Assembly (NCBI RefSeq): GCF_902168135.1
Contig: NZ_CABHOL010000021.1
Location: forward strand, 124,001 to 188,000
Direction of reading: 5' to 3'
Length of the DNA stretch: 64,000 bases
DNA from: an uncultured Fluviicola sp.
Lineage (GTDB): Bacteria > Bacteroidota > Bacteroidia > Flavobacteriales_D > Crocinitomicaceae
The stretch's first letter is position 1; every line of letters starts with the position of its first letter. The notes beneath the pieces were generated by a model. It made no database searches. It was not told where the DNA came from and was given only the letters and a program-made list of their open reading frames with translations. The position numbers and the translations under genes were made by a program. Below are positions 1 through 64,000 of the stretch, piece after piece.

Positions 1-18
1 CACTTACGCACAATAGTC

Positions 19-1248
19 ATGAAACGCACCCTGCTCAAATGGTTAAAACGAATCGGATGGTTTGTCTTAATCCTCTTTTTATCCGTCAATATTTTTATTC
101 TTTTAAGCGGTCGTTTCTACCTCTACAAAGGAATTTATTACACGTATTTGCAGGGAGAAACTTCGCCAACGATCTATGACCTGAACAAGTTTTACAACTC
201 AACGGTGAAAGCCCCTCGAAAAAGTGAAGCCTGGGATTTCAAGCTGCTCAAAAATGAAGTGCTTGACCAGGAAGATCTGAAATACATGGAAACCTGGCGA
301 ACTTCGTCTTTTTTGGTCGTGAAAAATAACCAGGTAATCTACGAGCATTACTGGGATGAACACCATCCGGAAACCGTTTCCAATTCTTTTTCTGCTGCGA
401 AAACCGTGGTCAGTATACTGATAGGAATTGCACATGAAGAAGGCGCTATCAAAAGCCTGGATGAACCGGTTTACAAATACATTCCGGAATTTACGGGGAA
501 AGGGAAAGAAAAAATCACCATCCGGCATTTGCTGGCCATGGCTTCGGGGCTGGATTGGACAGAAAGCGGTAAAAATCCCTTATCTGAAAATGCTGAATCC
601 TATTATGGGTGGGATTTGAGAGGGTTGGTAACCCGCCAGCATGTGGAACGTGCTCCCGGACAGGAATTCATTTATCAAAGTGGTAATTCGCAGCTGCTTG
701 CTTTTATTCTTGAAAAAGCTACGGGGAAAGACCTTTCGCAGTATGCTTCCGAAAAATTGTGGCAGCCAATCGGTGCAGAATCAGATGCATTTTGGAGCCT
801 GGACAAGAAAAGCGGCGATGAAAAAGCATTTTGCTGTTTGTACAGCACCACACGTGATTTTGCGCGCATTGGAAAGGTATTGGCCAATCACGGAAAATGG
901 AACGATAAACAGGTCATTCCGGCTTCTTATTTCGATGAAATGGTCAAAAACCCGGTCATGACAACAGAAGAAGGCGTTCCGAATACGCGTTATGGTCTTC
1001 ATATCTGGACTTATGTAAGTAACGGCCACCCGGTTTATTACTGCCGCGGGATAAAGGGCCAGTACATCATTGCCATTCCGGATGAACAGTTAATCGTTGT
1101 AAGAACCGGTCACAAACGCGCTCCGGACACAGATCCTAAAATCCTGGAAAAAACAAATACCAAAGCAAACCAGGAGAAAATCGGTCATCCATCCGATTTG
1201 TTTGAATATATCCGCATGGGAAGAACAATAGCAGCTGCCAACAAATGA
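19..1248 (+). CDS. Serine hydrolase, beta-lactamase/NylB-like family, membrane anchored
   Basis: A 409-residue protein with an N-terminal membrane segment (about residues 12-30) followed by a penicillin-binding-fold hydrolase domain facing the periplasm. The SxxK motif is S125-A-A-K128, the second motif is Y219-Q-S-G-N223, and a G-x-K-G-Q stretch near residue 347 stands where the KTG/HxG motif is expected. This arrangement resembles 6-aminohexanoate-dimer hydrolase (NylB) and EstB esterases more than true class C beta-lactamases. Substrate cannot be read from sequence: an ester, a small peptide or an amide is possible. It is followed 22 bases later by a glycosyltransferase on the same strand, so the two may be cotranscribed. 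The start is only 18 bases from the window edge, so its promoter is not visible. Confidence 0.85.
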   Translation: MKRTLLKWLKRIGWFVLILFLSVNIFILLSGRFYLYKGIYYTYLQGETSPTIYDLNKFYNSTVKAPRKSEAWDFKLLKNEVLDQEDLKYMETWRTSSFLVVKNNQVIYEHYWDEHHPETVSNSFSAAKTVVSILIGIAHEEGAIKSLDEPVYKYIPEFTGKGKEKITIRHLLAMASGLDWTESGKNPLSENAESYYGWDLRGLVTRQHVERAPGQEFIYQSGNSQLLAFILEKATGKDLSQYASEKLWQPIGAESDAFWSLDKKSGDEKAFCCLYSTTRDFARIGKVLANHGKWNDKQVIPASYFDEMVKNPVMTTEEGVPNTRYGLHIWTYVSNGHPVYYCRGIKGQYIIAIPDEQLIVVRTGHKRAPDTDPKILEKTNTKANQEKIGHPSDLFEYIRMGRTIAAANK

Positions 1249-1270
1249 TTACTTTCATGCTCACAAACAA

Positions 1271-2722
1271 ATGAGCATTGTAAAAATAATGGAACGCAGG
1301 GATTACGCTAAAGTTTACCTACCTCTCTTTTTTATTCTCCTGGGCTTCGTGCTTAAGGGACTTTTCCTGGGCTCTAATTCACTGGGGGGAGACGAACCAT
1401 TCAGTGTATACCATTCGCAACAGTCGCTGGATCATTTATTCGGCATTTTCCAACATGAAAATAATCCGCCGCTGCATTTTTTGCTGCTGCATTACTGGAT
1501 CAAATTTTTCGGTATTTCTGAAATCGCGGTGCGGATACCTTCCCTTATTTTCAGCGCTTTCACTGTGCTTTTCATTTACCGGATCGGTTTACGGTTCTTC
1601 AACCTGCGTGTAGCGGTTATCGCTTCCGTTCTATTCACTTTTTCGACTTACCAGGTCTTATACGCACATGAAGCCAGAGCTTACGCATTGATGGGGTTTC
1701 TGACTGCTGTTTCCATGTTCTATTACCTGGAGATTATTCATCAAAAAAACAGGAATAACTGGAAACTATTCTGGTTTCTATTGGCAAACACTTTGTTGAT
1801 CTATACGCACTTCTTCGGATTTTTCGTCCTGTTCATCCAATTCTTCTTCATCCTGTTCCAGCGAAAACTATTGAAAGTACATTACCGCTTCCTGATTCTT
1901 TTTGTGCTTGTCATGCTGATTACCTATTCGCCTTATTTATGGCTGATTTTGAACCGGTTCTCAAGCGCTGCGGGAGGAACCTGGGTAACACCTCCAAGCG
2001 GTATCAATGCGTTGTATGAAATGTTGCGTGCTTTTAGCAATGCACCTGTAACAGCAGTGTTTACATTGGCCGGAATGCTTGTCGGATTGGTGTTTTTGAT
2101 CATCAAACGCAGGCAAAATCCCAATCGCATTGCAACGAGATTGATCCTATGCTGGTTCTACATTCCGTTCCTGTTTATGTTTGTGATTTCCTTTTGGATT
2201 CCCATGTTCCTGGACCGTTACCTGATGTTCGTTTCGATCGGTTTTCCACTCATGGTTGCTGTTTCCACCGATTTTATCCTTCAAAAACCAAAAATACGGC
2301 TTCTTATCCCGGCTTTGATCTGTCTGCTGTTTATTGTGACTGTAAAACCCAATAAAACCAACAAACGAGAAGTCAGGGAAACAGTCCAACTGGTCAAACA
2401 ACTCGAAAATGACGAAACACTGGTCTTGGTAGCTCCGGTTCATTTTTCGCTCAACTTCATTTACTATTACAACAGGGAGTTGTTCAAATACCCGGATATT
2501 GAGCTTGCCAAAAAGAACCTGAGTGAACGTAATCTTTACTGCATCAACAGTTTGGAAGGTATTGACTACAAATCCGCAAAACGCATTGTTTTGGTAGATG
2601 CAGCCAGTAATTTTTCCGCACCGGATAATAACATTCTGAACACATTGAATGCGGAGTTCAACCAGGTAAACAAACACCATATCGAAGAAATTTTCGATAT
2701 CTACGAGTTTACGTCCAAATAA
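1271..2722 (+). CDS. Polytopic glycosyltransferase, GT39/ArnT-like
   Basis: A 483-residue inner-membrane protein with about ten to eleven hydrophobic segments. The first periplasmic loop carries the acidic pair in GGDEP (near residue 40), followed by the conserved N-N-P-P-L-H stretch, both typical of the PMT_2/GT39 superfamily that moves a sugar from a polyprenyl-phosphate donor onto a lipid or protein. The C-terminal ~110 residues are soluble and probably periplasmic. Length suits bacterial members, which are 450-600 residues. Acceptor and sugar are unknown. No other cell-surface sugar genes are next to it, so it is probably a stand-alone glycosyltransferase. It follows the serine hydrolase by 22 bases on the same strand. 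Confidence 0.8.
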   Translation: MSIVKIMERRDYAKVYLPLFFILLGFVLKGLFLGSNSLGGDEPFSVYHSQQSLDHLFGIFQHENNPPLHFLLLHYWIKFFGISEIAVRIPSLIFSAFTVLFIYRIGLRFFNLRVAVIASVLFTFSTYQVLYAHEARAYALMGFLTAVSMFYYLEIIHQKNRNNWKLFWFLLANTLLIYTHFFGFFVLFIQFFFILFQRKLLKVHYRFLILFVLVMLITYSPYLWLILNRFSSAAGGTWVTPPSGINALYEMLRAFSNAPVTAVFTLAGMLVGLVFLIIKRRQNPNRIATRLILCWFYIPFLFMFVISFWIPMFLDRYLMFVSIGFPLMVAVSTDFILQKPKIRLLIPALICLLFIVTVKPNKTNKREVRETVQLVKQLENDETLVLVAPVHFSLNFIYYYNRELFKYPDIELAKKNLSERNLYCINSLEGIDYKSAKRIVLVDAASNFSAPDNNILNTLNAEFNQVNKHHIEEIFDIYEFTSK

Positions 2723-2739
2723 ACCATTCTCCGGAAACG

Positions 2740-2773
2740 TTGAAGTAGAATAAGCAGCAAATGATTAACTTTG
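2740..2773 (+). promoter_or_regulatory. Bacteroidota-type promoter for the gene at 2796
   Basis: A perfect TAnnTTTG -7 element (TAACTTTG, 2766-2773) is preceded by TTG at 2740-2742 with a 23-base spacer, matching the TTG-N17-23-TAnnTTTG pattern described for Flavobacterium. The start codon lies 22 bases downstream, giving a short leader. Confidence 0.6.
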
Positions 2774-2795
2774 CAATCCAAAATCGATTGAAGCA

Positions 2796-3206
2796 ATGCG
2801 CGAAGAATTAAAAGGTCCGGTAGTTGAAAATGTAAAAGTAGTGGTCGTTCCCGAAATCAATGAAGAAGGCGGAACACAGCACTATGTTTACCTGTTGAAC
2901 TTACGTGACGACATCATGGAAGGAATCATAATCACGAGTCGTGGCTATGGCGAAGATGTAAACACCGGTGAAAAGATCAAAACCTCTACTTTACGTCATT
3001 CACTGGAAGTATTGCTGCCGAATGAAGCTGCGAAAATCGAGCCTATTATGGAAGAAGTGTTTGGTTTGACAAATGAATACTGGGTTTCTTTTTGGGCGGA
3101 CGACGTGATGTACGACAAACGATTCATTTTCCTTCCGGAAACGATCGATGAGAAGAATTTCATCGAGATCCCAAAGCTGGGTGGTAAAGGAATTATGATC
3201 GGATAA
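2796..3206 (+). CDS. Conserved hypothetical protein, 136 residues
   Basis: A soluble, acidic 136-residue protein without signal peptide or membrane segment. It reads as a compact alpha/beta domain: alternating beta-rich stretches (VKVVVVPEI, HYVYLLNL), a helix-prone section around residues 68-90 and a C-terminal F-I-F-L-P strand. I do not recognise a named domain. The good promoter immediately upstream and a strong terminator downstream suggest a monocistronic, expressed housekeeping-type gene. It is convergent with hppD, but nothing links the two functionally. Confidence 0.75.
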   Translation: MREELKGPVVENVKVVVVPEINEEGGTQHYVYLLNLRDDIMEGIIITSRGYGEDVNTGEKIKTSTLRHSLEVLLPNEAAKIEPIMEEVFGLTNEYWVSFWADDVMYDKRFIFLPETIDEKNFIEIPKLGGKGIMIG

Positions 3207-3260
3207 GAAGAGTCAAGACTTTCAGAGACAAGACTAAAAAGACAGCTTACACATAAGAGA

Positions 3261-3296
3261 AAACCTCGACTCCAAATTAATGGATTGTCGAGGTTT
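3261..3296. terminator. Bidirectional terminator between the 2796 gene and hppD
   Basis: A perfect 10-bp stem (3261-3270 with 3287-3296) with a 16-base loop, A-rich on the left and T-rich on the right, so it can serve both convergent genes. It sits inside a second inverted repeat, 12-bp arms at 3208-3219 and 3314-3325. Confidence 0.8.
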
Positions 3297-3340
3297 TTCA
3301 ATTTTAGTGTATTGTCTTGACTCTTTTGTCTTAAAGTCTA

Positions 3341-4504
3341 CTATAACGTTCCACGTTTTTCCTGCTCTCTTTCAATCGATTCGAACAAGGCTTTGAAGTT
3401 TCCTGCACCGAATCCTTTTGCTCCCATTCTCTGGATGATTTCGAAGAAAACAGTCGGACGGTCTTCAACTGGCTTTGTAAAGATCTGCAGCAAATAACCT
3501 TCCTCATCCGCATCGATCATGATTCCCAGTTTTTGCAATTCGTTGATGTCTTCTTTGAATTTTGACATGTGGTCTTTCAAACGCTCCGGAATTGCATCGT
3601 AATATGCCTGCGGAGGAGTTGACAAGAACTCTACTCCACGGGAACGCATATCTGCAACTGTTGTGATAATATCATCTGTTGCAACCGCAATGTGCTGAAC
3701 ACCTTCACCTTCGTAAAAATCAATGTATTCTTCGATCTGAGATCTCTTTTTACCTTCCGCAGGTTCGTTGATCGGGAATTTAATTCTTCCGTTTCCATTC
3801 GACATTACTTTCGACATCAAAGCAGAATATTCCGTCGTGATCTGCTTATCATCAAACGATAAGAAGTTTACAAATCCCATGATATCTTCAAACCACTTCA
3901 CAGCCTCATTCATTCTGTTCCAGCCGGTATTTCCTACCATGTGATCAATGAATTTCAATCCAACAGGAGCCGGGTTGTATGTTGTTTTATGCTCCACGTA
4001 ACCAGGCATGAAAACACCTTTGTAATTCTTACGCTCTACGAATACAAAAACCGTTTCACCATAGGCTCCGTAAATTCCGGAACGAACAACTTCTCCGTGT
4101 TCATCAGATTCAACCATTGGTTCAAAAAAGGATTTCGCACCTCTCTTAGTTGTTTCTTCGTAAGATTTTCTGGCGTCTTCCACCCAAAGTGCAATCACTT
4201 TAACACCATCGCCGTGCTTTTTTACGTGCTCTCCGATCGGTGAATCACTTTTCAAAGCCGTTGTAAGTACAATTCGGATCTTATCCTGCTTCAACACATA
4301 AGATGCGCGGTCTTTCACACCTGTTTCCAATCCGGCATAAGCCAAATCCTGGAAACCAAATGCTGTCTTGTAAAAATGGGCAGCCTGCTTCGCGTTACCT
4401 ACGTAAAACTCTACATAATCGGTTCCCAACAAAGGCAAGAAGTCTTGTGCACCTTCAAAAATTTTCTCTAATCCGTATTCTACGTTCTTAATTTCGTTAC
4501 TCAT
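3341..4504 (-). CDS. hppD: 4-Hydroxyphenylpyruvate dioxygenase
   Basis: Converts 4-hydroxyphenylpyruvate to homogentisate, the second step of tyrosine breakdown, in the cytoplasm. At 387 residues it has the two vicinal-oxygen-chelate domains of the family. The three Fe(II) ligands can be placed by motif: H188 in FIDHMVGN, H271 in VQHIAVATDD and E355 in FFEIIQR. The C-terminal helix region with GFGAGNFKALF is also typical. Its product is the substrate of homogentisate dioxygenase, encoded 115 bases upstream on the same strand, so the pair probably forms an operon hmgA-hppD. A fumarylacetoacetase, needed to finish the pathway, is not in this window. An AT-rich repeat touches the start codon region. 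Confidence 0.97.
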   Translation of the reverse strand: MSNEIKNVEYGLEKIFEGAQDFLPLLGTDYVEFYVGNAKQAAHFYKTAFGFQDLAYAGLETGVKDRASYVLKQDKIRIVLTTALKSDSPIGEHVKKHGDGVKVIALWVEDARKSYEETTKRGAKSFFEPMVESDEHGEVVRSGIYGAYGETVFVFVERKNYKGVFMPGYVEHKTTYNPAPVGLKFIDHMVGNTGWNRMNEAVKWFEDIMGFVNFLSFDDKQITTEYSALMSKVMSNGNGRIKFPINEPAEGKKRSQIEEYIDFYEGEGVQHIAVATDDIITTVADMRSRGVEFLSTPPQAYYDAIPERLKDHMSKFKEDINELQKLGIMIDADEEGYLLQIFTKPVEDRPTVFFEIIQRMGAKGFGAGNFKALFESIEREQEKRGTL

Positions 4505-4510
4505 ATTTTT

Positions 4511-4542
4511 TAATTATCAATGTTGTAATTATCAATTATCAA
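4511..4542. repeat. AT-rich dispersed repeat (TAATTATCAA family) before hppD
   Basis: Three TTATCAA-type words in 32 bases, starting six bases upstream of the hppD start codon. The same wording recurs at 45556-45634, 58803-58839 and 59299-59327. At 58803 it again begins directly upstream of a start codon, so the copy could affect the 5' end of the mRNA. Confidence 0.6.
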
Positions 4543-4591
4543 GCAGTCTCCCTGACAATCTGTTCTTAAGTTCAATCCATTCGTAATTCGT

Positions 4592-4607
4592 TCCGTCAGC
4601 TGACGGA
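4592..4607. repeat. Perfect 16-bp palindrome between hmgA and hppD
   Basis: TCCGTCAGCTGACGGA is self-complementary over all 16 bases and is flanked on both sides by TCGTAATTCG-like words (4581-4590 and 4610-4619). It could form a hairpin between the two cistrons (processing or attenuation) or be a protein site. There is no T-run for a terminator. Confidence 0.5.
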
Positions 4608-4619
4608 CGTAATTCGTAA

Positions 4620-5780
4620 TTATTTGTCAAGCCAGCTGGTCGCGTAGGAATCATCTTCCATATCAATAGCAGTCTGTGTTAATTTTAAGGGCTTGAAAGT
4701 ATCTACCATCACAGCGAGTTCTTTTGTTTCCGTCTGCCCGATACTTCTTTCGTATGCTCCAGGATGCGGCCCGTGCGGAATACCCCCCGGATGCAGTGAA
4801 ATGTATCCTTTCTCCACGTGATTTCTACTCATAAAATCACCATCCACATAGTAAAGCAACTCATCCGAATCGATATTACTGTGATTATAAGGTGCCGGAA
4901 TAGAAAGCGGGTGATAATCGTACATTCTCGGAACGAACGAACAAATCACGAAATTGTGGCCTTCAAATGTTTGGTGTACCGGAGGCGGCTGGTGAACGCG
5001 CCCCGTTATCGGTTCGAACTCATGGATTGAAAAGGCATACGGGAAGTTGTATCCGTCCCATCCGACAACATCAAATGGATGTGAAGCATATTCCAGCTCG
5101 TGGAGCATGTTTTCCTTTTTAATCTTGATGATAAAGCTTCCCAACTCATCGTGTGTTTCCAATTCTGTTGGTCCTCTGAAATCACGCTCGCAGAACGGAG
5201 AATGCTCCAATAACTGCCCGAAGTTATTCCGGTAATTACGCGGCGTTAAGATCGGAGAGAATGATTCAACAATGAACAACCGGTTCTTTTCCGTTTCAAA
5301 CTCTATCTGGTAGATCATCCCGCGAGGAATAACCAGGTAGTCTCCGTAGCTGAACGGAATATTACCCAGCATAGTTCGCAGCTTCCCATTTCCTTCATGG
5401 ATAAAGATGACTTCATCAGCATCTGCATTCTTATAGAAATATGTCTGCATCGATTTTTTCGGGGCTGCCAAAGCGATATTCAGGTCATTATTGAAAAGAA
5501 CGATCTCACGAGATTCCAAAAAATCGTCTTTCGGTGCTACGTTGTATCCCTTCAACATGCGTGAAGTGATATTCTTATTTACGGCAGGAACCGGCGTAAG
5601 GTCTTTCAGCTCTTTGATCGATCTCACCATCGTTGGCCGGTGTACGTGATACAATAAAGAAGAAAAACCATGGAATCCTTCCGTACCGAACAATTGTTCG
5701 TAGTACAGATCGCCGGATTCCTTGCGGAATTGAATGTGTCTTTTAGGAGGAATTTTCCCCAACTTATAGTAAAAAGGCAT
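4620..5780 (-). CDS. hmgA: Homogentisate 1,2-dioxygenase
   Basis: Opens the ring of homogentisate to maleylacetoacetate in tyrosine catabolism. It has 386 residues, somewhat shorter than the roughly 430-440 of the proteobacterial and human enzymes but collinear with them. Candidate Fe(II) ligands are H300 in PYNHSN, E307 in SDELLY and H336 in GIPHGPHPG, matching the spacing of human H335/E341/H371. The cupin core includes FSYGDYLVIPRG around residues 143-154. It lies directly upstream of hppD on the same strand. The leader upstream of its start is about 120 bases and faces the divergent tdh gene. Confidence 0.96.
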   Translation of the reverse strand: MPFYYKLGKIPPKRHIQFRKESGDLYYEQLFGTEGFHGFSSLLYHVHRPTMVRSIKELKDLTPVPAVNKNITSRMLKGYNVAPKDDFLESREIVLFNNDLNIALAAPKKSMQTYFYKNADADEVIFIHEGNGKLRTMLGNIPFSYGDYLVIPRGMIYQIEFETEKNRLFIVESFSPILTPRNYRNNFGQLLEHSPFCERDFRGPTELETHDELGSFIIKIKKENMLHELEYASHPFDVVGWDGYNFPYAFSIHEFEPITGRVHQPPPVHQTFEGHNFVICSFVPRMYDYHPLSIPAPYNHSNIDSDELLYYVDGDFMSRNHVEKGYISLHPGGIPHGPHPGAYERSIGQTETKELAVMVDTFKPLKLTQTAIDMEDDSYATSWLDK

Positions 5781-5904
5781 GTTTAAATTTATTTAGTTTT
5801 TAACAATTCGACGATAAACAGGGAGTTTGCTCATTCAGGTTTGCGAATAAGTAACCACATTAGTTTTAGCATCAATTCCAACCACATAGTATCTGAAAGT
5901 TACG

Positions 5905-5912
5905 CAAAATTA
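5905..5912 (-). promoter_or_regulatory. Candidate -7 element for hmgA
   Basis: TAATTTTG on the minus strand fits TAnnTTTG, about 125 bases upstream of hmgA. No TTG element is found at the right distance, so support is partial. Confidence 0.35.
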
Positions 5913-5991
5913 CCGACAAAACGAGTGATAAAAAATGAGAATTGTCAGTTTTTTGACAAAAGTGAAAACTTTTATTCCATTGAAAAAAAAG

Positions 5992-5999
5992 TATATTTG
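5992..5999 (+). promoter_or_regulatory. -7 element for tdh
   Basis: TATATTTG matches TAnnTTTG and lies 19 bases upstream of the tdh ATG at 6019. Its position inside a longer in-frame reading (from 5935) argues that translation begins at 6019, not earlier. Confidence 0.55.
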
Positions 6000-6018
6000 C
6001 GCTCAAATCGAACGCCCA

Positions 6019-6951
6019 ATGAAAAAAATTCTGGTTTTAGGTTCCTGCGGACAAATCGGTACTGAATTGGTACTGGCACTGAGAGAAAAATTCGGTGCTC
6101 AAAATGTTGTCGCAGCCGATTTAAAAGATGAATGTCCGGAAACACTTGCAAACGGACCCTACATCCAATTAGATGCCCTAAACAAGGATTTGGTCCGTTC
6201 TTATATTATAGAACAAAAATTTTCGGATGTGTATTTGTTGGCTGCTTTGCTTTCGGCAACAGCAGAGAAGAACCCGGATTTCGCGTGGAAACTGAACATG
6301 GAAAGCCTGTTCATCATACTGGACCTTGCAAAAGAAGGACATATTTCCAAGATATTCTGGCCTTCATCCATTGCGGTCTTCGGTCCCACGACACCAAGAT
6401 TCAATACCCCGCAATATACAGTGATGGAACCAAGTACTGTTTACGGTATTTCCAAGCAGGCTGGAGAAAGATGGTGTGAATATTATTTCAACAAGTTTGG
6501 CGTGGATGTTCGAAGTATCCGTTATCCCGGATTGATTTCTTACAAAAGCCTTCCCGGAGGAGGTACTACAGACTACGCGGTAGACATTTACTATAAGGCA
6601 AAAGCAGGAGAACACTTCACCTGTTTCCTCAAAGAGGATACCGCACTTCCGATGATGTTCATGGACGACGCAATTCGTGCAACTATTGAATTGATGGAAG
6701 CTCCGGCTGAAAAAGTAAAGATTCGCTCCAGTTATAACCTTTCTGCCCTGAGTTTTACCCCTAAACAGATCTTTGAGAGCATCCAAAAAGTAATTCCTTC
6801 ATTTACCATTAATTACGAGCCTGATTTCAGACAAGCCATTGCTGATTCCTGGCCGGCATCCATTGATGACTCTGCGGCTCGTGAAAACTGGGGGTGGGAA
6901 GAATGTTATGATTTAGATAAAACTACTCACGAAATGTTAAATAACTTATGA
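6019..6951 (+). CDS. tdh: L-threonine 3-dehydrogenase, SDR (epimerase-like) type
   Basis: Oxidises L-threonine to 2-amino-3-ketobutyrate with NAD, the first step of threonine conversion to glycine. It is the short-chain-dehydrogenase type found in Flavobacterium frigidimaris and animals, not the zinc alcohol-dehydrogenase type of E. coli. Visible signatures are the Rossmann motif G8-S-C-G11-Q-I-G14, the catalytic Y142-x3-K146 with serines S116/S117, and the family hallmark GGGTTDYAV around residues 180-188. I chose ATG 6019 (310 residues) over the upstream ATG at 5935 because the protein then starts at the Rossmann strand and a TATATTTG promoter element lies just before it. Glycine produced here could feed the glycine cleavage system, of which gcvH is 46 kb away in this window. 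Confidence 0.93.
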   Translation: MKKILVLGSCGQIGTELVLALREKFGAQNVVAADLKDECPETLANGPYIQLDALNKDLVRSYIIEQKFSDVYLLAALLSATAEKNPDFAWKLNMESLFIILDLAKEGHISKIFWPSSIAVFGPTTPRFNTPQYTVMEPSTVYGISKQAGERWCEYYFNKFGVDVRSIRYPGLISYKSLPGGGTTDYAVDIYYKAKAGEHFTCFLKEDTALPMMFMDDAIRATIELMEAPAEKVKIRSSYNLSALSFTPKQIFESIQKVIPSFTINYEPDFRQAIADSWPASIDDSAARENWGWEECYDLDKTTHEMLNNL

Positions 6952-7085
6952 CTAGCGTTTAAAAAACGTTATCTATTCATTGTTAATCGAAAAAATAAAG
7001 CACTTCAGCGAATTTTTGTATGTATTTAGGCAACTGTAACAAAATAATTCTATCTTTAGATTGCGCTACAAAACTAATTCAAAAC

Positions 7086-7964
7086 ATGTGGAAGTATAAA
7101 CAAGTCGGACTCGCTGTTTTTTTCCTGTCACTACTTATGACTGCCATGGCATCCCCAAATACTGATCAGGATGGTAAGCTGAATGTTACAGATGAGAAAG
7201 GAAGAAAGCAGGGTAAGTGGATTTACTATGGTAAAGACCGCCCGGATTCCGGTGTTCCCGCAAACGGTAAAGTAGAAGAAGGAAAGTATGTAGATGACCG
7301 TAAAGAAGGCATTTGGATTAAATATCATACAGATGGTATAACACCATCCCTCAAAGGAAATTACGAAAACAACCGTCCGAAAGGGCAGTTTACACGCTAT
7401 TGGGCCAACGGCCAGCCGAAAGAAAAAGGAAACTTCGAAAAGAATATCTATAAAGATTCCCTGATCCGTTATTATGAAAACGGGCAGCCTTCCTACCAGG
7501 GGAAATACAACGAAATTGGAAAAGAGAACGGGAAGATACGTTATTACTACCCGAATGGTCAATTGGAATATGAATACGATTCCAACAATGGTGTTATTTC
7601 CGGAAAAGCCGTACGATACTATGAAAACGGTGATATAAAAGAGATCTCTTATTATGATGGTTCGGGTAACCAGACAAAATCCGAAACAAAGGACCCTGTT
7701 CACCCGATGGTGAAAGTAAAAGATCCCGGACAATCCAAAGAAAAAGCTCCAATTATCGGAGGAACTCCTAAGACACAAGGTGTCAAATGGTCTCCGAACG
7801 GTTACAACAAAGTCTACAACAGTGACGGGGAAATCTGGCAGGACGGAGAATTTAAGAACGGTGCACTTTGGGATGGAAAAGTTTATGTCTATGACAATGA
7901 TGGAATCCTGTTGAAAGTGAAAGTCTACAAAGGTGGTGTCTACCACTCCGACGGACAATTGTAA
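7086..7964 (+). CDS. Secreted MORN-type repeat protein
   Basis: A 292-residue exported protein with an uncleaved or cleaved signal peptide (residues 1-22, ending TAMA). It contains seven or eight repeats of the antitoxin-YwqK/MORN variety, with units such as G-x-Y-x-N-x-x-x-G and RYYxNGQ (roughly residues 35-190). A proline/lysine-rich linker precedes a final pair of repeats near the C terminus. Such proteins are common and multi-copy in Bacteroidota; their function is unknown despite the toxin-antitoxin label often given to the family. No toxin gene is next to it. ATG 7086 is preferred to 7020 because it gives a proper signal peptide. Confidence 0.75.
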   Translation: MWKYKQVGLAVFFLSLLMTAMASPNTDQDGKLNVTDEKGRKQGKWIYYGKDRPDSGVPANGKVEEGKYVDDRKEGIWIKYHTDGITPSLKGNYENNRPKGQFTRYWANGQPKEKGNFEKNIYKDSLIRYYENGQPSYQGKYNEIGKENGKIRYYYPNGQLEYEYDSNNGVISGKAVRYYENGDIKEISYYDGSGNQTKSETKDPVHPMVKVKDPGQSKEKAPIIGGTPKTQGVKWSPNGYNKVYNSDGEIWQDGEFKNGALWDGKVYVYDNDGILLKVKVYKGGVYHSDGQL

Positions 7965-7997
7965 AAGCAACCGAAGCAAACTTTATATAAATAGAAG

Positions 7998-8030
7998 TCC
8001 CTTCTACTCCGGTGGAAGGGATTTTTATTT
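7998..8030 (+). terminator. Rho-independent terminator after the MORN protein
   Basis: A stem of 7 perfect base pairs (7998-8004 with 8015-8021), extended inwards by a T-G wobble and two more pairs around a 4-base loop, followed by ATTTTTATTT. Confidence 0.8.
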
Positions 8031-8050
8031 GCTTTTTACATAGGTCACAA

Positions 8051-8090
8051 CGCTTGCGCTAAAGCTACAGCGAAGGCGCAGAGAACACAT
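8051..8090. repeat. GC-rich intergenic repeat (GCGCCTTCGCT family)
   Basis: A GC-rich 40-base patch in AT-rich intergenic DNA. Its reverse complement shares the GCGCCTTCGCT core and flanking CTC with 47671-47700. Confidence 0.45.
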
Positions 8091-8256
8091 AGAATTAATG
8101 ATATTCAAGGGGTAAAACAATATTCTGATTTTTTCAACGAGAATGATTTAAATTCCTCATAGCTATCTGTTTTTTTATTATACTTCTTGGATAACGTATA
8201 ACATCAAGTATTTTAGAGAAAACTATGTGTCCTATTGTTTCTATGTGGTTCACAAA

Positions 8257-9168
8257 TCAAGGCTTATCCCAGAAAGTAGGCTCCGAGAAACGGATGATGG
8301 AAATAAAATTACTGCTTACTTCACGCATGATAATGGAATACAATAAGCCGGTTAATCCACTGTACACAATTTGGTATTCTGTAACAAACACGCCATCCTT
8401 GTATACGTATTTTGCCTGGAGATTCCCAAAAGTATCATACGTAAAGCGCGATTCGGACATTGGAATTGTATCCGTATTCTTGTACACAGCAACTTTTTCG
8501 ATCAATCCTTTATCCGAATAACCGTATTTGGTGGTTATACGGTTCCTGGTGATGGTAAATACTTCCTCTTCGCGGGCCAAATATCCCAGACTATCCTTGT
8601 ACTTAGTTACTTCGAGGTATTGGTTCCCGTAGCTATTGAATACCTTCTTTTTGAACTGCCCTTCATACATCTGGTATTCCATCGTTTCGGTATTCCAAAG
8701 TAAACTTCGTTCGATGGCCGGCTTCAGAATGCTGTTCATCGTATCAATGTCTCGGTAAACTTCTTCCTTTACAATTTGTCCCTCCGAGTTATAAGTATAA
8801 TAGGTTGAAAGAAAACCGCGTCTCTGGCTTATTCTTTTTCTAACTATCCGGCCGTCAGGAGTATAATCGTAGAAGCGGACCGTGGTATCCGTAGTCTGAT
8901 CTCCTTTTGCTGTTTGATAATGACGGACCAGGTTTCCAAGTGTGTCGAAGTTGAATACATACACATAATTGGATTCACGCATGATATCGCCCTGTTTCTT
9001 AAAGGTAAACTTGCCGTGAATTTCCTTGATCTTACTTCCCTTTACAAAATGTGTATTGAAAAAGGGAATATCCGTAAAAGCTACACCTTTCGTATTTTCA
9101 ATTAACTGGGCAAAAGATTGGGATACGCTAAAAAGGAGAACTAAAAAAAAGCTATACTTCGAAAACAT
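8257..9168 (-). CDS. Secreted hypothetical protein with YD/RHS-like repeats
   Basis: A 303-residue exported protein: signal peptide residues 1-21 (ends SQSFAQ), then a mostly beta-strand protein. At least four units of the form Y-x-Y-x-x-x-G-x-I/L (for example YDYTPDGRIVRKR, YGYSDKGLIEKV) occur, reminiscent of YD/RHS repeats but too few for a polymorphic toxin shell. No C-terminal toxin or sorting domain is seen. It follows nuoN by about 60 bases on the same strand with no terminator between, so read-through from the complex I operon is possible. ATG 9168 is chosen because longer readings (to 9435) run into nuoN and lack a signal peptide at the N terminus. Confidence 0.7.
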   Translation of the reverse strand: MFSKYSFFLVLLFSVSQSFAQLIENTKGVAFTDIPFFNTHFVKGSKIKEIHGKFTFKKQGDIMRESNYVYVFNFDTLGNLVRHYQTAKGDQTTDTTVRFYDYTPDGRIVRKRISQRRGFLSTYYTYNSEGQIVKEEVYRDIDTMNSILKPAIERSLLWNTETMEYQMYEGQFKKKVFNSYGNQYLEVTKYKDSLGYLAREEEVFTITRNRITTKYGYSDKGLIEKVAVYKNTDTIPMSESRFTYDTFGNLQAKYVYKDGVFVTEYQIVYSGLTGLLYSIIMREVSSNFISIIRFSEPTFWDKP

Positions 9169-9227
9169 AGCACAAAAATGGCGTGAATTTCGAAGCATAG
9201 CTACTATTTTAAGAAAAATTAGAGTTC

Positions 9228-10601
9228 TTAATAAAGGAAAGGAAGAATAAAACTGAATCCGAGCATACCTACCAATGCAATTGTCAAAACCGCAATTGTT
9301 AACGGCGACAATTTGATTTTCTCTTGTTCCTGTTCTGCCGGAGAAGCGATTGTTACAAGCACTTTCAGGTAGTAGTAAATACTGATCCCTGAATTGATCA
9401 ATGCAATGATCACTAACCAGGAAGCATTTTCCCATGCAGAGGAGAATAAAATGTATTTCGCAAAGAATCCCGATGTTGGCGGAATTCCAGCAAGTGACAA
9501 CAAAGCCACAATTCCTACAATTGCCAGGAACGGGTTTCTTTTGCCCAATCCTCTCAACCCTTCGATGCGGTCTTCCGAATCATTTACAGCAATTGCAACG
9601 GCGATAATTCCAACGATAGAGAAACCGTAAGAGAACATGTAGAACCACAAAGTACCGGCAACATCGCCCTGGGACACAAACAACAAAAGTGTGTAACCCA
9701 CGTGGGTAATAGAAGAATAAGCCAATAAACGTTTAAATTTCACCTGGCGAAGTGCGGATAGATTCCCGACAAAAAGCGTGATGACAATCATTACTACCAA
9801 AGCTCCTTTCCAGAAATCATATAGTTCTCCTCGTCCGAAACAAAAAGCAAACATTTTCAGGAATGCGAAGAATGCAGCGATTTTCACAACAGATGCCATG
9901 AAACCGGTTACCGCAGGTGGCGCTCCGTCATATACGTCCGGACTCCAGAAATGGAACGGTGCCGCACCTACTTTAAAAATAAACGATGCCATGATCAATA
10001 ACACACCGATCATTAAAATCGGGCTCAATGTATCCATTTCCTGGATCTTCAGTTGGATTTCCTGCAACTTGAATGTTCCGGTTGCACCATACACCCACGC
10101 CAATCCGAATAAGAAAACACCTGTAGCAAATGACCCTGTTAAGAAATACTTCAAAGATGCTTCTGAAGAGCGTACGTCCGCTTTATTACTTCCCGCCATC
10201 ACGTAAATCGGAATGGAAAGGATCTCCAGGCCGAGGAAGAACATGAACATATCTGTGTAAGCCGTCATGATCATTGCTCCTGTCGCAGAGAACAACAATA
10301 AACCAATGTATTCACCCGTATGCACCGGGTTCTCTTTAAATCGCTCGTAACCGATACCGACAATCAATAAAGTCAGAACGCAAATTGCTAAGCTAAAGAG
10401 CAACGCCACCTGATCAAAAGCTAATCCTTCATACTTCAGGAAGTCAAAAAATGCCTTTCCTGTTTGAAGCTGTCCGATAATTACGATAATAGCAGCCAAC
10501 AAACCTGCCATAGCAGATCCAACAACTAACCAAGGTTTCTTTGCAAAAGCAGCAAATAAGGAAATCAATCCACTGGCAAAAACAATTAATAATGCATCCA
10601 T
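9228..10601 (-). CDS. nuoN: NADH-quinone oxidoreductase subunit N
   Basis: Last of the 14 complex I genes. A 457-residue, 13-14-helix Mrp antiporter-like subunit of the membrane arm that takes part in proton translocation. The conserved lysines and the GVGYTLL/HVGYTLL-type region (about residues 288-300) of the proton_antipo_M family are present, as are the long proline-kinked segments. Ends with a short hydrophobic tail. One base separates it from nuoM upstream. Confidence 0.95.
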   Translation of the reverse strand: MDALLIVFASGLISLFAAFAKKPWLVVGSAMAGLLAAIIVIIGQLQTGKAFFDFLKYEGLAFDQVALLFSLAICVLTLLIVGIGYERFKENPVHTGEYIGLLLFSATGAMIMTAYTDMFMFFLGLEILSIPIYVMAGSNKADVRSSEASLKYFLTGSFATGVFLFGLAWVYGATGTFKLQEIQLKIQEMDTLSPILMIGVLLIMASFIFKVGAAPFHFWSPDVYDGAPPAVTGFMASVVKIAAFFAFLKMFAFCFGRGELYDFWKGALVVMIVITLFVGNLSALRQVKFKRLLAYSSITHVGYTLLLFVSQGDVAGTLWFYMFSYGFSIVGIIAVAIAVNDSEDRIEGLRGLGKRNPFLAIVGIVALLSLAGIPPTSGFFAKYILFSSAWENASWLVIIALINSGISIYYYLKVLVTIASPAEQEQEKIKLSPLTIAVLTIALVGMLGFSFILPFLY

Positions 10602-10602
10602 A

Positions 10603-12039
10603 TTATAAACCTGAAGGTGTTGAAATTGTTTCTAATACTATTTTTAAACTTGGATTCACGAAATCCGTGATCAATGCCGGATAAACTCCTAAGATCACGA
10701 CCGCGATGATGATGACTGCCAAAACAAGCAATTCAGACCAATGCAAATCGGCAAATTGATCCCTTGTCACCGGACCATACATGCTCAACTGGTAAGCACG
10801 GAAGGTATAAACTGCTCCAAGGATCAGAGTAGTTCCGGCAACGATACCAACGATCATGTCAAACTGAACCAACCCTTTCAACATCAGGAATTCCCCGATG
10901 AAACCACTTGTTAACGGAACGGAAACAGAAGCAAAAGCCAAAGCTGCAAACCAGAATGCGAATTTCGGAGCCTGTTTTGCGAATCCGCCCAAATCGTTCA
11001 GGTTTCTGGTTCCCGTTCTGCGCTCGATAATTTCAACTGCAAGGAACAATCCTACCGCTACCAACCCGTGGTTCACGATCTGCACCATACTTCCTGACAA
11101 TGCATCAAAATCCCAAACCATAATTGCCGCAGCGATCAATCCAACGTGCGACATAGAAGCAAATGCAAATACACGCTTCATATCTTTTTGTTTGATTGCG
11201 ATCACAGCACCGTAAACAACTCCGATAGTTGCCAGGATGATTACCGGCCACTGCAAACAAGCAACTGCTTCCGGGAATAATGGGATCATCCAGCGGATCA
11301 TTCCGTACAATGCCATTTTCAGCATAATACCTGAAAGAAGCATTGTTCCTGCCATCGGCGATTTCGTATAAGTATCCGGCTGCCATGTGTGGAACGGGAA
11401 AACCGGGATTTTAATAGCAAATGCTAAAAAGAATCCTAACGCCAGCCAGCAAGCTGTTTTAGACGTAAAGACAACCGCTTTCAAATCTTCGATATAGAAA
11501 GAAGGTGCATTTACCTTGATTCCGATCAATGCAGCAAGCATTGCCAAAGATCCTACGAATGTGTAGATGAAGAATTTCATCAATGCCGCTTTTCTTTCCG
11601 GAGCTCCGAACCACCAGGAAATTAAGAAAATCGGGATCAAGGTGATTTCCCAGAAAACATAGAACCACAATCCGTCCATGGAAATGAACACGCCGATCAA
11701 TCCCAGCTGCATGAAGAAAACCATGCTTGTAAACAAGCGGTTCTCAGCCAATTCATTTTTGAAGTTGGAAACCAATACCAACGGAACCAAAACTGCTGTC
11801 AGTAACAACATGATCAAGGAAATTCCATCGTAACCAAAGCTCATGGTAATTCCTGCAAGCCAGGGCTGATTTACAAACAGGTGCACTGTTCCATCGTTGT
11901 TGTACTGCATCATACACGCTATTACAACCCCTAAAACGGCAAGCGAACCGATAATTCCGTATGCCCGAACTCCTTGTTTCGGAATAATCAATACCGATAA
12001 CGCAAAGAAAACTGGTAGTATAAATAAAAGTAGTGCCAC
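10603..12039 (-). CDS. nuoM: NADH-quinone oxidoreductase subunit M
   Basis: Antiporter-like membrane subunit of complex I, 478 residues and about 14 helices. The proton_antipo_M core spans about residues 120-410, with the family signatures FYVFWEITLIPIFL and FAFASMSHVGLI, the glutamate of the first being the conserved charged residue of the half-channel. Lies three bases downstream of nuoL and one base upstream of nuoN. Confidence 0.96.
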   Translation of the reverse strand: MALLLFILPVFFALSVLIIPKQGVRAYGIIGSLAVLGVVIACMMQYNNDGTVHLFVNQPWLAGITMSFGYDGISLIMLLLTAVLVPLVLVSNFKNELAENRLFTSMVFFMQLGLIGVFISMDGLWFYVFWEITLIPIFLISWWFGAPERKAALMKFFIYTFVGSLAMLAALIGIKVNAPSFYIEDLKAVVFTSKTACWLALGFFLAFAIKIPVFPFHTWQPDTYTKSPMAGTMLLSGIMLKMALYGMIRWMIPLFPEAVACLQWPVIILATIGVVYGAVIAIKQKDMKRVFAFASMSHVGLIAAAIMVWDFDALSGSMVQIVNHGLVAVGLFLAVEIIERRTGTRNLNDLGGFAKQAPKFAFWFAALAFASVSVPLTSGFIGEFLMLKGLVQFDMIVGIVAGTTLILGAVYTFRAYQLSMYGPVTRDQFADLHWSELLVLAVIIIAVVILGVYPALITDFVNPSLKIVLETISTPSGL

Positions 12040-12042
12040 GCT

Positions 12043-13968
12043 TTAGTTTTTATAATAGATAATGTAATAAACGATCAACCCGATGATTCCAAAAACCATC
12101 CACAAAATGTAGTTATCGGTTCTTCCGGTTTGGATCTTACGAACCAAATCTCCTGATTTTCCAATCACTTTCCCGATACTGACTACTCCGCGGTGCAGGA
12201 ATGCGCCTTCGAAATAATGTGCTCCTTTTTCGGAAATCCAAAGAACCGGCTTCACGAATAAGAAATCGTAGATCTCATCGAAGTATAATTTCATAGCCGA
12301 AGCTTTTTCCCAGCCTTTCAATTGGTCATCTTCTTTCGGAATGCTGTTTTTAGTCACATAAACGGTGTAAGTAATTCCGGCAATAATAACTGCCATAGCA
12401 CCTGCAACACACATTAAGATCAAGGTCATGGACGTATCTCCGTGTTCTGCTACTTTCATTCCGTCACCGGCTACATTGTGTGCATAATAATGCGACAACC
12501 AATGTGTTCCCTTGTGTAAGAAAACTCCCGGTAAATTCAACAATCCTCCGAAAACAGAAAGAATAGCCAAAATGATCAAAGGCAAGGTCATAGATACAGG
12601 TCCTTCGTGCAAATGATGTTCTTGTTCGTGGGTTCCTCTGAATTTTCCGAAGAAAGTAACGAAGTACAAGCGGAACATATAGATTGCTGTTAATGCCGAA
12701 CTGAACATCAATGCCCCGAACACAAACTTATTGTCACCGAATGAGTGACCGATGATCTCATCCTTCGAGTAGAAACCGGACAATAACGGAATACCAGAAA
12801 TTGCCAAAGTACCGATCAGGAATGTGATGTGCGTTACAGGAATCTTCTTGCGAAGTCCACCCATTTTGCGGATATCCTGTTCATCAGACATGGCGTGAAT
12901 CACACTTCCCGAACCTAAGAACAACAATGCTTTGAAGAATGCGTGAGTTGTAACGTGGAACATGGCTGCCGTGTAAGCTCCCATTCCCAGTGCTACGAAC
13001 AGCATTCCCAGCTGGGAAACCGTTGAGTAAGCCAATACTTTTTTGATGTCATTCTGACGCATGGCGATGAAGGCCGCAATAATCGAAGTTGCCAGACCAA
13101 CATACATAATGATTTCTTTCACAACGTGTGCTCCCTCCAATTCATACAGGAAGTTTGAACGAACCGTTAAGAAAATACCTGCAGTTACCATTGTAGCCGC
13201 GTGGATCAAAGCTGAAACCGGAGTCGGTCCCGCCATCGCATCCGGAAGCCACGTAAACAATGGAATTTGGGCAGATTTTCCGGTTGCTCCGATGAACAAA
13301 CAGATCGTAATTCCGAAGATCAGCATTTCAGAGATCTCAAATCCTTCTGTCATCACCGCCTTAGCCACTTCCGCATATTCCAGCGTTCCGAATTTTCCAA
13401 GAATCAGGAAAAGTCCTACCAACAATCCCAAATCCCCGATACGGTTCATGATGAATGCTTTTCTTGCAGCCAATGTGTTTTTGAAATCCTGGTACCAGAA
13501 ACCGATCAGTAAATAAGAGCAGATACCCACACCTTCCCATCCGAAGAACAACATGAAGTAGTTGCTTCCGAGTACCAATGTCAACATGGCAAAGATGAAG
13601 AGATTCAGGTATACAAAGAACTTGTAATATCCTGCATCGTGTTTCATATAACCCATAGAGAACAAGTGGATCAAGGTTCCGATCCCTGTTACAATAAGCG
13701 TCATCCACATGGATAAGTTATCTGCAAACAAACGAGCATTCAAAGAGAACGAACTCGTTTTGATCATCGTGAACAAATGAACGGTTACCGGTTCACCGTG
13801 CTGAACGCTCATAAAAGCCATCAAAGCAAGGACAAACGAAATCGCCATTACACCGGTACCGATCGTTCCTACAACCACTTTTGAAAGCGATTTCCCGATT
13901 GTACCGTTAATAAACGCCCCAATTAATGGAAGCAAAAGAATCAAAGGCAGTAATTGTGATACCGACAT
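12043..13968 (-). CDS. nuoL: NADH-quinone oxidoreductase subunit L
   Basis: The most distal membrane-arm subunit of complex I, 641 residues, with about 16 membrane helices. N-terminal proton_antipo_N and central proton_antipo_M regions are recognisable (FFGWEGVGICSYLLIGFW; LPDAMAGPTPVSALIHAATMV is the long conserved helix region). The C-terminal part, from about residue 520, corresponds to the amphipathic lateral helix and final anchor. Length is ordinary for Bacteroidota. Three bases separate it from nuoK. Confidence 0.97.
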   Translation of the reverse strand: MSVSQLLPLILLLPLIGAFINGTIGKSLSKVVVGTIGTGVMAISFVLALMAFMSVQHGEPVTVHLFTMIKTSSFSLNARLFADNLSMWMTLIVTGIGTLIHLFSMGYMKHDAGYYKFFVYLNLFIFAMLTLVLGSNYFMLFFGWEGVGICSYLLIGFWYQDFKNTLAARKAFIMNRIGDLGLLVGLFLILGKFGTLEYAEVAKAVMTEGFEISEMLIFGITICLFIGATGKSAQIPLFTWLPDAMAGPTPVSALIHAATMVTAGIFLTVRSNFLYELEGAHVVKEIIMYVGLATSIIAAFIAMRQNDIKKVLAYSTVSQLGMLFVALGMGAYTAAMFHVTTHAFFKALLFLGSGSVIHAMSDEQDIRKMGGLRKKIPVTHITFLIGTLAISGIPLLSGFYSKDEIIGHSFGDNKFVFGALMFSSALTAIYMFRLYFVTFFGKFRGTHEQEHHLHEGPVSMTLPLIILAILSVFGGLLNLPGVFLHKGTHWLSHYYAHNVAGDGMKVAEHGDTSMTLILMCVAGAMAVIIAGITYTVYVTKNSIPKEDDQLKGWEKASAMKLYFDEIYDFLFVKPVLWISEKGAHYFEGAFLHRGVVSIGKVIGKSGDLVRKIQTGRTDNYILWMVFGIIGLIVYYIIYYKN

Positions 13969-13971
13969 GTT

Positions 13972-14301
13972 TTAGTTTTTTAATTTATTAAACAATCGAA
14001 TATCTGTTGAGCGCGTATTTCGGTAAAGCAATACCAAAATCGACAGACCCACCGTAGCTTCAGCGGCCGCAACCACCATGATGAAGAAAACGAAAAGCTG
14101 TCCGTCTGCCTGCCCGAAATAAGTCGAGAACGCTACCAGTAATAAATTCACCGCGTTGAGCATTAATTCAATGCACATCAATAGAATGATCGCATTTTTT
14201 CTGTAAAGCACACCGAATACACCAATCACGAACAATGCCGTAGCAAGGACCATGTAGTGTTCGATCTTTACACCTGATTCAAATAATGTCGCTAATAACA
14301 T
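13972..14301 (-). CDS. nuoK: NADH-quinone oxidoreductase subunit K
   Basis: Small three-helix membrane subunit of complex I, 109 residues. The conserved glutamate in helix 2 ([11 protein letters not shown]) and a second in helix 3 (AAAEATVGL) are present, both part of the proton path between the quinone site and the antiporter subunits. One base from nuoJ. Confidence 0.96.
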
Positions 14302-14302
14302 A

Positions 14303-14815
14303 TTACTCTATAGTTTGTTTTTCACGTTTTGCTAAAAGAACTGCTCCAACCATTGCTGCAAGGAACAACACGGAAGAAACTTCGAAAGGAAGTACGTACT
14401 TGGTAAAGAGCACTTTCCCCAGGTTTTCTACCAATCCCACTTGTTGAGAGTTCGTATCGATCATCGGAGCTGCAAGAATGGCATCACGCATAGCTGCAAC
14501 TACAACCAGGAACAATCCGCCTCCGGCAATAGCCGCACCAATAGTCATCAAAGGTGAGTGTTTCGGTTCGTTTTCCTTATTCAGGTTCAACAACATCAAT
14601 ACGAACAGGAATAATACCATGATGGCCCCCGCATAAACAATAATGTTTACGATTGCGATAAACTGGGCATTCATCATCACGTAATTCGCAGAGATCAGGA
14701 AAAACGTAAGTACTAAGTAAAGTACACTTCTCACCGGGTGCTTACTCAAAACAACCATCAAAGCTGTTCCGATTGTTAATCCGCCCAGGATGTAAAATAG
14801 AATATCCAAACTCAT
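14303..14815 (-). CDS. nuoJ: NADH-quinone oxidoreductase subunit J
   Basis: Five-helix membrane subunit of complex I, 170 residues. The conserved helix 3 signature [18 protein letters not shown] with its pi-bulge region is clear. Its start shares one base with the nuoI stop codon, showing translational coupling. Confidence 0.95.
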
Positions 14816-15354
14816 TACGCAGGTCTTTTTCCGGTTAATTGTCTTTTACTGATATCCACGCGCTGATCAACCGGTTCTACCAGTTTATCTTTTCCATAGA
14901 TGAAGTCGTTGCGCTCGAAATAAGTAGGAACGATACGATCCGTCAGGAAAATAGCTTCTTTCGGACATGCTTCTTCGCACAGCCCGCAGAAAATACAACG
15001 CAGCATGTTGATCTCATACATAGAAGCATATTTTTCTTCTCTGTACAAGTGCTCCTCGCCTTTTTTACGCTCTTCGGAAGTCATGGTAATTGCTTCTGCC
15101 GGACATGCAACTGCACATAATCCGCAGGCAGTACAATTCTCTCTTCCTTCTTCGTCACGCTTCAATACGTGCTGTCCGCGGTAAACCGGTGCAAACTCGC
15201 GTTTTACTTCCGGGTACTTCACGGTATTGTGTTTCTTGAATAAATGCTTAAATGTGATCCACATACCTCCCAAAATTGCCGGGAAGTAGAGTTTCTCCAT
15301 GAAGGTCATCTTCTTGTTCGAAACAACTTTTTTACGATTTGATAAACTTTCCAT
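14815..15354 (-). CDS. nuoI: NADH-quinone oxidoreductase subunit I
   Basis: Peripheral-arm ferredoxin-like subunit carrying clusters N6a and N6b. Two complete 4Fe-4S motifs are seen, CTACGLCAVACP (about residues 75-86) and CIFCGLCEEACP (about 119-130). The 179-residue length includes a basic N-terminal extension before the membrane-associated helix that docks on NuoH. Eight bases separate it from nuoH. Confidence 0.96.
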   Translation of the reverse strand: MESLSNRKKVVSNKKMTFMEKLYFPAILGGMWITFKHLFKKHNTVKYPEVKREFAPVYRGQHVLKRDEEGRENCTACGLCAVACPAEAITMTSEERKKGEEHLYREEKYASMYEINMLRCIFCGLCEEACPKEAIFLTDRIVPTYFERNDFIYGKDKLVEPVDQRVDISKRQLTGKRPA

Positions 15355-15362
15355 TCGAATAT

Positions 15363-16493
15363 TTATAAGCTATTTCCGGTTTTCGTCTTTTCCGGAGATG
15401 TATTCACCCCCAACGGCTGTTCGATTTTTGCATTGCTTGCAGATTCGTTGGATTTGTCCTTAGAGAACCATCCTTCGGTATAAGCAATCACTACTCCTGT
15501 AATCAACAAGTTGATCAATGCAATCGGGATCATTTTTTTCCAACCGATGTGCATCAGCTGATCGTAACGGAAACGCGGCAATGTCCAGCGGATCCACATG
15601 AATACGAAAATGAAGAAGAATGTTTTAGCGAAGAAAACCAATGTTCCAAGAATTGCTAGCGTGTTTCCTGAGAAGTAGTCCATTCCAGGGAAGTTGTAAC
15701 CTCCGAAGAACAATGCAGAAATTACCGCACAAGAGATGAACATGTTCACGTATTCTGCGAAAAGGAAGAATCCCAGTTTCATAGCACCGTATTCGGTGTG
15801 GTAACCACCGATCAACTCGGATTCACATTCCGGTAAGTCGAACGGAGCACGGTTGCATTCTGCCAAAGCTGTAATAAGGAATACCACGAAACAGATCGGC
15901 TGCTTGAATACGTTCCAGGAGAACCATCCGTCCTGCCAGAAACCATGCTGCTGGTCAACGATATCTCTCATACTCAATGATCCGGTCATCATAACGATAG
16001 TGATGACGGAAACTCCCATCGCCAATTCGTAAGAAATCATCTGGGAACTTGCCCGGATCGCTCCGAATAATGCGAATTTATTGTTGGAAGCCCAGCCTCC
16101 GATCATGATTCCGTAAACTCCAATGGAAACCGCTCCCATAATGAAGAGAATCCCAATGTTTACATCTGCAACCTGAAGGGAAATCGTTTCACCGAATAAT
16201 TGCAGATCCGGTCCCCATGGAATTACCGCACCCGTAATGAGTGAAGTAAACATGGCAATTCCCGGCCCGATAATAAATAACCACTTATCGGCATTTGTCG
16301 GACGGAAATCTTCTTTGAAGAACATTTTTCCACCATCGGCCAAAGGTTGCAGCAAACCAAATGGTCCCGCTCTGTCCGGTCCGATACGATCCTGCATCCA
16401 GGCAGCAACTTTTCGCTCCATTAAAGTCAGATAAGCCGCTATTCCCAGTGTTACTGCGAATAAAACAACAACTATGATTAATTTTATGATCAT
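15363..16493 (-). CDS. nuoH: NADH-quinone oxidoreductase subunit H
   Basis: Membrane subunit that lines the quinone cavity, 376 residues and eight helices. Conserved stretches include ERKVAAWMQDRIGPDRAG at the N terminus, NRAPFDLPE with the acidic residues lining the quinone cavity (about 215-225), and RWTLPRFRYDQ. The C-terminal ~30 residues are a polar, lysine/serine-rich tail not seen in E. coli NuoH. Confidence 0.96.
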   Translation of the reverse strand: MIIKLIIVVVLFAVTLGIAAYLTLMERKVAAWMQDRIGPDRAGPFGLLQPLADGGKMFFKEDFRPTNADKWLFIIGPGIAMFTSLITGAVIPWGPDLQLFGETISLQVADVNIGILFIMGAVSIGVYGIMIGGWASNNKFALFGAIRASSQMISYELAMGVSVITIVMMTGSLSMRDIVDQQHGFWQDGWFSWNVFKQPICFVVFLITALAECNRAPFDLPECESELIGGYHTEYGAMKLGFFLFAEYVNMFISCAVISALFFGGYNFPGMDYFSGNTLAILGTLVFFAKTFFFIFVFMWIRWTLPRFRYDQLMHIGWKKMIPIALINLLITGVVIAYTEGWFSKDKSNESASNAKIEQPLGVNTSPEKTKTGNSL

Positions 16494-16494
16494 C

Positions 16495-17463
16495 TTACTT
16501 TCCTGTTAGTTTTTTAAGTTCAAGACGCTCGTCAACGATGTATTTATTTTGAGAGATCACGGAATGACGGTTGATCACGCGCGGTCCTTCAATAGTCCAT
16601 TTTGTCTTATCTTTTTTGTCGAAACGGCATTCGTTGCAGATCCAGGCAGTTTTTCCATCGATGTCTTCGATCTCCCCGTATTTGTCCTTGCGGCCCGTTA
16701 CGCGGTAAATCTCATCTCCGAACATCCAAACAACTGCTTTTCCGGCACATTTCGTACACTCGCAAGAAGCTTCCATCGGTTTTAAGAACCATACGCGGCT
16801 CTTGAAGCGGAATGTTTTATCTGTTAATGCTCCTACCGGACAAACGTCGATCACGTTTCCTGAGAAGTCATTATCGATTGCTTTCTCGATGTAAGTTGAT
16901 ATCTCAGCATGATCTCCGCGGTGCATCACACCGTGAACACGCTGATCTGTCAATTGATTTGCCGTGTAAACACAACGGTAGCAAAGAATACAGCGATTCA
17001 TGTGCAATTTGATCTTATCACCGATATCGATCGGATCGAACGTTCTGCGCTTCTCTTCGTAACGTGTACCTTCTTTTCCGTGCTCGAATCCGAGATCCTG
17101 CAAATGACATTCTCCGGCCTGGTCACAGATCGGACAATCCAATGGGTGATTGATCAATAAGAACTCAGTCACAGCCGCACGGTTGTCATACACACGCTCT
17201 GATGTTTTGTTCTTTACTATCATTCCGTCCATTACCGGAGTAGAACACGATGCAACCAATTTGGGCATCGGACGCGGATCTGCTGCTGAACCTGCAGCTA
17301 CTTCCACCAAACATGTTCTGCATTTTCCACCGCTTCCCTGCAGCTTGCTGTAATAGCACATTGCGGGAGGCACTACATCTCCACCGATCTGACGAGCAGC
17401 ATTCAGGATGGTTGTTCCCGGTTCTACTTCTACTTCGATATCGTCAATGATAACTTTTACCAT
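16495..17463 (-). CDS. nuoG: NADH-quinone oxidoreductase subunit G, short form
   Basis: Carries the N1b, N4 and N5 clusters that pass electrons from NuoF towards NuoI. The 322 residues cover the N-terminal 2Fe-2S ferredoxin domain, the His-Cys motif of N5 (HPLDCPICDQAGECHLQD, about residues 103-120), and the four-cysteine N4 site (CILCYRC ... VCPVGAL). A further CxxC pair of cysteines follows (CECTKC, CNEC). The whole molybdopterin-oxidoreductase-like C-terminal part, some 500-600 residues in E. coli, is absent. The reading frame ends cleanly one base before nuoH, so this is a natural short form, as I recall from other Flavobacteriia, not a truncation. Confidence 0.93.
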   Translation of the reverse strand: MVKVIIDDIEVEVEPGTTILNAARQIGGDVVPPAMCYYSKLQGSGGKCRTCLVEVAAGSAADPRPMPKLVASCSTPVMDGMIVKNKTSERVYDNRAAVTEFLLINHPLDCPICDQAGECHLQDLGFEHGKEGTRYEEKRRTFDPIDIGDKIKLHMNRCILCYRCVYTANQLTDQRVHGVMHRGDHAEISTYIEKAIDNDFSGNVIDVCPVGALTDKTFRFKSRVWFLKPMEASCECTKCAGKAVVWMFGDEIYRVTGRKDKYGEIEDIDGKTAWICNECRFDKKDKTKWTIEGPRVINRHSVISQNKYIVDERLELKKLTGK

Positions 17464-17476
17464 AATGGATCTTATT

Positions 17477-18820
17477 TTATACTAAAGGCATGTGATTTGA
17501 CGCAATTCCGAAGTTGCGTTTTACCGCTTCATCCGGGTGGGTCACGTGCCATTCAAATTCTTCTCTAAAATGACGGATTGCTGCTGCTACCGGCCATGCT
17601 GCTGCATCACCCAGCGGACAAATCGTATTTCCTTCTATTTTCTTGTTGATCTCTGCCAACAGGTCGATATCGTGCATGTGACCTTGTCCGTGCTCCAAAC
17701 GGCGAAGTACTTTCTCCATCCATCCGGTTCCTTCACGACACGGTGAACATTGCCCGCATGATTCGTGTGCGTAGAAACGTGCGAAATTCCAGGTATTTCT
17801 AACGATACACTGATCTTCATCAAATACGATGAAACCACCTGAACCCAGCATCGATCCGGTTGCAAAACCTCCTTCAGCCAAACTTTCGTAAGTCATCAAA
17901 CGATCTGTTCCTTCGGCTGTTTTGGTGATCAGGTTTGCAGGCAAGATCGGAACGGAAGATCCACCCGGAACACAAGCCTTGATTTTCTTCCCGTTTGCGA
18001 TACCACCGCACCATTCATCCGAGTAAATGAATTCTTCTACGGACAATCCCAGTTCGATTTCGTAAACTCCCGGTTTCACCAGGTTTCCACAAGCTGAGAT
18101 CAATTTTGTACCGGTACTTTTCCCGATACCTATTTTCGCGTATTCAGCACCTCCGTCGTTAACGATCGGAACAACTGCTGCGATAGATTCTACGTTGTTT
18201 ACTACGGTCGGACATCCCCACAAACCTTTTACAGCAGGGAATGGCGGCTTGATACGCGGATTTCCGCGCTTTCCTTCCAGGGATTCGATCAAGGCAGTTT
18301 CCTCACCGCAGATATAAGCTCCACCTCCCGGTGCAATAGCTAAATCCAGGTCGTATCCGGATCCTAAGATGTTTTTCCCAAGGAATCCGTTTGCGTATGC
18401 TTCAGCAATTGCTTTTTCCACAATTTCCAACACCCACATGTACTCCCCGCGGATATAAATATACGATTGGTTGCATCCCAGTGCGTAAGAAGAAACGATC
18501 ATTCCTTCGATCAGCAAATGCGGGATCTTTTCCATCAGGTAACGGTCCTTGAAAGTTCCGGGCTCGGATTCATCGGCATTACACAATAAGTAACGCGGTA
18601 CTCCTTCCGGTTTTGCCAGGAAAGACCATTTCATCCCTGTCGGGAATCCGGCTCCACCACGACCTCTCAGTCCGGAAGCCTGAACTTCTTCCACCACATT
18701 TTGCGGCGACATCGTTTTCAAAGCCTTTTCTACAGAGCGGTAACCTCCGTTTCTGCGGTAGACTTCAAAAGTTTCGATTCCGGGAACGTTTGCATGTTCC
18801 AATAATAATTTTCTTCCCAT
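17477..18820 (-). CDS. nuoF: NADH-quinone oxidoreductase subunit F
   Basis: The NADH-oxidising subunit of complex I, holding FMN and cluster N3. In 447 residues it shows the flavin/NADH-binding GRGGAGFPTGMKW (about residues 53-65), the FMN region NADESEPGTFKDR, ICGEETALIESLEG, and the N3 ligands CGQCSPCREG plus a downstream cysteine in NTICPLGD. Located two bases after nuoE and 13 before nuoG. Confidence 0.97.
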   Translation of the reverse strand: MGRKLLLEHANVPGIETFEVYRRNGGYRSVEKALKTMSPQNVVEEVQASGLRGRGGAGFPTGMKWSFLAKPEGVPRYLLCNADESEPGTFKDRYLMEKIPHLLIEGMIVSSYALGCNQSYIYIRGEYMWVLEIVEKAIAEAYANGFLGKNILGSGYDLDLAIAPGGGAYICGEETALIESLEGKRGNPRIKPPFPAVKGLWGCPTVVNNVESIAAVVPIVNDGGAEYAKIGIGKSTGTKLISACGNLVKPGVYEIELGLSVEEFIYSDEWCGGIANGKKIKACVPGGSSVPILPANLITKTAEGTDRLMTYESLAEGGFATGSMLGSGGFIVFDEDQCIVRNTWNFARFYAHESCGQCSPCREGTGWMEKVLRRLEHGQGHMHDIDLLAEINKKIEGNTICPLGDAAAWPVAAAIRHFREEFEWHVTHPDEAVKRNFGIASNHMPLV

Positions 18821-18822
18821 TC

Positions 18823-19359
18823 CTATTTATCTGAATGTTCTTTACGCAAGGTATCCAATAACTCATCTACTTTCGCAGGAGTCAAGTGTTCGTGGTAGTG
18901 TTTTCCACACTGAAGCATCGGTCCGTAACCGCAAGCTCCCAAACATTCCGCAGTTTTCAATGTAAACATTCCGTCTGCTGAAGTCTGACCAACTTTGATA
19001 TCTAATTTGTTCTCGATGTATTCGATAATCTGGTCGGAACCAACCAGCATACATGGTCCTGTACGGCACACTTCCAAAACAACTTTCCCAGGTTTCTCAA
19101 TGTTAAACATGGTGTAGAAAGTTGCTACTTCGTACACTTCGATCGGTTGAATATTCAACAAGCGGGCAACGTAATTCATGGTCGGAACGCTTAACCAGCC
19201 TCCGAACTCTTCTTCTGCCAGGTGAAGAATACGCATCAACGCACTTTTCTGTTTCCCTTCCGGATACATGTTGATGAAGCGTTGTACTTCCAACAATTTT
19301 TCAGCGCTAAACTCCGGTTCAGGCTGATCTGTATAATTATGTGTAACTGATATACTCAT
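18823..19359 (-). CDS. nuoE: NADH-quinone oxidoreductase subunit E
   Basis: Thioredoxin-fold subunit with the 2Fe-2S cluster N1a. The cysteine pairs are in CRTGPC and CLGAC, about 40 residues apart, as in the family. A longer reading exists from a TTG codon at 19383 that overlaps nuoD by 23 bases. I prefer ATG 19359 (178 residues): it lies one base after the nuoD stop and has an AGGAG sequence about 12 bases upstream. Confidence 0.93.
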   Translation of the reverse strand: MSISVTHNYTDQPEPEFSAEKLLEVQRFINMYPEGKQKSALMRILHLAEEEFGGWLSVPTMNYVARLLNIQPIEVYEVATFYTMFNIEKPGKVVLEVCRTGPCMLVGSDQIIEYIENKLDIKVGQTSADGMFTLKTAECLGACGYGPMLQCGKHYHEHLTPAKVDELLDTLRKEHSDK

Positions 19360-19360
19360 C

Positions 19361-20578
19361 TTATGCGTCCAATTCTCCTGCAATCACGTTCAAACTACTT
19401 AAGGTCAATACGGCATCTGAGATGGTTTGTCCTTTAATCATTTCCGGATATGCTTGATAATAAATAAAACAAGGTCTTCTAAACTGAAGTCTGTATGGTG
19501 TTCTTCCTCCGTCTGAAATCAAATGGAATCCTAACTCTCCGTTTCCGCCTTCAACTGCGTGGTACACTTCTCCGACCGGAACAGGTGTTTCACCCATGAC
19601 AATTTTGAAGTGGTAGATCAACGCTTCCATTTTCGTGTAAACGTCTGCTTTCGGAGGTAAATAGAATTCAGGAACATCCGGTGAGAAGTGTTTTCCTTCC
19701 GGCATGTTGGTGTAAGCCTGCTCGATGATTCTCAAACTCTGGCGTACTTCTTCCTGGCGTACACAGAAACGGTCATAAGTGTCTCCCTGTGTTCCTACCG
19801 GAATATCGAAATCGAAGTCTTCGTAGGAAGAATATGGCGTCATCACACGCACATCGTAATCCACTCCGGCAGCGCGTAAGTTCGGACCTGTAAATCCGTA
19901 ATCCAACGCACGTTCAGCGCTGATTGGTCCGGCTTTGATGGTACGGTCCATGAAAATACGGTTGCGCAATAACAGGTCGTCGAATTCCTGGAAGTGCTTA
20001 TTGAATTCTTTTAGGAACTTTTTCAGTTTTACGTGGAATGTCGGAGAGAAATCTCTTTCAAAACCTCCGATACGACCGATGTTTGTAGTCAAACGTGCAC
20101 CACACACTTCTTCATACAATTCATAGATCGCTTCACGCTGCTGGAACATGTAGGTAAATCCTGTCAATGCTCCGGTATCCACACCGATTACCGAGTTACA
20201 AACCAGGTGGTCTGCAATACGTGCCAATTCCATGATGATTACACGCATGTAATCCACTTTCTTCGGAACCTGTACGCCGATCAGTTTTTCCATGGTCATT
20301 TCCCAGCCCATGTTGTTGATCGGGGAAGAACAATAGTTCAATCGGTCAGTGATCGGTGTAATTTGGTTGTAAGGTCTTCTTTCAGCCAGCTTTTCAAATG
20401 CGCGGTGAATGTAACCTACTGTTTGAACTGAGTCGAGAATTTTTTCACCGTCAACTGTCAACACGTTCTGGAAAATCCCGTGTGTTGCAGGGTGAGTTGG
20501 CCCGAGGTTCAGCGTCGCGATTTGTCCGTCGATGGTTTCATCGGCAAACAGGCTTTTGTTATTTGGAGTATCGCTCAT
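19361..20578 (-). CDS. nuoD: NADH-quinone oxidoreductase subunit D
   Basis: The 49-kDa-type subunit that forms the quinone pocket with NuoB, 405 residues. The signature GPTHPATHG near residue 27 includes the histidine that contacts quinone, and the conserved C-terminal RLQFRRPCF region is present. It is encoded separately from nuoC, unlike the fused nuoCD of E. coli. It ends ELDA one base before nuoE. Confidence 0.97.
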   Translation of the reverse strand: MSDTPNNKSLFADETIDGQIATLNLGPTHPATHGIFQNVLTVDGEKILDSVQTVGYIHRAFEKLAERRPYNQITPITDRLNYCSSPINNMGWEMTMEKLIGVQVPKKVDYMRVIIMELARIADHLVCNSVIGVDTGALTGFTYMFQQREAIYELYEEVCGARLTTNIGRIGGFERDFSPTFHVKLKKFLKEFNKHFQEFDDLLLRNRIFMDRTIKAGPISAERALDYGFTGPNLRAAGVDYDVRVMTPYSSYEDFDFDIPVGTQGDTYDRFCVRQEEVRQSLRIIEQAYTNMPEGKHFSPDVPEFYLPPKADVYTKMEALIYHFKIVMGETPVPVGEVYHAVEGGNGELGFHLISDGGRTPYRLQFRRPCFIYYQAYPEMIKGQTISDAVLTLSSLNVIAGELDA

Positions 20579-20612
20579 AGTTTCTTACTTATCGAAAGTT
20601 TTCCTTTCCTAG

Positions 20613-21119
20613 TTAACGACCGAAGAAGCGATCGTCTTTATCTTCTCTTGTTGCATCTTCCAAATGGTATTCTTTACGCATCGGGAAGTAATCCATATCG
20701 TCTTCGTTCAGGATTCGCGTTAAATTCGGATGTCCTTCGAAAATGATCCCGAAGAAATCGTAAGATTCACGCTCCTGCCAGTCGGCACCTACATAAATAT
20801 CCGTAACGGACTGAATGGTCGGATTTTCGATCGGGAGAAATGCACGAACGCGCAAACGCACATTATTCACTAAAGAATACAGGTGGTAGTTTACACAGAT
20901 CTCACGTCCTTTATCGTTCGGAAAATGAGCTCCGCCGATCAGTGTCAGGAAAGTAACTTTCAACACCTCATCCGCTTTCAACCATTTTATTAAGTCGTGC
21001 GCTTTCGCAGCATCAATCTCGATGGTCAACATTCCATAAGGTTCTTCGGAATTGCGAACTGCTTCACCGAACTTTTCCTGGATACGGCTAAGTACCGCTT
21101 CGTTTGTCAAATTACTCAT
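20613..21119 (-). CDS. nuoC: NADH-quinone oxidoreductase subunit C
   Basis: The 30-kDa-type subunit of the peripheral arm, 168 residues, packing against NuoD. The family stretch ADWQERESYDFFGIIFEGHPNLTRIL is nearly complete (about residues 108-138). Its start overlaps the end of nuoB by eight bases; 34 bases separate it from nuoD. Confidence 0.95.
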   Translation of the reverse strand: MSNLTNEAVLSRIQEKFGEAVRNSEEPYGMLTIEIDAAKAHDLIKWLKADEVLKVTFLTLIGGAHFPNDKGREICVNYHLYSLVNNVRLRVRAFLPIENPTIQSVTDIYVGADWQERESYDFFGIIFEGHPNLTRILNEDDMDYFPMRKEYHLEDATREDKDDRFFGR

Positions 21120-21660
21120 CGTTCAAATCGTATTTCTTCAACAAATGCTTGTATTCATCCGAATAACGGCGGCGCAGTGATTCGCTTTTCACCAGGCGGT
21201 GGATATTCATACATCCTTCGATGATTTGCTCGGGTCTTGGCGGACATCCGGGAACGTAAACGTCTACCGGGATCACACGGTCAATTCCCTGCAATACCGA
21301 GTATGTATCAAAAATCCCTCCCGAACAAGCACATGCACCAACGGAAAGAACCCATTTCGGTTCAGCCATTTGTTCATAAACCTGTTTGAGGATAGGAGCC
21401 AATTTTTTGGAGATCGTACCGGCAACAATCAATAGATCTGCCTGGCGTGGAGAGAAAGACATACGTTCCATTCCGAAACGCGCCACATCGTAGTTACTTC
21501 CCATGGTCCCCATGTATTCGATACCACAGCAAGAGGTAGCAAACGGCAGCGGCCATACGGAATTCGAACGAGCAGCTCCTATGACCTTGTCAAGCAGGGT
21601 CAATTGGAAACCTTCTCCGTTAATGGTTTCTACACCATTGATAATTTCTACTTTTCCCAT
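21112..21660 (-). CDS. nuoB: NADH-quinone oxidoreductase subunit B
   Basis: Carries cluster N2, the final electron donor to quinone. Its cysteines are seen as the adjacent pair in TSCCGIEYMG, in VGACACSGG and in PGCPPRPE. 182 residues, usual length. Overlaps nuoA by 13 bases and nuoC by eight. Confidence 0.97.
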   Translation of the reverse strand: MGKVEIINGVETINGEGFQLTLLDKVIGAARSNSVWPLPFATSCCGIEYMGTMGSNYDVARFGMERMSFSPRQADLLIVAGTISKKLAPILKQVYEQMAEPKWVLSVGACACSGGIFDTYSVLQGIDRVIPVDVYVPGCPPRPEQIIEGCMNIHRLVKSESLRRRYSDEYKHLLKKYDLNDE

Positions 21661-22013
21661 TCTAAAGCACCTTTTTTAAGTACGTAGAAAAATCCTGTCA
21701 GGAAGAATGCTACGAAAATAATTACCGCGATCAATCCGTCAGACTGCAGGAATTTAAAATTCACAGCGTACGGGTAGAAGAAAATTACTTCCACATCGAA
21801 CAGTACGAACAAAATTGCGGTTAATAAATAACGGATGGAGATTGGGAAACGAGCGTTTCCAACTTCTTCAATACCACACTCCCAGTTGGCATTTTTCTTT
21901 TTTCCGAATAGTTTGGGCCCCAACATCGGGGCAACCACCAAAACCAGTATCACAAAGCCCAGTGCAACGCCTGCCTGGAGCAATATCGGTAAGTAATCTT
22001 CTGCAGAAGACAT
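21648..22013 (-). CDS. nuoA: NADH-quinone oxidoreductase subunit A
   Basis: First gene of the complex I operon, a three-helix membrane subunit of 121 residues. The conserved loop YECGIE-type sequence appears here as WECGIEEVGNARFPI (about residues 44-58), and the second helix carries the acidic motif FVLFDVEVIFFYP. The 240 bases upstream contain a near-perfect palindrome at 22080-22096 but no clear TAnnTTTG element. Confidence 0.96.
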   Translation of the reverse strand: MSSAEDYLPILLQAGVALGFVILVLVVAPMLGPKLFGKKKNANWECGIEEVGNARFPISIRYLLTAILFVLFDVEVIFFYPYAVNFKFLQSDGLIAVIIFVAFFLTGFFYVLKKGALEWEK

Positions 22014-22079
22014 AATCTCTAATTTTTAAGACAGGCGAATTTAATACTTTTTAACAAGACCAAATTGCGAAAAATCCTA

Positions 22080-22096
22080 TTTAGATTCAATCTAAA
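22080..22096. promoter_or_regulatory. 17-bp palindrome upstream of nuoA
   Basis: Eight-base arms TTTAGATT and AATCTAAA around one central C, 67 bases upstream of the nuoA start. The geometry fits a dimeric regulator site; a role in complex I control is an inference. Confidence 0.4.
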
Positions 22097-22257
22097 TTAC
22101 CGGGTAAATAAGTTTAAAACCCAGTAAAACCGTTGGTCGAAGAAAAGGATTTGTAGAGCGAAGATAAAGGGTTGTTGATGTGAATCGTTGAAAAGATTTT
22201 TCGCTCAAATCTGAAATGTTAAAAGATTCTGTTGCCGAAATTTTTTCTAACTTACAC

Positions 22258-22833
22258 CTATAAGTTTAAGGGAATGGTTGCCGTAAAATTTAGATAATCT
22301 GAATCCAGGTGAAAGGGATTTCCCGAAGATCCGAATGAATGCAGGTAAGTGATGTCCAAAAAACTGAAGAAAGAAAGTCCTATTTCTGCTGAAACGCGGT
22401 GTTCAAAATCGGATTTGAGATCTGTGAAGTAATAATAACCTACTCTCACCAACCCGATCACGTAGCGGTATTCAAAAGTGAATTTGGGAGCATAAACCAT
22501 AGATTTCGTAAGCCGCAAATCCATTCCGGCAGCAAACCCGATATGCGATTGGAAGACATATCCGACTTCATGCCACATAAAACTTCCGGAAAGCCCCAAA
22601 AAACCATGTTTTCCCTGGGTATAATTGATCCGTGGACCTGTTAAAAACGAATCGAACTTACCCAGTTTTCTAAAATCTTTCTTTGAAACAGTGTGAATAC
22701 TATCTTTCAAAACTGATTTGGATTCGGGTTTCGCAGGAAAAGAATCACTCCGCTCGTGTGTGAAACCGAATGCATTAATCGGAGCGGATACCCATAAGAA
22801 CACTAAGGGAACAAGTAATACATGCATGCTCAT
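22258..22833 (-). CDS. Outer-membrane-barrel-like hypothetical protein
   Basis: A 191-residue exported protein. With ATG 22833 the signal peptide is residues 1-20 or so (HVLLVPLVFLWVSAPINAFG). The mature part from about residue 60 is made of alternating, aromatic-rich amphipathic strands (FEYRYVIGLVRVGYYYF, RVSAEIGLSFFSF, LNFTATIPLNL at the very C terminus), the pattern of a small eight-strand outer-membrane barrel. No named family was recognised. It is oriented like the nuo operon but 244 bases upstream of nuoA. Confidence 0.6.
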   Translation of the reverse strand: MSMHVLLVPLVFLWVSAPINAFGFTHERSDSFPAKPESKSVLKDSIHTVSKKDFRKLGKFDSFLTGPRINYTQGKHGFLGLSGSFMWHEVGYVFQSHIGFAAGMDLRLTKSMVYAPKFTFEYRYVIGLVRVGYYYFTDLKSDFEHRVSAEIGLSFFSFLDITYLHSFGSSGNPFHLDSDYLNFTATIPLNL

Positions 22834-22929
22834 TTGTTTTTGCAAACTTGAGAAAACAATTTCGTATTTCAGTTGCGATTTTCCGTACTTTAAAGTTTTG
22901 AGATTGCTGATCAACACATAAACTCACAA

Positions 22930-23232
22930 CTAGTAGTCAATATCAATAATCACAACTCCAGTTTCCGGAATAGGATCCTTCAAAATCTGTATATCCCAAC
23001 CATTTTTTCTAAAACACATGACGTCTCCGGAACCACCGCAATTTGCATTTTGGATATCTAAGATTAAATTGTCATAAATAACCGCATAGTAATCCGCATG
23101 CATGGTTTTTCCTTTTTCACGCTTATCGTAAAGCATCGGATAAAGGAATATCATCTTTTTTTTCCAAACTATCGGGTAATAGTCACCAACTTCCGTGACC
23201 TTATAAGTCAAATAGCATTTAGAAAAACTCAC
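22930..23232 (-). CDS. Small hypothetical protein, GTG start
   Basis: A 100-residue reading that begins with GTG eight bases after the TPR gene upstream ends. It has no signal peptide, is tyrosine-rich and moderately acidic at the end (VVIIDIDY). An ATG at 23154 would give 74 residues. I recognise no domain. It fills an otherwise empty gap between two same-strand genes, which makes it plausible, but expression is not supported by a promoter. Confidence 0.4.
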   Translation of the reverse strand: MSFSKCYLTYKVTEVGDYYPIVWKKKMIFLYPMLYDKREKGKTMHADYYAVIYDNLILDIQNANCGGSGDVMCFRKNGWDIQILKDPIPETGVVIIDIDY

Positions 23233-23240
23233 TTTCGGAA

Positions 23241-25070
23241 TTACAGATCTTCCGGGTCAGTAACATCACCGCGGAGTGCCCGGTAGCGTTTACGTGCTTC
23301 TACGGTCAACAAGCTTCCTTTGCATTCGAAAAGAATTTTCTTGTAGTATTCTGAGGCTTTCTCCTTGTCGTGGAGGTTCTTTTCGTAGATCTCGGCGATA
23401 GTGAAGATCGCATCGTCAGAAAGGATGTCGTCCATGTGGTAGGTGACAATTTTGTTCAGGTAGTCCAATGCTTCCTGCCACTTACCCTGGTACTGCATGG
23501 CTTGTGCTTTGCGCAGCAGAATTTCATCTGCCAAACCGTGCGCCGGGAATGCTTTGTTGATGGAATCGTATAGAGTGAATGCGCGCTCGTACTGGTGCTG
23601 TTCCAGGAGCAGGTCTGCTTGTGCAAACTGGTACATTGCTGTGTAATTACTGTCGAGGCCCAGGTTATCGGTGATTAGGACAGACAGTTTCATGGCGTCG
23701 TTTGCAATGAGCTTGCTGGTGGATTCTTTGAGGACGTCCAGTTGCGACTGTGCGAACTTGAAGTCGCCGTCGTAGTAAAAAATCCGTGCATTCTTGAATT
23801 TCGCTTCGGAACCGATTGCCTCGAATTTGAAATCTTTGTCGATCTGCATGTAATAAAGCGATGCCTGCCAGATATCGTCCCGGAGCACGAGTACATCCGC
23901 CAGCGCCATTTTGATCTGTGCTTTCTCGATGTCGGATAATCCATTTACCGCCAAACAGCTGTCAAGCAGATCGGATGCACCTTCGGCATCGTTTCCGTAA
24001 TAGGCTTTGATCTCTGCCAGTTCTTTTGCGGTATAAACGGCGTTCCTTCCCCAACCCAGCAGTTTCAAGCCTTCACGGTATTCTTTTTCAGCATCTGCAA
24101 TATCCTGAGGCTGGTATTTCTTCTCAATGGTAATTTCGCGGTAACGGATATTGAGTAAAGAACTGTATGCCATATAGTAATTCGGGTTTTGGGGTCCCTG
24201 GTCGATGACGTAACGATATGCCAGGCGGGCTGTAGCATAATCACTGTTTTCTACGCAGGTTTCTGCCAAGTCCATCACGCGGTTCCCGGTTCCTTTTTCA
24301 CGACGGTCCAAAGCCTGTGTCTGTGTCAAAGCGGATTTGAATTCTTTCTTTTGGATAAACAACCAGATCAGCATTTCGGAATACACAAAATCGTTTGGTT
24401 TCTTCTGGATGCGGACCAGGAGTTTGTCTTTCAGTTTTTGGTAAACTCCGGTTTTATCTTCCGAGAAATCGATCTGTTTCGTTAATGCATTCTGGATATT
24501 GCTGCTGTAATTCGGGTATTGGTCCAAAACGTCGAAATACTCATCGATCATTTCATCTGTTCTCCCAAGTAAGGAATATACCTCGGCAAACTGGATCTGC
24601 AGCGGGTAATTTTTCTTCAATTCCTTTCTGCCGGCTTCGAGTGTTTTTAAGCCCCATTCTACTTTTCCTTTCTTGATGAAGGAATTGTACAATTCCACTA
24701 CTTCGTAGCCATTCGAAGCGACTTGTTTAATGCGTTCATTATAAAGTTTTTCGGTTTGTGAAGTGCGTTCTGTGCGTTCATAAAGATCTCCCAGTGCGAT
24801 GGTGTAATCAAAATCATTGGAATTGGCCGAAACCAGTTTCTTCAGGAATTTCTCTGCATCCTTTACCTGGTTGGTTTTCTCCAGGCAATCCACATAGCGC
24901 AGCTGGTCGAATTTCGTGCTCTGCTTGTTGATAATTTTCTCAAAGTAAGGAAGTGCTTTTTCGAATTCCCCGTTGTTGTAATACAGATTCGCCAATTGCT
25001 GGTCGGTACTGGTTTGTGCCGAAAGTGCGAAAGACAGAAGAAGACAACAGAAAATCAGCGCTTGTTTCAT
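23241..25070 (-). CDS. Exported tetratricopeptide-repeat protein
   Basis: A 609-residue periplasmic or surface protein: signal peptide residues 1-18 (FALSAQ end) followed by helix pairs throughout. Clear TPR-type units include NLYYNNGEFEKALPYFEKII (residues 28-47) and, near the C terminus, QYERAFTLYDSIN, GKWQEALDYLNKIV and HDKEKASEYYKKIL. TPR solenoids of this kind scaffold protein complexes. It precedes a lipoprotein gene's end by seven bases (upstream), so the two likely form an operon. Confidence 0.75.
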   Translation of the reverse strand: MKQALIFCCLLLSFALSAQTSTDQQLANLYYNNGEFEKALPYFEKIINKQSTKFDQLRYVDCLEKTNQVKDAEKFLKKLVSANSNDFDYTIALGDLYERTERTSQTEKLYNERIKQVASNGYEVVELYNSFIKKGKVEWGLKTLEAGRKELKKNYPLQIQFAEVYSLLGRTDEMIDEYFDVLDQYPNYSSNIQNALTKQIDFSEDKTGVYQKLKDKLLVRIQKKPNDFVYSEMLIWLFIQKKEFKSALTQTQALDRREKGTGNRVMDLAETCVENSDYATARLAYRYVIDQGPQNPNYYMAYSSLLNIRYREITIEKKYQPQDIADAEKEYREGLKLLGWGRNAVYTAKELAEIKAYYGNDAEGASDLLDSCLAVNGLSDIEKAQIKMALADVLVLRDDIWQASLYYMQIDKDFKFEAIGSEAKFKNARIFYYDGDFKFAQSQLDVLKESTSKLIANDAMKLSVLITDNLGLDSNYTAMYQFAQADLLLEQHQYERAFTLYDSINKAFPAHGLADEILLRKAQAMQYQGKWQEALDYLNKIVTYHMDDILSDDAIFTIAEIYEKNLHDKEKASEYYKKILFECKGSLLTVEARKRYRALRGDVTDPEDL

Positions 25071-25077
25071 GATTTAT

Positions 25078-25605
25078 TTAGTGTACAGCTTTAAAACGCT
25101 CAAATGTAGGTTTAAATTGCTCGTAAGATTGTTTAAAATCCATAAATTGTTTCTCCAGGACCAAACTATGTTCCCGAATTTGTGCAACTTCCCGGCGTTC
25201 GAATTGAACATGTTCGTAATAACCCGACCGGTCTCCGGATCCGTTCTCAATATCCGACTGCAATTTCTTCAGTCTTTCCTGCTGGGCTGTTTGTGCTTCC
25301 CGTAGCTGTTTGATTTCGGTTGTAAAGAAATCCGTGGCGCGGTATGCCCGAATGAATCCGTCTATTTCCCTTGCTGTTTCAATGTCGAGGGTATCGCTTC
25401 CCAGTTCGATGTTGAAATTCAGGAGCATTTGTTTGGATTTTCCCCGCAGCTTCAGCACCTGGTTGGTATCGAGCTGCTGCAAAAGAACGCGCACAGAATC
25501 ATTGGTGGCTTTGGTAAACTGCACATCTTCTTCAAACTTCCCCAATTTGCCTTCGCAGGAAGTGATGATTCCGAGTAGTAAAATGAAAGACATGATTCTG
25601 AACAT
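25078..25605 (-). CDS. Coiled-coil lipoprotein
   Basis: A 175-residue lipoprotein with a lipobox ending GIITSC; the acylated cysteine is residue 17 when counted from ATG 25605 (an ATG at 25593 would also work). The rest is mostly charged helix, with heptad-like stretches between about residues 90 and 170 (QLREAQTAQQERLKKLQ and later), suggesting a coiled coil. No family name is recognised. It is immediately upstream of the TPR protein with a seven-base gap, so a joint envelope role is likely. Confidence 0.6.
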   Translation of the reverse strand: MFRIMSFILLLGIITSCEGKLGKFEEDVQFTKATNDSVRVLLQQLDTNQVLKLRGKSKQMLLNFNIELGSDTLDIETAREIDGFIRAYRATDFFTTEIKQLREAQTAQQERLKKLQSDIENGSGDRSGYYEHVQFERREVAQIREHSLVLEKQFMDFKQSYEQFKPTFERFKAVH

Positions 25606-25658
25606 ATGGACTAAATTACATAAAATGCTCATCCCAGAAAAATCACCCTTTTAATTTT

Positions 25659-25726
25659 ACCGCAAAGAATGGAAGAGCGCAAAGTTTTATCCCCATTCTC
25701 TTTGCGAATTCGGCGGTCTTTGCGGT
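25659..25726. repeat. Dispersed intergenic repeat bounded by ACCGCAAAG inverted ends
   Basis: Starts with a 29-base segment (25659-25687) that matches 54786-54814 at 28 of 29 positions, and ends with CTTTGCGGT at 25718-25726, the inverse of its first nine bases. The whole 68-base unit could fold as one hairpin. Confidence 0.65.
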
Positions 25727-25790
25727 TATAAACAAACCCTCCCCGGCTGAGCCGAGAAGGGATCCTATAAAACACATGAGAATCCTGAAC

Positions 25791-28700
25791 TCACCGAAGT
25801 AAACTCAAATGCCCGTTTCTCTCATGCAAGGTATTGGTCAAATCCTTGAAACGGATGACCCAGGTATATGTTCCGTCCTGAACACGCTCCGTTCCGGCAT
25901 AGGAACCATCCCAGCCAATTTGCATGTTGTGTGACTCGAAGACCAATTCGCCCCAGCGGTTATAAATTTCCATGCTAAAATCTGTCTCTAAAATCCCGTA
26001 TCCGCTTGCCGTAAACGTATTGTTGAATTCATCCCCATCCGGAGTAAATGCATTCGGTACAAACAATTCGAAAGAAGGCTTGACAGTGACTGCCAAATGA
26101 GCCTGGTCCGGACAATTATACTGATTATTGGCATTCAGCGTAACGGTAAACTGACCGTAAGTATCATAACTGTGTGTCGGACTTGTCACATAAGTCATAT
26201 CACCGTCCCCGAAATGCCATTCATATTCCGAAGCATTTTGAGATGTGTTGGTAAAATGGAATACCGGATCAATAGTTGTTACTTCTATTTTATCCGAATC
26301 AAACGAAGCAGTAGCCTGCGGATTAACCGTTAAAAAACCACTCGAAGCAGCCGCACTCTGACAACCGTATTCGTTAATGATTGTCAAAGAAACTTCAAAC
26401 TGTCCGGGCGTATTAAACACGTGTACTGCTGACATATCGTGAGAAATTGTACCATCTTCAAAAGTCCAGGTGTAGGTCCATGAAGGATCGTTCGTCCCGG
26501 AATTCGACACCGAGAAATACTCTCCCTGGCAATAAGCTCCCAAATCCGGGTCCAGGCTGACAACAGGTGGTTCGGAAACCACTACCGTTACATCTGCTGC
26601 AATTTGTTGGTTACATTGGTTTACCGCTGAAAGGATGTAAGTGGTAGTTGCCGCGGGTGTCATGTTTTGTGTAACCGGACAAGAAGTACAGTGCGCCCAG
26701 GAAAGTACAACCGTTTGGTCCGGGCCCGTATAAGCTCCGGTAATTACGACCTCTTCCCCCAAACAAATAATCGGATCCGAAATAGAAGCATAAATATCTG
26801 CCGGATCCAAAGCAATCATGAAAACTGTAGCAGAAGCCCCGATCGCACAGCCATTCGCATCGGATGCATTACAGGTATAAGTTGTCTGAACGAGCGGTGA
26901 AATCACTAATTGCGATCCGGATCCTGTCTGAGGCATCCAATTATAAGAATAAGCCCCTGTGCCGCCACTTACCTGGACTGCAAGCGTTATCGGACTTCCC
27001 GGACAAATAGCTGTGTCTGGCGAAATAAGTATTGCCAATAGAGCAGGCTGAGCAACAAAAACACTTTGGCTCATGGAACAGCCATTTAGGTCTGTAATGA
27101 TGATACTGTAATTTCCGGAGGCAAGCCCGCTAATGGATGTACCGGTTCCACCTGTATTCCAATTGTAAGAATAAGGAGCCGTTCCACCTGAAACCAAAGC
27201 CTGGATACTACCGTTATTAAACCCGTTACAGGTTGGCTCGACAATCGTAAAAGAATTCATTAGCGGTAAAGGCTCACTGATCGCCAAAGCCATGTTACTG
27301 GTGCAGCCATTTTGATCGGTTACAGTTACCGTATAATTTCCGGCAATCAAACCAACTGCAGTTTCGGTTGTTTGGGCCGGATTCGTGTCCCAACTGTATG
27401 AATATGTGCCGACCCCTCCTATTCCCTGTACGTTGATCGATCCGTCAGAACCACCAAAACAAGAAACGTTTGTCCGGCTTACTTCACTCAGCTGAAGCAG
27501 CGGCGGTTCATTGATATCAAAGAAAAGCAGGGTATCACAACCCATCGAATTCAGGATACTTACCGTATGCTGGCCCGGCGCCAGGTTCAAAGCCGAATTG
27601 GAAGAAGCATAAGCTCCACCGTCGAAAGCGAATGAATATGGCCCGGTCAATCCGGACATGGTTACCATTGCCGTTCCGTTGGTCATACCGAAACAGGAAA
27701 CATCCTGCGTTTCGATCAAAACCGATTCCAATACCGGGTTAAAGATAATTTGAGTACTATCGGATGCTTCCGGACAGCCTGTATTGTTCACACTTTCTAT
27801 CTGTATCTGAATGGCTCCGGTATTTAATTCCCCTGCCCCCGGCAAATAATCGACCACCATGGAGGTATCGCTCGGTGAAAATGTTCCGGATCCTCCTGAC
27901 CACAGCACACCCTGAGTATTCGAAGCCGTAGCAGTTAAGGTAATTGCCCCGATATAATTGAGACACACATCGACATTTGCACCTGCATCTACCACCGGAG
28001 GTGCCAATTGTGTAATGGTCACGCTGGCTTGCCGAATGATGCAATTTGTTGCATCGGTAACACTTACCGTGTGTGTCCCGACTCCCAGATTTGCAGCTGC
28101 TGTGCTCGTACCGTCAGACCATAAATAAGTATACGGGGGAGTTCCTCCGGAAGCCTGAGCTGTTGCGGAAACTGTTGATTCATTCGGACAAAGTATGGTG
28201 TCAGGAGCAAAAATTGCTGCACTTAAAGGGGGAGCAAAAGTAACTGTCATCGTATCGCAGATCGGTTCGGTAGTACATCCGTTTGCAGCCATTCCGCAAA
28301 CGAGGTAATCTACCACCGGAGGAGCCAGTGAATTATTTAAAGCCAATACCGTATCACAAGCTGCAGTGCAGGATAGCAAGCCATTCTGCGATCCGGGAGC
28401 TCCCGGATTAATGCTATTCCAGGTGATCGTAGTTTCATCGTAAAACTGGACCCATAATTCATCGGAACATCCGTCACCCAGGGTAAGATTCGGTCCGAAT
28501 ATCGGGTTTGGTATTGTCTCTATCGAAAAGGTATTGAAATTGTTACCCGGCTTACAAAACGTAAGGTGGAACGGACCTGGTCCGTATAAACAAATAGGAG
28601 AACCGACAGGTGTAGGTGCCCCACAATCGATTTGATAGAACAATGCTCCGGGCGGAACTGCTCCTGAGGCGATATTAAATACAATAGCCGACGAATTAGG

Positions 28701-28931
28701 ATGTAAAGTAATGATAAATTCCAGGCATTTATCCGGAGCAGAAGCTCCACAGCAAAACCCGTCCCTGTCTGTGTTTGGACTCACCCATGTCATGTAAGGA
28801 GTTGCGGATAAATCTACCACGAAAGCCGGCGTAATAGAATCGCAATACTGCGAGTAGGAAATAAAAGGGACGAAAATACATGCACCAAACAATAAGTTCA
28901 GCGCACGATGGAGTGGCGTCTTAGTCTTCAT
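25791..28931 (-). CDS. Type IX-secreted adhesin-like protein with SprB and PKD domains
   Basis: A 1046-residue surface protein. Signal peptide residues 1-27; a cysteine-rich N-terminal domain of about 190 residues (GFCCGA, LTFCKPGNN) with no name I know; then four SprB-type repeats (each with GGxxPYxYxW and Y-x-V-x-V-x-D-x-x-G/N-C, about residues 240-630). Next come an Ig-like stretch and two PKD domains (WTFEDG near 800; WHFGDG near 895). The C terminus from LFVPNAFTPDGD to the end is a type B sorting domain (gliding-motility CTD, TIGR04131 type), which directs type IX secretion. The start is ATG 28931 because 28958 would put an extra nine residues before the signal peptide. Confidence 0.88.
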   Translation of the reverse strand: MKTKTPLHRALNLLFGACIFVPFISYSQYCDSITPAFVVDLSATPYMTWVSPNTDRDGFCCGASAPDKCLEFIITLHPNSSAIVFNIASGAVPPGALFYQIDCGAPTPVGSPICLYGPGPFHLTFCKPGNNFNTFSIETIPNPIFGPNLTLGDGCSDELWVQFYDETTITWNSINPGAPGSQNGLLSCTAACDTVLALNNSLAPPVVDYLVCGMAANGCTTEPICDTMTVTFAPPLSAAIFAPDTILCPNESTVSATAQASGGTPPYTYLWSDGTSTAAANLGVGTHTVSVTDATNCIIRQASVTITQLAPPVVDAGANVDVCLNYIGAITLTATASNTQGVLWSGGSGTFSPSDTSMVVDYLPGAGELNTGAIQIQIESVNNTGCPEASDSTQIIFNPVLESVLIETQDVSCFGMTNGTAMVTMSGLTGPYSFAFDGGAYASSNSALNLAPGQHTVSILNSMGCDTLLFFDINEPPLLQLSEVSRTNVSCFGGSDGSINVQGIGGVGTYSYSWDTNPAQTTETAVGLIAGNYTVTVTDQNGCTSNMALAISEPLPLMNSFTIVEPTCNGFNNGSIQALVSGGTAPYSYNWNTGGTGTSISGLASGNYSIIITDLNGCSMSQSVFVAQPALLAILISPDTAICPGSPITLAVQVSGGTGAYSYNWMPQTGSGSQLVISPLVQTTYTCNASDANGCAIGASATVFMIALDPADIYASISDPIICLGEEVVITGAYTGPDQTVVLSWAHCTSCPVTQNMTPAATTTYILSAVNQCNQQIAADVTVVVSEPPVVSLDPDLGAYCQGEYFSVSNSGTNDPSWTYTWTFEDGTISHDMSAVHVFNTPGQFEVSLTIINEYGCQSAAASSGFLTVNPQATASFDSDKIEVTTIDPVFHFTNTSQNASEYEWHFGDGDMTYVTSPTHSYDTYGQFTVTLNANNQYNCPDQAHLAVTVKPSFELFVPNAFTPDGDEFNNTFTASGYGILETDFSMEIYNRWGELVFESHNMQIGWDGSYAGTERVQDGTYTWVIRFKDLTNTLHERNGHLSLLR

Positions 28932-29241
28932 AATACAGTCATTAAACTCAACGTTCAAATGACGTAAAAAAAGACGAGGTGTCTAATTTTAAACAAAATG
29001 ATCGTAATTTAATTTAATCTATGAAAAAATGGCACTGGTCTTGCAGTAAGTGCAATTTGACCTGTAAATCCACTAAAATCAAACTAAAAACGCTAAAACA
29101 ATTGTTGTATCAATTACCCTTTTGCATGAATATTTCGGGTATACAAATGAATATTTGACATTCGGATCTTACCCGAAACCGGCTACTAAAAAAAATCGCA
29201 CGATATTTCTACCGTGCGATTCATTCAACTATTGAATTTAA
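28932..29241. other. Intergenic stretch between the adhesin gene and serS
   Basis: No gene seen. It contains a direct repeat ATGAATATTT at 29126-29135 and 29147-29156 (start to start 21 bases, two helical turns) and the serS terminator at 29194-29221. Confidence 0.5.
29194..29221 (-). terminator. serS terminator
   Basis: A perfect 9-bp stem (29194-29202 with 29213-29221) around a 10-base loop, followed on the minus strand by a run of eight T. It lies 20 bases after the serS stop. Confidence 0.85.
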
Positions 29242-30513
29242 TTAATCGATTCTTGTGAATCCGGTGTATTTATGCAATACCTCCGGAATTTCAATGCCAT
29301 CCAGTGTTTGGTAATTTTCCATAATGGATGCCATAATTCTTGGCAAAGCCAAAGCCGAACCGTTCAGGGTATGTGCCAGGTAATTTTTCTTATCACTTCC
29401 CTTGAAACGCAATTTCAGACGGTTTGCCTGGAAGGTATCAAAACGGGAGCAAGAACTTACTTCCAGCCATTTTTCCTGTGCTGCGGAATACACTTCGAAG
29501 TCATAAGTCATTGCCGAAGCGAAACCGGTATCTCCGCCACATAAACGCAAAATACGGTAATGCAGACCCAATTTTTCCAATAAGCCTTTTACATGGTCCA
29601 CCATTTCTGTCAGGGCACGTTCCGTATTTCTCGGGTGTTCGATGCGTACGATTTCTACTTTGTCAAATTGGTGCAAACGATTCAACCCACGCACATGTGC
29701 TCCGTAACTTCCCGCTTCACGACGGAAACATGGAGTGTAACCGGTCATTTTGATGGAGAAATTCTCATCCGGAAGCACGACATCGCGGTAGATATTTGTC
29801 AATGGAACTTCTGCTGTCGGGATCATGTATAAATCGTCAACAGGCATGTGGTACATTTGTCCTTCCTTATCCGGAAGCTGTCCCGTACCATATGCACTCG
29901 CTTCATTCACTACGTGAGGAACAATGAATTCTTCATAACCTGCTTTCTCCGCTTCTTCCAGGAAGAACTGGATCAATGCACGCTGCAATTTTGCTCCTTT
30001 TCCTTTGTAAACCGGGAATCCGGCTCCGGTGATCTTCACCCCCAGTTCAAAATCGATCAGGTCGAATTTCTTGGTTAATTCCCAATGCGGAACTGCTCCC
30101 TTATGCAAAACAGCAGGCTCGCCCACTACTTCAACCGTTTCATTGTCTTCTTCGTTCTTTCCGGCAACAACCAATGCATTCGGAACGTTCGGAATTTGAT
30201 AAAGCAAGTTTGTAATTTCATTCTCCAGTGCATCTACCTGCTCTTTTAACTGGCTTTCTTCCTGCTTTAAATCAGCAGTTTTTGATTTAGCGGCTTCTGC
30301 TTCCGCCGTTTTACCGGTTTTGAAATACTCACCGATTTCTTTGGCAATCTTATTCAATTCGGATGCAATGGATTCCATGGATGTTTTTGCTGCACGCCAT
30401 TGCTGGTCTTTTGCAATAATTGCATCAATAGTCTCTGTCACGTCCATGTTGCGCTTCTTCAATGCAGTGATGATTTCATCACGTTCAGCGCGGATTTTAG
30501 TCATTTCTAACAT
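29242..30513 (-). CDS. serS: Seryl-tRNA synthetase
   Basis: Charges tRNA-Ser with serine. 423 residues, the usual bacterial length. The N-terminal ~100 residues form the long tRNA-binding coiled coil (DAIIAKDQQW ... EEAQ-type heptads). The class II catalytic core shows motif 2 (CFRREAGSYG) and motif 3 (GSALALPRIMASIMENYQ), and the serine site TAEVPLTN. Transcribed on its own between two terminators. Confidence 0.98.
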   Translation of the reverse strand: MLEMTKIRAERDEIITALKKRNMDVTETIDAIIAKDQQWRAAKTSMESIASELNKIAKEIGEYFKTGKTAEAEAAKSKTADLKQEESQLKEQVDALENEITNLLYQIPNVPNALVVAGKNEEDNETVEVVGEPAVLHKGAVPHWELTKKFDLIDFELGVKITGAGFPVYKGKGAKLQRALIQFFLEEAEKAGYEEFIVPHVVNEASAYGTGQLPDKEGQMYHMPVDDLYMIPTAEVPLTNIYRDVVLPDENFSIKMTGYTPCFRREAGSYGAHVRGLNRLHQFDKVEIVRIEHPRNTERALTEMVDHVKGLLEKLGLHYRILRLCGGDTGFASAMTYDFEVYSAAQEKWLEVSSCSRFDTFQANRLKLRFKGSDKKNYLAHTLNGSALALPRIMASIMENYQTLDGIEIPEVLHKYTGFTRID

Positions 30514-30568
30514 ACGAATTGAATTAAATCCGGATTAAATTCCGGGAGTTGGTAAAATTAAAATAAAA

Positions 30569-30604
30569 AAAGGCGAATCCCGAAACTGTCGGAACTCGCC
30601 TTTT
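30569..30604 (-). terminator. rpmA terminator
   Basis: An 8-bp stem (30569-30576 with 30596-30603/4), extended through the AATCCC/GGAA region, with a T-run on the minus strand. It separates rplU-rpmA from serS. Confidence 0.75.
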
Positions 30605-30625
30605 CAAAAAATCTATATTATTCGA

Positions 30626-30895
30626 TTAAGCTTCCGCAGTTTCAAATGGAACTACCGATACAAACGAACGATTATCTCTTTTCTTACGGAACTCAACTGT
30701 TCCGTCAGTCAATGCATATAATGTATGGTCTTTTCCAATACCCACATTATTTCCAGGGTGGTGAGCAGTTCCGCGTTGACGAACGATGATGTTCCCCGCG
30801 ATTGCCATTTGTCCACCGAAAATTTTCACTCCTAAACGTTTGCTTTCTGATTCGCGACCGTTTTTAGAACTACCGACTCCTTTTTTGTGTGCCAT
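30626..30895 (-). CDS. rpmA: 50S ribosomal protein L27
   Basis: 89-residue protein of the large ribosomal subunit near the peptidyl-transferase centre. Begins [24 protein letters not shown], the usual mature-type N terminus, so no cleavable pre-sequence of the Firmicutes kind. Second gene of the rplU-rpmA operon, 35 bases after rplU. Confidence 0.98.
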
Positions 30896-30930
30896 GTTTT
30901 CTAATTTTTTATCCGTCTACTGACAGAGAA

Positions 30931-31242
30931 TTACCCTTTAATATCTGTAATTGTAATTTGTGTAAAAGATTGACGGTGTCCGTTTCTTTTCACGTATCCT
31001 TTTCTGCGTTTTTTGCGGAAAACGATAACTGTATCACCTTTAACGTGATCATTCACTTGAGCAGTAACTAATGCTCCTGCGATAGCCGGGGCGCCAATGT
31101 TCACTTTTCCTCCGTTGTCAACCAATAAAACACGATCAAATTCTACTTTTGATCCTGTCTCAGCATCCAAACGGTGTACAAAGATCTTTTGGTCTTTTTG
31201 CACTTTAAATTGCTGCCCTGCTATTTCTACTATTGCGTACAT
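30931..31242 (-). CDS. rplU: 50S ribosomal protein L21
   Basis: 103-residue large-subunit protein. The C-terminal family signature is [20 protein letters not shown] 31242 gives the typical N terminus [11 protein letters not shown] and the usual length; an upstream in-frame ATG at 31275 lies on the promoter and is rejected. First gene of the rplU-rpmA operon. Confidence 0.98.
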
Positions 31243-31272
31243 AACAGATGTTTTAAAATTTAATTTGGAGGG

Positions 31273-31301
31273 CAAAGATAGTAAACTTTTTTAAGAATCA
31301 A
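31273..31301 (-). promoter_or_regulatory. rplU promoter
   Basis: TATCTTTG at 31273-31280 (minus strand) with TTG at 31299-31301 and an 18-base spacer, a full match to the flavobacterial consensus. Leader about 25-30 bases. Confidence 0.8.
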
Positions 31302-31320
31302 CATCTTGAAAGGTTTTTTC

Positions 31321-32415
31321 TTACCTGAAACTCTCCGACTGACTTAAAAAGACCTTCAAATCCGAATAATTTCTTGTTTTTAACAAGCAAACTCTTTGTT
31401 TGTCAAGAACCCAATAGTTCGGCATTCCATTCAGCCGGAAGGCTTCTTCTGCAAAACGGCTGCTAAGATAGGTATTGAATGTCCAGGATCCTTTTTCCAT
31501 CTGTTTCTGCAAATCATCCCTGTTATAAAACGTCAGAATCTGAAAGCGTTCCTGAAGTTTTTCAAGTGAATCCAGTTCACTGATGCAATTCGGGCAATAC
31601 TCATTCCAGAAGGTTATGATTGTATAATCTTTGTCTGAACGTTTCAAAAACGAACTCAGATCGGTCAAACTATCCAGTTGGAAGTTTCCAATTGCCTTTG
31701 AAAACAATAAAGCTGGTGAAAATACAGAATCTTTGATTTTATGCAACGCAAATTGACCTTTGTCATCAACCAATTGAAAAGTGGCATCCCACCAATCGGT
31801 AGAAATTGTATCTACTCTGCCAACCAGATTTACCCGTGAATTGATTGCAGTTGGGAAATAGGTTGTTTCTGATAGAGAAACATAATCGGTGGAGTCAATT
31901 CTTCCGTTAAAATTCCGATCGAGAAATGCTAAGAACAATGGCGGATCTTTCTGAATTTGCACATAACGGGTTAACCTGTTTTTTAGTTTTACATAGCCAA
32001 ATGTTTCATCCAGCTTTTGCTTTTCTTTTAACGGAGGTCCGCTTCCACCATTCGGTTTAGCCATCAATTGCCAGTCAAATTCAACACGGTCTGCCCCGCT
32101 TTCAATGTAAAACACCGAACTATCAGTTAAGCCAAGCTGCATATACATGCAATTCAAACAATTCAATTTCAGTTTTCCGTCTGCACGGATTAATTCGATT
32201 TTAATCGTGTCATAGCGGTAATTCATGTGAAAATAATCAGTAGGAAGCAACTCGATGTAGGATTCTTCTATTCCTTTAATCACCGGATAAATGCGATCGG
32301 AACTCACCAATTGAGTGTATTCTGGTTTTCCGATTTGATCTGCTTTAAACAGGGTGTCTTGCGCGTAGATCTTTGGAACAAAAACTAAGAAGAGAAAAAC
32401 GAAAAGGTGCTTCAT
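31321..32415 (-). CDS. Exported thioredoxin-fold protein (TlpA-like)
   Basis: A 364-residue exported protein with signal peptide residues 1-18. The N-terminal ~230 residues are beta-rich and unassigned, and include an EF-hand-like DxNxxGxxD loop (DRNFNGRID, about residue 170). The C-terminal domain has a thioredoxin fold: TIITFWNEYCPNC with CxxC near residue 275 and a cis-proline in NGMPNYWVLD. It probably acts as a periplasmic disulfide oxidoreductase; its partner is not evident. It sits next to a secreted metalloprotease on the same strand, 64 bases away. Confidence 0.75.
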   Translation of the reverse strand: MKHLFVFLFLVFVPKIYAQDTLFKADQIGKPEYTQLVSSDRIYPVIKGIEESYIELLPTDYFHMNYRYDTIKIELIRADGKLKLNCLNCMYMQLGLTDSSVFYIESGADRVEFDWQLMAKPNGGSGPPLKEKQKLDETFGYVKLKNRLTRYVQIQKDPPLFLAFLDRNFNGRIDSTDYVSLSETTYFPTAINSRVNLVGRVDTISTDWWDATFQLVDDKGQFALHKIKDSVFSPALLFSKAIGNFQLDSLTDLSSFLKRSDKDYTIITFWNEYCPNCISELDSLEKLQERFQILTFYNRDDLQKQMEKGSWTFNTYLSSRFAEEAFRLNGMPNYWVLDKQRVCLLKTRNYSDLKVFLSQSESFR

Positions 32416-32478
32416 TGGATAGTCAATTTATGTCTAAAATAGACAAAAAAACGACTATTCACTCTTCAACGAAACCTT

Positions 32479-34548
32479 TTATTCTACTATCAATGGCAAC
32501 GAAAGAAGGCCATCTATTCCGCTTACTTTCACCAAATAATATCCGGAATCCAATCCTTCCAGAGGAATCGAAAGGGCATTCAAATCTTTCAAATCACTCC
32601 TTTCATAAACAATTCTTCCCTGTGCATCCACTAATTGAACCCGTTTCGGATTCACTTGTTTTTCCCATCTCAACAGGGTGGTTCCCCCTGCCGGATTCGG
32701 ATAAACTTCCATGAATCTTTCAGAACCTACTTCGTGCAATCCCAATTCATTCAATTTTCCAATGCGGATATTGTCTAAAAAGAAGTTGTTCCCGCCTTTC
32801 GATTCAAAACGGAATTTCACCTGCGTATGGTCGGTGAAGTTCGCTGCTCCGCTTATCAACACCGTATCACTCGCCCATTCTGCCAGAGAAACCGGAGTGA
32901 AGGGGGTAGTTACAAACTGGTTCACGGATTTCAGCGTACTGGTTCCTGCATATGTCTTTTTAGTTACCCAGGTCTCCCCACAATCATTCGAAATAAATAT
33001 GCGAAACAGATCGGTATTACTGGAAATCTGCTGTGCATAAGCCCAGTCAAAAGCCACGGCTAAAGTGGTGAATCCGGAAAGGTCCACCGGGTCGGAAAAG
33101 AACTCATATACCTGGTTTGCTCCGCCTTCAAAATTGTTGATCATCGCCGATTGGCTGCTTTGAAAACCGGTGTTTGAAATTTCCCAGTTATAGGGCTGAC
33201 CCACTTCCCGTACATTCCACTTGTCGGAAAAATCAGCCAGGGTGGTTTCAAAACCCTCCGCAATTCCCTGGTCGGAACCAACGGCCGGAAGCACAGTTAT
33301 GTAATCCGAAAGTGTCAACTCAAGTGTATCTGTTCCGTTGCTTACAGTAAGCATAACATCAAATGTGCCCGCCTGGTTGTAAACAACAATTGCCGTATCA
33401 TCGGTAGAAGATCCGTTGACGGTTCCCGATTCAAAATTCCACAATCGGCTCGTTACACCATGCGAAGAGACATCTTTAAACAAAACGGAATCTCCCTGGC
33501 AGATCACACGTTTAGCCGCTTCAAATTTTGCTTCACAAAGCTGGTTGCTTAAATCATCCGTTCCGGTAGCGGCAAGATTTGCAGGAGTCCACAAATTATT
33601 CCGTTGTGCTACCGGGGAATTCAAAGCGGCGTGCATTCTTACTTTTTGACCTTCGGTAAACATCAATGCGCAATAAGCGTAATCCATGTAATTCTGTACA
33701 TTGTCCAAACTGCTGCAGGAATTCGCATTTAAATTACAGGAAGACCAGCCAATGGTATTGGGCGTATCCGTTACCTCATCATCATAGGCACAATTTCCTG
33801 CACTACCCACCGGTAAATAATAGAAGTCGGGAACATTATTCCCGCCCCAAATATGGTACAGGTTCAGATAATGCCCGATTTCGTGCGAAAGGACTGTTCG
33901 TTTGAAGTAATCCGATGTTCCGATCGTTCCCACATAATCATGACGCATTACAATTCCATCCCATTCCGGTATCGTATCTGCAGCGGCAGGCATTAGTGCA
34001 TGACCGGCTAATCCGGCAGCATCATAACACACATAGATGTTCAGGTATTTTTCGGGCGGCCAATGGATCAGGTCTTTTACCTGGTGGTCTCCCGGGTAAG
34101 TTAAGGTGGAAACTGTCCGCGTAATTCCCGAAGTACAATTTCCATCCGGGTCGATCTGCGCCAAACGGATCTCAATCTGTGCATCGGCAGCAATGGATTG
34201 AAATGCCGAAACGATTTGATTGGTATCCGGGTTCAATTTCCGGTATTGGAGATTGACCTGCTCCACGGCATCGTGAATCTGCGAATCGTTGATATTCTCC
34301 GGTCCGTTATTGTGAATGATGTGGAATACAACCGGAATAATATAGGTGGCCCCGGATTTTACAGGGTTTTGTTCGAACTGTTTGGTAAATGATTCCAATT
34401 GCTTTTTGGAACGTTCAAACGCCTGCCGGTATTCAGGATGTTCCAGGAATAATTGGTATTCCATTTCATCGCTTCCGCAATGCAGCATATTTTGAGAAAA
34501 TGCATTCAACCAGGCAAATGCAGTAACGAACAGAAGGATTCCTTTCAT
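32479..34548 (-). CDS. Secreted M43 (pappalysin-like) metalloprotease, type IX cargo
   Basis: A 689-residue secreted zinc protease. Signal peptide residues 1-19; the M43 catalytic motif HEIGHYLNLYH gives zinc ligands H222, H226 and H232, followed by a conserved Met-turn region near residue 290. Downstream are a PKD-like domain (WNFESG, about 370), a jelly-roll/MAM-like domain (about 440-600) and a C-terminal type A sorting domain (VYPNPAGG ... GYYLVKVSG), which marks type IX secretion. ATG 34548 is chosen because it starts the signal peptide. The substrate is unknown. Confidence 0.85.
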   Translation of the reverse strand: MKGILLFVTAFAWLNAFSQNMLHCGSDEMEYQLFLEHPEYRQAFERSKKQLESFTKQFEQNPVKSGATYIIPVVFHIIHNNGPENINDSQIHDAVEQVNLQYRKLNPDTNQIVSAFQSIAADAQIEIRLAQIDPDGNCTSGITRTVSTLTYPGDHQVKDLIHWPPEKYLNIYVCYDAAGLAGHALMPAAADTIPEWDGIVMRHDYVGTIGTSDYFKRTVLSHEIGHYLNLYHIWGGNNVPDFYYLPVGSAGNCAYDDEVTDTPNTIGWSSCNLNANSCSSLDNVQNYMDYAYCALMFTEGQKVRMHAALNSPVAQRNNLWTPANLAATGTDDLSNQLCEAKFEAAKRVICQGDSVLFKDVSSHGVTSRLWNFESGTVNGSSTDDTAIVVYNQAGTFDVMLTVSNGTDTLELTLSDYITVLPAVGSDQGIAEGFETTLADFSDKWNVREVGQPYNWEISNTGFQSSQSAMINNFEGGANQVYEFFSDPVDLSGFTTLAVAFDWAYAQQISSNTDLFRIFISNDCGETWVTKKTYAGTSTLKSVNQFVTTPFTPVSLAEWASDTVLISGAANFTDHTQVKFRFESKGGNNFFLDNIRIGKLNELGLHEVGSERFMEVYPNPAGGTTLLRWEKQVNPKRVQLVDAQGRIVYERSDLKDLNALSIPLEGLDSGYYLVKVSGIDGLLSLPLIVE

Positions 34549-34649
34549 GTTTATAGCAAGTAGTAAGTGAAACAAAGGTAAACGCTTCAATTGAAAAGTT
34601 CTCTGCCTTTCATCATTTTTTAGTCATGCGTTTTAATTGAAAACAAAAA

Positions 34650-34678
34650 ACCCTGACGTTTCTTTCGAAAGTCAGGGT
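34650..34678 (-). terminator. Terminator of the 34701 membrane-peptide gene
   Basis: An 8-bp stem ACCCTGAC/GTCAGGGT (34650-34657 with 34671-34678) followed on the minus strand by TTTTTTG. Confidence 0.8.
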
Positions 34679-34700
34679 CTTGTAATATAGTGCGCAAAAA

Positions 34701-34865
34701 TTAGTTTGCTTCTGTGTCGTCTTTTTCAAATACACGCTTCGGACGCATTTGTTGGTTGATTCCCAATGAAATCCAAAAAGGAAGTACAAATCCCAAAAGG
34801 AATAATAACATCCAAAATGCCATACCTCCGATCAAAAGAAACAATACGATACCAAAAATGCTCAT
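34701..34865 (-). CDS. 54-residue membrane peptide
   Basis: A short gene easily missed: 54 residues starting MSIFGIVLFLLIGG with one long or two short hydrophobic helices (about residues 4-36), then a basic-acidic tail (MRPKRVFEKDDTEAN). It has its own strong terminator 22 bases downstream. It follows batD by about 90 bases on the same strand and may be the last gene of the moxR-bat transcript. Function unknown. Confidence 0.65.
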   Translation of the reverse strand: MSIFGIVLFLLIGGMAFWMLLFLLGFVLPFWISLGINQQMRPKRVFEKDDTEAN

Positions 34866-34954
34866 GATCTATTAATTTGTGTTTTGTGGGGTAAAAGTAG
34901 TAAAAAAATCAAAAGTGAATCTTTTTAAAACAACTTTTCTGTCAAAAAAAGACC

Positions 34955-36727
34955 TTAAGAAGGTAATTGGCTCAGTAAGTTTTCCGCGTTTGCCAAAATA
35001 ACTCTCGTTTCTAAGTGCTCAGCGCCAAATCCATAGCGGTACTGATCGCACATTTCGATAATCTCACGCAGACCTTTTGCTATTTCAGGATTGGTATCCA
35101 GTAACCTGTCAAAAGCCTTCTCACGCGACTGGAAATTGCATCTTTCACATTGTTCGATGCGCTGGATGATTGCTTTAGGTAAAACAATGGCAAATACACT
35201 CGGGTCCTCCAGGTGCATTTCAGCATCTTTCCAATAATCGATCACTGCTGCAGGTACTTCCGGTTTGACTTCGTTTAGGAAAACGGGCTTTCCCGGAAGA
35301 TCTTCTGTTTCCGAAATTTCCACTTTATCGGCTTCCTTTTTCTTGCGTTTTCTCACTGCCAAAAACAGGAATAAAAGTCCCAATAAACTGGTTGGAGCAA
35401 CAATTCCTACCCAGAATTTGGATTTGGAAGATGAGCTTGCTTTTGTTTCTGAGCTTTTTGTCTGCTGAGTTTTCAGATCAACCATGTCTGTTTGTGTTCC
35501 TGCAGTCGGATCCGACAAAACTACCGGGTTAAAGCTCTTATCCGGGATCACGTTGATATGGAATGCATTTCCTTTGATAGAGACATATCTTTCCTTTTCC
35601 GGATCGAAATAACTCACTGACGGAGCCGTGAATGCCAGGTCGTGGTCTTCCAATACCTGGATATTGAACCGGTAAGTAATCATTCCTTCAGCCCCGCTTT
35701 CCGTAAACTCAATATCTTCGATTCGTTCCGGATCACCGTAAATAGAACAACCTTTCGGCAATTTCAATTTCGGAGCGTTGGAATTATGAAGGTTCCCTAC
35801 ACCGGAAACAATGAGTTCCAATGTAAATACTTCTCCTTCTTTTACTTCTTTGGCAGGATTTTTTTGAGAAAGGCGGTATTCCCCTACTGCACCGATGAAA
35901 TCCTTCGGAGCATTTCCGGGTAAAGGTTTAATATTGATCGTTAGACCGGAAGAACGGAAGCGTATGGTCTTGGAAAACAGCGATCCGTGACAGCGCAGGG
36001 CCATTTCGTATGGTTTGATGTGGCATTTCCCGGTTCCGACAGGAATCAGGAGCTGTTTCCCGTACTCAAATACCAGGGCATCTTTTCCGTTTACACGCGT
36101 CTGCTCTACTTCTACGCGTCCGTTCGGGAAGGCGTGCTCTTCCATGGAAAGATCCGCTTTGAAATCGGAGTAACCTTCCAGGTATTCGATATTGATATAA
36201 GAGAATACTTTCGCTTTCAGTAAAATCGGTTCTCCTTCGTAAACGCTTGTTTTTTTACATTGGATAAATCCGAAAACAGGATCGTTGGAATTGACTTTGT
36301 TGTCATCTTCCGAAGCTTCGTTGACTTTGATCGTGATTTTGTTCGATCTGTAGACTTTATTCCGGTAAGTGGTATAGGCGTAGAAAGAATAGGTTCCTTC
36401 TTTCTTGAAAGAACCGGTTTGCTGCATGTAGTAGTAAGTTTTGATCTTACCGCTCGGATCCATTTTCTGTTCCATTCCATGCATGACGTTCAGATCCACT
36501 TCAAATTCTACCGGGAAATCAATTTTCATGGAGCCTTCCACATTGGAAGTAATGGTAAAGCCCATATGCTCGCTCACTCCCACTTCTTTCTTATCGGAAG
36601 TAAGAGCAACCACCGGTTTTTGGGCAATAGAAACCTGGCTCACAAGCGTGAACAAAAGCAATAAAAATTGCCATTGATTACCAGTCTTTTCTTGCACTTT
36701 TTCCACCTGTAGTACCTTTTGAACCAT
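34955..36727 (-). CDS. batD: BatD protein
   Basis: A 590-residue membrane-anchored periplasmic protein: signal segment about residues 20-35, several beta-sandwich regions (BatD/DUF7379-like), one membrane helix near residue 440 (SKFWVGIVAPTSLLGLLFLFLAV), and a helical cytoplasmic C terminus. Bat proteins were first linked to aerotolerance in Bacteroides fragilis; their molecular role is unsettled. The start ATG 36727 overlaps the end of batC by 50 bases; GTG codons at residues 8 and 11 are alternatives. In all cases the gene is translationally coupled to batC. Confidence 0.8.
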   Translation of the reverse strand: MVQKVLQVEKVQEKTGNQWQFLLLLFTLVSQVSIAQKPVVALTSDKKEVGVSEHMGFTITSNVEGSMKIDFPVEFEVDLNVMHGMEQKMDPSGKIKTYYYMQQTGSFKKEGTYSFYAYTTYRNKVYRSNKITIKVNEASEDDNKVNSNDPVFGFIQCKKTSVYEGEPILLKAKVFSYINIEYLEGYSDFKADLSMEEHAFPNGRVEVEQTRVNGKDALVFEYGKQLLIPVGTGKCHIKPYEMALRCHGSLFSKTIRFRSSGLTINIKPLPGNAPKDFIGAVGEYRLSQKNPAKEVKEGEVFTLELIVSGVGNLHNSNAPKLKLPKGCSIYGDPERIEDIEFTESGAEGMITYRFNIQVLEDHDLAFTAPSVSYFDPEKERYVSIKGNAFHINVIPDKSFNPVVLSDPTAGTQTDMVDLKTQQTKSSETKASSSSKSKFWVGIVAPTSLLGLLFLFLAVRKRKKKEADKVEISETEDLPGKPVFLNEVKPEVPAAVIDYWKDAEMHLEDPSVFAIVLPKAIIQRIEQCERCNFQSREKAFDRLLDTNPEIAKGLREIIEMCDQYRYGFGAEHLETRVILANAENLLSQLPS

Positions 36728-37409
36728 CCAATCTTTTCTTCGTATTCATTTCCTGCTTGCTAAACTCATCGAGTTTGCGCTCGGTTTCTTTATCCTGTAA
36801 TTTTTTTTGTTCGCTCTTTTGTTGTTGAGACTTTTGATCTTGCTGGTTTTGGTTTTGTTGTTTATCCTTTGAATTATTCTGTTGATTCTGTTGATTCTGT
36901 TGATTCTGTTGATTCTGTTGATTCTGGTTGTCTTTATTCTGTTCTTTATTCTCTTTGTCTTGTTTGTTTTGTTGCTGCTTCTGTTGTTGTTCCAATAATC
37001 TTTTTGCTTCAACCAATCGTTGTCTTGCTTTTTCATTATCAGGATCCATTCTCAGGATCTGCTTGTAATTATCCACCGCACTTTGAAAATCCTGCTGTTT
37101 CATACGGGATTCTCCCAAACTTGTTCTGGCCCGAATCTCTTTTTCTTTCGTCTCAGCGTTATTCGCCTGACGCTCAAAGTTTTCTGCGGCCGTCTTAAAA
37201 TCGTTCGCACGGTATGCAGTCTGACCAATCTCCTGTGACAAATCTACGTCATTTGGAGCTATTTGTTCGGCTCTTTTATAATACTTTAACGCTTCCTTGT
37301 AGTTTCCTTTTTTGTATAAAGTTCTGGCTTCGTTGAGTGTTTCTTTCCATTCCTGCCCAAAAGACTTGAAAGCGAAAACACACAGAAAGATCATCAATGC
37401 TGTTTTCAT
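36678..37409 (-). CDS. batC: BatC TPR protein with Q/N-rich tail
   Basis: A 243-residue exported protein. Signal peptide residues 1-18; three TPR units (about 25-135: KKGNYKEALKYYKRAEQIAPND, then two more); then a low-complexity Q/N/K segment (about 140-205) and a charged C terminus. The tail contains QQN units encoded by a perfect 9-base tandem repeat. Position between batB and batD and the TPR domain identify it as BatC. Overlaps batB by four bases and batD by 50. Confidence 0.8.
   Translation of the reverse strand: MKTALMIFLCVFAFKSFGQEWKETLNEARTLYKKGNYKEALKYYKRAEQIAPNDVDLSQEIGQTAYRANDFKTAAENFERQANNAETKEKEIRARTSLGESRMKQQDFQSAVDNYKQILRMDPDNEKARQRLVEAKRLLEQQQKQQQNKQDKENKEQNKDNQNQQNQQNQQNQQNQQNNSKDKQQNQNQQDQKSQQQKSEQKKLQDKETERKLDEFSKQEMNTKKRLDGSKGTTGGKSARKDW
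36876..36926. repeat. 9-bp tandem repeat in batC
   Basis: Five perfect copies of ATTCTGTTG (+ strand), 36876-36920, plus a partial sixth to 36926. Read on the minus strand it encodes Q-Q-N repeats. Because the unit is a multiple of three, copy-number change would lengthen or shorten the tail without breaking the frame. Confidence 0.9.
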
Positions 37410-38530
37410 GACTTATCGGGATTAATAATGATGGGTAAAAAGAAGTAGCAAATCATAGACAAAAGCGCGAGTATTGCGGGGATATAAAAATAGTTTTTAT
37501 CTACTTTAAATTCCACTTTTAAGACCTGCTTATTTTTGGTGTTCTTGTAATTTGTGGCGATATCATAGATATTCGGGAACGGGCTATCGGAAGTTACTAA
37601 AATACTTCCTGACTCACCGGCCATGCGCTTTAATCCGTCTTTATCGATTTTGGAAACAACTGCCACTCCTCCTTCCCGTTTGTAACCTTCTGATTCATCG
37701 TACGGATTATTCGGTATCAGTCCTCCCTTGGTGGAACCCAGACCTAAATAAGCCAATTCTACCTGTTTTTTCTTCAATTCTTCGAGCTGTTTCTTCCAAA
37801 GCGCCTCATGATCTTCTCCGTCTGTAATCACCAGGATCGCTTTCCCGGACTCCGTGTCTTTAAACTGTTCCTGCGCTACTTCCAGTGCCCGTCCGATATT
37901 CGTTCCCTGACTGGAAATCATGGAAGTTTCAATATCCGGAACGAACAATTTTGCAGCACCATAATCCATTGTCAGCGGAAGCTGTGTATAGGCATCATTG
38001 GCAAAAACCACTACTGCAATCCTTTCTCCTTTCAGCTGGTTCAACAACTCCCCGACGGCATGTTTAGCCGCCGTTAAACGGCTGGTTTGGTTCCCACCCA
38101 TATCTTTGGTATTCATGGAATTCGAAATATCCAGGCAGATAACCAAATCCAGGATCCGTTTTGAACCGTTCACTTTTCGCGACCCTGCAACAGGCTGAGC
38201 CATAGCCAGAACGATGAAGAAATAAGTGCTCCGCAACAGGAAATAATGCAAAAATGCTTTCAACGGTTCGAATTTCACCCACAACATCCGTGTGGCTCCG
38301 TAACCGGAGTATTCTTCATAAATTTTTGCTTTCCAATTCCATTGTATCCAGGATACAGCAGCTAAAACGGGAATAATCATCCACAATCCGAGTACTTCGC
38401 TGTGAAGCAGTTTCACTCCCCACCTGTCGAAAGGAACAAGTACATAGCAGAGCAGCACCAGTGACCACCAGATTGCTTCCGAAATGAGCAGTAACCTCAC
38501 CAAATGACTATATGTATTCTTCTTAATCAT
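37406..38530 (-). CDS. batB: BatB, VWA-domain membrane protein
   Basis: A 374-residue inner-membrane protein with two N-terminal helices, a von Willebrand A domain and a C-terminal helix. The MIDAS motif is D-I-S-N-S (VICLDISNSMN, about residues 130-140), with the conserved threonine/aspartate in ITDGEDH (about 235). It overlaps batA by eight bases and batC by four. Presumed to form a complex with BatA and the MoxR ATPase (family knowledge plus context). Confidence 0.88.
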   Translation of the reverse strand: MIKKNTYSHLVRLLLISEAIWWSLVLLCYVLVPFDRWGVKLLHSEVLGLWMIIPVLAAVSWIQWNWKAKIYEEYSGYGATRMLWVKFEPLKAFLHYFLLRSTYFFIVLAMAQPVAGSRKVNGSKRILDLVICLDISNSMNTKDMGGNQTSRLTAAKHAVGELLNQLKGERIAVVVFANDAYTQLPLTMDYGAAKLFVPDIETSMISSQGTNIGRALEVAQEQFKDTESGKAILVITDGEDHEALWKKQLEELKKKQVELAYLGLGSTKGGLIPNNPYDESEGYKREGGVAVVSKIDKDGLKRMAGESGSILVTSDSPFPNIYDIATNYKNTKNKQVLKVEFKVDKNYFYIPAILALLSMICYFFLPIIINPDKS

Positions 38531-39548
38531 CCAGTTTGAATTTGAGGCGCTGCACGCTCCAGGCTGTTATTGAAAATAAAATACTCCAGACAAAAAAAGG
38601 AAACAGCGTTAGCGGAGGTTCTGCAGCCAAATGCTGGTCTTCCATTTTCCGCTTTTCCAATTTATCAATTTCGGCATAGATTTTTACCAGTGATTTCTCG
38701 TCCTGCGCCCGGAAGTATTTTCCATTCGTCAGTTTGGCAATGTCTTTCAGAATTCCTTCATCAATTTCTACCGGAACGTTCTGGTAAATAATCCCAAAAG
38801 GAGTTTGGACCGGAGTCGGGGCCATACCATTTGCTCCCACGCCTATTGTGTAAACTTTACAGTTCTTTGCTTTTGCCAGTTCAGCTGCTTCCATCGGGTC
38901 CGGGCCGGTATTGCTGCTTCCATCGGTTAAGAGAATAATCACCTTGGAAACCAGGCTGTCACTTCTCAAACGGGTTACAGCAACTCCCAAACCACTTCCG
39001 ATTGCAGTTCCGGGTTCCAAATATCCTGGCTCGATTGCAGCGATTTGTTCCTTCAATAATTTGTAATCCAACGTTGCCGGACAAGCCGTATAAGCTTCGC
39101 CTTCATAAACGACCAATCCTACGCGGTCACCTTTCCGGGAATCCACGAACTTTTTAGCAACACGTTTCGCCACTTCCAGGCGGTTCGGATCAAAATCCTG
39201 TGCCAGCATCGAACCTGAAGCATCAATGGATAAAATGATGTCGATTCCGTTCTTGTAATCAATTTTCGGAGGATCTATCGACGTGTTATAAGGTTCTGCC
39301 AGCGTTAAAACCAGGCAAGCCATCGAAAGTGCGTAAAAGGCATTGATTCCCCAGCGGACGTAGCGCACCCAACCAACGGAATAGGACAGCTGTTCCTGCT
39401 CGGAATTCGCATATTTCAACTGACCTGCGCGGCTTTTCTGCAGGTATTCCCACAAAAACAACAAAACCGGAATAGCCAGCAAGAGCCACAGCATCTGCGG
39501 ATTGTAGAAATCATATTCCCAAAAAAATATGTTGAAATAACGGCTCAT
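38523..39548 (-). CDS. batA: BatA, VWA-domain membrane protein
   Basis: A 341-residue inner-membrane protein of the same layout as BatB: N-terminal helices at about 16-30 and 66-84, VWA domain from about residue 100 with MIDAS D-A-S-G-S (ILSIDASGSML), ILLTDGSSNTG near 205, and a C-terminal helix. Overlaps the upstream gene by four bases. Confidence 0.88.
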   Translation of the reverse strand: MSRYFNIFFWEYDFYNPQMLWLLLAIPVLLFLWEYLQKSRAGQLKYANSEQEQLSYSVGWVRYVRWGINAFYALSMACLVLTLAEPYNTSIDPPKIDYKNGIDIILSIDASGSMLAQDFDPNRLEVAKRVAKKFVDSRKGDRVGLVVYEGEAYTACPATLDYKLLKEQIAAIEPGYLEPGTAIGSGLGVAVTRLRSDSLVSKVIILLTDGSSNTGPDPMEAAELAKAKNCKVYTIGVGANGMAPTPVQTPFGIIYQNVPVEIDEGILKDIAKLTNGKYFRAQDEKSLVKIYAEIDKLEKRKMEDQHLAAEPPLTLFPFFVWSILFSITAWSVQRLKFKLDD

Positions 39549-40459
39549 TCAGGGATTTCCAAAGGACTTAATTCGGTGACTATTTCTTCTAAACGGAATA
39601 AACTGGAACGAATGTGCATGTCATTCAACTCCGTTTTGGCAAACTTTACCATGTCTGATTCTCTCAACAGCACCTCAATTCTGCGGACTATCTCGCGGTC
39701 AAGACCTTTGATTTTCAGTAAAGCGATCGTCTCGTAAGTTGTGCGTTCCATCAGGTTCAGTTCATACCGCGAACTCAAATACTGTTTCAGAATCGCCGAA
39801 AACCCCACATAATGGGATTTGGTTTTTCCATGAAGCCAATCTTCCTTTTTCCGCAGCTGCTGAATAGCCTGCAGTGTCCGTTCCCGCAAACTCAGTTCAT
39901 CCGATTTTTTGATCGTTCTGCGCTTGTTCCAAAGAATTACAATGATGATTCCGATTACCACCATGACAATGGCCCACCAGTATTTTTTGATCCATCTCCA
40001 ATAATCGTTTTCCGGTTCGATGGGAATTTCTTCGATCCCGTCTTTTACCTTCTTCTTCACGAAGCCCACATACAGATTCGGTGCCCGAAACGAGAAAGTG
40101 GAATCTTTCCAGCTCATCCACAACTCCGGTAAACGGTACTTGGCAGAATCCCAGGCGATCAATGTATATGTTCCTTTCCAATACGTGATCCCGTTGCTGG
40201 TATACGTAGTATCCTTAAACGATTCTATTTCCAATTCTCCGCCCGGCTTCCATAGCATTTGACCCTTGTGGCTGACATCACAGATAAATACGTCTGAAAT
40301 CGGATTGTAATCAAACTGCTTCGGTTTGTGCTTTACCAGGATGGTCAATTTTGCCTTATCACCGATACGAACGGAATCTTCCGCCCAGTAAACGCGTTTT
40401 GTTTGTGCAAATCCCGCTGCAAAACACCAACATGCCACTATGGAAAGCAGTACTCTCAT
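39545..40459 (-). CDS. BatA-adjacent membrane protein (DUF4381-like)
   Basis: A 304-residue protein of the moxR-bat operon: signal peptide 1-18, a periplasmic beta domain of about 130 residues, one membrane helix at about 160-180 (WAIVMVVIGIIIVILW), and a helical cytoplasmic tail. The layout and position match the small membrane protein usually placed between the DUF58 and the first VWA gene in this operon type. Overlaps both neighbours by four bases. Confidence 0.7.
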   Translation of the reverse strand: MRVLLSIVACWCFAAGFAQTKRVYWAEDSVRIGDKAKLTILVKHKPKQFDYNPISDVFICDVSHKGQMLWKPGGELEIESFKDTTYTSNGITYWKGTYTLIAWDSAKYRLPELWMSWKDSTFSFRAPNLYVGFVKKKVKDGIEEIPIEPENDYWRWIKKYWWAIVMVVIGIIIVILWNKRRTIKKSDELSLRERTLQAIQQLRKKEDWLHGKTKSHYVGFSAILKQYLSSRYELNLMERTTYETIALLKIKGLDREIVRRIEVLLRESDMVKFAKTELNDMHIRSSLFRLEEIVTELSPLEIPE

Positions 40460-41325
40460 TTTCGGCGTTTGAACAGTTGAAGCAATGGTAAATATACATG
40501 ATCCCCGACCTCGAAGAATGCGGCATCAATTCCCAATTGCAGGAAAAAGGCTTCATTCTTTTCTTTTCGAAGCTGGTATTTTTTTTCGTAATCCTTTCTA
40601 ACCTGCGCGGAAGAACTGTCTATCCAATTGGTAGCTCCGGTTTCGGCATTCAGCCAACGTACAAAGCCCACATTCGGAAGATTTGCCTCTCCCGGATCAC
40701 TCACGCCAAGAGCTACCACATCGTGCTTCCGGGCGGTATTTGCGAATCCTTCTTTGCTCATTTCCGATTGGGAGAAATCACTGATCACAAAACAAATACT
40801 TCGTTGCTTGAAAATATTCCGGGCATATTTCAACCCGGTATCCAGGCTTGTTCCCCCGGATTTCGGTTTCAGGTTAATGAGCTTCCGCAGCAGGAAATGT
40901 ACATGTCCGAACCCTTTTTTGGGCGGAACGTAGTACTCTACTTCATCCGAAATAAAGAGTGCTCCAACCTTATCGTTTTTCTTTGCTGCTGAAAATGCCA
41001 GAGTAGCGGCCAATTCAACGGCCAAAGATATTTTCGAGTCTTTTCCCTGACCGAAATACATGGAGCCGGAAACATCAATGATCAACAAAACGGTCAATTC
41101 CCGCTCTTCTTCAAAAATCTTAACGAAAGGTTCCCTGAAGCGCGCCGTCACATTCCAGTCGATAGTCCGAACGTCATCCCCGACCTGATAAGACCTCACC
41201 TCGCTAAACGACATGCCGCGTCCTTTAAACGCAGATTGGTATTGTCCTGCGAATACTTGCTCGGTCATACCGCGAGTTTGAAGCTCGATGGTACGAATAC
41301 GCTTTAGTAAGGCTTCCTTATCCAT
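40456..41325 (-). CDS. DUF58 domain protein
   Basis: A 289-residue cytoplasmic protein. DUF58 signature GDDVRTIDWNVTAR (about residues 49-62) and a VWA-like domain with a partial MIDAS (LIIDVSGSMYFG, about 80-91). It is the usual partner of MoxR ATPases. Start six bases after the moxR stop; its end overlaps the next gene by four bases. Confidence 0.88.
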   Translation of the reverse strand: MDKEALLKRIRTIELQTRGMTEQVFAGQYQSAFKGRGMSFSEVRSYQVGDDVRTIDWNVTARFREPFVKIFEEERELTVLLIIDVSGSMYFGQGKDSKISLAVELAATLAFSAAKKNDKVGALFISDEVEYYVPPKKGFGHVHFLLRKLINLKPKSGGTSLDTGLKYARNIFKQRSICFVISDFSQSEMSKEGFANTARKHDVVALGVSDPGEANLPNVGFVRWLNAETGATNWIDSSSAQVRKDYEKKYQLRKEKNEAFFLQLGIDAAFFEVGDHVYLPLLQLFKRRK

Positions 41326-41331
41326 ACCGAT

Positions 41332-42348
41332 TTATGGAACTTCTACCCGCTGCAGTAAACGTTCGATGATCTGCTCCGGTTTCACTCCGTCTGCTTCAGC
41401 TTCATAATTCAAGCCTACTCTGTGACGAAGTACATCCATCGCAACGGTTCTCACATCATCCGGGATGACGAAACCACGCTGTTCCAAAAATGCATTTGCT
41501 TTTGCAGCCAATGCCAGGTTAATGGTTGCACGAGGCGAGGCTCCGTACGCCAAATATTTCGAAATCTCGGAAACTCCGGCTGTAGCAGGATTACGCGTAG
41601 CATCAACAATATCTACAATGTAGCGTTCTACTTTTTCGTCCAGGTAAATGGAGCGTGTTAAGTACTTTCCTTTGATCAGGTCTTCCGGGTGCATCACATG
41701 CGACACCTTTTCCAATCCTTCCGGCCTTACGTTTGAGCGCAGGATCATCTGTTCTTCCTGCTTGGACGGATATCCCATAAAGACTTTCAGCATAAAGCGG
41801 TCCACCTGGGCTTCCGGAAGCGGGTATGTTCCTTCCTGCTCGATCGGGTTTTGCGTAGCTAAGACCAAAAATGGTTTTGGCAGCTCAAAAGTGGAATCTC
41901 CGATAGTAACCTGGCGTTCCTGCATGGCTTCCAATAGGGCTGCCTGAACTTTTGCAGGGGCACGGTTAATCTCATCCGCCAAAACGAAATTGGCAAAGAT
42001 CGGTCCTTTTTTTACGGCAAACTGTTCGGATTTCTGCTGATAGATCAAAGTTCCTGTCACATCGGCAGGTAGTAAATCCGGCGTAAACTGAATGCGGGAA
42101 AACTCTCCCGAAACAGCACTCGAAAGTGTACGGATTGCCAGTGTTTTTGCGAGTCCCGGAACACCTTCCAATAAAACGTGCCCGTCGGCAAGCAAAGCGA
42201 TTAAGAGACTTCGAACCATGTTCTCCTGTCCCACAATTACTTTCCCGATTTCTCGTCGCAATAAGTCGTATTTCAATCCTTCCGTTTTGATCTCATTTGC
42301 AACTACCTGCAACTGTTCGGAAGGAGATAAATTAGGTATATCCATCAT
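41332..42348 (-). CDS. MoxR family AAA+ ATPase
   Basis: A 338-residue AAA+ ATPase of the MoxR type, thought to act as a chaperone that loads or activates VWA-domain partners. Walker A LLEGVPGLAKT (about residues 58-68), Walker B VLADEINRAP (about 120-130), sensor 1 in ATQNPIEQEGTYPLPEAQ, and the lid domain after residue 230. First gene of the moxR-DUF58-DUF4381-batA-batB-batC-batD operon. Alternative start at the adjacent ATG 42345. Confidence 0.93.
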   Translation of the reverse strand: MMDIPNLSPSEQLQVVANEIKTEGLKYDLLRREIGKVIVGQENMVRSLLIALLADGHVLLEGVPGLAKTLAIRTLSSAVSGEFSRIQFTPDLLPADVTGTLIYQQKSEQFAVKKGPIFANFVLADEINRAPAKVQAALLEAMQERQVTIGDSTFELPKPFLVLATQNPIEQEGTYPLPEAQVDRFMLKVFMGYPSKQEEQMILRSNVRPEGLEKVSHVMHPEDLIKGKYLTRSIYLDEKVERYIVDIVDATRNPATAGVSEISKYLAYGASPRATINLALAAKANAFLEQRGFVIPDDVRTVAMDVLRHRVGLNYEAEADGVKPEQIIERLLQRVEVP

Positions 42349-42365
42349 CTTTAAGCCTAAGGTCG

Positions 42366-42373
42366 CAAATATG
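42366..42373 (-). promoter_or_regulatory. Candidate -7 element for the moxR-bat operon
   Basis: CATATTTG on the minus strand, one base off TAnnTTTG, 18 bases upstream of moxR. A TTG lies 24 bases further upstream. Confidence 0.4.
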
Positions 42374-42421
42374 TGAAAGAATGGGCTTTTGGCTTTCCAA
42401 TTGCTGTTAAATTATGTTAAG

Positions 42422-42970
42422 TCACTTGCCCGGACTGGGTTGGACACTCTCAGTCTTCACCAATTTTTGGATTTCGGTATTGGGCTGAGTCATTGCGAGG
42501 GAATAAGCTGTTTGATTATCCGTATTTCTTTTGGTTAAATCACTGCCTGCTTCAACCAGCGTTTTCACCAGTTTCTCATTTTGGTTTAAAACCGCATACA
42601 TCAAAGCCGTATTTCCATCCGGACCCTGCACATTCAGATTAGCACCTGCTTTCACCAATACAGCGGCAAGCTCCGTGTTATTTTGATAACATGCCGCCTG
42701 CAATGCACTTCCTTCAGGAGAAGGTCTGTTGACATCCGCTCCACTCTGTACCAGGAATTCAGCACATTTGGTTTGTCCGCGGTAACACGCAATCATCAAG
42801 GGATCAAATCCCATGTGATTCATTTTCTGAATAGTGTCTTTATTCAGTGCAATGAGCTTCTTCAGTTGCCTGATGTTTCCGGTTCGTGCAGCTTCGAACA
42901 CATCCTGTGAATGGGCCTGACTTGCCAAAAGCAAGCCGAAGCCCAAAACAATCATAAATCTAATCCACAT
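42422..42970 (-). CDS. Exported ankyrin-repeat protein
   Basis: A 182-residue periplasmic protein: signal peptide residues 1-22 (ends AHSQ), then four or five ankyrin repeats from about residue 28 (GNIRQLKKLIALN, GFDPLMIACYRGQTKCAEFLVQSGADVN, and on). Its start overlaps the end of the DOMON/Ig-like gene by 11 bases, so the two are coupled. Ankyrin proteins of this size usually bind a partner; none can be named. Confidence 0.8.
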   Translation of the reverse strand: MWIRFMIVLGFGLLLASQAHSQDVFEAARTGNIRQLKKLIALNKDTIQKMNHMGFDPLMIACYRGQTKCAEFLVQSGADVNRPSPEGSALQAACYQNNTELAAVLVKAGANLNVQGPDGNTALMYAVLNQNEKLVKTLVEAGSDLTKRNTDNQTAYSLAMTQPNTEIQKLVKTESVQPSPGK

Positions 42971-45068
42971 AAATTTTCAGGAATGCAGGTTCATTATTGC
43001 GAATGATCCGAACCGTATAAATTCCGGCAGGAAGGTTATCCAATACCGTTTTGTTTGTCTCAAGTTTACGAACTCTTCTTCCACCGGCATCCAAAACTTC
43101 TCCATAGGAATAAGTCGTTTTAATCACGAATTCTTTCCCATTCCAGGAATATTCATCCTTTTTGAGTTCGGTAAGCCCGGTTTCCAAAACAGCTTTAAAC
43201 GACCAGGCAGTTGTATCCGATATTCCTGTAAACGCATTTCCTGCCGCATCCATAACTGCATCATTATCGATCAGGACGTGGTAATTGTATGTAATCGTTA
43301 ATCCGGATTGATTCAACGCAACGGAATTAGCAGTCACAGTGATGTTGCTTAGCGCTGTGCTGAATTCCTGGATTGTTCCGTCATTCTCACAAACCAAATA
43401 AAAGCTTCCGGAACCTGTTACGATATTTTCATTGAAGGTAATTGTCGGGATCACATCCAAAAGAACATTGATACTGTTATCTGCCGGGTCCAGATTGGAA
43501 ATTACAGGTGCAGTAAAATCACCAACCGTAAAATTCCACAAGGTATTAGTTGTAATTCCGGCAAAGTCATTCCCACTTAGATCCTCAATAAATCCGGGAG
43601 TAATATTTACGTAGTAAGAAGTGTTTTCAGTTAGTGGGTTCGTCGTCGCAAAGTTTACCACATCTCCGCTTACAGTAATCTGGGGTGATCCGGAAACGAA
43701 TGACTCTACAAGCGTTCCGCCGGAAGTGAAAATTTCAATCATACCGGTTGTGGAAATCTGTACGTCTTCTGTAAACGAGATACTGAAATTTCCCGTTGCA
43801 GGAACATCCACCGCATCGTCTGCAGGTGAGAACGGAGCAACTGCTAAAGGAGCAACCAAATCATTGGTATTGAAATTCCAGGTTGTGTTATTCGTAAATC
43901 CTGCGTAATTGTTGTTAAATTGATCTTTCACTGCGCCGGACTGGATGTTCACATAATAATTCGTGTTCGGTACCAAATCCGTCGGATCGATAGTTACTAC
44001 AGCTCCTGAAAACGAAATCAGCGGGCTGGTAAGTACATCATAAGCTTCAACGAGTACTCCCGAACCATCATATAACTGGATTTCACCTGAACCTGCCTGA
44101 ACTGCTTCATTGAATGTAATGGATAGCGGTGTTGTAAGGGCAACTCCAATCGAATTATCAGCCGGTACAAAAGGCGAGGCAATCAAAGCAGGAGGAGTGA
44201 TATCATTGGTGTTGAAATTCCAGGTCACATTGTCTGCAATCCCGGCGAAAAAATTATTAGCTGCGTCTTTAAAAGCCGTAGCGTCGATTTGCACATAGTA
44301 AGGGGTGTTGATTACCAGGTTTACCGGCGGATTATAGAAAAATGTACTTCCCGAAACCGTTGAACCCGGAGTTCCGTTAGAGATTGTTTGAATCACGTTA
44401 TCATTTCCGTCGTAAAGAATTACGGATCCTGTTCCCCAGGAAATCGCTTCTGAAAAACTAATCGTCAGGTTTGTATTTACATTAACCCCAACAGCATTAT
44501 CTGCAGGTATGAAACTAGAAATAGTTGGCGGCGTTACATCCGGAACAACCCAGTTTCGGACAATTCCGCTGGCCCGGTTGCTCGCTCCGTGATATTGCAG
44601 TTGATTCGTCGCACTTGGTCCTTTCGCCCAAAATAAATTCTGGGTTGTAGCTGCAAAACTGAAGGTCACATCGTTTGCATCTCCGGTACTTAAAGCACGT
44701 GTTGCTACAATGGTTCTGTTTCCGGCTGATACTGTGTTCGATGAAACGGTCCAGTCTTGCTGGGCATCAACAGAGGGTTCGACTCCCTGGCCTATCATCC
44801 GGTGATCACGTAATTGAAGCGGTGCAGCCCCGGTTCCCAAAGTCGACCAGATGATAGCGTCATTCCCGGTTGCCATTCCTGTTCCGAAACCAAAGGCGAT
44901 AAAGCGATCGGACGGTCCCTGCACAGTTACAGTAATGTCTGTAGTTGTCATGACTGCCCCGAAAAACATCCCGCTTCCGGGTGTTAATTCAGCAAAGGCA
45001 ATTTCCTTTGTTTGACTGAAAGCCAACAGGGGACAAATTGCGAACAGCAAAAAGTGGATTTTCTTCAT
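42960..45068 (-). CDS. Type IX-secreted protein with DOMON-like and four Ig-like (SbsA) domains
   Basis: A 702-residue secreted protein. Signal peptide 1-19; a DOMON-like domain of about 150 residues (PSDRFIAFGFG, NDAIIW, DHRMIG), the haem- or sugar-binding beta-sandwich family. Four SbsA Ig-like (Big_5) repeats follow, each starting P-x-x-x-x-x-x-P-A-D-N/D and containing I-x-F-x-E-x-V/I (about residues 180-610). The C terminus, from GRRVRKLETNK to AFLKIYVD, is a type A sorting domain. ATG 45068 is chosen from the signal peptide and a perfect upstream promoter. It is upstream of, and overlapping, an ankyrin protein. Confidence 0.8.
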   Translation of the reverse strand: MKKIHFLLFAICPLLAFSQTKEIAFAELTPGSGMFFGAVMTTTDITVTVQGPSDRFIAFGFGTGMATGNDAIIWSTLGTGAAPLQLRDHRMIGQGVEPSVDAQQDWTVSSNTVSAGNRTIVATRALSTGDANDVTFSFAATTQNLFWAKGPSATNQLQYHGASNRASGIVRNWVVPDVTPPTISSFIPADNAVGVNVNTNLTISFSEAISWGTGSVILYDGNDNVIQTISNGTPGSTVSGSTFFYNPPVNLVINTPYYVQIDATAFKDAANNFFAGIADNVTWNFNTNDITPPALIASPFVPADNSIGVALTTPLSITFNEAVQAGSGEIQLYDGSGVLVEAYDVLTSPLISFSGAVVTIDPTDLVPNTNYYVNIQSGAVKDQFNNNYAGFTNNTTWNFNTNDLVAPLAVAPFSPADDAVDVPATGNFSISFTEDVQISTTGMIEIFTSGGTLVESFVSGSPQITVSGDVVNFATTNPLTENTSYYVNITPGFIEDLSGNDFAGITTNTLWNFTVGDFTAPVISNLDPADNSINVLLDVIPTITFNENIVTGSGSFYLVCENDGTIQEFSTALSNITVTANSVALNQSGLTITYNYHVLIDNDAVMDAAGNAFTGISDTTAWSFKAVLETGLTELKKDEYSWNGKEFVIKTTYSYGEVLDAGGRRVRKLETNKTVLDNLPAGIYTVRIIRNNEPAFLKIYVD

Positions 45069-45088
45069 AATCAGTAGTGTTTTAGTAG

Positions 45089-45119
45089 CAAAGCTATCTC
45101 TTAAAGAGTTAACAATCAA
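45089..45119 (-). promoter_or_regulatory. Promoter of the DOMON/ankyrin gene pair
   Basis: TAGCTTTG at 45089-45096 (minus strand) with TTG at 45117-45119 and a 20-base spacer, full consensus. Confidence 0.8.
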
Positions 45120-45196
45120 TTATTTTTCAGATTATTATCGTCTTTTTGTGTAAATCGACTATTTTTCAACATCAATTCACGAAATCACTGGATACT

Positions 45197-45559
45197 ATGA
45201 CGGATCGGAAATGTCTTGAATGCGGCCAAAAATTAAGCGGCCGGAAAGATCAAAAGTTTTGTTCGGACTATTGCAGGAACACCTATAACAACAGGCAGAA
45301 TGAAGACGCCACGAAATATGTAAGGCGGATCAACAATATTCTACGAAAGAACCGGCGTGTTTTAGCCGCTTTAAACCCGACCGGAAAACGGACCGTGGAC
45401 GCTATCACATTGGCGGAAGAGGGTTTCAACTTCCATTATTACACCAATACTTATCAAACCCAAAAGGGAAATACTTATTTCTTCTGTTATGAGCAAGGGT
45501 ACACGAAACTGGAGGGTGATCAGTATATGTTGGTTTTGAAGCAAGATTATGTCAAGTAA
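45197..45559 (+). CDS. Small zinc-ribbon protein
   Basis: A 120-residue cytoplasmic protein. The N terminus holds four cysteines, CxxC...CxxxC (CLECGQKLSGRKDQKFCSDYC, residues 6-26), the pattern of a zinc ribbon that often occurs in predicted nucleic-acid-binding or regulatory proteins. The remainder is helical and basic, then an aromatic-rich strand section. ATG 45197 (not 45146) is preferred because the ribbon begins directly after it. Convergent with the gene ending at 45635. Confidence 0.65.
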   Translation: MTDRKCLECGQKLSGRKDQKFCSDYCRNTYNNRQNEDATKYVRRINNILRKNRRVLAALNPTGKRTVDAITLAEEGFNFHYYTNTYQTQKGNTYFFCYEQGYTKLEGDQYMLVLKQDYVK

Positions 45560-45634
45560 TTATCAATTATGAATGGTACAATTATCAAGAAGGAACTTCT
45601 TAATAATTGATAATTATGAAATTGATAATTATAA
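45556..45634. repeat. AT-rich inverted repeat between convergent genes
   Basis: Holds five TAATTATCA/TTGATAATTA words in both orientations and a central AAGAAG-GAA-CTTCTT hairpin (45589-45603 region). Same word family as 4511-4542 and 58803-58839. It may terminate both flanking genes. Confidence 0.55.
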
Positions 45635-46012
45635 TTACAAGTTCCACTTTTCTTTGAAAAGCTCCATTTTCGGGTGGTCTTTTACTCCTTCGCTTCCGAT
45701 AAACAATACATCTTTACATTTTGTGCGGTCAAAGAATAAAGATAAATGCGATAAAGCAACGTTCATTGTTCCGCTTAAATCGATCTTATGAATAGGTGCC
45801 TGGTGCACTTCAAACAGATCTCGCAGTTCGGCAGTGCGTTTATCAAAGTTGTGATTATCGTGAAAAATAACAACAGCGTCGATCTTTTCAGTGAATTCTT
45901 CGTTCTCCTGAAAAGGCAAAACATGAAAGCCTTTTCCTTCCAACCAGGAATTTACGGATTCAGCAAACGGTGTTTTTTCTTCGGTGTAAATGGTCTGAAT
46001 ATGTGTTGTCAT
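45635..46012 (-). CDS. Conserved small protein, unknown function
   Basis: A 125-residue cytoplasmic alpha/beta protein. Alternation of strand and helix (IDAVVIFHDNHN, KIDLSGTMNVALSHLSLFF, CKDVLFIGSEG) suggests a flavodoxin- or NAD-like Rossmann layout, but no nucleotide motif is present. No family recognised. Monocistronic. Confidence 0.6.
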   Translation of the reverse strand: MTTHIQTIYTEEKTPFAESVNSWLEGKGFHVLPFQENEEFTEKIDAVVIFHDNHNFDKRTAELRDLFEVHQAPIHKIDLSGTMNVALSHLSLFFDRTKCKDVLFIGSEGVKDHPKMELFKEKWNL

Positions 46013-46252
46013 TCTTCCCTGATTTGTTATTTTTCGTTTACGTTTCTTAAAAGAGAGTGCAAAAATACTGTAAACTTTTAGTAAAGTCCGTTTAAAATCG
46101 AATTTAATTCCTCTTTTTATTCAAATTAGCAATGCAATAATCCTGAAATCATTTGATTCTGAAACAATTAAACACATCGCTCATTCAGATTGAAAAATAC
46201 AACAATTCCAACTAAAAACCTAGAGCCAACTAACTAATTCGATTTAGCCATT

Positions 46253-47653
46253 TTATGGCTGGTAACCCAAAATCTTCATGAAATCATCGGCAGTCTGTTC
46301 CTTGGAAAACAGTTCCGACACGATCTTCCCGTGTTCATCACGTTGAATAAGAACATGTTTGGGCTCCGGAATCAGACAGTGTTTTAAGCCTCCGTACCCA
46401 CCAATGGTTTCCTGGTATGCTCCGGTATTAAAGAATCCAATATAGAGTGGTTTATTCTTATCGAATTTAGGAAGATAAATCGCATTCGAATGCTGTTCGG
46501 AATTGTAATAATCATCCGAATCACAGGTCAGGCCACCGAGCAGCACACGTTCATAATCATCGTTCCAGCGGTTGATCGCCAGCATGATGAAACGCTGGTT
46601 GATTGCCCAGGTATCCGGAAGGTTTGTCATGAAAGAACTGTCAATCATGTTCCACTTTTCCCGGTCGTTCTGTTGTTTTTGGTGTAATACATTGAAGATA
46701 GCACCACCGCTTTCACCAACTGTAAATGATCCGAATTCCGTGTAAATATTCGGTTCCGGAATGTCATTATCCGAACAAACGCGTTTCACCTGCATCAGGA
46801 TCTCACGGACCATGTAGGCATAGTCGAAATCAAAAGCAAGTGATTTCTTGATCGGGAAACCACCACCGATATTCAGCGAATCCAGAGTCGGACACACTTT
46901 TTTCAAATCGGAATAGATACGCAGACACTTTGTTAATTCGTTCCAGTAATACGAAGTATCATTAATCCCGGTATTGATAAAAAAGTGAAGCATTTTGATT
47001 TGCACACGCGGATTATCCTGGATAAATGCCTTGTAAAAAGGAACTATTTCCCGGTAACGGATTCCAAGGCGCGAGGTATAAAACTCAAACTTCGGCTCTT
47101 CCTCGGATGCAATCCGGATTCCAATCTTTAGTTCGTTTTCACCCGTTGCTGCGATCAAGTCGTGAATTTCTGCTGTGTTATCAACCACAGGAATTACGTT
47201 CAATCGTTTATCATCAATCAAATCGGCAATATTCTCTATATACTGCGGCGGTTTGAAACCATTGCAAATAACATAGCTTCCCTCTTTCAGTTTTCCTGCA
47301 TTTAAAACGTTCTTTACAATATCGATATCGAACGCCGAAGATGTCTCAATATGGACGTCGTTCTTGAGGACCTCATCCAGGACAAAGGAAAAGTGAGAAC
47401 TTTTTGTACAGTACGAATAATAATAGTTCCCCGAATAACCTAAGTTATTCATTGCTTCGCGAAACCAACCCTTGGCCCTCTGGATATTGTGCGAAATCTG
47501 AGGTAAATAATTGAATTTCAATGGCGTGCCATATTCTTCAATTAATCGCATCAAATCAATACCATGAAACATCAAACGATCTTCTCTCAAGTGAAATTCA
47601 TCTTGCGGGAAATCAAATGTCTGATCGATAAGGTCAATGTATTTTGTTCTCAT
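46253..47653 (-). CDS. speA: Arginine decarboxylase-like enzyme (fold III PLP)
   Basis: A 466-residue PLP-dependent decarboxylase of the alanine-racemase fold. K84 in SYCTKSSHF is the Schiff-base lysine, the glycine loop is IGGGFP (about 262-267), EFGSFTVG holds the phosphate/ring contact near 307, and C377 in GGLTCDSDD is the catalytic cysteine of the other subunit. Flavobacterial proteins of this length are usually called arginine decarboxylase, which would yield agmatine for polyamines. It is shorter than the ~650-residue E. coli SpeA, so the exact amino-acid substrate (arginine, or a diamino acid) is inferred, not shown. Confidence 0.75.
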   Translation of the reverse strand: MRTKYIDLIDQTFDFPQDEFHLREDRLMFHGIDLMRLIEEYGTPLKFNYLPQISHNIQRAKGWFREAMNNLGYSGNYYYSYCTKSSHFSFVLDEVLKNDVHIETSSAFDIDIVKNVLNAGKLKEGSYVICNGFKPPQYIENIADLIDDKRLNVIPVVDNTAEIHDLIAATGENELKIGIRIASEEEPKFEFYTSRLGIRYREIVPFYKAFIQDNPRVQIKMLHFFINTGINDTSYYWNELTKCLRIYSDLKKVCPTLDSLNIGGGFPIKKSLAFDFDYAYMVREILMQVKRVCSDNDIPEPNIYTEFGSFTVGESGGAIFNVLHQKQQNDREKWNMIDSSFMTNLPDTWAINQRFIMLAINRWNDDYERVLLGGLTCDSDDYYNSEQHSNAIYLPKFDKNKPLYIGFFNTGAYQETIGGYGGLKHCLIPEPKHVLIQRDEHGKIVSELFSKEQTADDFMKILGYQP

Positions 47654-47670
47654 TCGCTAAACGTTGCACT

Positions 47671-47745
47671 CCTCCGCGCCTTCGCTAAAGCTCTTGCCTT
47701 TGTGTAGCCACTTCGGCAGAGCAAGGTTAGCGCCAGCGTTACGGA
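47671..47745. repeat. GC-rich repeat in the speA leader
   Basis: GC-rich patch; 47671-47700 shares the GCGCCTTCGCT core with the reverse complement of 8051-8090. It lies between the candidate speA promoter and its start codon. Confidence 0.4.
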
Positions 47746-47799
47746 AATCTTTCTTAAAAGTTTACAAACCAACTCAATTATTCCAGGAATAATTCGGTG

Positions 47800-47807
47800 C
47801 AAATGTA
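47800..47807 (-). promoter_or_regulatory. Candidate -7 element for speA
   Basis: TACATTTG on the minus strand, 147 bases upstream of the speA start. No TTG element at a usual distance. Confidence 0.4.
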
Positions 47808-47876
47808 GGGTAAAGATTGGGATTGACCCCTAAAAAATCAAAAATCACTTCATTTTCACAAAACCCCGAAAAATTA

Positions 47877-48227
47877 CTATAAAACGCGCTGAGCGAAATA
47901 AAAGATGGTACCTCCTGTGAAATACATCAATACATCCACTAAATCTGCCGTACCTCTCCCATAATGAGGTAAATACCATTCAAACAAAATGCTCATCGAA
48001 ACGGTCACAAACAAAATAAGACGTAAGGGAATAAGCAACTCCCGGTCTCTTTTCAAAATTCGCGTTATCCACAAACAGCTGTAAAGCTGCAAAGGAATGA
48101 ACAATAGATCGGTTAAATGATATGCCATAAAATCCGGCAGTAAATAACGGATTCCCGCATGTTTTATCAGCAGGTAGACCCATACGGTCCCACCCAAAAA
48201 ATAATAGTTGTTTTTATATTTAACCAT
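47877..48227 (-). CDS. Small polytopic membrane protein
   Basis: A 116-residue protein with three or four hydrophobic helices (about 10-24, 42-55, 65-82, 98-112) and conserved-looking charged residues between them (ILKRDREL, GRGTADLVD). No family recognised. Overlaps the upstream zinc-ribbon gene by eight bases, so they are coupled and both are divergent from the TetR regulator. Confidence 0.65.
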   Translation of the reverse strand: MVKYKNNYYFLGGTVWVYLLIKHAGIRYLLPDFMAYHLTDLLFIPLQLYSCLWITRILKRDRELLIPLRLILFVTVSMSILFEWYLPHYGRGTADLVDVLMYFTGGTIFYFAQRVL

Positions 48228-48513
48228 TGGATCCCACTGTCAAATAAGCAAACAAGAATGCTATTCCCATTACGATAGCTGTTACAGTATAACAAACTTT
48301 ATAGAGGATCCTTAGAAACAAGGACGGGGATTTTTCCCAGGAGTCTATGAAATTATCCAGGGATGTTTTAGGCGCATTCCTCCTTCTTTCTTCCCGCTCC
48401 TTTTCACGAATCTCTTCGATGATAAGTGGTGAAAGGACTTCATTGCAAAACTGACAATAATCCTCAGATCCATTCCAATTCTGACATTTTGGGCATTTCC
48501 GTCTTACAGCCAT
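48220..48513 (-). CDS. Zinc-ribbon single-pass membrane protein
   Basis: A 97-residue protein: an N-terminal zinc ribbon with C7/C10 and C20/C23, a charged helix (EIREKEREERRR, about 33-45) and one membrane helix at about 70-92. First gene of a two-gene unit with the polytopic protein. Its promoter region carries three TTAGCTAA palindromes shared with the TetR gene, so it is a likely target of that regulator. Confidence 0.65.
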   Translation of the reverse strand: MAVRRKCPKCQNWNGSEDYCQFCNEVLSPLIIEEIREKEREERRRNAPKTSLDNFIDSWEKSPSLFLRILYKVCYTVTAIVMGIAFLFAYLTVGSNG

Positions 48514-48550
48514 ACCGTTGTATTTTATTGGTTTCCAAATAAAATCATTT

Positions 48551-48603
48551 TTAGCTAATGTTAGCTAATTTGCAAAAATAAGCATTTAGTTATTTTTAGC
48601 TAA
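48551..48603. promoter_or_regulatory. Triple TTAGCTAA operator in the TetR divergent promoter
   Basis: Three perfect TTAGCTAA palindromes at 48551-48558, 48561-48568 and 48596-48603. A minus-strand -7 element, TATTTTTG (48573-48580), lies between the second and third, so the first two cover the expected start site of the zinc-ribbon gene. The third overlaps a possible + strand element, TAATTTTA at 48601-48608, before the TetR gene. Confidence 0.6.
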
Positions 48604-48619
48604 TTTTAGGTGCGTAAAA

Positions 48620-49261
48620 ATGAAAACAAAAGATAAAATACTTAGGCAAGCTTTGCTCCAATTCAACACAGAGGGTGTGGAACGCGTGACTACTTCTTCC
48701 TTGGCGAAGAATCTGGGAATCAGTCTGGGTAACCTTCATTATCATTTCCCAAACCGCGACAGTATTATCAGACAGCTTGTAGACCAATTTCTTAATGATG
48801 AAGAAATGCGCTCGCAAAAACTACTTCAGGTGAAAACCGAAAACTTTATGACACATGCTTTTACTGTTCAGTTTCTGACTTTCAAAAACATGTGGGAATA
48901 CCGCTTCATTTTTACTGACCGGCTTGTCATTAAGCGGCGCATGGATTATCTGGAAGTTCGCTTCAGGAAGATGGTTGATCAGCGAAAATCAGAGTTTGAT
49001 CAAACAATGTCTGCATTGCAGGCAAGCAATATTATTCTCCCCAACATCTCACAAAAAACATTTGACGCTTATTTCACCCAAATTGTCATTGGAAACAACA
49101 GCTGGATCTCCTATTCAGATTTGTTCGACTATGGTTCAGCGCCTTATCTTCATTTTGCAGAATGCGCTATTTGGTCCTGGAAACCTTATCTAACCTGTTC
49201 GGATGAAGAACTTGAAGCTACTATAAAAATAGCGCTTGAAAACCTGGATACTTACCTGTGA
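48620..49261 (+). CDS. TetR family transcriptional regulator
   Basis: A 213-residue repressor-type protein. The N-terminal helix-turn-helix domain (TSSLAKNLGISLGNLHYHFPNRDSI, about residues 24-48) has the TetR signature, and the C-terminal helical domain is the ligand/dimer part. Divergently transcribed from a zinc-ribbon/membrane pair with operator-like palindromes between, the usual arrangement for a regulator that controls both itself and its neighbour. Confidence 0.88.
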   Translation: MKTKDKILRQALLQFNTEGVERVTTSSLAKNLGISLGNLHYHFPNRDSIIRQLVDQFLNDEEMRSQKLLQVKTENFMTHAFTVQFLTFKNMWEYRFIFTDRLVIKRRMDYLEVRFRKMVDQRKSEFDQTMSALQASNIILPNISQKTFDAYFTQIVIGNNSWISYSDLFDYGSAPYLHFAECAIWSWKPYLTCSDEELEATIKIALENLDTYL

Positions 49262-49281
49262 AAAATAACTCCCGCAAGCTG

Positions 49282-49599
49282 TTAATTGTGATGTTTGGAT
49301 AAATGTTCTACCAATTTCGATGCACGATAGCTCGAATAAATCCCAAATGCGTTTACAACAACTCCTTTTATTTCTTTATTTGCAGATGAAATAGCATACA
49401 CGATCATTTCGTCCCCGGGGTCAGTCATTCCTTCGAACCGGTACACTTCATCAATGCTGAAATCATCAGGCGACAATTCGGTTGCGGATCCGCTGCAGAC
49501 CAAACAATCACGTTCCGCCTCCATGGACAGATCTGCCGTGTATCCGCGTTTCTTTAGATCATTTACTGCTTCACTGACTGTTTCGTAATCACGTACCAT
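49282..49599 (-). CDS. Conserved small protein (family often mislabelled phosphoribosylpyrophosphate synthetase)
   Basis: A 105-residue cytoplasmic protein beginning MVRDYETVSEAVNDLKKRG, with FSIDEVYRFEGMTDPGDE in the middle. Bacteroidota proteins of this size and wording are, as I recall, sometimes annotated phosphoribosylpyrophosphate synthetase, but the protein is far too short and has no PRPP loop. Function unknown. ATG 49599 is chosen over 49653 because it starts at the conserved part. Confidence 0.65.
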   Translation of the reverse strand: MVRDYETVSEAVNDLKKRGYTADLSMEAERDCLVCSGSATELSPDDFSIDEVYRFEGMTDPGDEMIVYAISSANKEIKGVVVNAFGIYSSYRASKLVEHLSKHHN

Positions 49600-49732
49600 A
49601 ATTGCTTTTTTTGATTTCTTACTAAAATAGTGAAAAAAGCGTTCGAAATTCATTCAGTTCCACGGATTCCCTGATTGGGAAAGCGGAGACAAAAAATTTT
49701 CATCCCTGTTTATTCTTTCCTACAAGCGGTTT

Positions 49733-50083
49733 TTATTTGGCCAGTAAATCCTTGATCAAACTTGGAGGCCTTCCTATTATTGCCTGGTCACCACGCACAA
49801 CAATCGGTCGTTCGATCAGGATCGGGTATTTCATCATGGCCTGTATCCACTGTTTACGGGTACGTGTTTTCCCGGTGTACTTTTCCAGGAAAACGGCTTC
49901 TTTCTGACGAATGATATCCAATGGTTTTGCTTTGAGCAGCTTCAACAAGCTGTCCAGTTCCTCGTAAGTTGGCGGAACGAGCAGGTAATCCCGGATTTCC
50001 ACATCGGCTCCCAGATCTTCTAAAATACAAAGTCCTTCGCGGCTTTTAGAGCAGCGGTTGTTGTGGTATATGATTGTTTTCAT
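49733..50083 (-). CDS. arsC: ArsC-family arsenate reductase-like protein
   Basis: A 116-residue thioredoxin-fold protein. C11 in NNRCSKSREG is the single catalytic cysteine and RPIVVRGDQAIIGRPP (about 92-107) is the ArsC signature with its arginines. This is the glutaredoxin-dependent type. No arsenite pump or ArsR is next to it, so a role in general redox, like YffB, remains possible. Confidence 0.85.
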   Translation of the reverse strand: MKTIIYHNNRCSKSREGLCILEDLGADVEIRDYLLVPPTYEELDSLLKLLKAKPLDIIRQKEAVFLEKYTGKTRTRKQWIQAMMKYPILIERPIVVRGDQAIIGRPPSLIKDLLAK

Positions 50084-50095
50084 GAGAGGATTTTA

Positions 50096-50180
50096 AGATG
50101 TTAGGACATTAGGATTTTAAGATTGTATTTAGCTGGATGGAAAAAATCCAAGTCCTAAAACCTTAATATCCTAAAGTCCT
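50096..50180. repeat. Imperfect inverted repeat between prfB and arsC
   Basis: Words of the TTAGGACATTAGGATTTTAAG kind on the left (50098-50124) recur inverted on the right (50146-50180). This could form a long weak hairpin after prfB and serve as its terminator. Confidence 0.5.
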
Positions 50181-50185
50181 GGTGT

Positions 50186-51268
50186 CTAGTTACCGTACAT
50201 CATCAGATACGATTTCAGGAAGGGCAATAATTCGCCATCCAATACTTTATCCGGATCGTTTACGGTATAATCTGTCCGGTGGTCTTTTACCCGACGGTCA
50301 TCCAAAACATAACTTCTGATCTGTGAACCCCATTCGATCTTTTTCTTACCTGCTTCAATCTGCTCACGTGATTCGGCCCGTTTACGCAACTCGATCTCAT
50401 ATAACTGGGAACGAAGCAACTGCATTGCCTTTTCCTTGTTTGCAAGCTGTGAGCGAGATTCGGAGTTCTCGATAATAATTCCGGATGGTGCGTGACGTAA
50501 ACGCACAGCGGTCTCCACCTTGTTTACGTTCTGTCCGCCGGCACCACCTGAACGGAAAGTTTCGAAGGTAATATCTGCCGGGTTGACATAAATCTCGATC
50601 GTATCATCTACGGAAGGGTAAACATACACGGAAGCGAACGAAGTCATCCGTTTTCCCTGAGAGTTGTATGGACTTACACGCACCAATCGGTGGATTCCGT
50701 TCTCACCCTTCAGGTAACCGAATGCAAATTCCCCTTCAATTTCCAGAGTAACCGTTTTAATTCCGGCCACGTCACCTTCCTGGAAGTTCAGTTCTTTTAC
50801 TTTGTAACCGCTTTTTTCGGCCCACATGATGTACATACGCATCAGCATTCCTGCCCAGTCGCATGCCTCCGTACCACCTGCGCCTGCGGTAATCTGCAAT
50901 ACAGCACTCAAAGCATCTTCCTCACCTGAAAGCATGTTTTTCAATTCCACCTCATCCAGCGTAATAAGCAAAGAGGCGTATGCTTCATCACATTCGGATT
51001 CTTCCGCTGCACCTTCTTTTACAAAATCCATCAGGACTTCCAGGTCCTCAGCCTGTGATTTCAAACGTGTGTAAGATTCGATCCAGAATTTCAATCCACG
51101 GATCTCTTTCATTTGTGCTTCGGCCTTTTTCGGATCGTCCCAAAAACCGGGATCCTGTGTTTTCAATTCACTTTCACGCAATTGCATCTGCTTTTCAGGA
51201 ATTTTCAAATAGCTTGCAATCGCATCAATGCGCTGATTAATTTCTTTGAGTTGGTCACTGTTTACCAT
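50186..51268 (-). CDS. prfB: Peptide chain release factor 2, without programmed frameshift
   Basis: Terminates translation at UGA and UAA. 360 residues. The peptidyl-transferase GGQ motif is in [10 protein letters not shown] (about residues 240-249). The stop-codon-reading tripeptide, SPF in E. coli, reads S-P-Y here ([10 protein letters not shown]). Unlike E. coli, the reading frame is continuous: at the place of the programmed CUU-UGA frameshift (SYL-K at residues 19-22) the codons are AGC TAT TTG AAA. The start is correct by alignment with E. coli, and it is only four bases downstream of a -7 promoter element, so the mRNA may be leaderless. Confidence 0.95.
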
Positions 51269-51272
51269 AACG

Positions 51273-51307
51273 CAAAGTTAATTGAAAAGTGAAAATTGAA
51301 AAGGCAA
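51273..51307 (-). promoter_or_regulatory. prfB promoter
   Basis: TAACTTTG at 51273-51280 (minus strand) with TTG at 51305-51307 and a 24-base spacer. The start codon is only four bases downstream of the -7 element. Confidence 0.6.
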
Positions 51308-51319
51308 AAATGAAATTTG

Positions 51320-51476
51320 GGGAATTGAACAATTAATCCCGAAAATTGCCCGGGGTTTAAACACCTGAGGACACAGCATAATCCCGAAACCGGACGCAGC
51401 ATACTTTATGGATTTCTTTGGGAATGCTTCTTTAGATCAAAGGGGGATGTCTACTTTTAGACAGTCCCCCTTTTTT
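51320..51476 (+). ncRNA. Possible small RNA ending in a strong terminator
   Basis: A terminator-like hairpin at 51440-51474 (TGTCTA/TAGACA and GGGGG/CCCCC stems, then TTTTTT) lies on the + strand with no gene upstream on that strand; prfB points the other way. A TGAAATTTG sequence at 51311-51319 is one base off a -7 element. In between, TCCCGAA (51337-51343) can pair with TTTGGGA (51418-51424), giving a long stem. Length would be about 150 bases. I cannot assign it to a known RNA family. Confidence 0.35.
51440..51476 (+). terminator. Terminator without an upstream gene
   Basis: Stem GGGGG-A-TGTCTA with TAGACA-GT-CCCCC around a 4-5-base loop, followed by six T. Confidence 0.7.
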
Positions 51477-52056
51477 ACTACAACTTAACCTAACTAACTC
51501 TTGCGTAAGAGCTTCCTTGAGTGCTGCATTTCAAAATCAGCATGGACTCGATATCTTTTCGGTTGATTTTAAGTGTTAAAATCAACTAAATTGGTTCATT
51601 GAAACTTTTTCAAAGGTAAACCATTAAAACTTCTAAACAACAAGTTATTTCAGGGTTTTCACGTACTAAATATTTAGTGGGTCAAACCTTACAGCGCTCC
51701 AATTCACCAAACGTTGGTATGCCCTGTTGAGTATCAGCAATTTATTAATTGACCTAACAATTTATGGCTGGAATGGAAATTTTCTACCTCTAAAAATAAA
51801 CGTGAATTTATTTACATGAATCCTGTAATTAATGATAAACATAACTTACTAAACATAAACATAACTATTATAAATAATAACTAAAATGTTTTTAACATTT
51901 CAGCCAGCGGCCTGCCGAATTCTAACCTTGGGCCGGGCGGTTCCCGGGTTGTTCTTTTATACCTGCGAACTTTAAATAAACTCATCAGAAATGTGAAAAG
52001 TAATGCACGAATACCGATAAAGAACAACACTTTCTTTTTTGGAACCTAAAAAAAAT
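51477..52056. other. Gene-free stretch before gcvH
   Basis: No coding region found. Seen: a perfect 10-bp hairpin (51562-51571 with 51577-51586) without a T-run; an AT-rich tract with three AAACATAA words around 51836-51870; and a 55-base GC-rich island at 51902-51956 containing CCGGG-CGGTT-CCCGG, in otherwise very AT-rich DNA. Confidence 0.5.
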
Positions 52057-52064
52057 TACATTTG
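52057..52064 (+). promoter_or_regulatory. gcvH promoter element
   Basis: TACATTTG, perfect TAnnTTTG, 33 bases before the gcvH start. A TTG at 52039-52041 is 15 bases upstream, slightly close. Confidence 0.6.
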
Positions 52065-52097
52065 CACCGAGAAAAAGACTTTAAAACGAATAACAAG

Positions 52098-52475
52098 ATG
52101 AATATTCCTGCAAATTTAAAATACACAAAAGACCACGAGTGGGTAAGTGTTGAAGGTGATGTTGCAACAATCGGTATTACTGATTTCGCTCAGGGAGAGC
52201 TAGGTGATATTGTTTACGATGAAATTGAAACAGTGGGTGAAACGATGGATCAGGAAGAAGTTTTCGGTTCTGTTGAGGCAGTTAAAACAGTTTCTGATTT
52301 GTTTATGCCGGTTTCCGGAGAGATCATGGAGTTCAATTCAGGTTTGGAATCAAATCCGGAAGCAGTGAACAAAGATCCTTACGGTGACGGGTGGATGATC
52401 AAGGTGAAATTGAGCAATCCTTCTGAATTGGAAGGTTTATTGGATGCTGCAGGATACGAAGCATTGGTAGGATAA
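52098..52475 (+). CDS. gcvH: Glycine cleavage system H protein
   Basis: The lipoylated carrier of the glycine cleavage system, which turns glycine into CO2, ammonia and methylene-tetrahydrofolate. 125 residues; K63 in [11 protein letters not shown] is the lipoylation site. ATG 52098 is preferred to the upstream ATG at 52062, which lies on the promoter. The other gcv genes are not in the window. It is an obvious sink for the glycine made by tdh. Confidence 0.96.
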
Positions 52476-52497
52476 TCCGAAATCAAAAAATAAGATG

Positions 52498-52530
52498 AAT
52501 CCTGATCGGTTAAGCTGGTCAGGATTTTTA
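52498..52530 (+). terminator. gcvH terminator
   Basis: A 10-bp stem with one wobble (52498-52507 with 52517-52526) followed by TTTTTAATTTT. Confidence 0.75.
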
Positions 52531-52541
52531 ATTTTACCCCT

Positions 52542-52580
52542 AGGGGCGAATCCCGAATGTGCGGGACGCCCCTGCTTTTT
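52542..52580 (+). terminator. Second strong hairpin after gcvH
   Basis: A 12-bp stem with a two-base bulge (AGGGGCG and TCCCG pair with CGGGA and CGCCCCT, 52542-52573), then seven T after GC. Likely a back-up terminator, or a dispersed palindrome. Confidence 0.65.
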
Positions 52581-52647
52581 TCCGGGTATGATTTTTGAAT
52601 TGTAACATCCAACAAATTTTAATAGTACTTTCACTAAAATTTATCTA

Positions 52648-53208
52648 ATGAAAATAGCATTATACATCACGGGGCTTCTGATCTTTTTGAACTCCTGTAC
52701 CATTGTTACTTCCACCAATGCACCCGGAAAACCGGAAAAGGCTTTTCCCAAAGCAATGATCGGAAAATACGAACTCATCTACCCGGAAAGTTTCCAGGGA
52801 ATGATGGAAGGTGCAGATATGAAAACAACTGTCGAGATCAAATCCGATGAATTGATTATGAACAGCGGTGAAGGCGATTCGCACATGAAGCTGAACGATT
52901 CCATTTCTATTAACAAACTGGGTAAACAATTCTATTTGTGCATGGGTAAAGAGCCGTCTCTGAATGTTTTCAAGGTCATTAAAAAAGGAAAAGACTGGGA
53001 GCTTCATTCCATGAATGCTAAGGAAGGTGTTACCGGGGATCAATTGAAGCCGTTCTTCTCTCAGGTAACAATTAACAGCGATTTGGATGAAGAAACCGGT
53101 GAACTTACCGAGTCTTACATCGTAACAATCGACGATAAAAAAATTGACAGTTATTACAAGAGCGATATCATTCACGTGGAACCCTTTACGTTGAAACGAA
53201 CGAAATGA
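52648..53208 (+). CDS. Lipoprotein, unknown function
   Basis: A 186-residue lipoprotein with lipobox LNSC (acylated C17). The mature part looks like a small beta-barrel/lipocalin-like fold (alternating strands, KYELIYPESF ... VEIKSDELIMNSGE ... IKKGKDWELHSMN). No name recognised. Its stop overlaps the start of the next gene (ATGA), so it is coupled to the TonB-C protein. Confidence 0.7.
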   Translation: MKIALYITGLLIFLNSCTIVTSTNAPGKPEKAFPKAMIGKYELIYPESFQGMMEGADMKTTVEIKSDELIMNSGEGDSHMKLNDSISINKLGKQFYLCMGKEPSLNVFKVIKKGKDWELHSMNAKEGVTGDQLKPFFSQVTINSDLDEETGELTESYIVTIDDKKIDSYYKSDIIHVEPFTLKRTK

Positions 53209-53915
53209 AAATCGTACTGATCATATTGACTGCCTTTATCCCTTTTACGGCCTTTCTGCAAAAAACCGGAACACTTGTTTTATCTGGAGATGCTGTTTAC
53301 TATGGCTATGATAAAAGCGAATTTTTGGTTTATTGCGATAATGAAGTCATTGGTTTTTTTGATAAAGGTGGTTTTTTCAATTATTCTGAAGGACAGAAAG
53401 TTCCTTTGATCATTAAACACCCCGAATTTGAGACGATCACAATTGAGGAATTAAAATTCTCCAGGAAAAATGCTTCCATGGATATCTATGAAAATATCAA
53501 TGAAGCAGGAAAGAAAAAATTTGAGGATCAATTGAAAGCAGAACAGCTCAAGACCTGTACAGGAAGTGATAAGGAAGAGGTATTAAAAGATACTTTGCGA
53601 AAAATAGATACTAATGCCCATTTTCCGGGCGATACTGCCGGTAACCGCTCAAATTTTTTCAAATATATTGGCCAAAATCTTAGATATCCTCAAGAATGTG
53701 TTGAATATGGTATACAAGGGAAAGTCTATCTTTCTTTTATAGTAGAGGCTGATGGCAACATAACCTGTATTGAGATCAAAAAAGGAGTTGATTACTTTCT
53801 GGACAAGGAATCTTTACGGATTATTAAATCCCTTCCCAAATTCGTTCCAGCCACTTCAAATGGTATTCCAGTTCCTGTGGTTTATTTTTTGCCGTTGTCT
53901 TTTAAGCTTAATTAG
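53205..53915 (+). CDS. Exported TonB C-terminal-domain protein
   Basis: A 236-residue protein: signal peptide 1-19, a beta-rich N-terminal half, and a TonB-C domain from about residue 150 to the end (YIGQNLRYPQECVEYGIQGKVYLSFIVEADGNI ... VPVVYFLPLSFKL). It has no N-terminal membrane anchor typical of energy-transducing TonB, so it may be a periplasmic TonB-C-fold protein rather than a motor-driven transporter partner. Coupled to the lipoprotein upstream by a four-base overlap. Confidence 0.75.
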   Translation: MKIVLIILTAFIPFTAFLQKTGTLVLSGDAVYYGYDKSEFLVYCDNEVIGFFDKGGFFNYSEGQKVPLIIKHPEFETITIEELKFSRKNASMDIYENINEAGKKKFEDQLKAEQLKTCTGSDKEEVLKDTLRKIDTNAHFPGDTAGNRSNFFKYIGQNLRYPQECVEYGIQGKVYLSFIVEADGNITCIEIKKGVDYFLDKESLRIIKSLPKFVPATSNGIPVPVVYFLPLSFKLN

Positions 53916-53966
53916 TTGAAAAGCCAGTCAGAATGAGTGTGAGAGCGAGAATGAAGAAATAAAAAA

Positions 53967-53992
53967 GGGGCTGTCCCTATCTTTACAGCCCC
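53967..53992 (-). terminator. Terminator of the 54019 gene
   Basis: A perfect 8-bp stem GGGGCTGT/ACAGCCCC (53967-53974 with 53985-53992), followed on the minus strand by TTTTTTATTTC. It may also stop transcription from the TonB-C gene. Confidence 0.8.
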
Positions 53993-54018
53993 GATTTATG
54001 TGTTTAATCTGCTACTAA

Positions 54019-54606
54019 TTAAACAACTTCGTCAATTTCTTCGTCGAGATACATGAAGAATGCATACACATCATCTTTCAATGCCTCGGCTTGTTTAGCT
54101 TTTAATTCTTTTTTCAGCTCTAATTGTTCCACCAGAGCTACGTCAGCTTTCACTTCTGCGGTATTTCCCTGACGCGCATCCTTACGCAATTCTCTTTTAG
54201 CCTCGCGCAATTCTTTTTTGGCAGCTTTAGTCTCTAAATTTGCCTGGTGAATAGCTACTGATTGATCGGCATATAAATCACATTTATCAATGCGTAAATA
54301 TTTCTTGTCTCTTTTTAGATCGGCTTTCGCTTTTCGAAGCTCTTTCTTACTCATGTGAGACTCGATTTTCAAACCTGCTTCTTTGTTTTTCTTGAATGCA
54401 GCTTTATGGAAGGCTATACGTTCCCGGTCATTTTCAATACGTGACATGGAAGCTTTCATGTCGCGGTATTCCTTACGATTCAGGAATCGGTTACCTTTGA
54501 TTGAACCTCCTTCATTTTCATTGGCGGCAAAAGAAGGCGCTGTCGCTAATAGTCCTGCTACCATCGTCCCGATCATAAACAGGTTCTTTAATTTCATCTT
54601 TTCCAT
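54019..54606 (-). CDS. Exported charged helical protein
   Basis: A 195-residue periplasmic protein: signal peptide about residues 4-27 (ends PSFA), then a very lysine/glutamate/arginine-rich helical region (SKKELRKAKADLKRDKKYLRID, TKAAKKELREAKRELRK) with heptad-like repeats, probably a long coiled coil, and an acidic C terminus. No family recognised. Own terminator. Confidence 0.65.
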   Translation of the reverse strand: MEKMKLKNLFMIGTMVAGLLATAPSFAANENEGGSIKGNRFLNRKEYRDMKASMSRIENDRERIAFHKAAFKKNKEAGLKIESHMSKKELRKAKADLKRDKKYLRIDKCDLYADQSVAIHQANLETKAAKKELREAKRELRKDARQGNTAEVKADVALVEQLELKKELKAKQAEALKDDVYAFFMYLDEEIDEVV

Positions 54607-55008
54607 GACTTTTCATTTTATGGTTCGGTAAACTCCAGACAATGGATGTGCCATGAATGTAAAATTTAGCTGAAACACAGATATAGCAAGGGATTGAGCG
54701 ATTTTATTCAAAATGAAAAAATTTGTGAATATTTTTCAAAATGAAAAAAGGGATTTCGAAATGGAGATGACATGGGGTTAATATAACCGCAAAGAATGGA
54801 AGATCGCAAAGTTTGACTTGATTAAGTTCTTTACAGCTTTGCCTCCAAACAGACATGTTGCAGTTCTTAATTAGTGAAGTTATCTATGTGCAAAACAAAA
54901 ATCCACGATAGACAAAAGGAGCTGTACCGAAGGTGTCGACACTCCATGAAGGCCTTTGCGCCTTTCACTCTTTGCGGTAAAAAAAGTGTTGTAAATTTTA
55001 TGTGAGCA
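54607..55008. other. Gene-poor intergenic stretch
   Basis: No convincing gene; a short open frame at 54867-55058 overlaps the methyltransferase. Contains the ACCGCAAAG-bounded repeat at 54786-54978. Confidence 0.5.
54786..54978. repeat. Second copy of the ACCGCAAAG dispersed repeat
   Basis: Begins with a 29-base segment (54786-54814) 28/29 identical to 25659-25687, and ends CTTTGCGGT (54970-54978). The interior is longer (193 bases) and different from the first copy. Confidence 0.65.
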
Positions 55009-55740
55009 CTATTTGCCGATGCGCAGTAATATTGGGAAAGAGATTTCTGTGGTTTCAAAGTCGGGTAATTCGGGAAGGAGTAAATCGACCGGATTGATCT
55101 GATGTTTGTCTTTGTAGTGTTTCACCGCCGACCAGGTATTCAGATATCCCAACAGTTGGTCGCGACTCCAGGTGTGTTTGATCGTAAACTCCGGATGCGG
55201 GACCTCTGCAAAAGGAAAAGGAATTGTTTGATAACCTTCATCGATATAACGTCGCTCCGGATCCCAATAATCAGAAAGCGTTTCCGCGTATAATTTTGTA
55301 ACTGTCTGCTGAATTTCAGCCTTGTCAATCTCACAGTTTCCATAGCCCAGGATGACAATCACCCCCTTTGGTTTCAGAACGCGCTTTGCTTCTGCATAGA
55401 ATTTCTCAAAGTCGAACCAATGAACTGCCTGACCAACCGTAATACAATCAAAATACTGATCCGGAAAATTGGTTTGTTCCGCAATTTGTTGTGAATACAA
55501 GATTTTTGGATGAGAAACCGCATTTTTTAATTGATTTTCGCTTAAATCAGTTGCATAGACTTCATCAAACAGGCCTGCCAATTTTCCGGCAACCTGCCCG
55601 GTGCCTGTGGCACAATCCCAAACCCGCTTGTTTCCGGTCAGAATAGTTTTCAGGAAAGTAAATACCTCTTTCGGATAAGCTGGTCGAAATTGAGCATATG
55701 CACCTGAATTATGCGAGAAATTGTCTTTCATATCAATCAT
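55009..55740 (-). CDS. Class I SAM-dependent methyltransferase
   Basis: A 243-residue cytoplasmic methyltransferase. SAM motif I is VWDCATGTGQVAG (about residues 39-51), with YATDLSENQL as motif II and GQAVHWFDF as the post-motif region. Substrate unknown. It overlaps the end of the GldK-like gene by eight bases. An ATG at 55731 gives a start without overlap and may be the real one. Confidence 0.85.
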   Translation of the reverse strand: MIDMKDNFSHNSGAYAQFRPAYPKEVFTFLKTILTGNKRVWDCATGTGQVAGKLAGLFDEVYATDLSENQLKNAVSHPKILYSQQIAEQTNFPDQYFDCITVGQAVHWFDFEKFYAEAKRVLKPKGVIVILGYGNCEIDKAEIQQTVTKLYAETLSDYWDPERRYIDEGYQTIPFPFAEVPHPEFTIKHTWSRDQLLGYLNTWSAVKHYKDKHQINPVDLLLPELPDFETTEISFPILLRIGK

Positions 55741-57466
55741 TTACCGGTATAAAAGTTACAACATATCTGAATGTGGGTGAAGGAAAATTAATCTCATGTG
55801 CCGGAATAATTGCCTGTTCACCCTTTTGTACCCGCTTAAACTGCTCTTCGTTCGGATAAACGAATTTCTGCCAGTCATCTTCCGATTTAACTCTCCAGAT
55901 CGGGAATTTCCAATGATAATATGCCAGAGCCTGGTCGTATGTTATTCCTTTTATCAGATCTTCCGGATCCTGATTTTCTATTGGAAGATCAGGAGTAATA
56001 TGAAGTACTTCTCGAATGATAAAACGGCTATATCTGTCGTGCGCCCGAACCCCGGCTCCCTGCCCAAACCTGTTGACATGATCCAAATTCAGATCCATTC
56101 CAACGGGCTTCTTAGTTATGCTGTCTTTTTTTGATGGGTATAGGAGTTCGTACGTGCTGCCGTTAACAAAATAGGGAATTTTGAGGTCCAACTTTCCAAC
56201 AATTGTTTTTGCTTTGATATCCATTCGATAGTACTTATATACATCCATTCGATCTTTATAACGAAGTTCAATATTCTTCATTTGCTCTTTATATCGTTTT
56301 AGAATAGAGCCATTTTCGGTAAGCGGAAAGATTCGGCGATTCATGTCTCTGTCATCCGGTTCAAGGTTTACGAACTCCATTGCATACTCATCAAAATAGA
56401 TTTTTTTCGCTTGAATCAATTTTGTTGCTTCCTTTGAGTCAGTGGTTATCTCCGCATACAAAACCTCCGTAATAAAAGAGTCTCGGACAGCCTGTATAAA
56501 ACGATGATAGTCCTGAACAGTAATTCTCCAGTTTGAGGTATAATCTTTTGCCGGAACATTGAATGCAGCAGATGTTGAAATGAGTTCGCTAACTAACGGC
56601 AAGGTGACTTGTACCTTATATGGCAGGTGTTTTTGATTCAGCTTTTGTTGCAGTTGAACTTCTTTCCAATGACAAAACGCATTTGCCTGCATTCCGGTCA
56701 ATCCAACCCCTGGAGATGTGGGAAGTAATTGATCATAGACCTGACCTAAAACTGAATATTCATCGTTAATGGAGGTTGATTGGTTAGCCCAGGAATCTTG
56801 AAACAGAATAACGGATGTATTGAAATCAACTGTATCAAAGTCCTTGTTAATTTCTAGAATAGGCAAGGCATAAACATATCTTAAATCACGTTCATCAATA
56901 TCCCTCCGTTGGTAAAAACGATTATTTTGGGGCAAATACATAGAGACCAGTAAAGGAAACAGTTCAGGATCTGTGTAACTGAATTTCCTTTTCCAGTTAA
57001 GGGTGTATTTTTGTCTGTTTTCCAACCGGGCATTTGGATAAAACTCGGGACTTTTCTTTACAGATTTACTGATATTTAAGTATCGGAGAGCTTCCTCATC
57101 AGATTCTACATATTTGTAAATGTATTCTCTTGCTATTGAATCCCGTACCCAATTTTGAAATTCGAGGTATTCAGAATTACTTACAAACGTCCTTTTTATA
57201 TAACTCGAAGTACCGTTTGATGATAGTATAGCTGGGTTCACATAGTTTCGAAAAAGCATGTATTCGTTCTGGTAAACGATTCCCGAAGTGTCACCGAGCA
57301 CAGTTATACTCGGTACAATTCTACAAGCTTCGTTTGTTTCCATATATGGATTCTTGGTTCTCGTAGAAACAGATTGAAAATCTGGTCCCAGCAACTTTTC
57401 CAACTTTTTCTGCTGTCCATATGAATGTAAGGAAACCAGTATAAATAGCACAAAAAATAGTTTCAT
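55733..57466 (-). CDS. GldK/GldJ-like FGE-sulfatase-fold exported protein
   Basis: A 577-residue exported protein with signal peptide 1-18. Several stretches resemble GldK, the lipoprotein of the type IX secretion machinery: SNSEYLEFQNWVRDSIAREYIY (about 96-117), LNWKRKFSYTDPELFPLLVSMY (about 156-178), and two FGE (formylglycine-generating enzyme) type motifs, GVGLTGMQANAFCHW (253-267) and GITYDQALAYYHW near 520. There is no lipobox, and the spacing is not that of true GldK, so it is probably a divergent paralogue rather than the core component. Co-oriented with the deoC/ALDH cluster. Confidence 0.65.
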   Translation of the reverse strand: MKLFFVLFILVSLHSYGQQKKLEKLLGPDFQSVSTRTKNPYMETNEACRIVPSITVLGDTSGIVYQNEYMLFRNYVNPAILSSNGTSSYIKRTFVSNSEYLEFQNWVRDSIAREYIYKYVESDEEALRYLNISKSVKKSPEFYPNARLENRQKYTLNWKRKFSYTDPELFPLLVSMYLPQNNRFYQRRDIDERDLRYVYALPILEINKDFDTVDFNTSVILFQDSWANQSTSINDEYSVLGQVYDQLLPTSPGVGLTGMQANAFCHWKEVQLQQKLNQKHLPYKVQVTLPLVSELISTSAAFNVPAKDYTSNWRITVQDYHRFIQAVRDSFITEVLYAEITTDSKEATKLIQAKKIYFDEYAMEFVNLEPDDRDMNRRIFPLTENGSILKRYKEQMKNIELRYKDRMDVYKYYRMDIKAKTIVGKLDLKIPYFVNGSTYELLYPSKKDSITKKPVGMDLNLDHVNRFGQGAGVRAHDRYSRFIIREVLHITPDLPIENQDPEDLIKGITYDQALAYYHWKFPIWRVKSEDDWQKFVYPNEEQFKRVQKGEQAIIPAHEINFPSPTFRYVVTFIPVND

Positions 57467-57535
57467 ACTTTTAAATGTGGTGCTTTTAAAAAAGTAAACC
57501 TTTGAATTGATAAGTGGTTATGTACAAGGTTGTTT

Positions 57536-57910
57536 TCATGACTCTTTTTTCAAATTCCAATTAAGATAAGCCATTATTTTGAAATAAAGGAATAGCCCGA
57601 AGGAAATCAAGAAGAGCAATCGAGACCAAAGCGGAATCATTTCAAATATCGCTGATAATGAAAATGCTCTTAAAAAGAAAGCTCCAAATAATAAAGATCC
57701 GTTCTCAAAAATTCGTCTCACCCTATAACTGTCAATAAAATAGGAAATAATTAATAACCCAATTGTAATGAGGAACAAGATGGATGAAAGCCGGAATTGG
57801 TCACTAGAAAGTCTCTTATCCAAAAAGATAAATCCTATCATTAGTGAAATACGAGTAATCACCAAAAACACGATCAGTGAGGCTAGGTAAAGAAACTTTG
57901 ATGCTTTCAA
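57536..57910 (-). CDS. Small four-helix membrane protein
   Basis: A 124-residue hydrophobic protein with four predicted membrane helices (about 6-25, 44-60, 74-92, 97-114). Unnamed. It starts 11 bases after the short aldehyde dehydrogenase ends, so it probably shares its transcript. Confidence 0.6.
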   Translation of the reverse strand: MKASKFLYLASLIVFLVITRISLMIGFIFLDKRLSSDQFRLSSILFLITIGLLIISYFIDSYRVRRIFENGSLLFGAFFLRAFSLSAIFEMIPLWSRLLFLISFGLFLYFKIMAYLNWNLKKES

Positions 57911-57921
57911 ACGAACTGATT

Positions 57922-58803
57922 CTAATAACTGCTTGTTGCCCCGCCCACATTCTCGATCGGATGCCAGGTTGTTTTCAATTCCTGCAGATCGGTGATGTAA
58001 TACGGATTCTCATCTGTTTCTTGGGTGAAATCATTCTCGTAAACAAACACGCGCTTCACGTTGCAATCCGCTCCGGATTCAATTGCTAAAGCGTATTCTT
58101 TGTTTCCACCGGCATAAACTACTGCATTCACATCCATGTGGCTGTGGAACTGGTCAACCAATTCTTTTTCTGTTCCTGTCAGGATGTTCACTACTCCGCC
58201 TGTAAGATCTGAGGTAGCCAACACTTCAGCAAAAGTGATCGCACACAGGGGCAGATTTTCCGAAGCAAGTACCACACACGCATTTCCACCGGCAATAACC
58301 GGCAAAATAGTAGAAACCAACCCGATTAATCCATTCGTTTGAGGTGCAATAATTCCAACTACTCCCATTGGTTCCAAAGCAGAGAAATTGAAATGACTGC
58401 TTGCCACCGGGTTCACGGAAGAGAAGACCTGCTGGTATTTGTCGCACCAACCAGCATAATACACACAGCGATCAATGGAAAGTTCCACCTCCTGTTTTGC
58501 TTTTGCTTCCGTACTTCCCTGTTTCACCAATTCTTCTACGAACTGTGCTTTACGCCCTTCCAGCATTTCGGCAATACGGTACAGGATCTGACCGCGGTTA
58601 AAAGCTGTTTTCTCAGACCAGGAGCCAAATGCTTTACGCGCAGCAACCACTGCATTTCTGAAATCTTTCCGGGACGACAGACACATATTTGCCAATGGCT
58701 GTCCTTTCTGATCCAACGGAGAATAATACCTTCCGGATTCTGTTCTCGGAAATGCTCCGCCGATGAAGATTTTGTATGTTTTTAGTACTTCCAAACGTTC
58801 CAT
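57922..58803 (-). CDS. Aldehyde dehydrogenase domain without catalytic domain (ALDH16 C-terminal-like)
   Basis: A 293-residue protein that aligns with the N-terminal (NAD-binding) half of aldehyde dehydrogenases: GGAFPRTESGRYY, then KTAFNRGQILYRIAEMLEGR, APQTNGLIG and GGVVNILTG. It ends shortly after that half (TWHPIENVGGATSSY) and has neither the ELGGK glutamate motif nor the GxxCxAxxR cysteine motif, so it cannot be a working ALDH alone. This matches the truncated second domain of ALDH16. I start at ATG 58803 because the longer reading to 58815 begins inside the AT-rich repeat. Confidence 0.75.
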   Translation of the reverse strand: MERLEVLKTYKIFIGGAFPRTESGRYYSPLDQKGQPLANMCLSSRKDFRNAVVAARKAFGSWSEKTAFNRGQILYRIAEMLEGRKAQFVEELVKQGSTEAKAKQEVELSIDRCVYYAGWCDKYQQVFSSVNPVASSHFNFSALEPMGVVGIIAPQTNGLIGLVSTILPVIAGGNACVVLASENLPLCAITFAEVLATSDLTGGVVNILTGTEKELVDQFHSHMDVNAVVYAGGNKEYALAIESGADCNVKRVFVYENDFTQETDENPYYITDLQELKTTWHPIENVGGATSSY

Positions 58804-58819
58804 TATAATTATCAATGTT

Positions 58820-59327
58820 TAATTATCAATTATTAATTGCTTTAACGCTTCGTCCATTTTGAATTTTCTTTGGTTCGCAAATTAATTGTCTTAATAATTC
58901 TAAGTAGTTGATTCGCTTCATCGTGAATGGTTAAAAGATGCTCTTTTTCTTCATTCAACAATGCCATTAACAACTCTTACCAGTATATACTTTCGTCACA
59001 TTCTTTTTGACAGATGCTTAGTTTATGAATGAAATCTGCTTTACTTTCAGCATTTCTAGCTTCTCTCATATTTGCCCCAACAGATGTAGATGACCTCACC
59101 AACTGGTCTGTCAAAATAAATTCTTTGTGCCTTTCTTTTATTCGTCTACAATTTTTTACTGTGTTTAATGCGAAGTGGAAACTTCTTTCTCTGATGTCCT
59201 GGTTTTTAATGATCATTTTCTCGTTTCTTATTTAATTTAAACAAAAACATCGTCTAAAAAACAAATTATTCATCAAAAAAAATGACGTTTCCGTCTTGAT
59301 AATTAATCAATTAATAATTGATAATTA
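58820..59327. mobile_element. Small element with perfect 20-bp inverted ends carrying a four-helix-bundle gene
   Basis: A 20-base sequence at 58820-58839 is repeated exactly inverted at 59308-59327. Inside lies a broken four-helix-bundle (23S rRNA intervening-sequence family) gene. Size about 508 bases; it sits between the two ALDH genes, right at the stop of the upstream one. No transposase or target duplication was noticed. Confidence 0.5.
58842..59216 (-). pseudogene. Four-helix-bundle (23S rRNA IVS) protein, interrupted by an in-frame stop
   Basis: The reading frame from ATG 59216 encodes the N-terminal three helices of the family (NQDIRERSFHFALN, DQLVRSSTSVGANMREARNAES, KADFIHKLSICQKECDESIYW) and meets TAA at 58977-58979. 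After that stop the same frame continues without interruption for 44 further codons to TAA at 58842-58844, and those codons read as the expected last helix (ELLMALLNEEKEHLLTIHDEA ... LLRIIKT). Members normally have YW-L-ELL at this point, so a single T-to-A change (TTA to TAA) explains the break. The 79-residue truncated product may still be made. Confidence 0.8.
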
Positions 59328-60827
59328 TCTTTCTATTTTCAAATAAGCGCCCAATCCCTGTAAACCGCCTTCTCTACCGAATCCGCTCTCTTTGTAGCCT
59401 CCGAAAGGGGAAGTCGGGTCGAATTTATTATAGGTATTTGCCCAAATGACCCCGGCACGCAGTTTTGTTGTCATATTAAAGATACGTGACCCTTTGTCTG
59501 TCCAAACTCCTGCTGCCAATCCATACGGCGAATTATTCGCTTTCTGAATGACCTCATCGATAGTACGAAAGGTTTGAATTGTCAATACCGGTCCGAAAAT
59601 CTCTTCCTGGGCAATTCTGCTCGATTGCGCTACATCAGTAAATAAGGTTGGTCTCACGAAATATCCTTTTTCAGGAATCTCGCAGGAACTTTCATACATG
59701 CTTGCTCCTTCGTCCTTTCCTATTTTAATATATTTCTGAATGGTCTCCAATTGCTCCTTGGAGTTGATCGCACCAATATCCGTGTTCTTATCCAACGGAT
59801 CACCGACATACAAGGTATCCAGTCGGTCTTTCAGCTTTTGGATGACTTCTTCGGCAACGGATTCCTGAACAAACAACCGTGAACCTGCACAGCAGACGTG
59901 TCCCTGGTTGAAGAAAATTCCGTTCACGATTCCCTCCACGGCCTGGTCGACCGGTGCATCTTCAAAAATGATATTCGCCGATTTTCCTCCTAGTTCCAGG
60001 GTCAATTTCTTTCCTGTTCCAGCCACTGCTTTCTGAATGATCTTTCCAACATTCGTAGAACCTGTAAACGCAATTTTGTTGATATCCGGGTGATTAACAA
60101 TCGCTGCTCCCGTATCTCCGTACCCGGTCAGGATGTTGACAACACCCGCTGGCAAACCGCTCTCATGAATAATTTCTGCCAATAACATCGCTGTTAACGG
60201 GGTGGTTTCTGCCGGTTTCAACACAACCGTATTTCCTGCTGCTAAAGCCGGTGCAATTTTCCAGGCTGCCATTAAAAGGGGAAAGTTCCACGGAATGATT
60301 TGTCCGGCAACACCCAAAGCACTTACATTTCTGTTCGGAAATGCGTATTCCAGTTTATCTGCCCAACCCGCGTAATAGAAAAAATGATTGCACGCCAGCG
60401 GAACATCTACGTCTCGTGATTCGCGAATAGTCTTCCCGGCATCCAGGGTTTCCACAACGGCCAGTTCACGAGCTTTCTCCTGCATCAAACGTGCAATACG
60501 GTAAATATACTTCCCGCGTTCTTTCGCCGACAACTTCGACCAAACGTTTTCATACGCTTTGCGTGCAGCTTTTACCGCTTTGTCAACATCTGCTTCGTTG
60601 GCATAAGCCACTTCTGCCAGCACCTGCTCGTTTGCCGGGTTGGTCGATTTAAAGTATTTTTTTGAAGCCGGCGCAACAAACTTCCCGTCGATATACAAAT
60701 CGTAGCGTTCTTTCAGTTTCACATGACTGGTACTTTCCGGACTTGGGCTGTAATCCCAGGTTCCGTTGAAATTGAAATCCTTTTTTGCCTGATTTTCCGG
60801 TTCGCTTTTCTTATCTTTTTTTGTCAT
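59325..60827 (-). CDS. Aldehyde dehydrogenase, full catalytic type (ALDH16 N-terminal-like)
   Basis: A 500-residue NAD-dependent aldehyde dehydrogenase. Oxyanion-hole N181 in IPWNFP, general-base E278 in LELGGKSAN and nucleophile C312 in GHVCCAGSR are all present, so it should be active. An N-terminal extension (about residues 1-40, with WDYSPSPES) precedes the first strand. Together with the short ALDH downstream it may form a split ALDH16. Its neighbour deoC makes acetaldehyde, which it could oxidise. Confidence 0.9.
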   Translation of the reverse strand: MTKKDKKSEPENQAKKDFNFNGTWDYSPSPESTSHVKLKERYDLYIDGKFVAPASKKYFKSTNPANEQVLAEVAYANEADVDKAVKAARKAYENVWSKLSAKERGKYIYRIARLMQEKARELAVVETLDAGKTIRESRDVDVPLACNHFFYYAGWADKLEYAFPNRNVSALGVAGQIIPWNFPLLMAAWKIAPALAAGNTVVLKPAETTPLTAMLLAEIIHESGLPAGVVNILTGYGDTGAAIVNHPDINKIAFTGSTNVGKIIQKAVAGTGKKLTLELGGKSANIIFEDAPVDQAVEGIVNGIFFNQGHVCCAGSRLFVQESVAEEVIQKLKDRLDTLYVGDPLDKNTDIGAINSKEQLETIQKYIKIGKDEGASMYESSCEIPEKGYFVRPTLFTDVAQSSRIAQEEIFGPVLTIQTFRTIDEVIQKANNSPYGLAAGVWTDKGSRIFNMTTKLRAGVIWANTYNKFDPTSPFGGYKESGFGREGGLQGLGAYLKIER

Positions 60828-60857
60828 CCTAAATCTTATTTTTCCCGCCCTCTTTTT

Positions 60858-60918
60858 CTCCCTTCAAAGGGAGAGATTCCAATCCGCCTCCCCCTTTGGA
60901 GGGGGACTGAGGGGGAGG
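60858..60918. repeat. Purine/pyrimidine palindromic repeats between ALDH and deoC
   Basis: Two adjacent hairpins, CTCCCTT-C-AAGGGAG at 60858-60873 and CCTCCCCC with either of two downstream GGGGG tracts at 60887-60918. Such CCCCCTTTGGAGGGGG-type sequences recur in many Bacteroidota genomes (recollection). Confidence 0.6.
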
Positions 60919-60929
60919 ATTTTTCTAAT

Positions 60930-61850
60930 TTAATCTATTGAAAAATAATCGGCGCTTTGATAGTGCCCGGTTTCCTGTTTTACCAATTGCATCAGCACAT
61001 CATTGGCAAGTGAACTTGCCCCGAAACGGAACCATTCGTTGTTCAACCAATCGCTGCCCAGCGTTTCTTTTACCATTACCAAATTATGCAATGCCAGCTT
61101 AGCAGAGGAAATTCCCCCTGCCGGCTTCATGCCTACTTTCACACCTGTCTTGCGGTAAAAATCCTTGATCGCGCACAACATCGTATAGGTTACCTGCATC
61201 GTTGCGGCCGGTTGAATTTTTCCGGTAGAAGTTTTGATAAAATCAGCACCGGCATACATGGCAATATCGCTTGCTCTGCGTACCTGATCCAAAGATGCTA
61301 ATTCACCTGTTTCGAAAATTACCTTCAAACGGGCCTTACCGCATGCTTCCTTAATCGCCGCAATTTCATCGAACACAAAATTGTAATCTCCAGCCAGGAA
61401 TTTTCCGCGGGAAATGACCATATCAATTTCATCAGCTCCGTTATCGACTGCAAACCGGGTATCCAGCAATTTGATCTCCCGGGTGGATTGTCCGCTTGGA
61501 AATGCAGTGGAAACAGATGCAACCTTAATTCCGGAATCACCCAGTGCTTTTTTGGCTTCCGCAACCATAGTGGGGTAAACGCAAACTGCCGCAACGGTTG
61601 GCAATCCTTCCTGCAAATCATGCAGATGCTGCGCTTTGTAACACATTTGACGCACTTTTCCCGGAGTGTCTTTCCCTTCTAAAGTAGTCAGATCGATCAT
61701 GTTTAACACCATTTTCAGGCCTTGCACTTTCGACTCGTTCTTGATACTCCTGGTTTGGAAACGAGCCACACGTTCTTCCACACCAACTTTATCAACTGCC
61801 GGTGAAAGTTTGAAATCAGGTATGTTCTTGAATGTTTTGTTTCTATTCAT
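60930..61850 (-). CDS. deoC: Deoxyribose-phosphate aldolase
   Basis: Splits 2-deoxyribose-5-phosphate to acetaldehyde and glyceraldehyde-3-phosphate in deoxynucleoside catabolism. 306 residues from ATG 61850. The Schiff-base lysine is K206 in ADFIKTSTGK, with the second lysine in VKVGMKPAGGIS (about 240). It is longer at the N terminus than E. coli DeoC and closer to the animal DERA type. ATG 61850 is preferred to 61862 because the latter would be only ten bases from the -7 element. Confidence 0.95.
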   Translation of the reverse strand: MNRNKTFKNIPDFKLSPAVDKVGVEERVARFQTRSIKNESKVQGLKMVLNMIDLTTLEGKDTPGKVRQMCYKAQHLHDLQEGLPTVAAVCVYPTMVAEAKKALGDSGIKVASVSTAFPSGQSTREIKLLDTRFAVDNGADEIDMVISRGKFLAGDYNFVFDEIAAIKEACGKARLKVIFETGELASLDQVRRASDIAMYAGADFIKTSTGKIQPAATMQVTYTMLCAIKDFYRKTGVKVGMKPAGGISSAKLALHNLVMVKETLGSDWLNNEWFRFGASSLANDVLMQLVKQETGHYQSADYFSID

Positions 61851-61872
61851 GTATGATGACATGTGATTTACT

Positions 61873-61880
61873 CAAAGATA
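61873..61880 (-). promoter_or_regulatory. deoC -7 element
   Basis: TATCTTTG on the minus strand, perfect TAnnTTTG, 22 bases upstream of ATG 61850. No TTG found at 17-23 bases. Confidence 0.55.
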
Positions 61881-62123
61881 CAGATAGGAAATTAACTGAC
61901 GTTTAAAATTGAAGAAGAAATGGAGCTAAAAGGAATTAGCTGCCAGATATTTGTTAGGATAAATGGTAGTGAAATCCAGTCTTATTTTAGCCTCAGAAGT
62001 AGAAGACCGCAAAGGTTTGAATGGTGTATAACCTTTCTGCACACATCCTGTAAGTCAAAAAAAAATCGAGACTTTTTCAACTAACTTTTTTAAAGCTATC
62101 CTGTTTTCTTCTAATTTTAGCGT

Positions 62124-62942
62124 ATGATTCCCTCAGAATTTCAGTCGTTTATACCTCTTGTTTTGAAAGCTTGTATAGAAGCCTCCGAAGCAATCATGGA
62201 GATTTATGAAACGGATTTTGACCCTTCTATCAAAAATGACGGGAGTCCGGTAACCAAAGCAGACCTGCTTTCTAATGCAATTATCAAAAGAGAATTGGAG
62301 AAAACCGGGATTCCGACCATTATGGAGGAAAGTGTTAATTCACCCTACGAGGTTCGGAAAAACTGGGAGACCGTCTGGATTGTAGATCCTTTGGACGGAA
62401 CGAAAGAGTTTATCAAAAAAAATAGAGAATTTGCAATCTGCATCGCTTTGGTCCACCAAAACCAACCTGTTTTAGGTTTTATCGCTTCCCCCGCAAATAA
62501 GGAAATCATTTTCGGAGGGAAAGAAATCGGTGCTTCATTTTTGCGTTTTACTCAGGTTGATCAGGCTGAAAACTGGAAAGCAATTCACCCCAAGACGGAA
62601 ACTAATAATCCGCTTAAAATCTCGGGAAGCAGATCCCATCATTCGGGAAATGACCTGAAGTTTAATGAGTCCATGCGGCAGTTTTTCGGAGAGGTTTCAT
62701 TCATAAAAATGGGGAGTGCCTTAAAATTTTTCGACCTTGCCTTGGGAAAAGCGGATGTTTATCCGAGATTTGCACCTACAATGGAATGGGATATCGCAGC
62801 CGGACAAGCAATTATTGAAGCATTAGGCGGAAGTGTTGTGCATGCTGAAACAAACCAGCCGCTCAGATATAACAAGGAGAATTTATATAATCCTTATTTC
62901 ATTGTACAAACTAAGCCGGTTATTGAGCGATTGAATAAATGA
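62124..62942 (+). CDS. cysQ: 3'(2'),5'-bisphosphate nucleotidase CysQ
   Basis: Hydrolyses 3'-phosphoadenosine 5'-phosphate (PAP), a by-product of sulfate assimilation. 272 residues; the metal-binding residues of the inositol-monophosphatase superfamily are E69, D88 and D91 (VDPLDGTKEF), and WDIAAGQAI (about 226-234) is the second signature. A TAATTTTA sequence ends only four bases before its ATG. Its stop overlaps the start of the next gene (ATGA). Confidence 0.92.
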   Translation: MIPSEFQSFIPLVLKACIEASEAIMEIYETDFDPSIKNDGSPVTKADLLSNAIIKRELEKTGIPTIMEESVNSPYEVRKNWETVWIVDPLDGTKEFIKKNREFAICIALVHQNQPVLGFIASPANKEIIFGGKEIGASFLRFTQVDQAENWKAIHPKTETNNPLKISGSRSHHSGNDLKFNESMRQFFGEVSFIKMGSALKFFDLALGKADVYPRFAPTMEWDIAAGQAIIEALGGSVVHAETNQPLRYNKENLYNPYFIVQTKPVIERLNK

Positions 62943-64000
62943 AACTGCTTCTGAACATCTTTTTTTCATGCTTCTGCACTTCCATGATTCTTGGACAGGA
63001 ATACCGCGTTTTACCGATTGAATCTTATTTTAAGGATGTTTCTTTTTTTACCGACTCTTCGTTTGCACCAGTTTTCCCGGTAACTAACAACCAGGTAAAT
63101 TATTACGATGCAGCCAAAGAACAAAAAGTACGTTACTCGGACCTCGGATATTACATTTATCAGCGCGAACTGATCCAGCTTGTAAAAAAGAACGGGGCTA
63201 TTTGGGTAAGCCCGATCTTAGACATTCAAATGGGACAGGAACAGGGCGATACCACTATGCGCCAGTATTTGAATGTCCGCGGACTTCGTATTGAAGGAAG
63301 TATGAAGAACAAGGTGTTTTTCTCCGGTTCGTTTTATGAGAATCAGGCAATTCTTCCTTATTACCTGCAGCAATATGTTACAAACCGGGGCGAGTTTTAT
63401 CCGAATGCAGCCGATTCAAGTTATTACCAGGTAAATGCGGTTATTCCCGGAAGTGCGCGGACCAAACCTTTTAAAACAAACGGATTTGATTACGCCTATG
63501 CAACAGGAATGGTACAATGGCAGGTTCTGAGAAATCTTTCGGTTTCGGCAGGAAACAACCCGGTTTTTGTGGGAAGCGGTTACCGATCAGTCATTTATTC
63601 CGATAATTCCTTGCCGACTATGAACTTCCGCGTCAACTATTCGCTGGGCAAAAAGTGGAACTTCCAGCTAATCCGTATGCAGGGATTGAATATGCTCCGC
63701 GTTCCTTATTCCAGCAATGGTGAAGCGCTTTATGAACGAAAAGCTTTAAGCATCGGATCCATCTATTTTCAGCCAACGGAACATGTAAGAATAGGATTGG
63801 TCGAAGGCGGAACCTGGACACGCGGGGATTCTATCCAGAAACAAGCAGTTGAAGGCGGTTTTTATATTCCGCTGCCGGGTGCTGCAACCATCCAGGAAGG
63901 AATCAACGGAAAAAGTTATGCTTATTTGGGTCTGGACCTGAACTGGCGGTTTTGGAAAGTGCTTTTATACGGTCAATACGGAAGGAATCCTTACGCGAAA
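62939..64000 (+). CDS. Outer-membrane barrel protein, Wzi/RemB-like, partial at window end
   Basis: The first 354 codons of a gene cut by the window edge, in frame to the last base. Signal peptide residues 1-20 (ends ILGQ). The rest alternates short amphipathic, aromatic-rich strands, as in outer-membrane barrels. GNNPVFVGSGYRSVIYSDNS followed by NFRVNYSLGKKWNFQLIRM resembles the Wzi/RemB group of capsule- or motility-associated barrels, as I recall them. Four-base overlap with cysQ indicates coupling. The C terminus is not visible, so sorting or anchoring cannot be judged. Confidence 0.6.
   Translation, partial: MKLLLNIFFSCFCTSMILGQEYRVLPIESYFKDVSFFTDSSFAPVFPVTNNQVNYYDAAKEQKVRYSDLGYYIYQRELIQLVKKNGAIWVSPILDIQMGQEQGDTTMRQYLNVRGLRIEGSMKNKVFFSGSFYENQAILPYYLQQYVTNRGEFYPNAADSSYYQVNAVIPGSARTKPFKTNGFDYAYATGMVQWQVLRNLSVSAGNNPVFVGSGYRSVIYSDNSLPTMNFRVNYSLGKKWNFQLIRMQGLNMLRVPYSSNGEALYERKALSIGSIYFQPTEHVRIGLVEGGTWTRGDSIQKQAVEGGFYIPLPGAATIQEGINGKSYAYLGLDLNWRFWKVLLYGQYGRNPYAK

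Follow-up and report, generated by a model that had tools for sequence, protein, structure and literature searches.

Palindromic hairpins present in high copy number in intergenic DNA, next to stop codons, are familiar as the REP/BIME and RAYT-associated repeats. The intervening sequence (IVS) of the Coxiella 23S rRNA gene is 428–444 nt long, carries an S23p ORF, and has a 28-bp stem (PMC4990558). TAACTGA heptamer repeats are reported from Beggiatoaceae, Cyanobacteria, and Bacteroidetes, as direct repeats apart from one inverted case (PMC4679880). Avd, the accessory protein of diversity-generating retroelements, is reported to resemble PF05635 (PMC10053308), and a four-helix gene between a guanylate kinase and a nicotinate-nucleotide adenylyltransferase gene has been listed among “phage elements” (PMC5524665).

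The element described here lies in a 64,000-nt stretch of DNA, which we call the window, from genome G000, a member of the genus that includes Fluviicola chungangensis. The original prediction had likened it to an IVS-type insertion. The design is indeed alike: the element and the 23S rRNA IVS (PMC4990558) have a similar size, an S23/PF05635-type ORF in the loop, and complementary ends. The window element has stem-forming ends and an S23/IVP ORF, the latter broken by a TAA. Its membership among the IVSs is nevertheless wrong, since the site is between two aldehyde dehydrogenase (ALDH) genes and not in a 23S rRNA gene. Unlike the IVS, which occupies an rRNA helix, the cassette sits between protein-coding genes, and its arms are periodic heptads.

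The TAACTGA repeats resemble the cassette arms in forming 7-nt intergenic arrays near start codons in overlapping groups of hosts; “four helix,” “23S rRNA,” and “intervening” are absent from the text of that report (PMC4679880). A diversity-generating retroelement has a reverse transcriptase next to Avd, whereas the window cassette, on contig C21, has none adjacent to it, the sole reverse transcriptase match in G000 being at C9:128223-128690 (L402). A link between PF05635 genes and inverted heptad arms appeared in no title or abstract opening found by a search that covered little of the subscription literature. The cassette class is widespread and apparently undescribed.

Anatomy of the window element

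The features of the window discussed below are as follows.

59325..60827, minus strand: upstream neighbor, 500-aa aldehyde dehydrogenase
59295..59327, minus strand: left arm (5′ side of the cassette), reading TAATTATCAATTATTAATTGATTAATTATCAAG; the stop codon of the 500-aa ALDH upstream forms its first three bases
59217..59294, minus strand: leader, from left arm to start codon, with a TTAAATAAGAAA-type motif
58842..59216, minus strand: frame of the four-helix bundle gene (PF05635/TIGR02436 family), 124 codons plus stop, with an in-frame TAA at 58977-58979
58806..58839, minus strand: right arm (3′ side), the inverted counterpart of the left, perfect over 20 bases at 58820-58839 and with a second, degenerate copy at 58806-58825
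57922..58803, minus strand: downstream neighbor, aldehyde dehydrogenase family protein, listed with 297 aa and a TTG start at 58815; an ATG is at 58803
60839..60920, strand not assigned: CCTCCCC palindromic repeat upstream of the 500-aa ALDH; the same type is found at the ALDH–ALDH junction in five relatives
45557..45631, strand not assigned: solo heptad hairpin of the window arm family, beginning at the stop codon of the preceding gene

The 508-base insert has perfect 20-bp inverted ends at 58820-58839 and 59308-59327, just where the original prediction had placed them, and the match extends over 23 bp at 96%. The right arm ends immediately before the ATG of the downstream ALDH. Both ALDH genes lie downstream of a gene whose translation reads like a deoC-type product. 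The TTAAATAAGAAA-type motif of the leader is a possible promoter.

The start codon of the four-helix gene is at 59216, and the frame is open to the stop at 58842-58844 except at codon 80, the in-frame TAA. Thus the gene is broken in G000, an interruption that had escaped the original prediction. The assignment to the four-helix family of IVS proteins was correct: the 79-aa ORF of the window matches the PF05635 profile (E 1.1e-16; 61.4 bits, cut-off 33.8). TIGR02436 is matched by all 14 relatives in alignment A1, the scan having covered these intact relatives. The profile of the relatives also matches the solved chain 2rld, from an entry with five chains (E 7.7e-37). Uninterrupted four-helix genes persist in related genomes, and the window element is probably a decayed copy of the cassette. 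The four-helix dN/dS is 0.03–0.21 in 10 of 11 pairs, dS being undefined in the remaining one; the protein is therefore under purifying selection. In its predicted fold, the window element is closed by a 20-bp stem that its ends form with each other (MFE z −3.15), and a search of Rfam at E up to 1 found no family at the cassette.

Junction states in related genomes

The ALDH junction was compared in 14 genus genomes, G000 included, and in order-level genomes, among which four spacers were not delimited and G027 was a false match. A four-helix gene is present in seven of the 14: G000 (broken), G004, G007, G008, G009, G011, and G012. G006 retains a remnant with most of the four-helix gene deleted. 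A CCTCCC palindromic repeat is found instead in five genomes (G001, G002, G003, G005, and G013), with what look like arm remnants beside it in G002, G005, and G013. The remaining genome, G010, has a 15-bp spacer and no insert. In the window, the CCTCCCC repeat at 60839-60920 gives a sub-threshold match to the Rfam family whalefall-1 (30.9 bits, cut-off 37), other matches being weaker.

The original prediction had put the element at an operon junction and had proposed that relatives be inspected for an empty site. Spacers without an insert, 15–80 bp long, are found in G010 and in four order-level genomes (G033, 15 bp; G031, 35 bp; G025, 80 bp; G038, 50 bp), in support of an operon junction as the site. 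An end sequence that is simply a common intergenic repeat, together with a gene at the same site in all relatives, had been set down as the signs of a locus without insertion. The first half of this holds, the ends being a repeat that is common in the genome; the second does not, since no more than 7/14 genus genomes have the gene.

The history of the site is not simple. In the ALDH tree, G002, which lacks the four-helix gene, is the sister of G000 (support 98), and G012, which has a different four-helix gene, groups with G000, G002, and G007 (support 99). G008 lies outside that clade and carries the window-type gene. The arms at this junction are of the AATTATC type in G000, G004, G006, G007, and G008, they read AATTGAAAATGTAAAATTG in G009 and G011, and they are of another type in G012; each arm matches its own partner. 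In the four-helix tree, the gene of G009 and G011 has as its sisters genes that G006 and G007 carry at a different junction (99/92). It follows from the junction states, the trees, and the differing arms that the ALDH site has been gained, lost, and exchanged, and that its occupant is not the product of a recent single jump. Neither a transposition event nor an enzyme was seen. Inspection by eye showed no target duplication, in a comparison where no close relative has a clean unoccupied site and the empty sites are all in distant genomes.

A second junction, at 45557 of the window, was read in 9 of the 14 genus genomes. Here, G000, G001, and G013 have a solo hairpin, that is, one with no gene, and in G008 the solo is apparently doubled, one copy being incomplete. 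Four-helix cassettes with other heptad arms occupy the junction in G002, G006, and G007, and it is the genes of G006 and G007 that are the sisters of the G009/G011 genes at the ALDH junction. An open frame of about 300 aa is also found in G007, G012, and G003, the last of which has CCTCCC repeats too.

In the wider four-helix tree, from which 38 of 189 proteins were left out (stops or fewer than 85 aa), the proteins of one junction tend to group together, which means that descent is mainly vertical and that any mobility can at best be slow. Cassettes reside at a junction for a long time, with occasional replacement or loss.

Heptad arms within the genome and across phyla

The arms are not confined to the cassette. 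With up to three mismatches allowed, the 20-mer end matches the window at five places, of which two are the ends themselves, where shuffling predicts 0.01. With up to two, it has 28 matches in G000, the two cassette ends again included, and the reversed control has none; further copies of the ends, for which a genome search had been suggested, thus exist. A core arm pattern gives 45 matches in G000 (control, 0), at 39 distinct places; these are the solo hairpin places, built of the cassette's AATTATC heptads. Many of the 20-mer matches are short palindromes, with two nested arms and a short loop, often begun at a stop codon. In view of these many further end matches, the cassette's arms belong to a family of hairpins, built of AATTATC/AATTATG heptads and spread over the genome, that is common to cassettes and gene-less solos, and the idea of one discrete element set by fixed 20-bp ends is not supported. 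A further intergenic heptad array (AATTGAAAAGTGAAAATTGAAAAGG) lies at 51280 of the window.

Compared with transposons and MITEs, the arms are common to the solos of G000, yet they differ between cassettes and between species. A single transposon with fixed ends was rejected on the grounds that the arms are too different between loci. In G011, there are solos with the same arms as its cassettes. Like REP/BIME elements, the solos are palindromic hairpins that occur in many copies between genes, beside stop codons; the cassette is unlike the REP/RAYT system in that its arm sequence varies by locus and its partner gene encodes a four-helix protein. No heptad array is present within the 3-kb loci of the two RAYT-like (Y1_Tnp) genes of G000, and RAYT-driven REPs were rejected on this basis. 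One isolated AATTATCAA-type 9-mer occurs in RAYT-like locus L094.

The general pattern was sought at 189 PF05635 loci from several phyla. The order set has 79 loci from the genus, family, and order (most of the listed genus matches and one best locus for most other genomes). The other 110 comprise a named set and 30 class-level loci. The named set is limited to the 80 best among at least 578 named records retrieved with alignment A1, which represents one subfamily only. Arms were scored by comparing the upstream flank with the downstream flank in reverse complement. A score of at least 15 was reached at 35/79 order-set loci, 50/110 named/class loci, and 5/337 control genes, counts in which one locus (L037/L136) appears in both sets and loci from related genomes are not independent. 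When the flanks were scored as direct repeats, the numbers were 7/79, 11/110, and 7/337. That is, about 45% of the 189 loci, and 1.5% of controls, lie between clearly inverted arrays of degenerate, mostly 7-nt repeats; over half of the loci (44/79 and 60/110) have no clear arms, with scores below 15.

The period is evident from lag-7 and lag-14 peaks in both flanks of the PF05635 loci, which are absent in controls. A lag-7 array is found on at least one side in 54% of the order set, 78% of the named/class set, and 15% of controls, and on both sides in 33%, 43%, and 1.5%, respectively. The period is not always seven: lag-8 arrays occur at 19% (order) and 10% (named/class) of loci and at 4% of controls. 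Examples of arm units are AGAATTT in Symploca and Anabaena, AATTGAG and AGTTATG in Bacteroidota, AGTGTAA in a Verrucomicrobia MAG, and AATTACA in an Endomicrobia MAG. The leader motif TA.CTTAA[AT] lies upstream of 23/79 order-set four-helix genes and 3/337 control genes, and is found at 0/110 loci of the named/class set.

The arm arrays tend to span the gap from the stop of one gene to the start of the next. Among 60 loci with clear arms and co-directional neighbors, 47 have a left arm that starts no more than 15 nt from the stop codon of the upstream gene, and 45 have a right arm that ends no more than 30 nt from the following ATG. Both neighbors are co-directional with the four-helix gene in 133/189 loci. 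For 184 loci, both neighbors were found; 36 of these loci are between divergent or convergent genes, and at 15 the four-helix gene is antisense to both neighbors. Certain junctions recur, among them the front of a thiolase gene (13 loci), sdhB (11 loci), atpG, and sufC, the names being taken from translations.

Several loci are unusual. L093 and L129, both in G013, are nearly pure heptad expansions, with AATTCCT units in the left arm and AATTACG units in the right, as if each side were expanding on its own. In L196 and L193, from MAGs, the inverted arms are very long (scores 119 and 84) and the four-helix gene is surrounded by higher-order repeats. A divergent four-helix group, comprising L002 (G000 C55:12191), L109, L111, L112, L114, and L116, has no clear heptad arms that we could see; L002 lies just downstream of a tRNA-like gene, part of whose 3′ end seems to be repeated after the four-helix gene.

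The arms differ between loci, yet the two arms of one locus match. This was tested by swapping arms over all 24 clusters with a related downstream gene (89 loci, with L136 omitted as a duplicate of L037), some of which may be domain relatives rather than one junction. The match of a locus to its own arm was better than the median arm-swapped match at 59/89 loci, lower at 27, and equal at 3 (p 3e-7). In the nine clusters tested first, own arms were better in 39/52 and worse in 12. The thiolase, sdhB, cysN-type, and ALDH junctions show a strong effect. In the thi, atpG, “flavo7”, suf, and rpoN clusters, the match is about as good with swapped arms as with a locus's own, the arms there still being common to relatives. 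Arms can be rigid on shorter time scales: the left arm is identical at 33/33 positions in G000, G007, and G008, while the adjacent leader matches at 65/79, 56/82, and 49/82 positions, at a gene dS of 0.37 for G000–G007 and 1.2 for G007–G008. The arms are also polar, with G exceeding C in 73/85 left arms (the reverse in 7) and C exceeding G in 68/85 right arms (the reverse in 11).

The mismatches between arms bear on the cause of the matching. There is no excess of G·U over A·C mismatches, either at a strict setting (65 vs. 85; 104 loci) or at a loose one (222 vs. 244; 154 loci), a result that tells against pairing in RNA as the reason why the arms stay matched. These counts speak for a cause at the level of DNA, be it copying of the two arms as a pair, gene conversion with solos, or the insertion of ends made beforehand. 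The arms may nonetheless have a role in RNA, since the window element folds with its ends paired.

The four-helix family itself is very common. PF05635 matches are found in 119/148 class genomes, 36/40 relatives, and 0/14 control genomes. In sampled stretches, five genomes with PF05635 had 17 intergenic lag-7 arrays over 864 kb and five without it had one over 984 kb, where some of the G133 arrays could sit inside cassettes not seen among the matches listed. The association of arrays with PF05635 has p 3.6e-5 by length and 0.048 by genome, and G101 has a heptad array despite having no PF05635.

Other small genes were examined as occupants of such flanks. None of the 24 GIY-YIG genes evaluated (27 of 30 loci were taken) has inverted or heptad flanks, and they were rejected as alternative occupants. 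Small GIY-YIG genes, at loci among L316-L345, lie between direct repeats in 15/24. For DUF559 genes (13 evaluated of 14 taken from 22 loci), the flanks are inverted in 6/13, five with CCTCCC-type arms, and direct in 4/13. The DUF559 loci are thus like the cassette in having a small gene between inverted repeats (6/13) and unlike it in their GC-rich repeat, their different protein, and the lack of a heptad period in 12/13. Their CCTCCC-type repeat is also the kind that takes the place of the four-helix cassette at the ALDH junction of five relatives.

Proposed behavior of the cassette and alternatives

We lean toward the reading that the window element is a decayed copy of a junction-dwelling cassette, a slow selfish element whose four-helix protein acts on the hairpin of its arms. 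Such a cassette consists, in order, of a left array of degenerate 7-nt repeats running from the upstream stop, a leader, the four-helix (S23/IVP-type) gene, and an inverted right array ending before the next start. It would enter intercistronic gaps, where it would harm neither gene. The arms may form a hairpin, in DNA or in RNA, that would be the putative target of the four-helix protein. The solos would be gene-less derivatives of the cassette, and both arms would be renewed as a pair by a DNA-level copying step.

A different explanation makes the element an mRNA intervening sequence, whose arms pair in the operon transcript so that RNase III cuts the stem and releases the four-helix mRNA, as with the 23S IVS. 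The 23S IVS has the same protein family and complementary ends (PMC4990558). The window element folds with a 20-bp closing stem (z −3.15), neighbors are co-directional in 133/189 loci, and the arms have a consistent strand polarity. We nonetheless regard this as unlikely. Selected pairing should yield more G·U than A·C mismatches, the opposite of the 65 vs. 85 and 222 vs. 244 found, and an operon transcript is hard to reconcile with the 36 of 184 loci between divergent or convergent genes and the 15 that are antisense to both neighbors.

It is also improbable, in our view, that REP-like hairpins produced by some other factor fill the junctions, with the four-helix gene as a frequent passenger in the loop, although the 39 solo places in G000, the presence of a solo and a cassette at the same junction in different species, and the G011 solos with the arms of its cassettes would all fit. 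A passenger role sits poorly with the 0/24 GIY-YIG genes found in heptad arms, with the near absence of heptad arrays from sampled stretches of genomes without PF05635, and with the lack of any heptad array in the 3-kb loci of the two RAYT-like genes of G000. That AT-rich intergenic sequence merely happens to be inverted around a gene is next to impossible. The arms are AT-rich, but the window has five matches for 0.01 expected, the reversed patterns give 0 against 28 and 0 against 45, and the flanks of control genes behave differently; a chance AT-rich repeat is ruled out by the shuffles and the reversed-pattern controls.

The reading as a junction-dwelling cassette can be extended, although we would lean slightly against the extension as a whole. 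The S23/IVP-type proteins may be the dedicated partners of cassettes that cross phyla, whose arms would be rewritten together by DNA-level copying, the sequence drifting and the match being kept. The heptamers of Bacteroidota and Cyanobacteria might then be largely gene-less offspring of such cassettes, and the 23S rRNA IVS might be a special case that landed in rRNA.

Very common as they are, four-helix proteins of the IVS type lack an explanation. A link with the heptad arms found between genes gives them a testable function, namely in the protein's dealings with the heptad hairpin. The link also offers a possible origin for heptamer repeats that have been described without a mechanism (PMC4679880), and a framework for the long-standing question of how rRNA intervening sequences originate. 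If the arms do turn over as a pair, this would need a copying mechanism that has apparently not yet been described.
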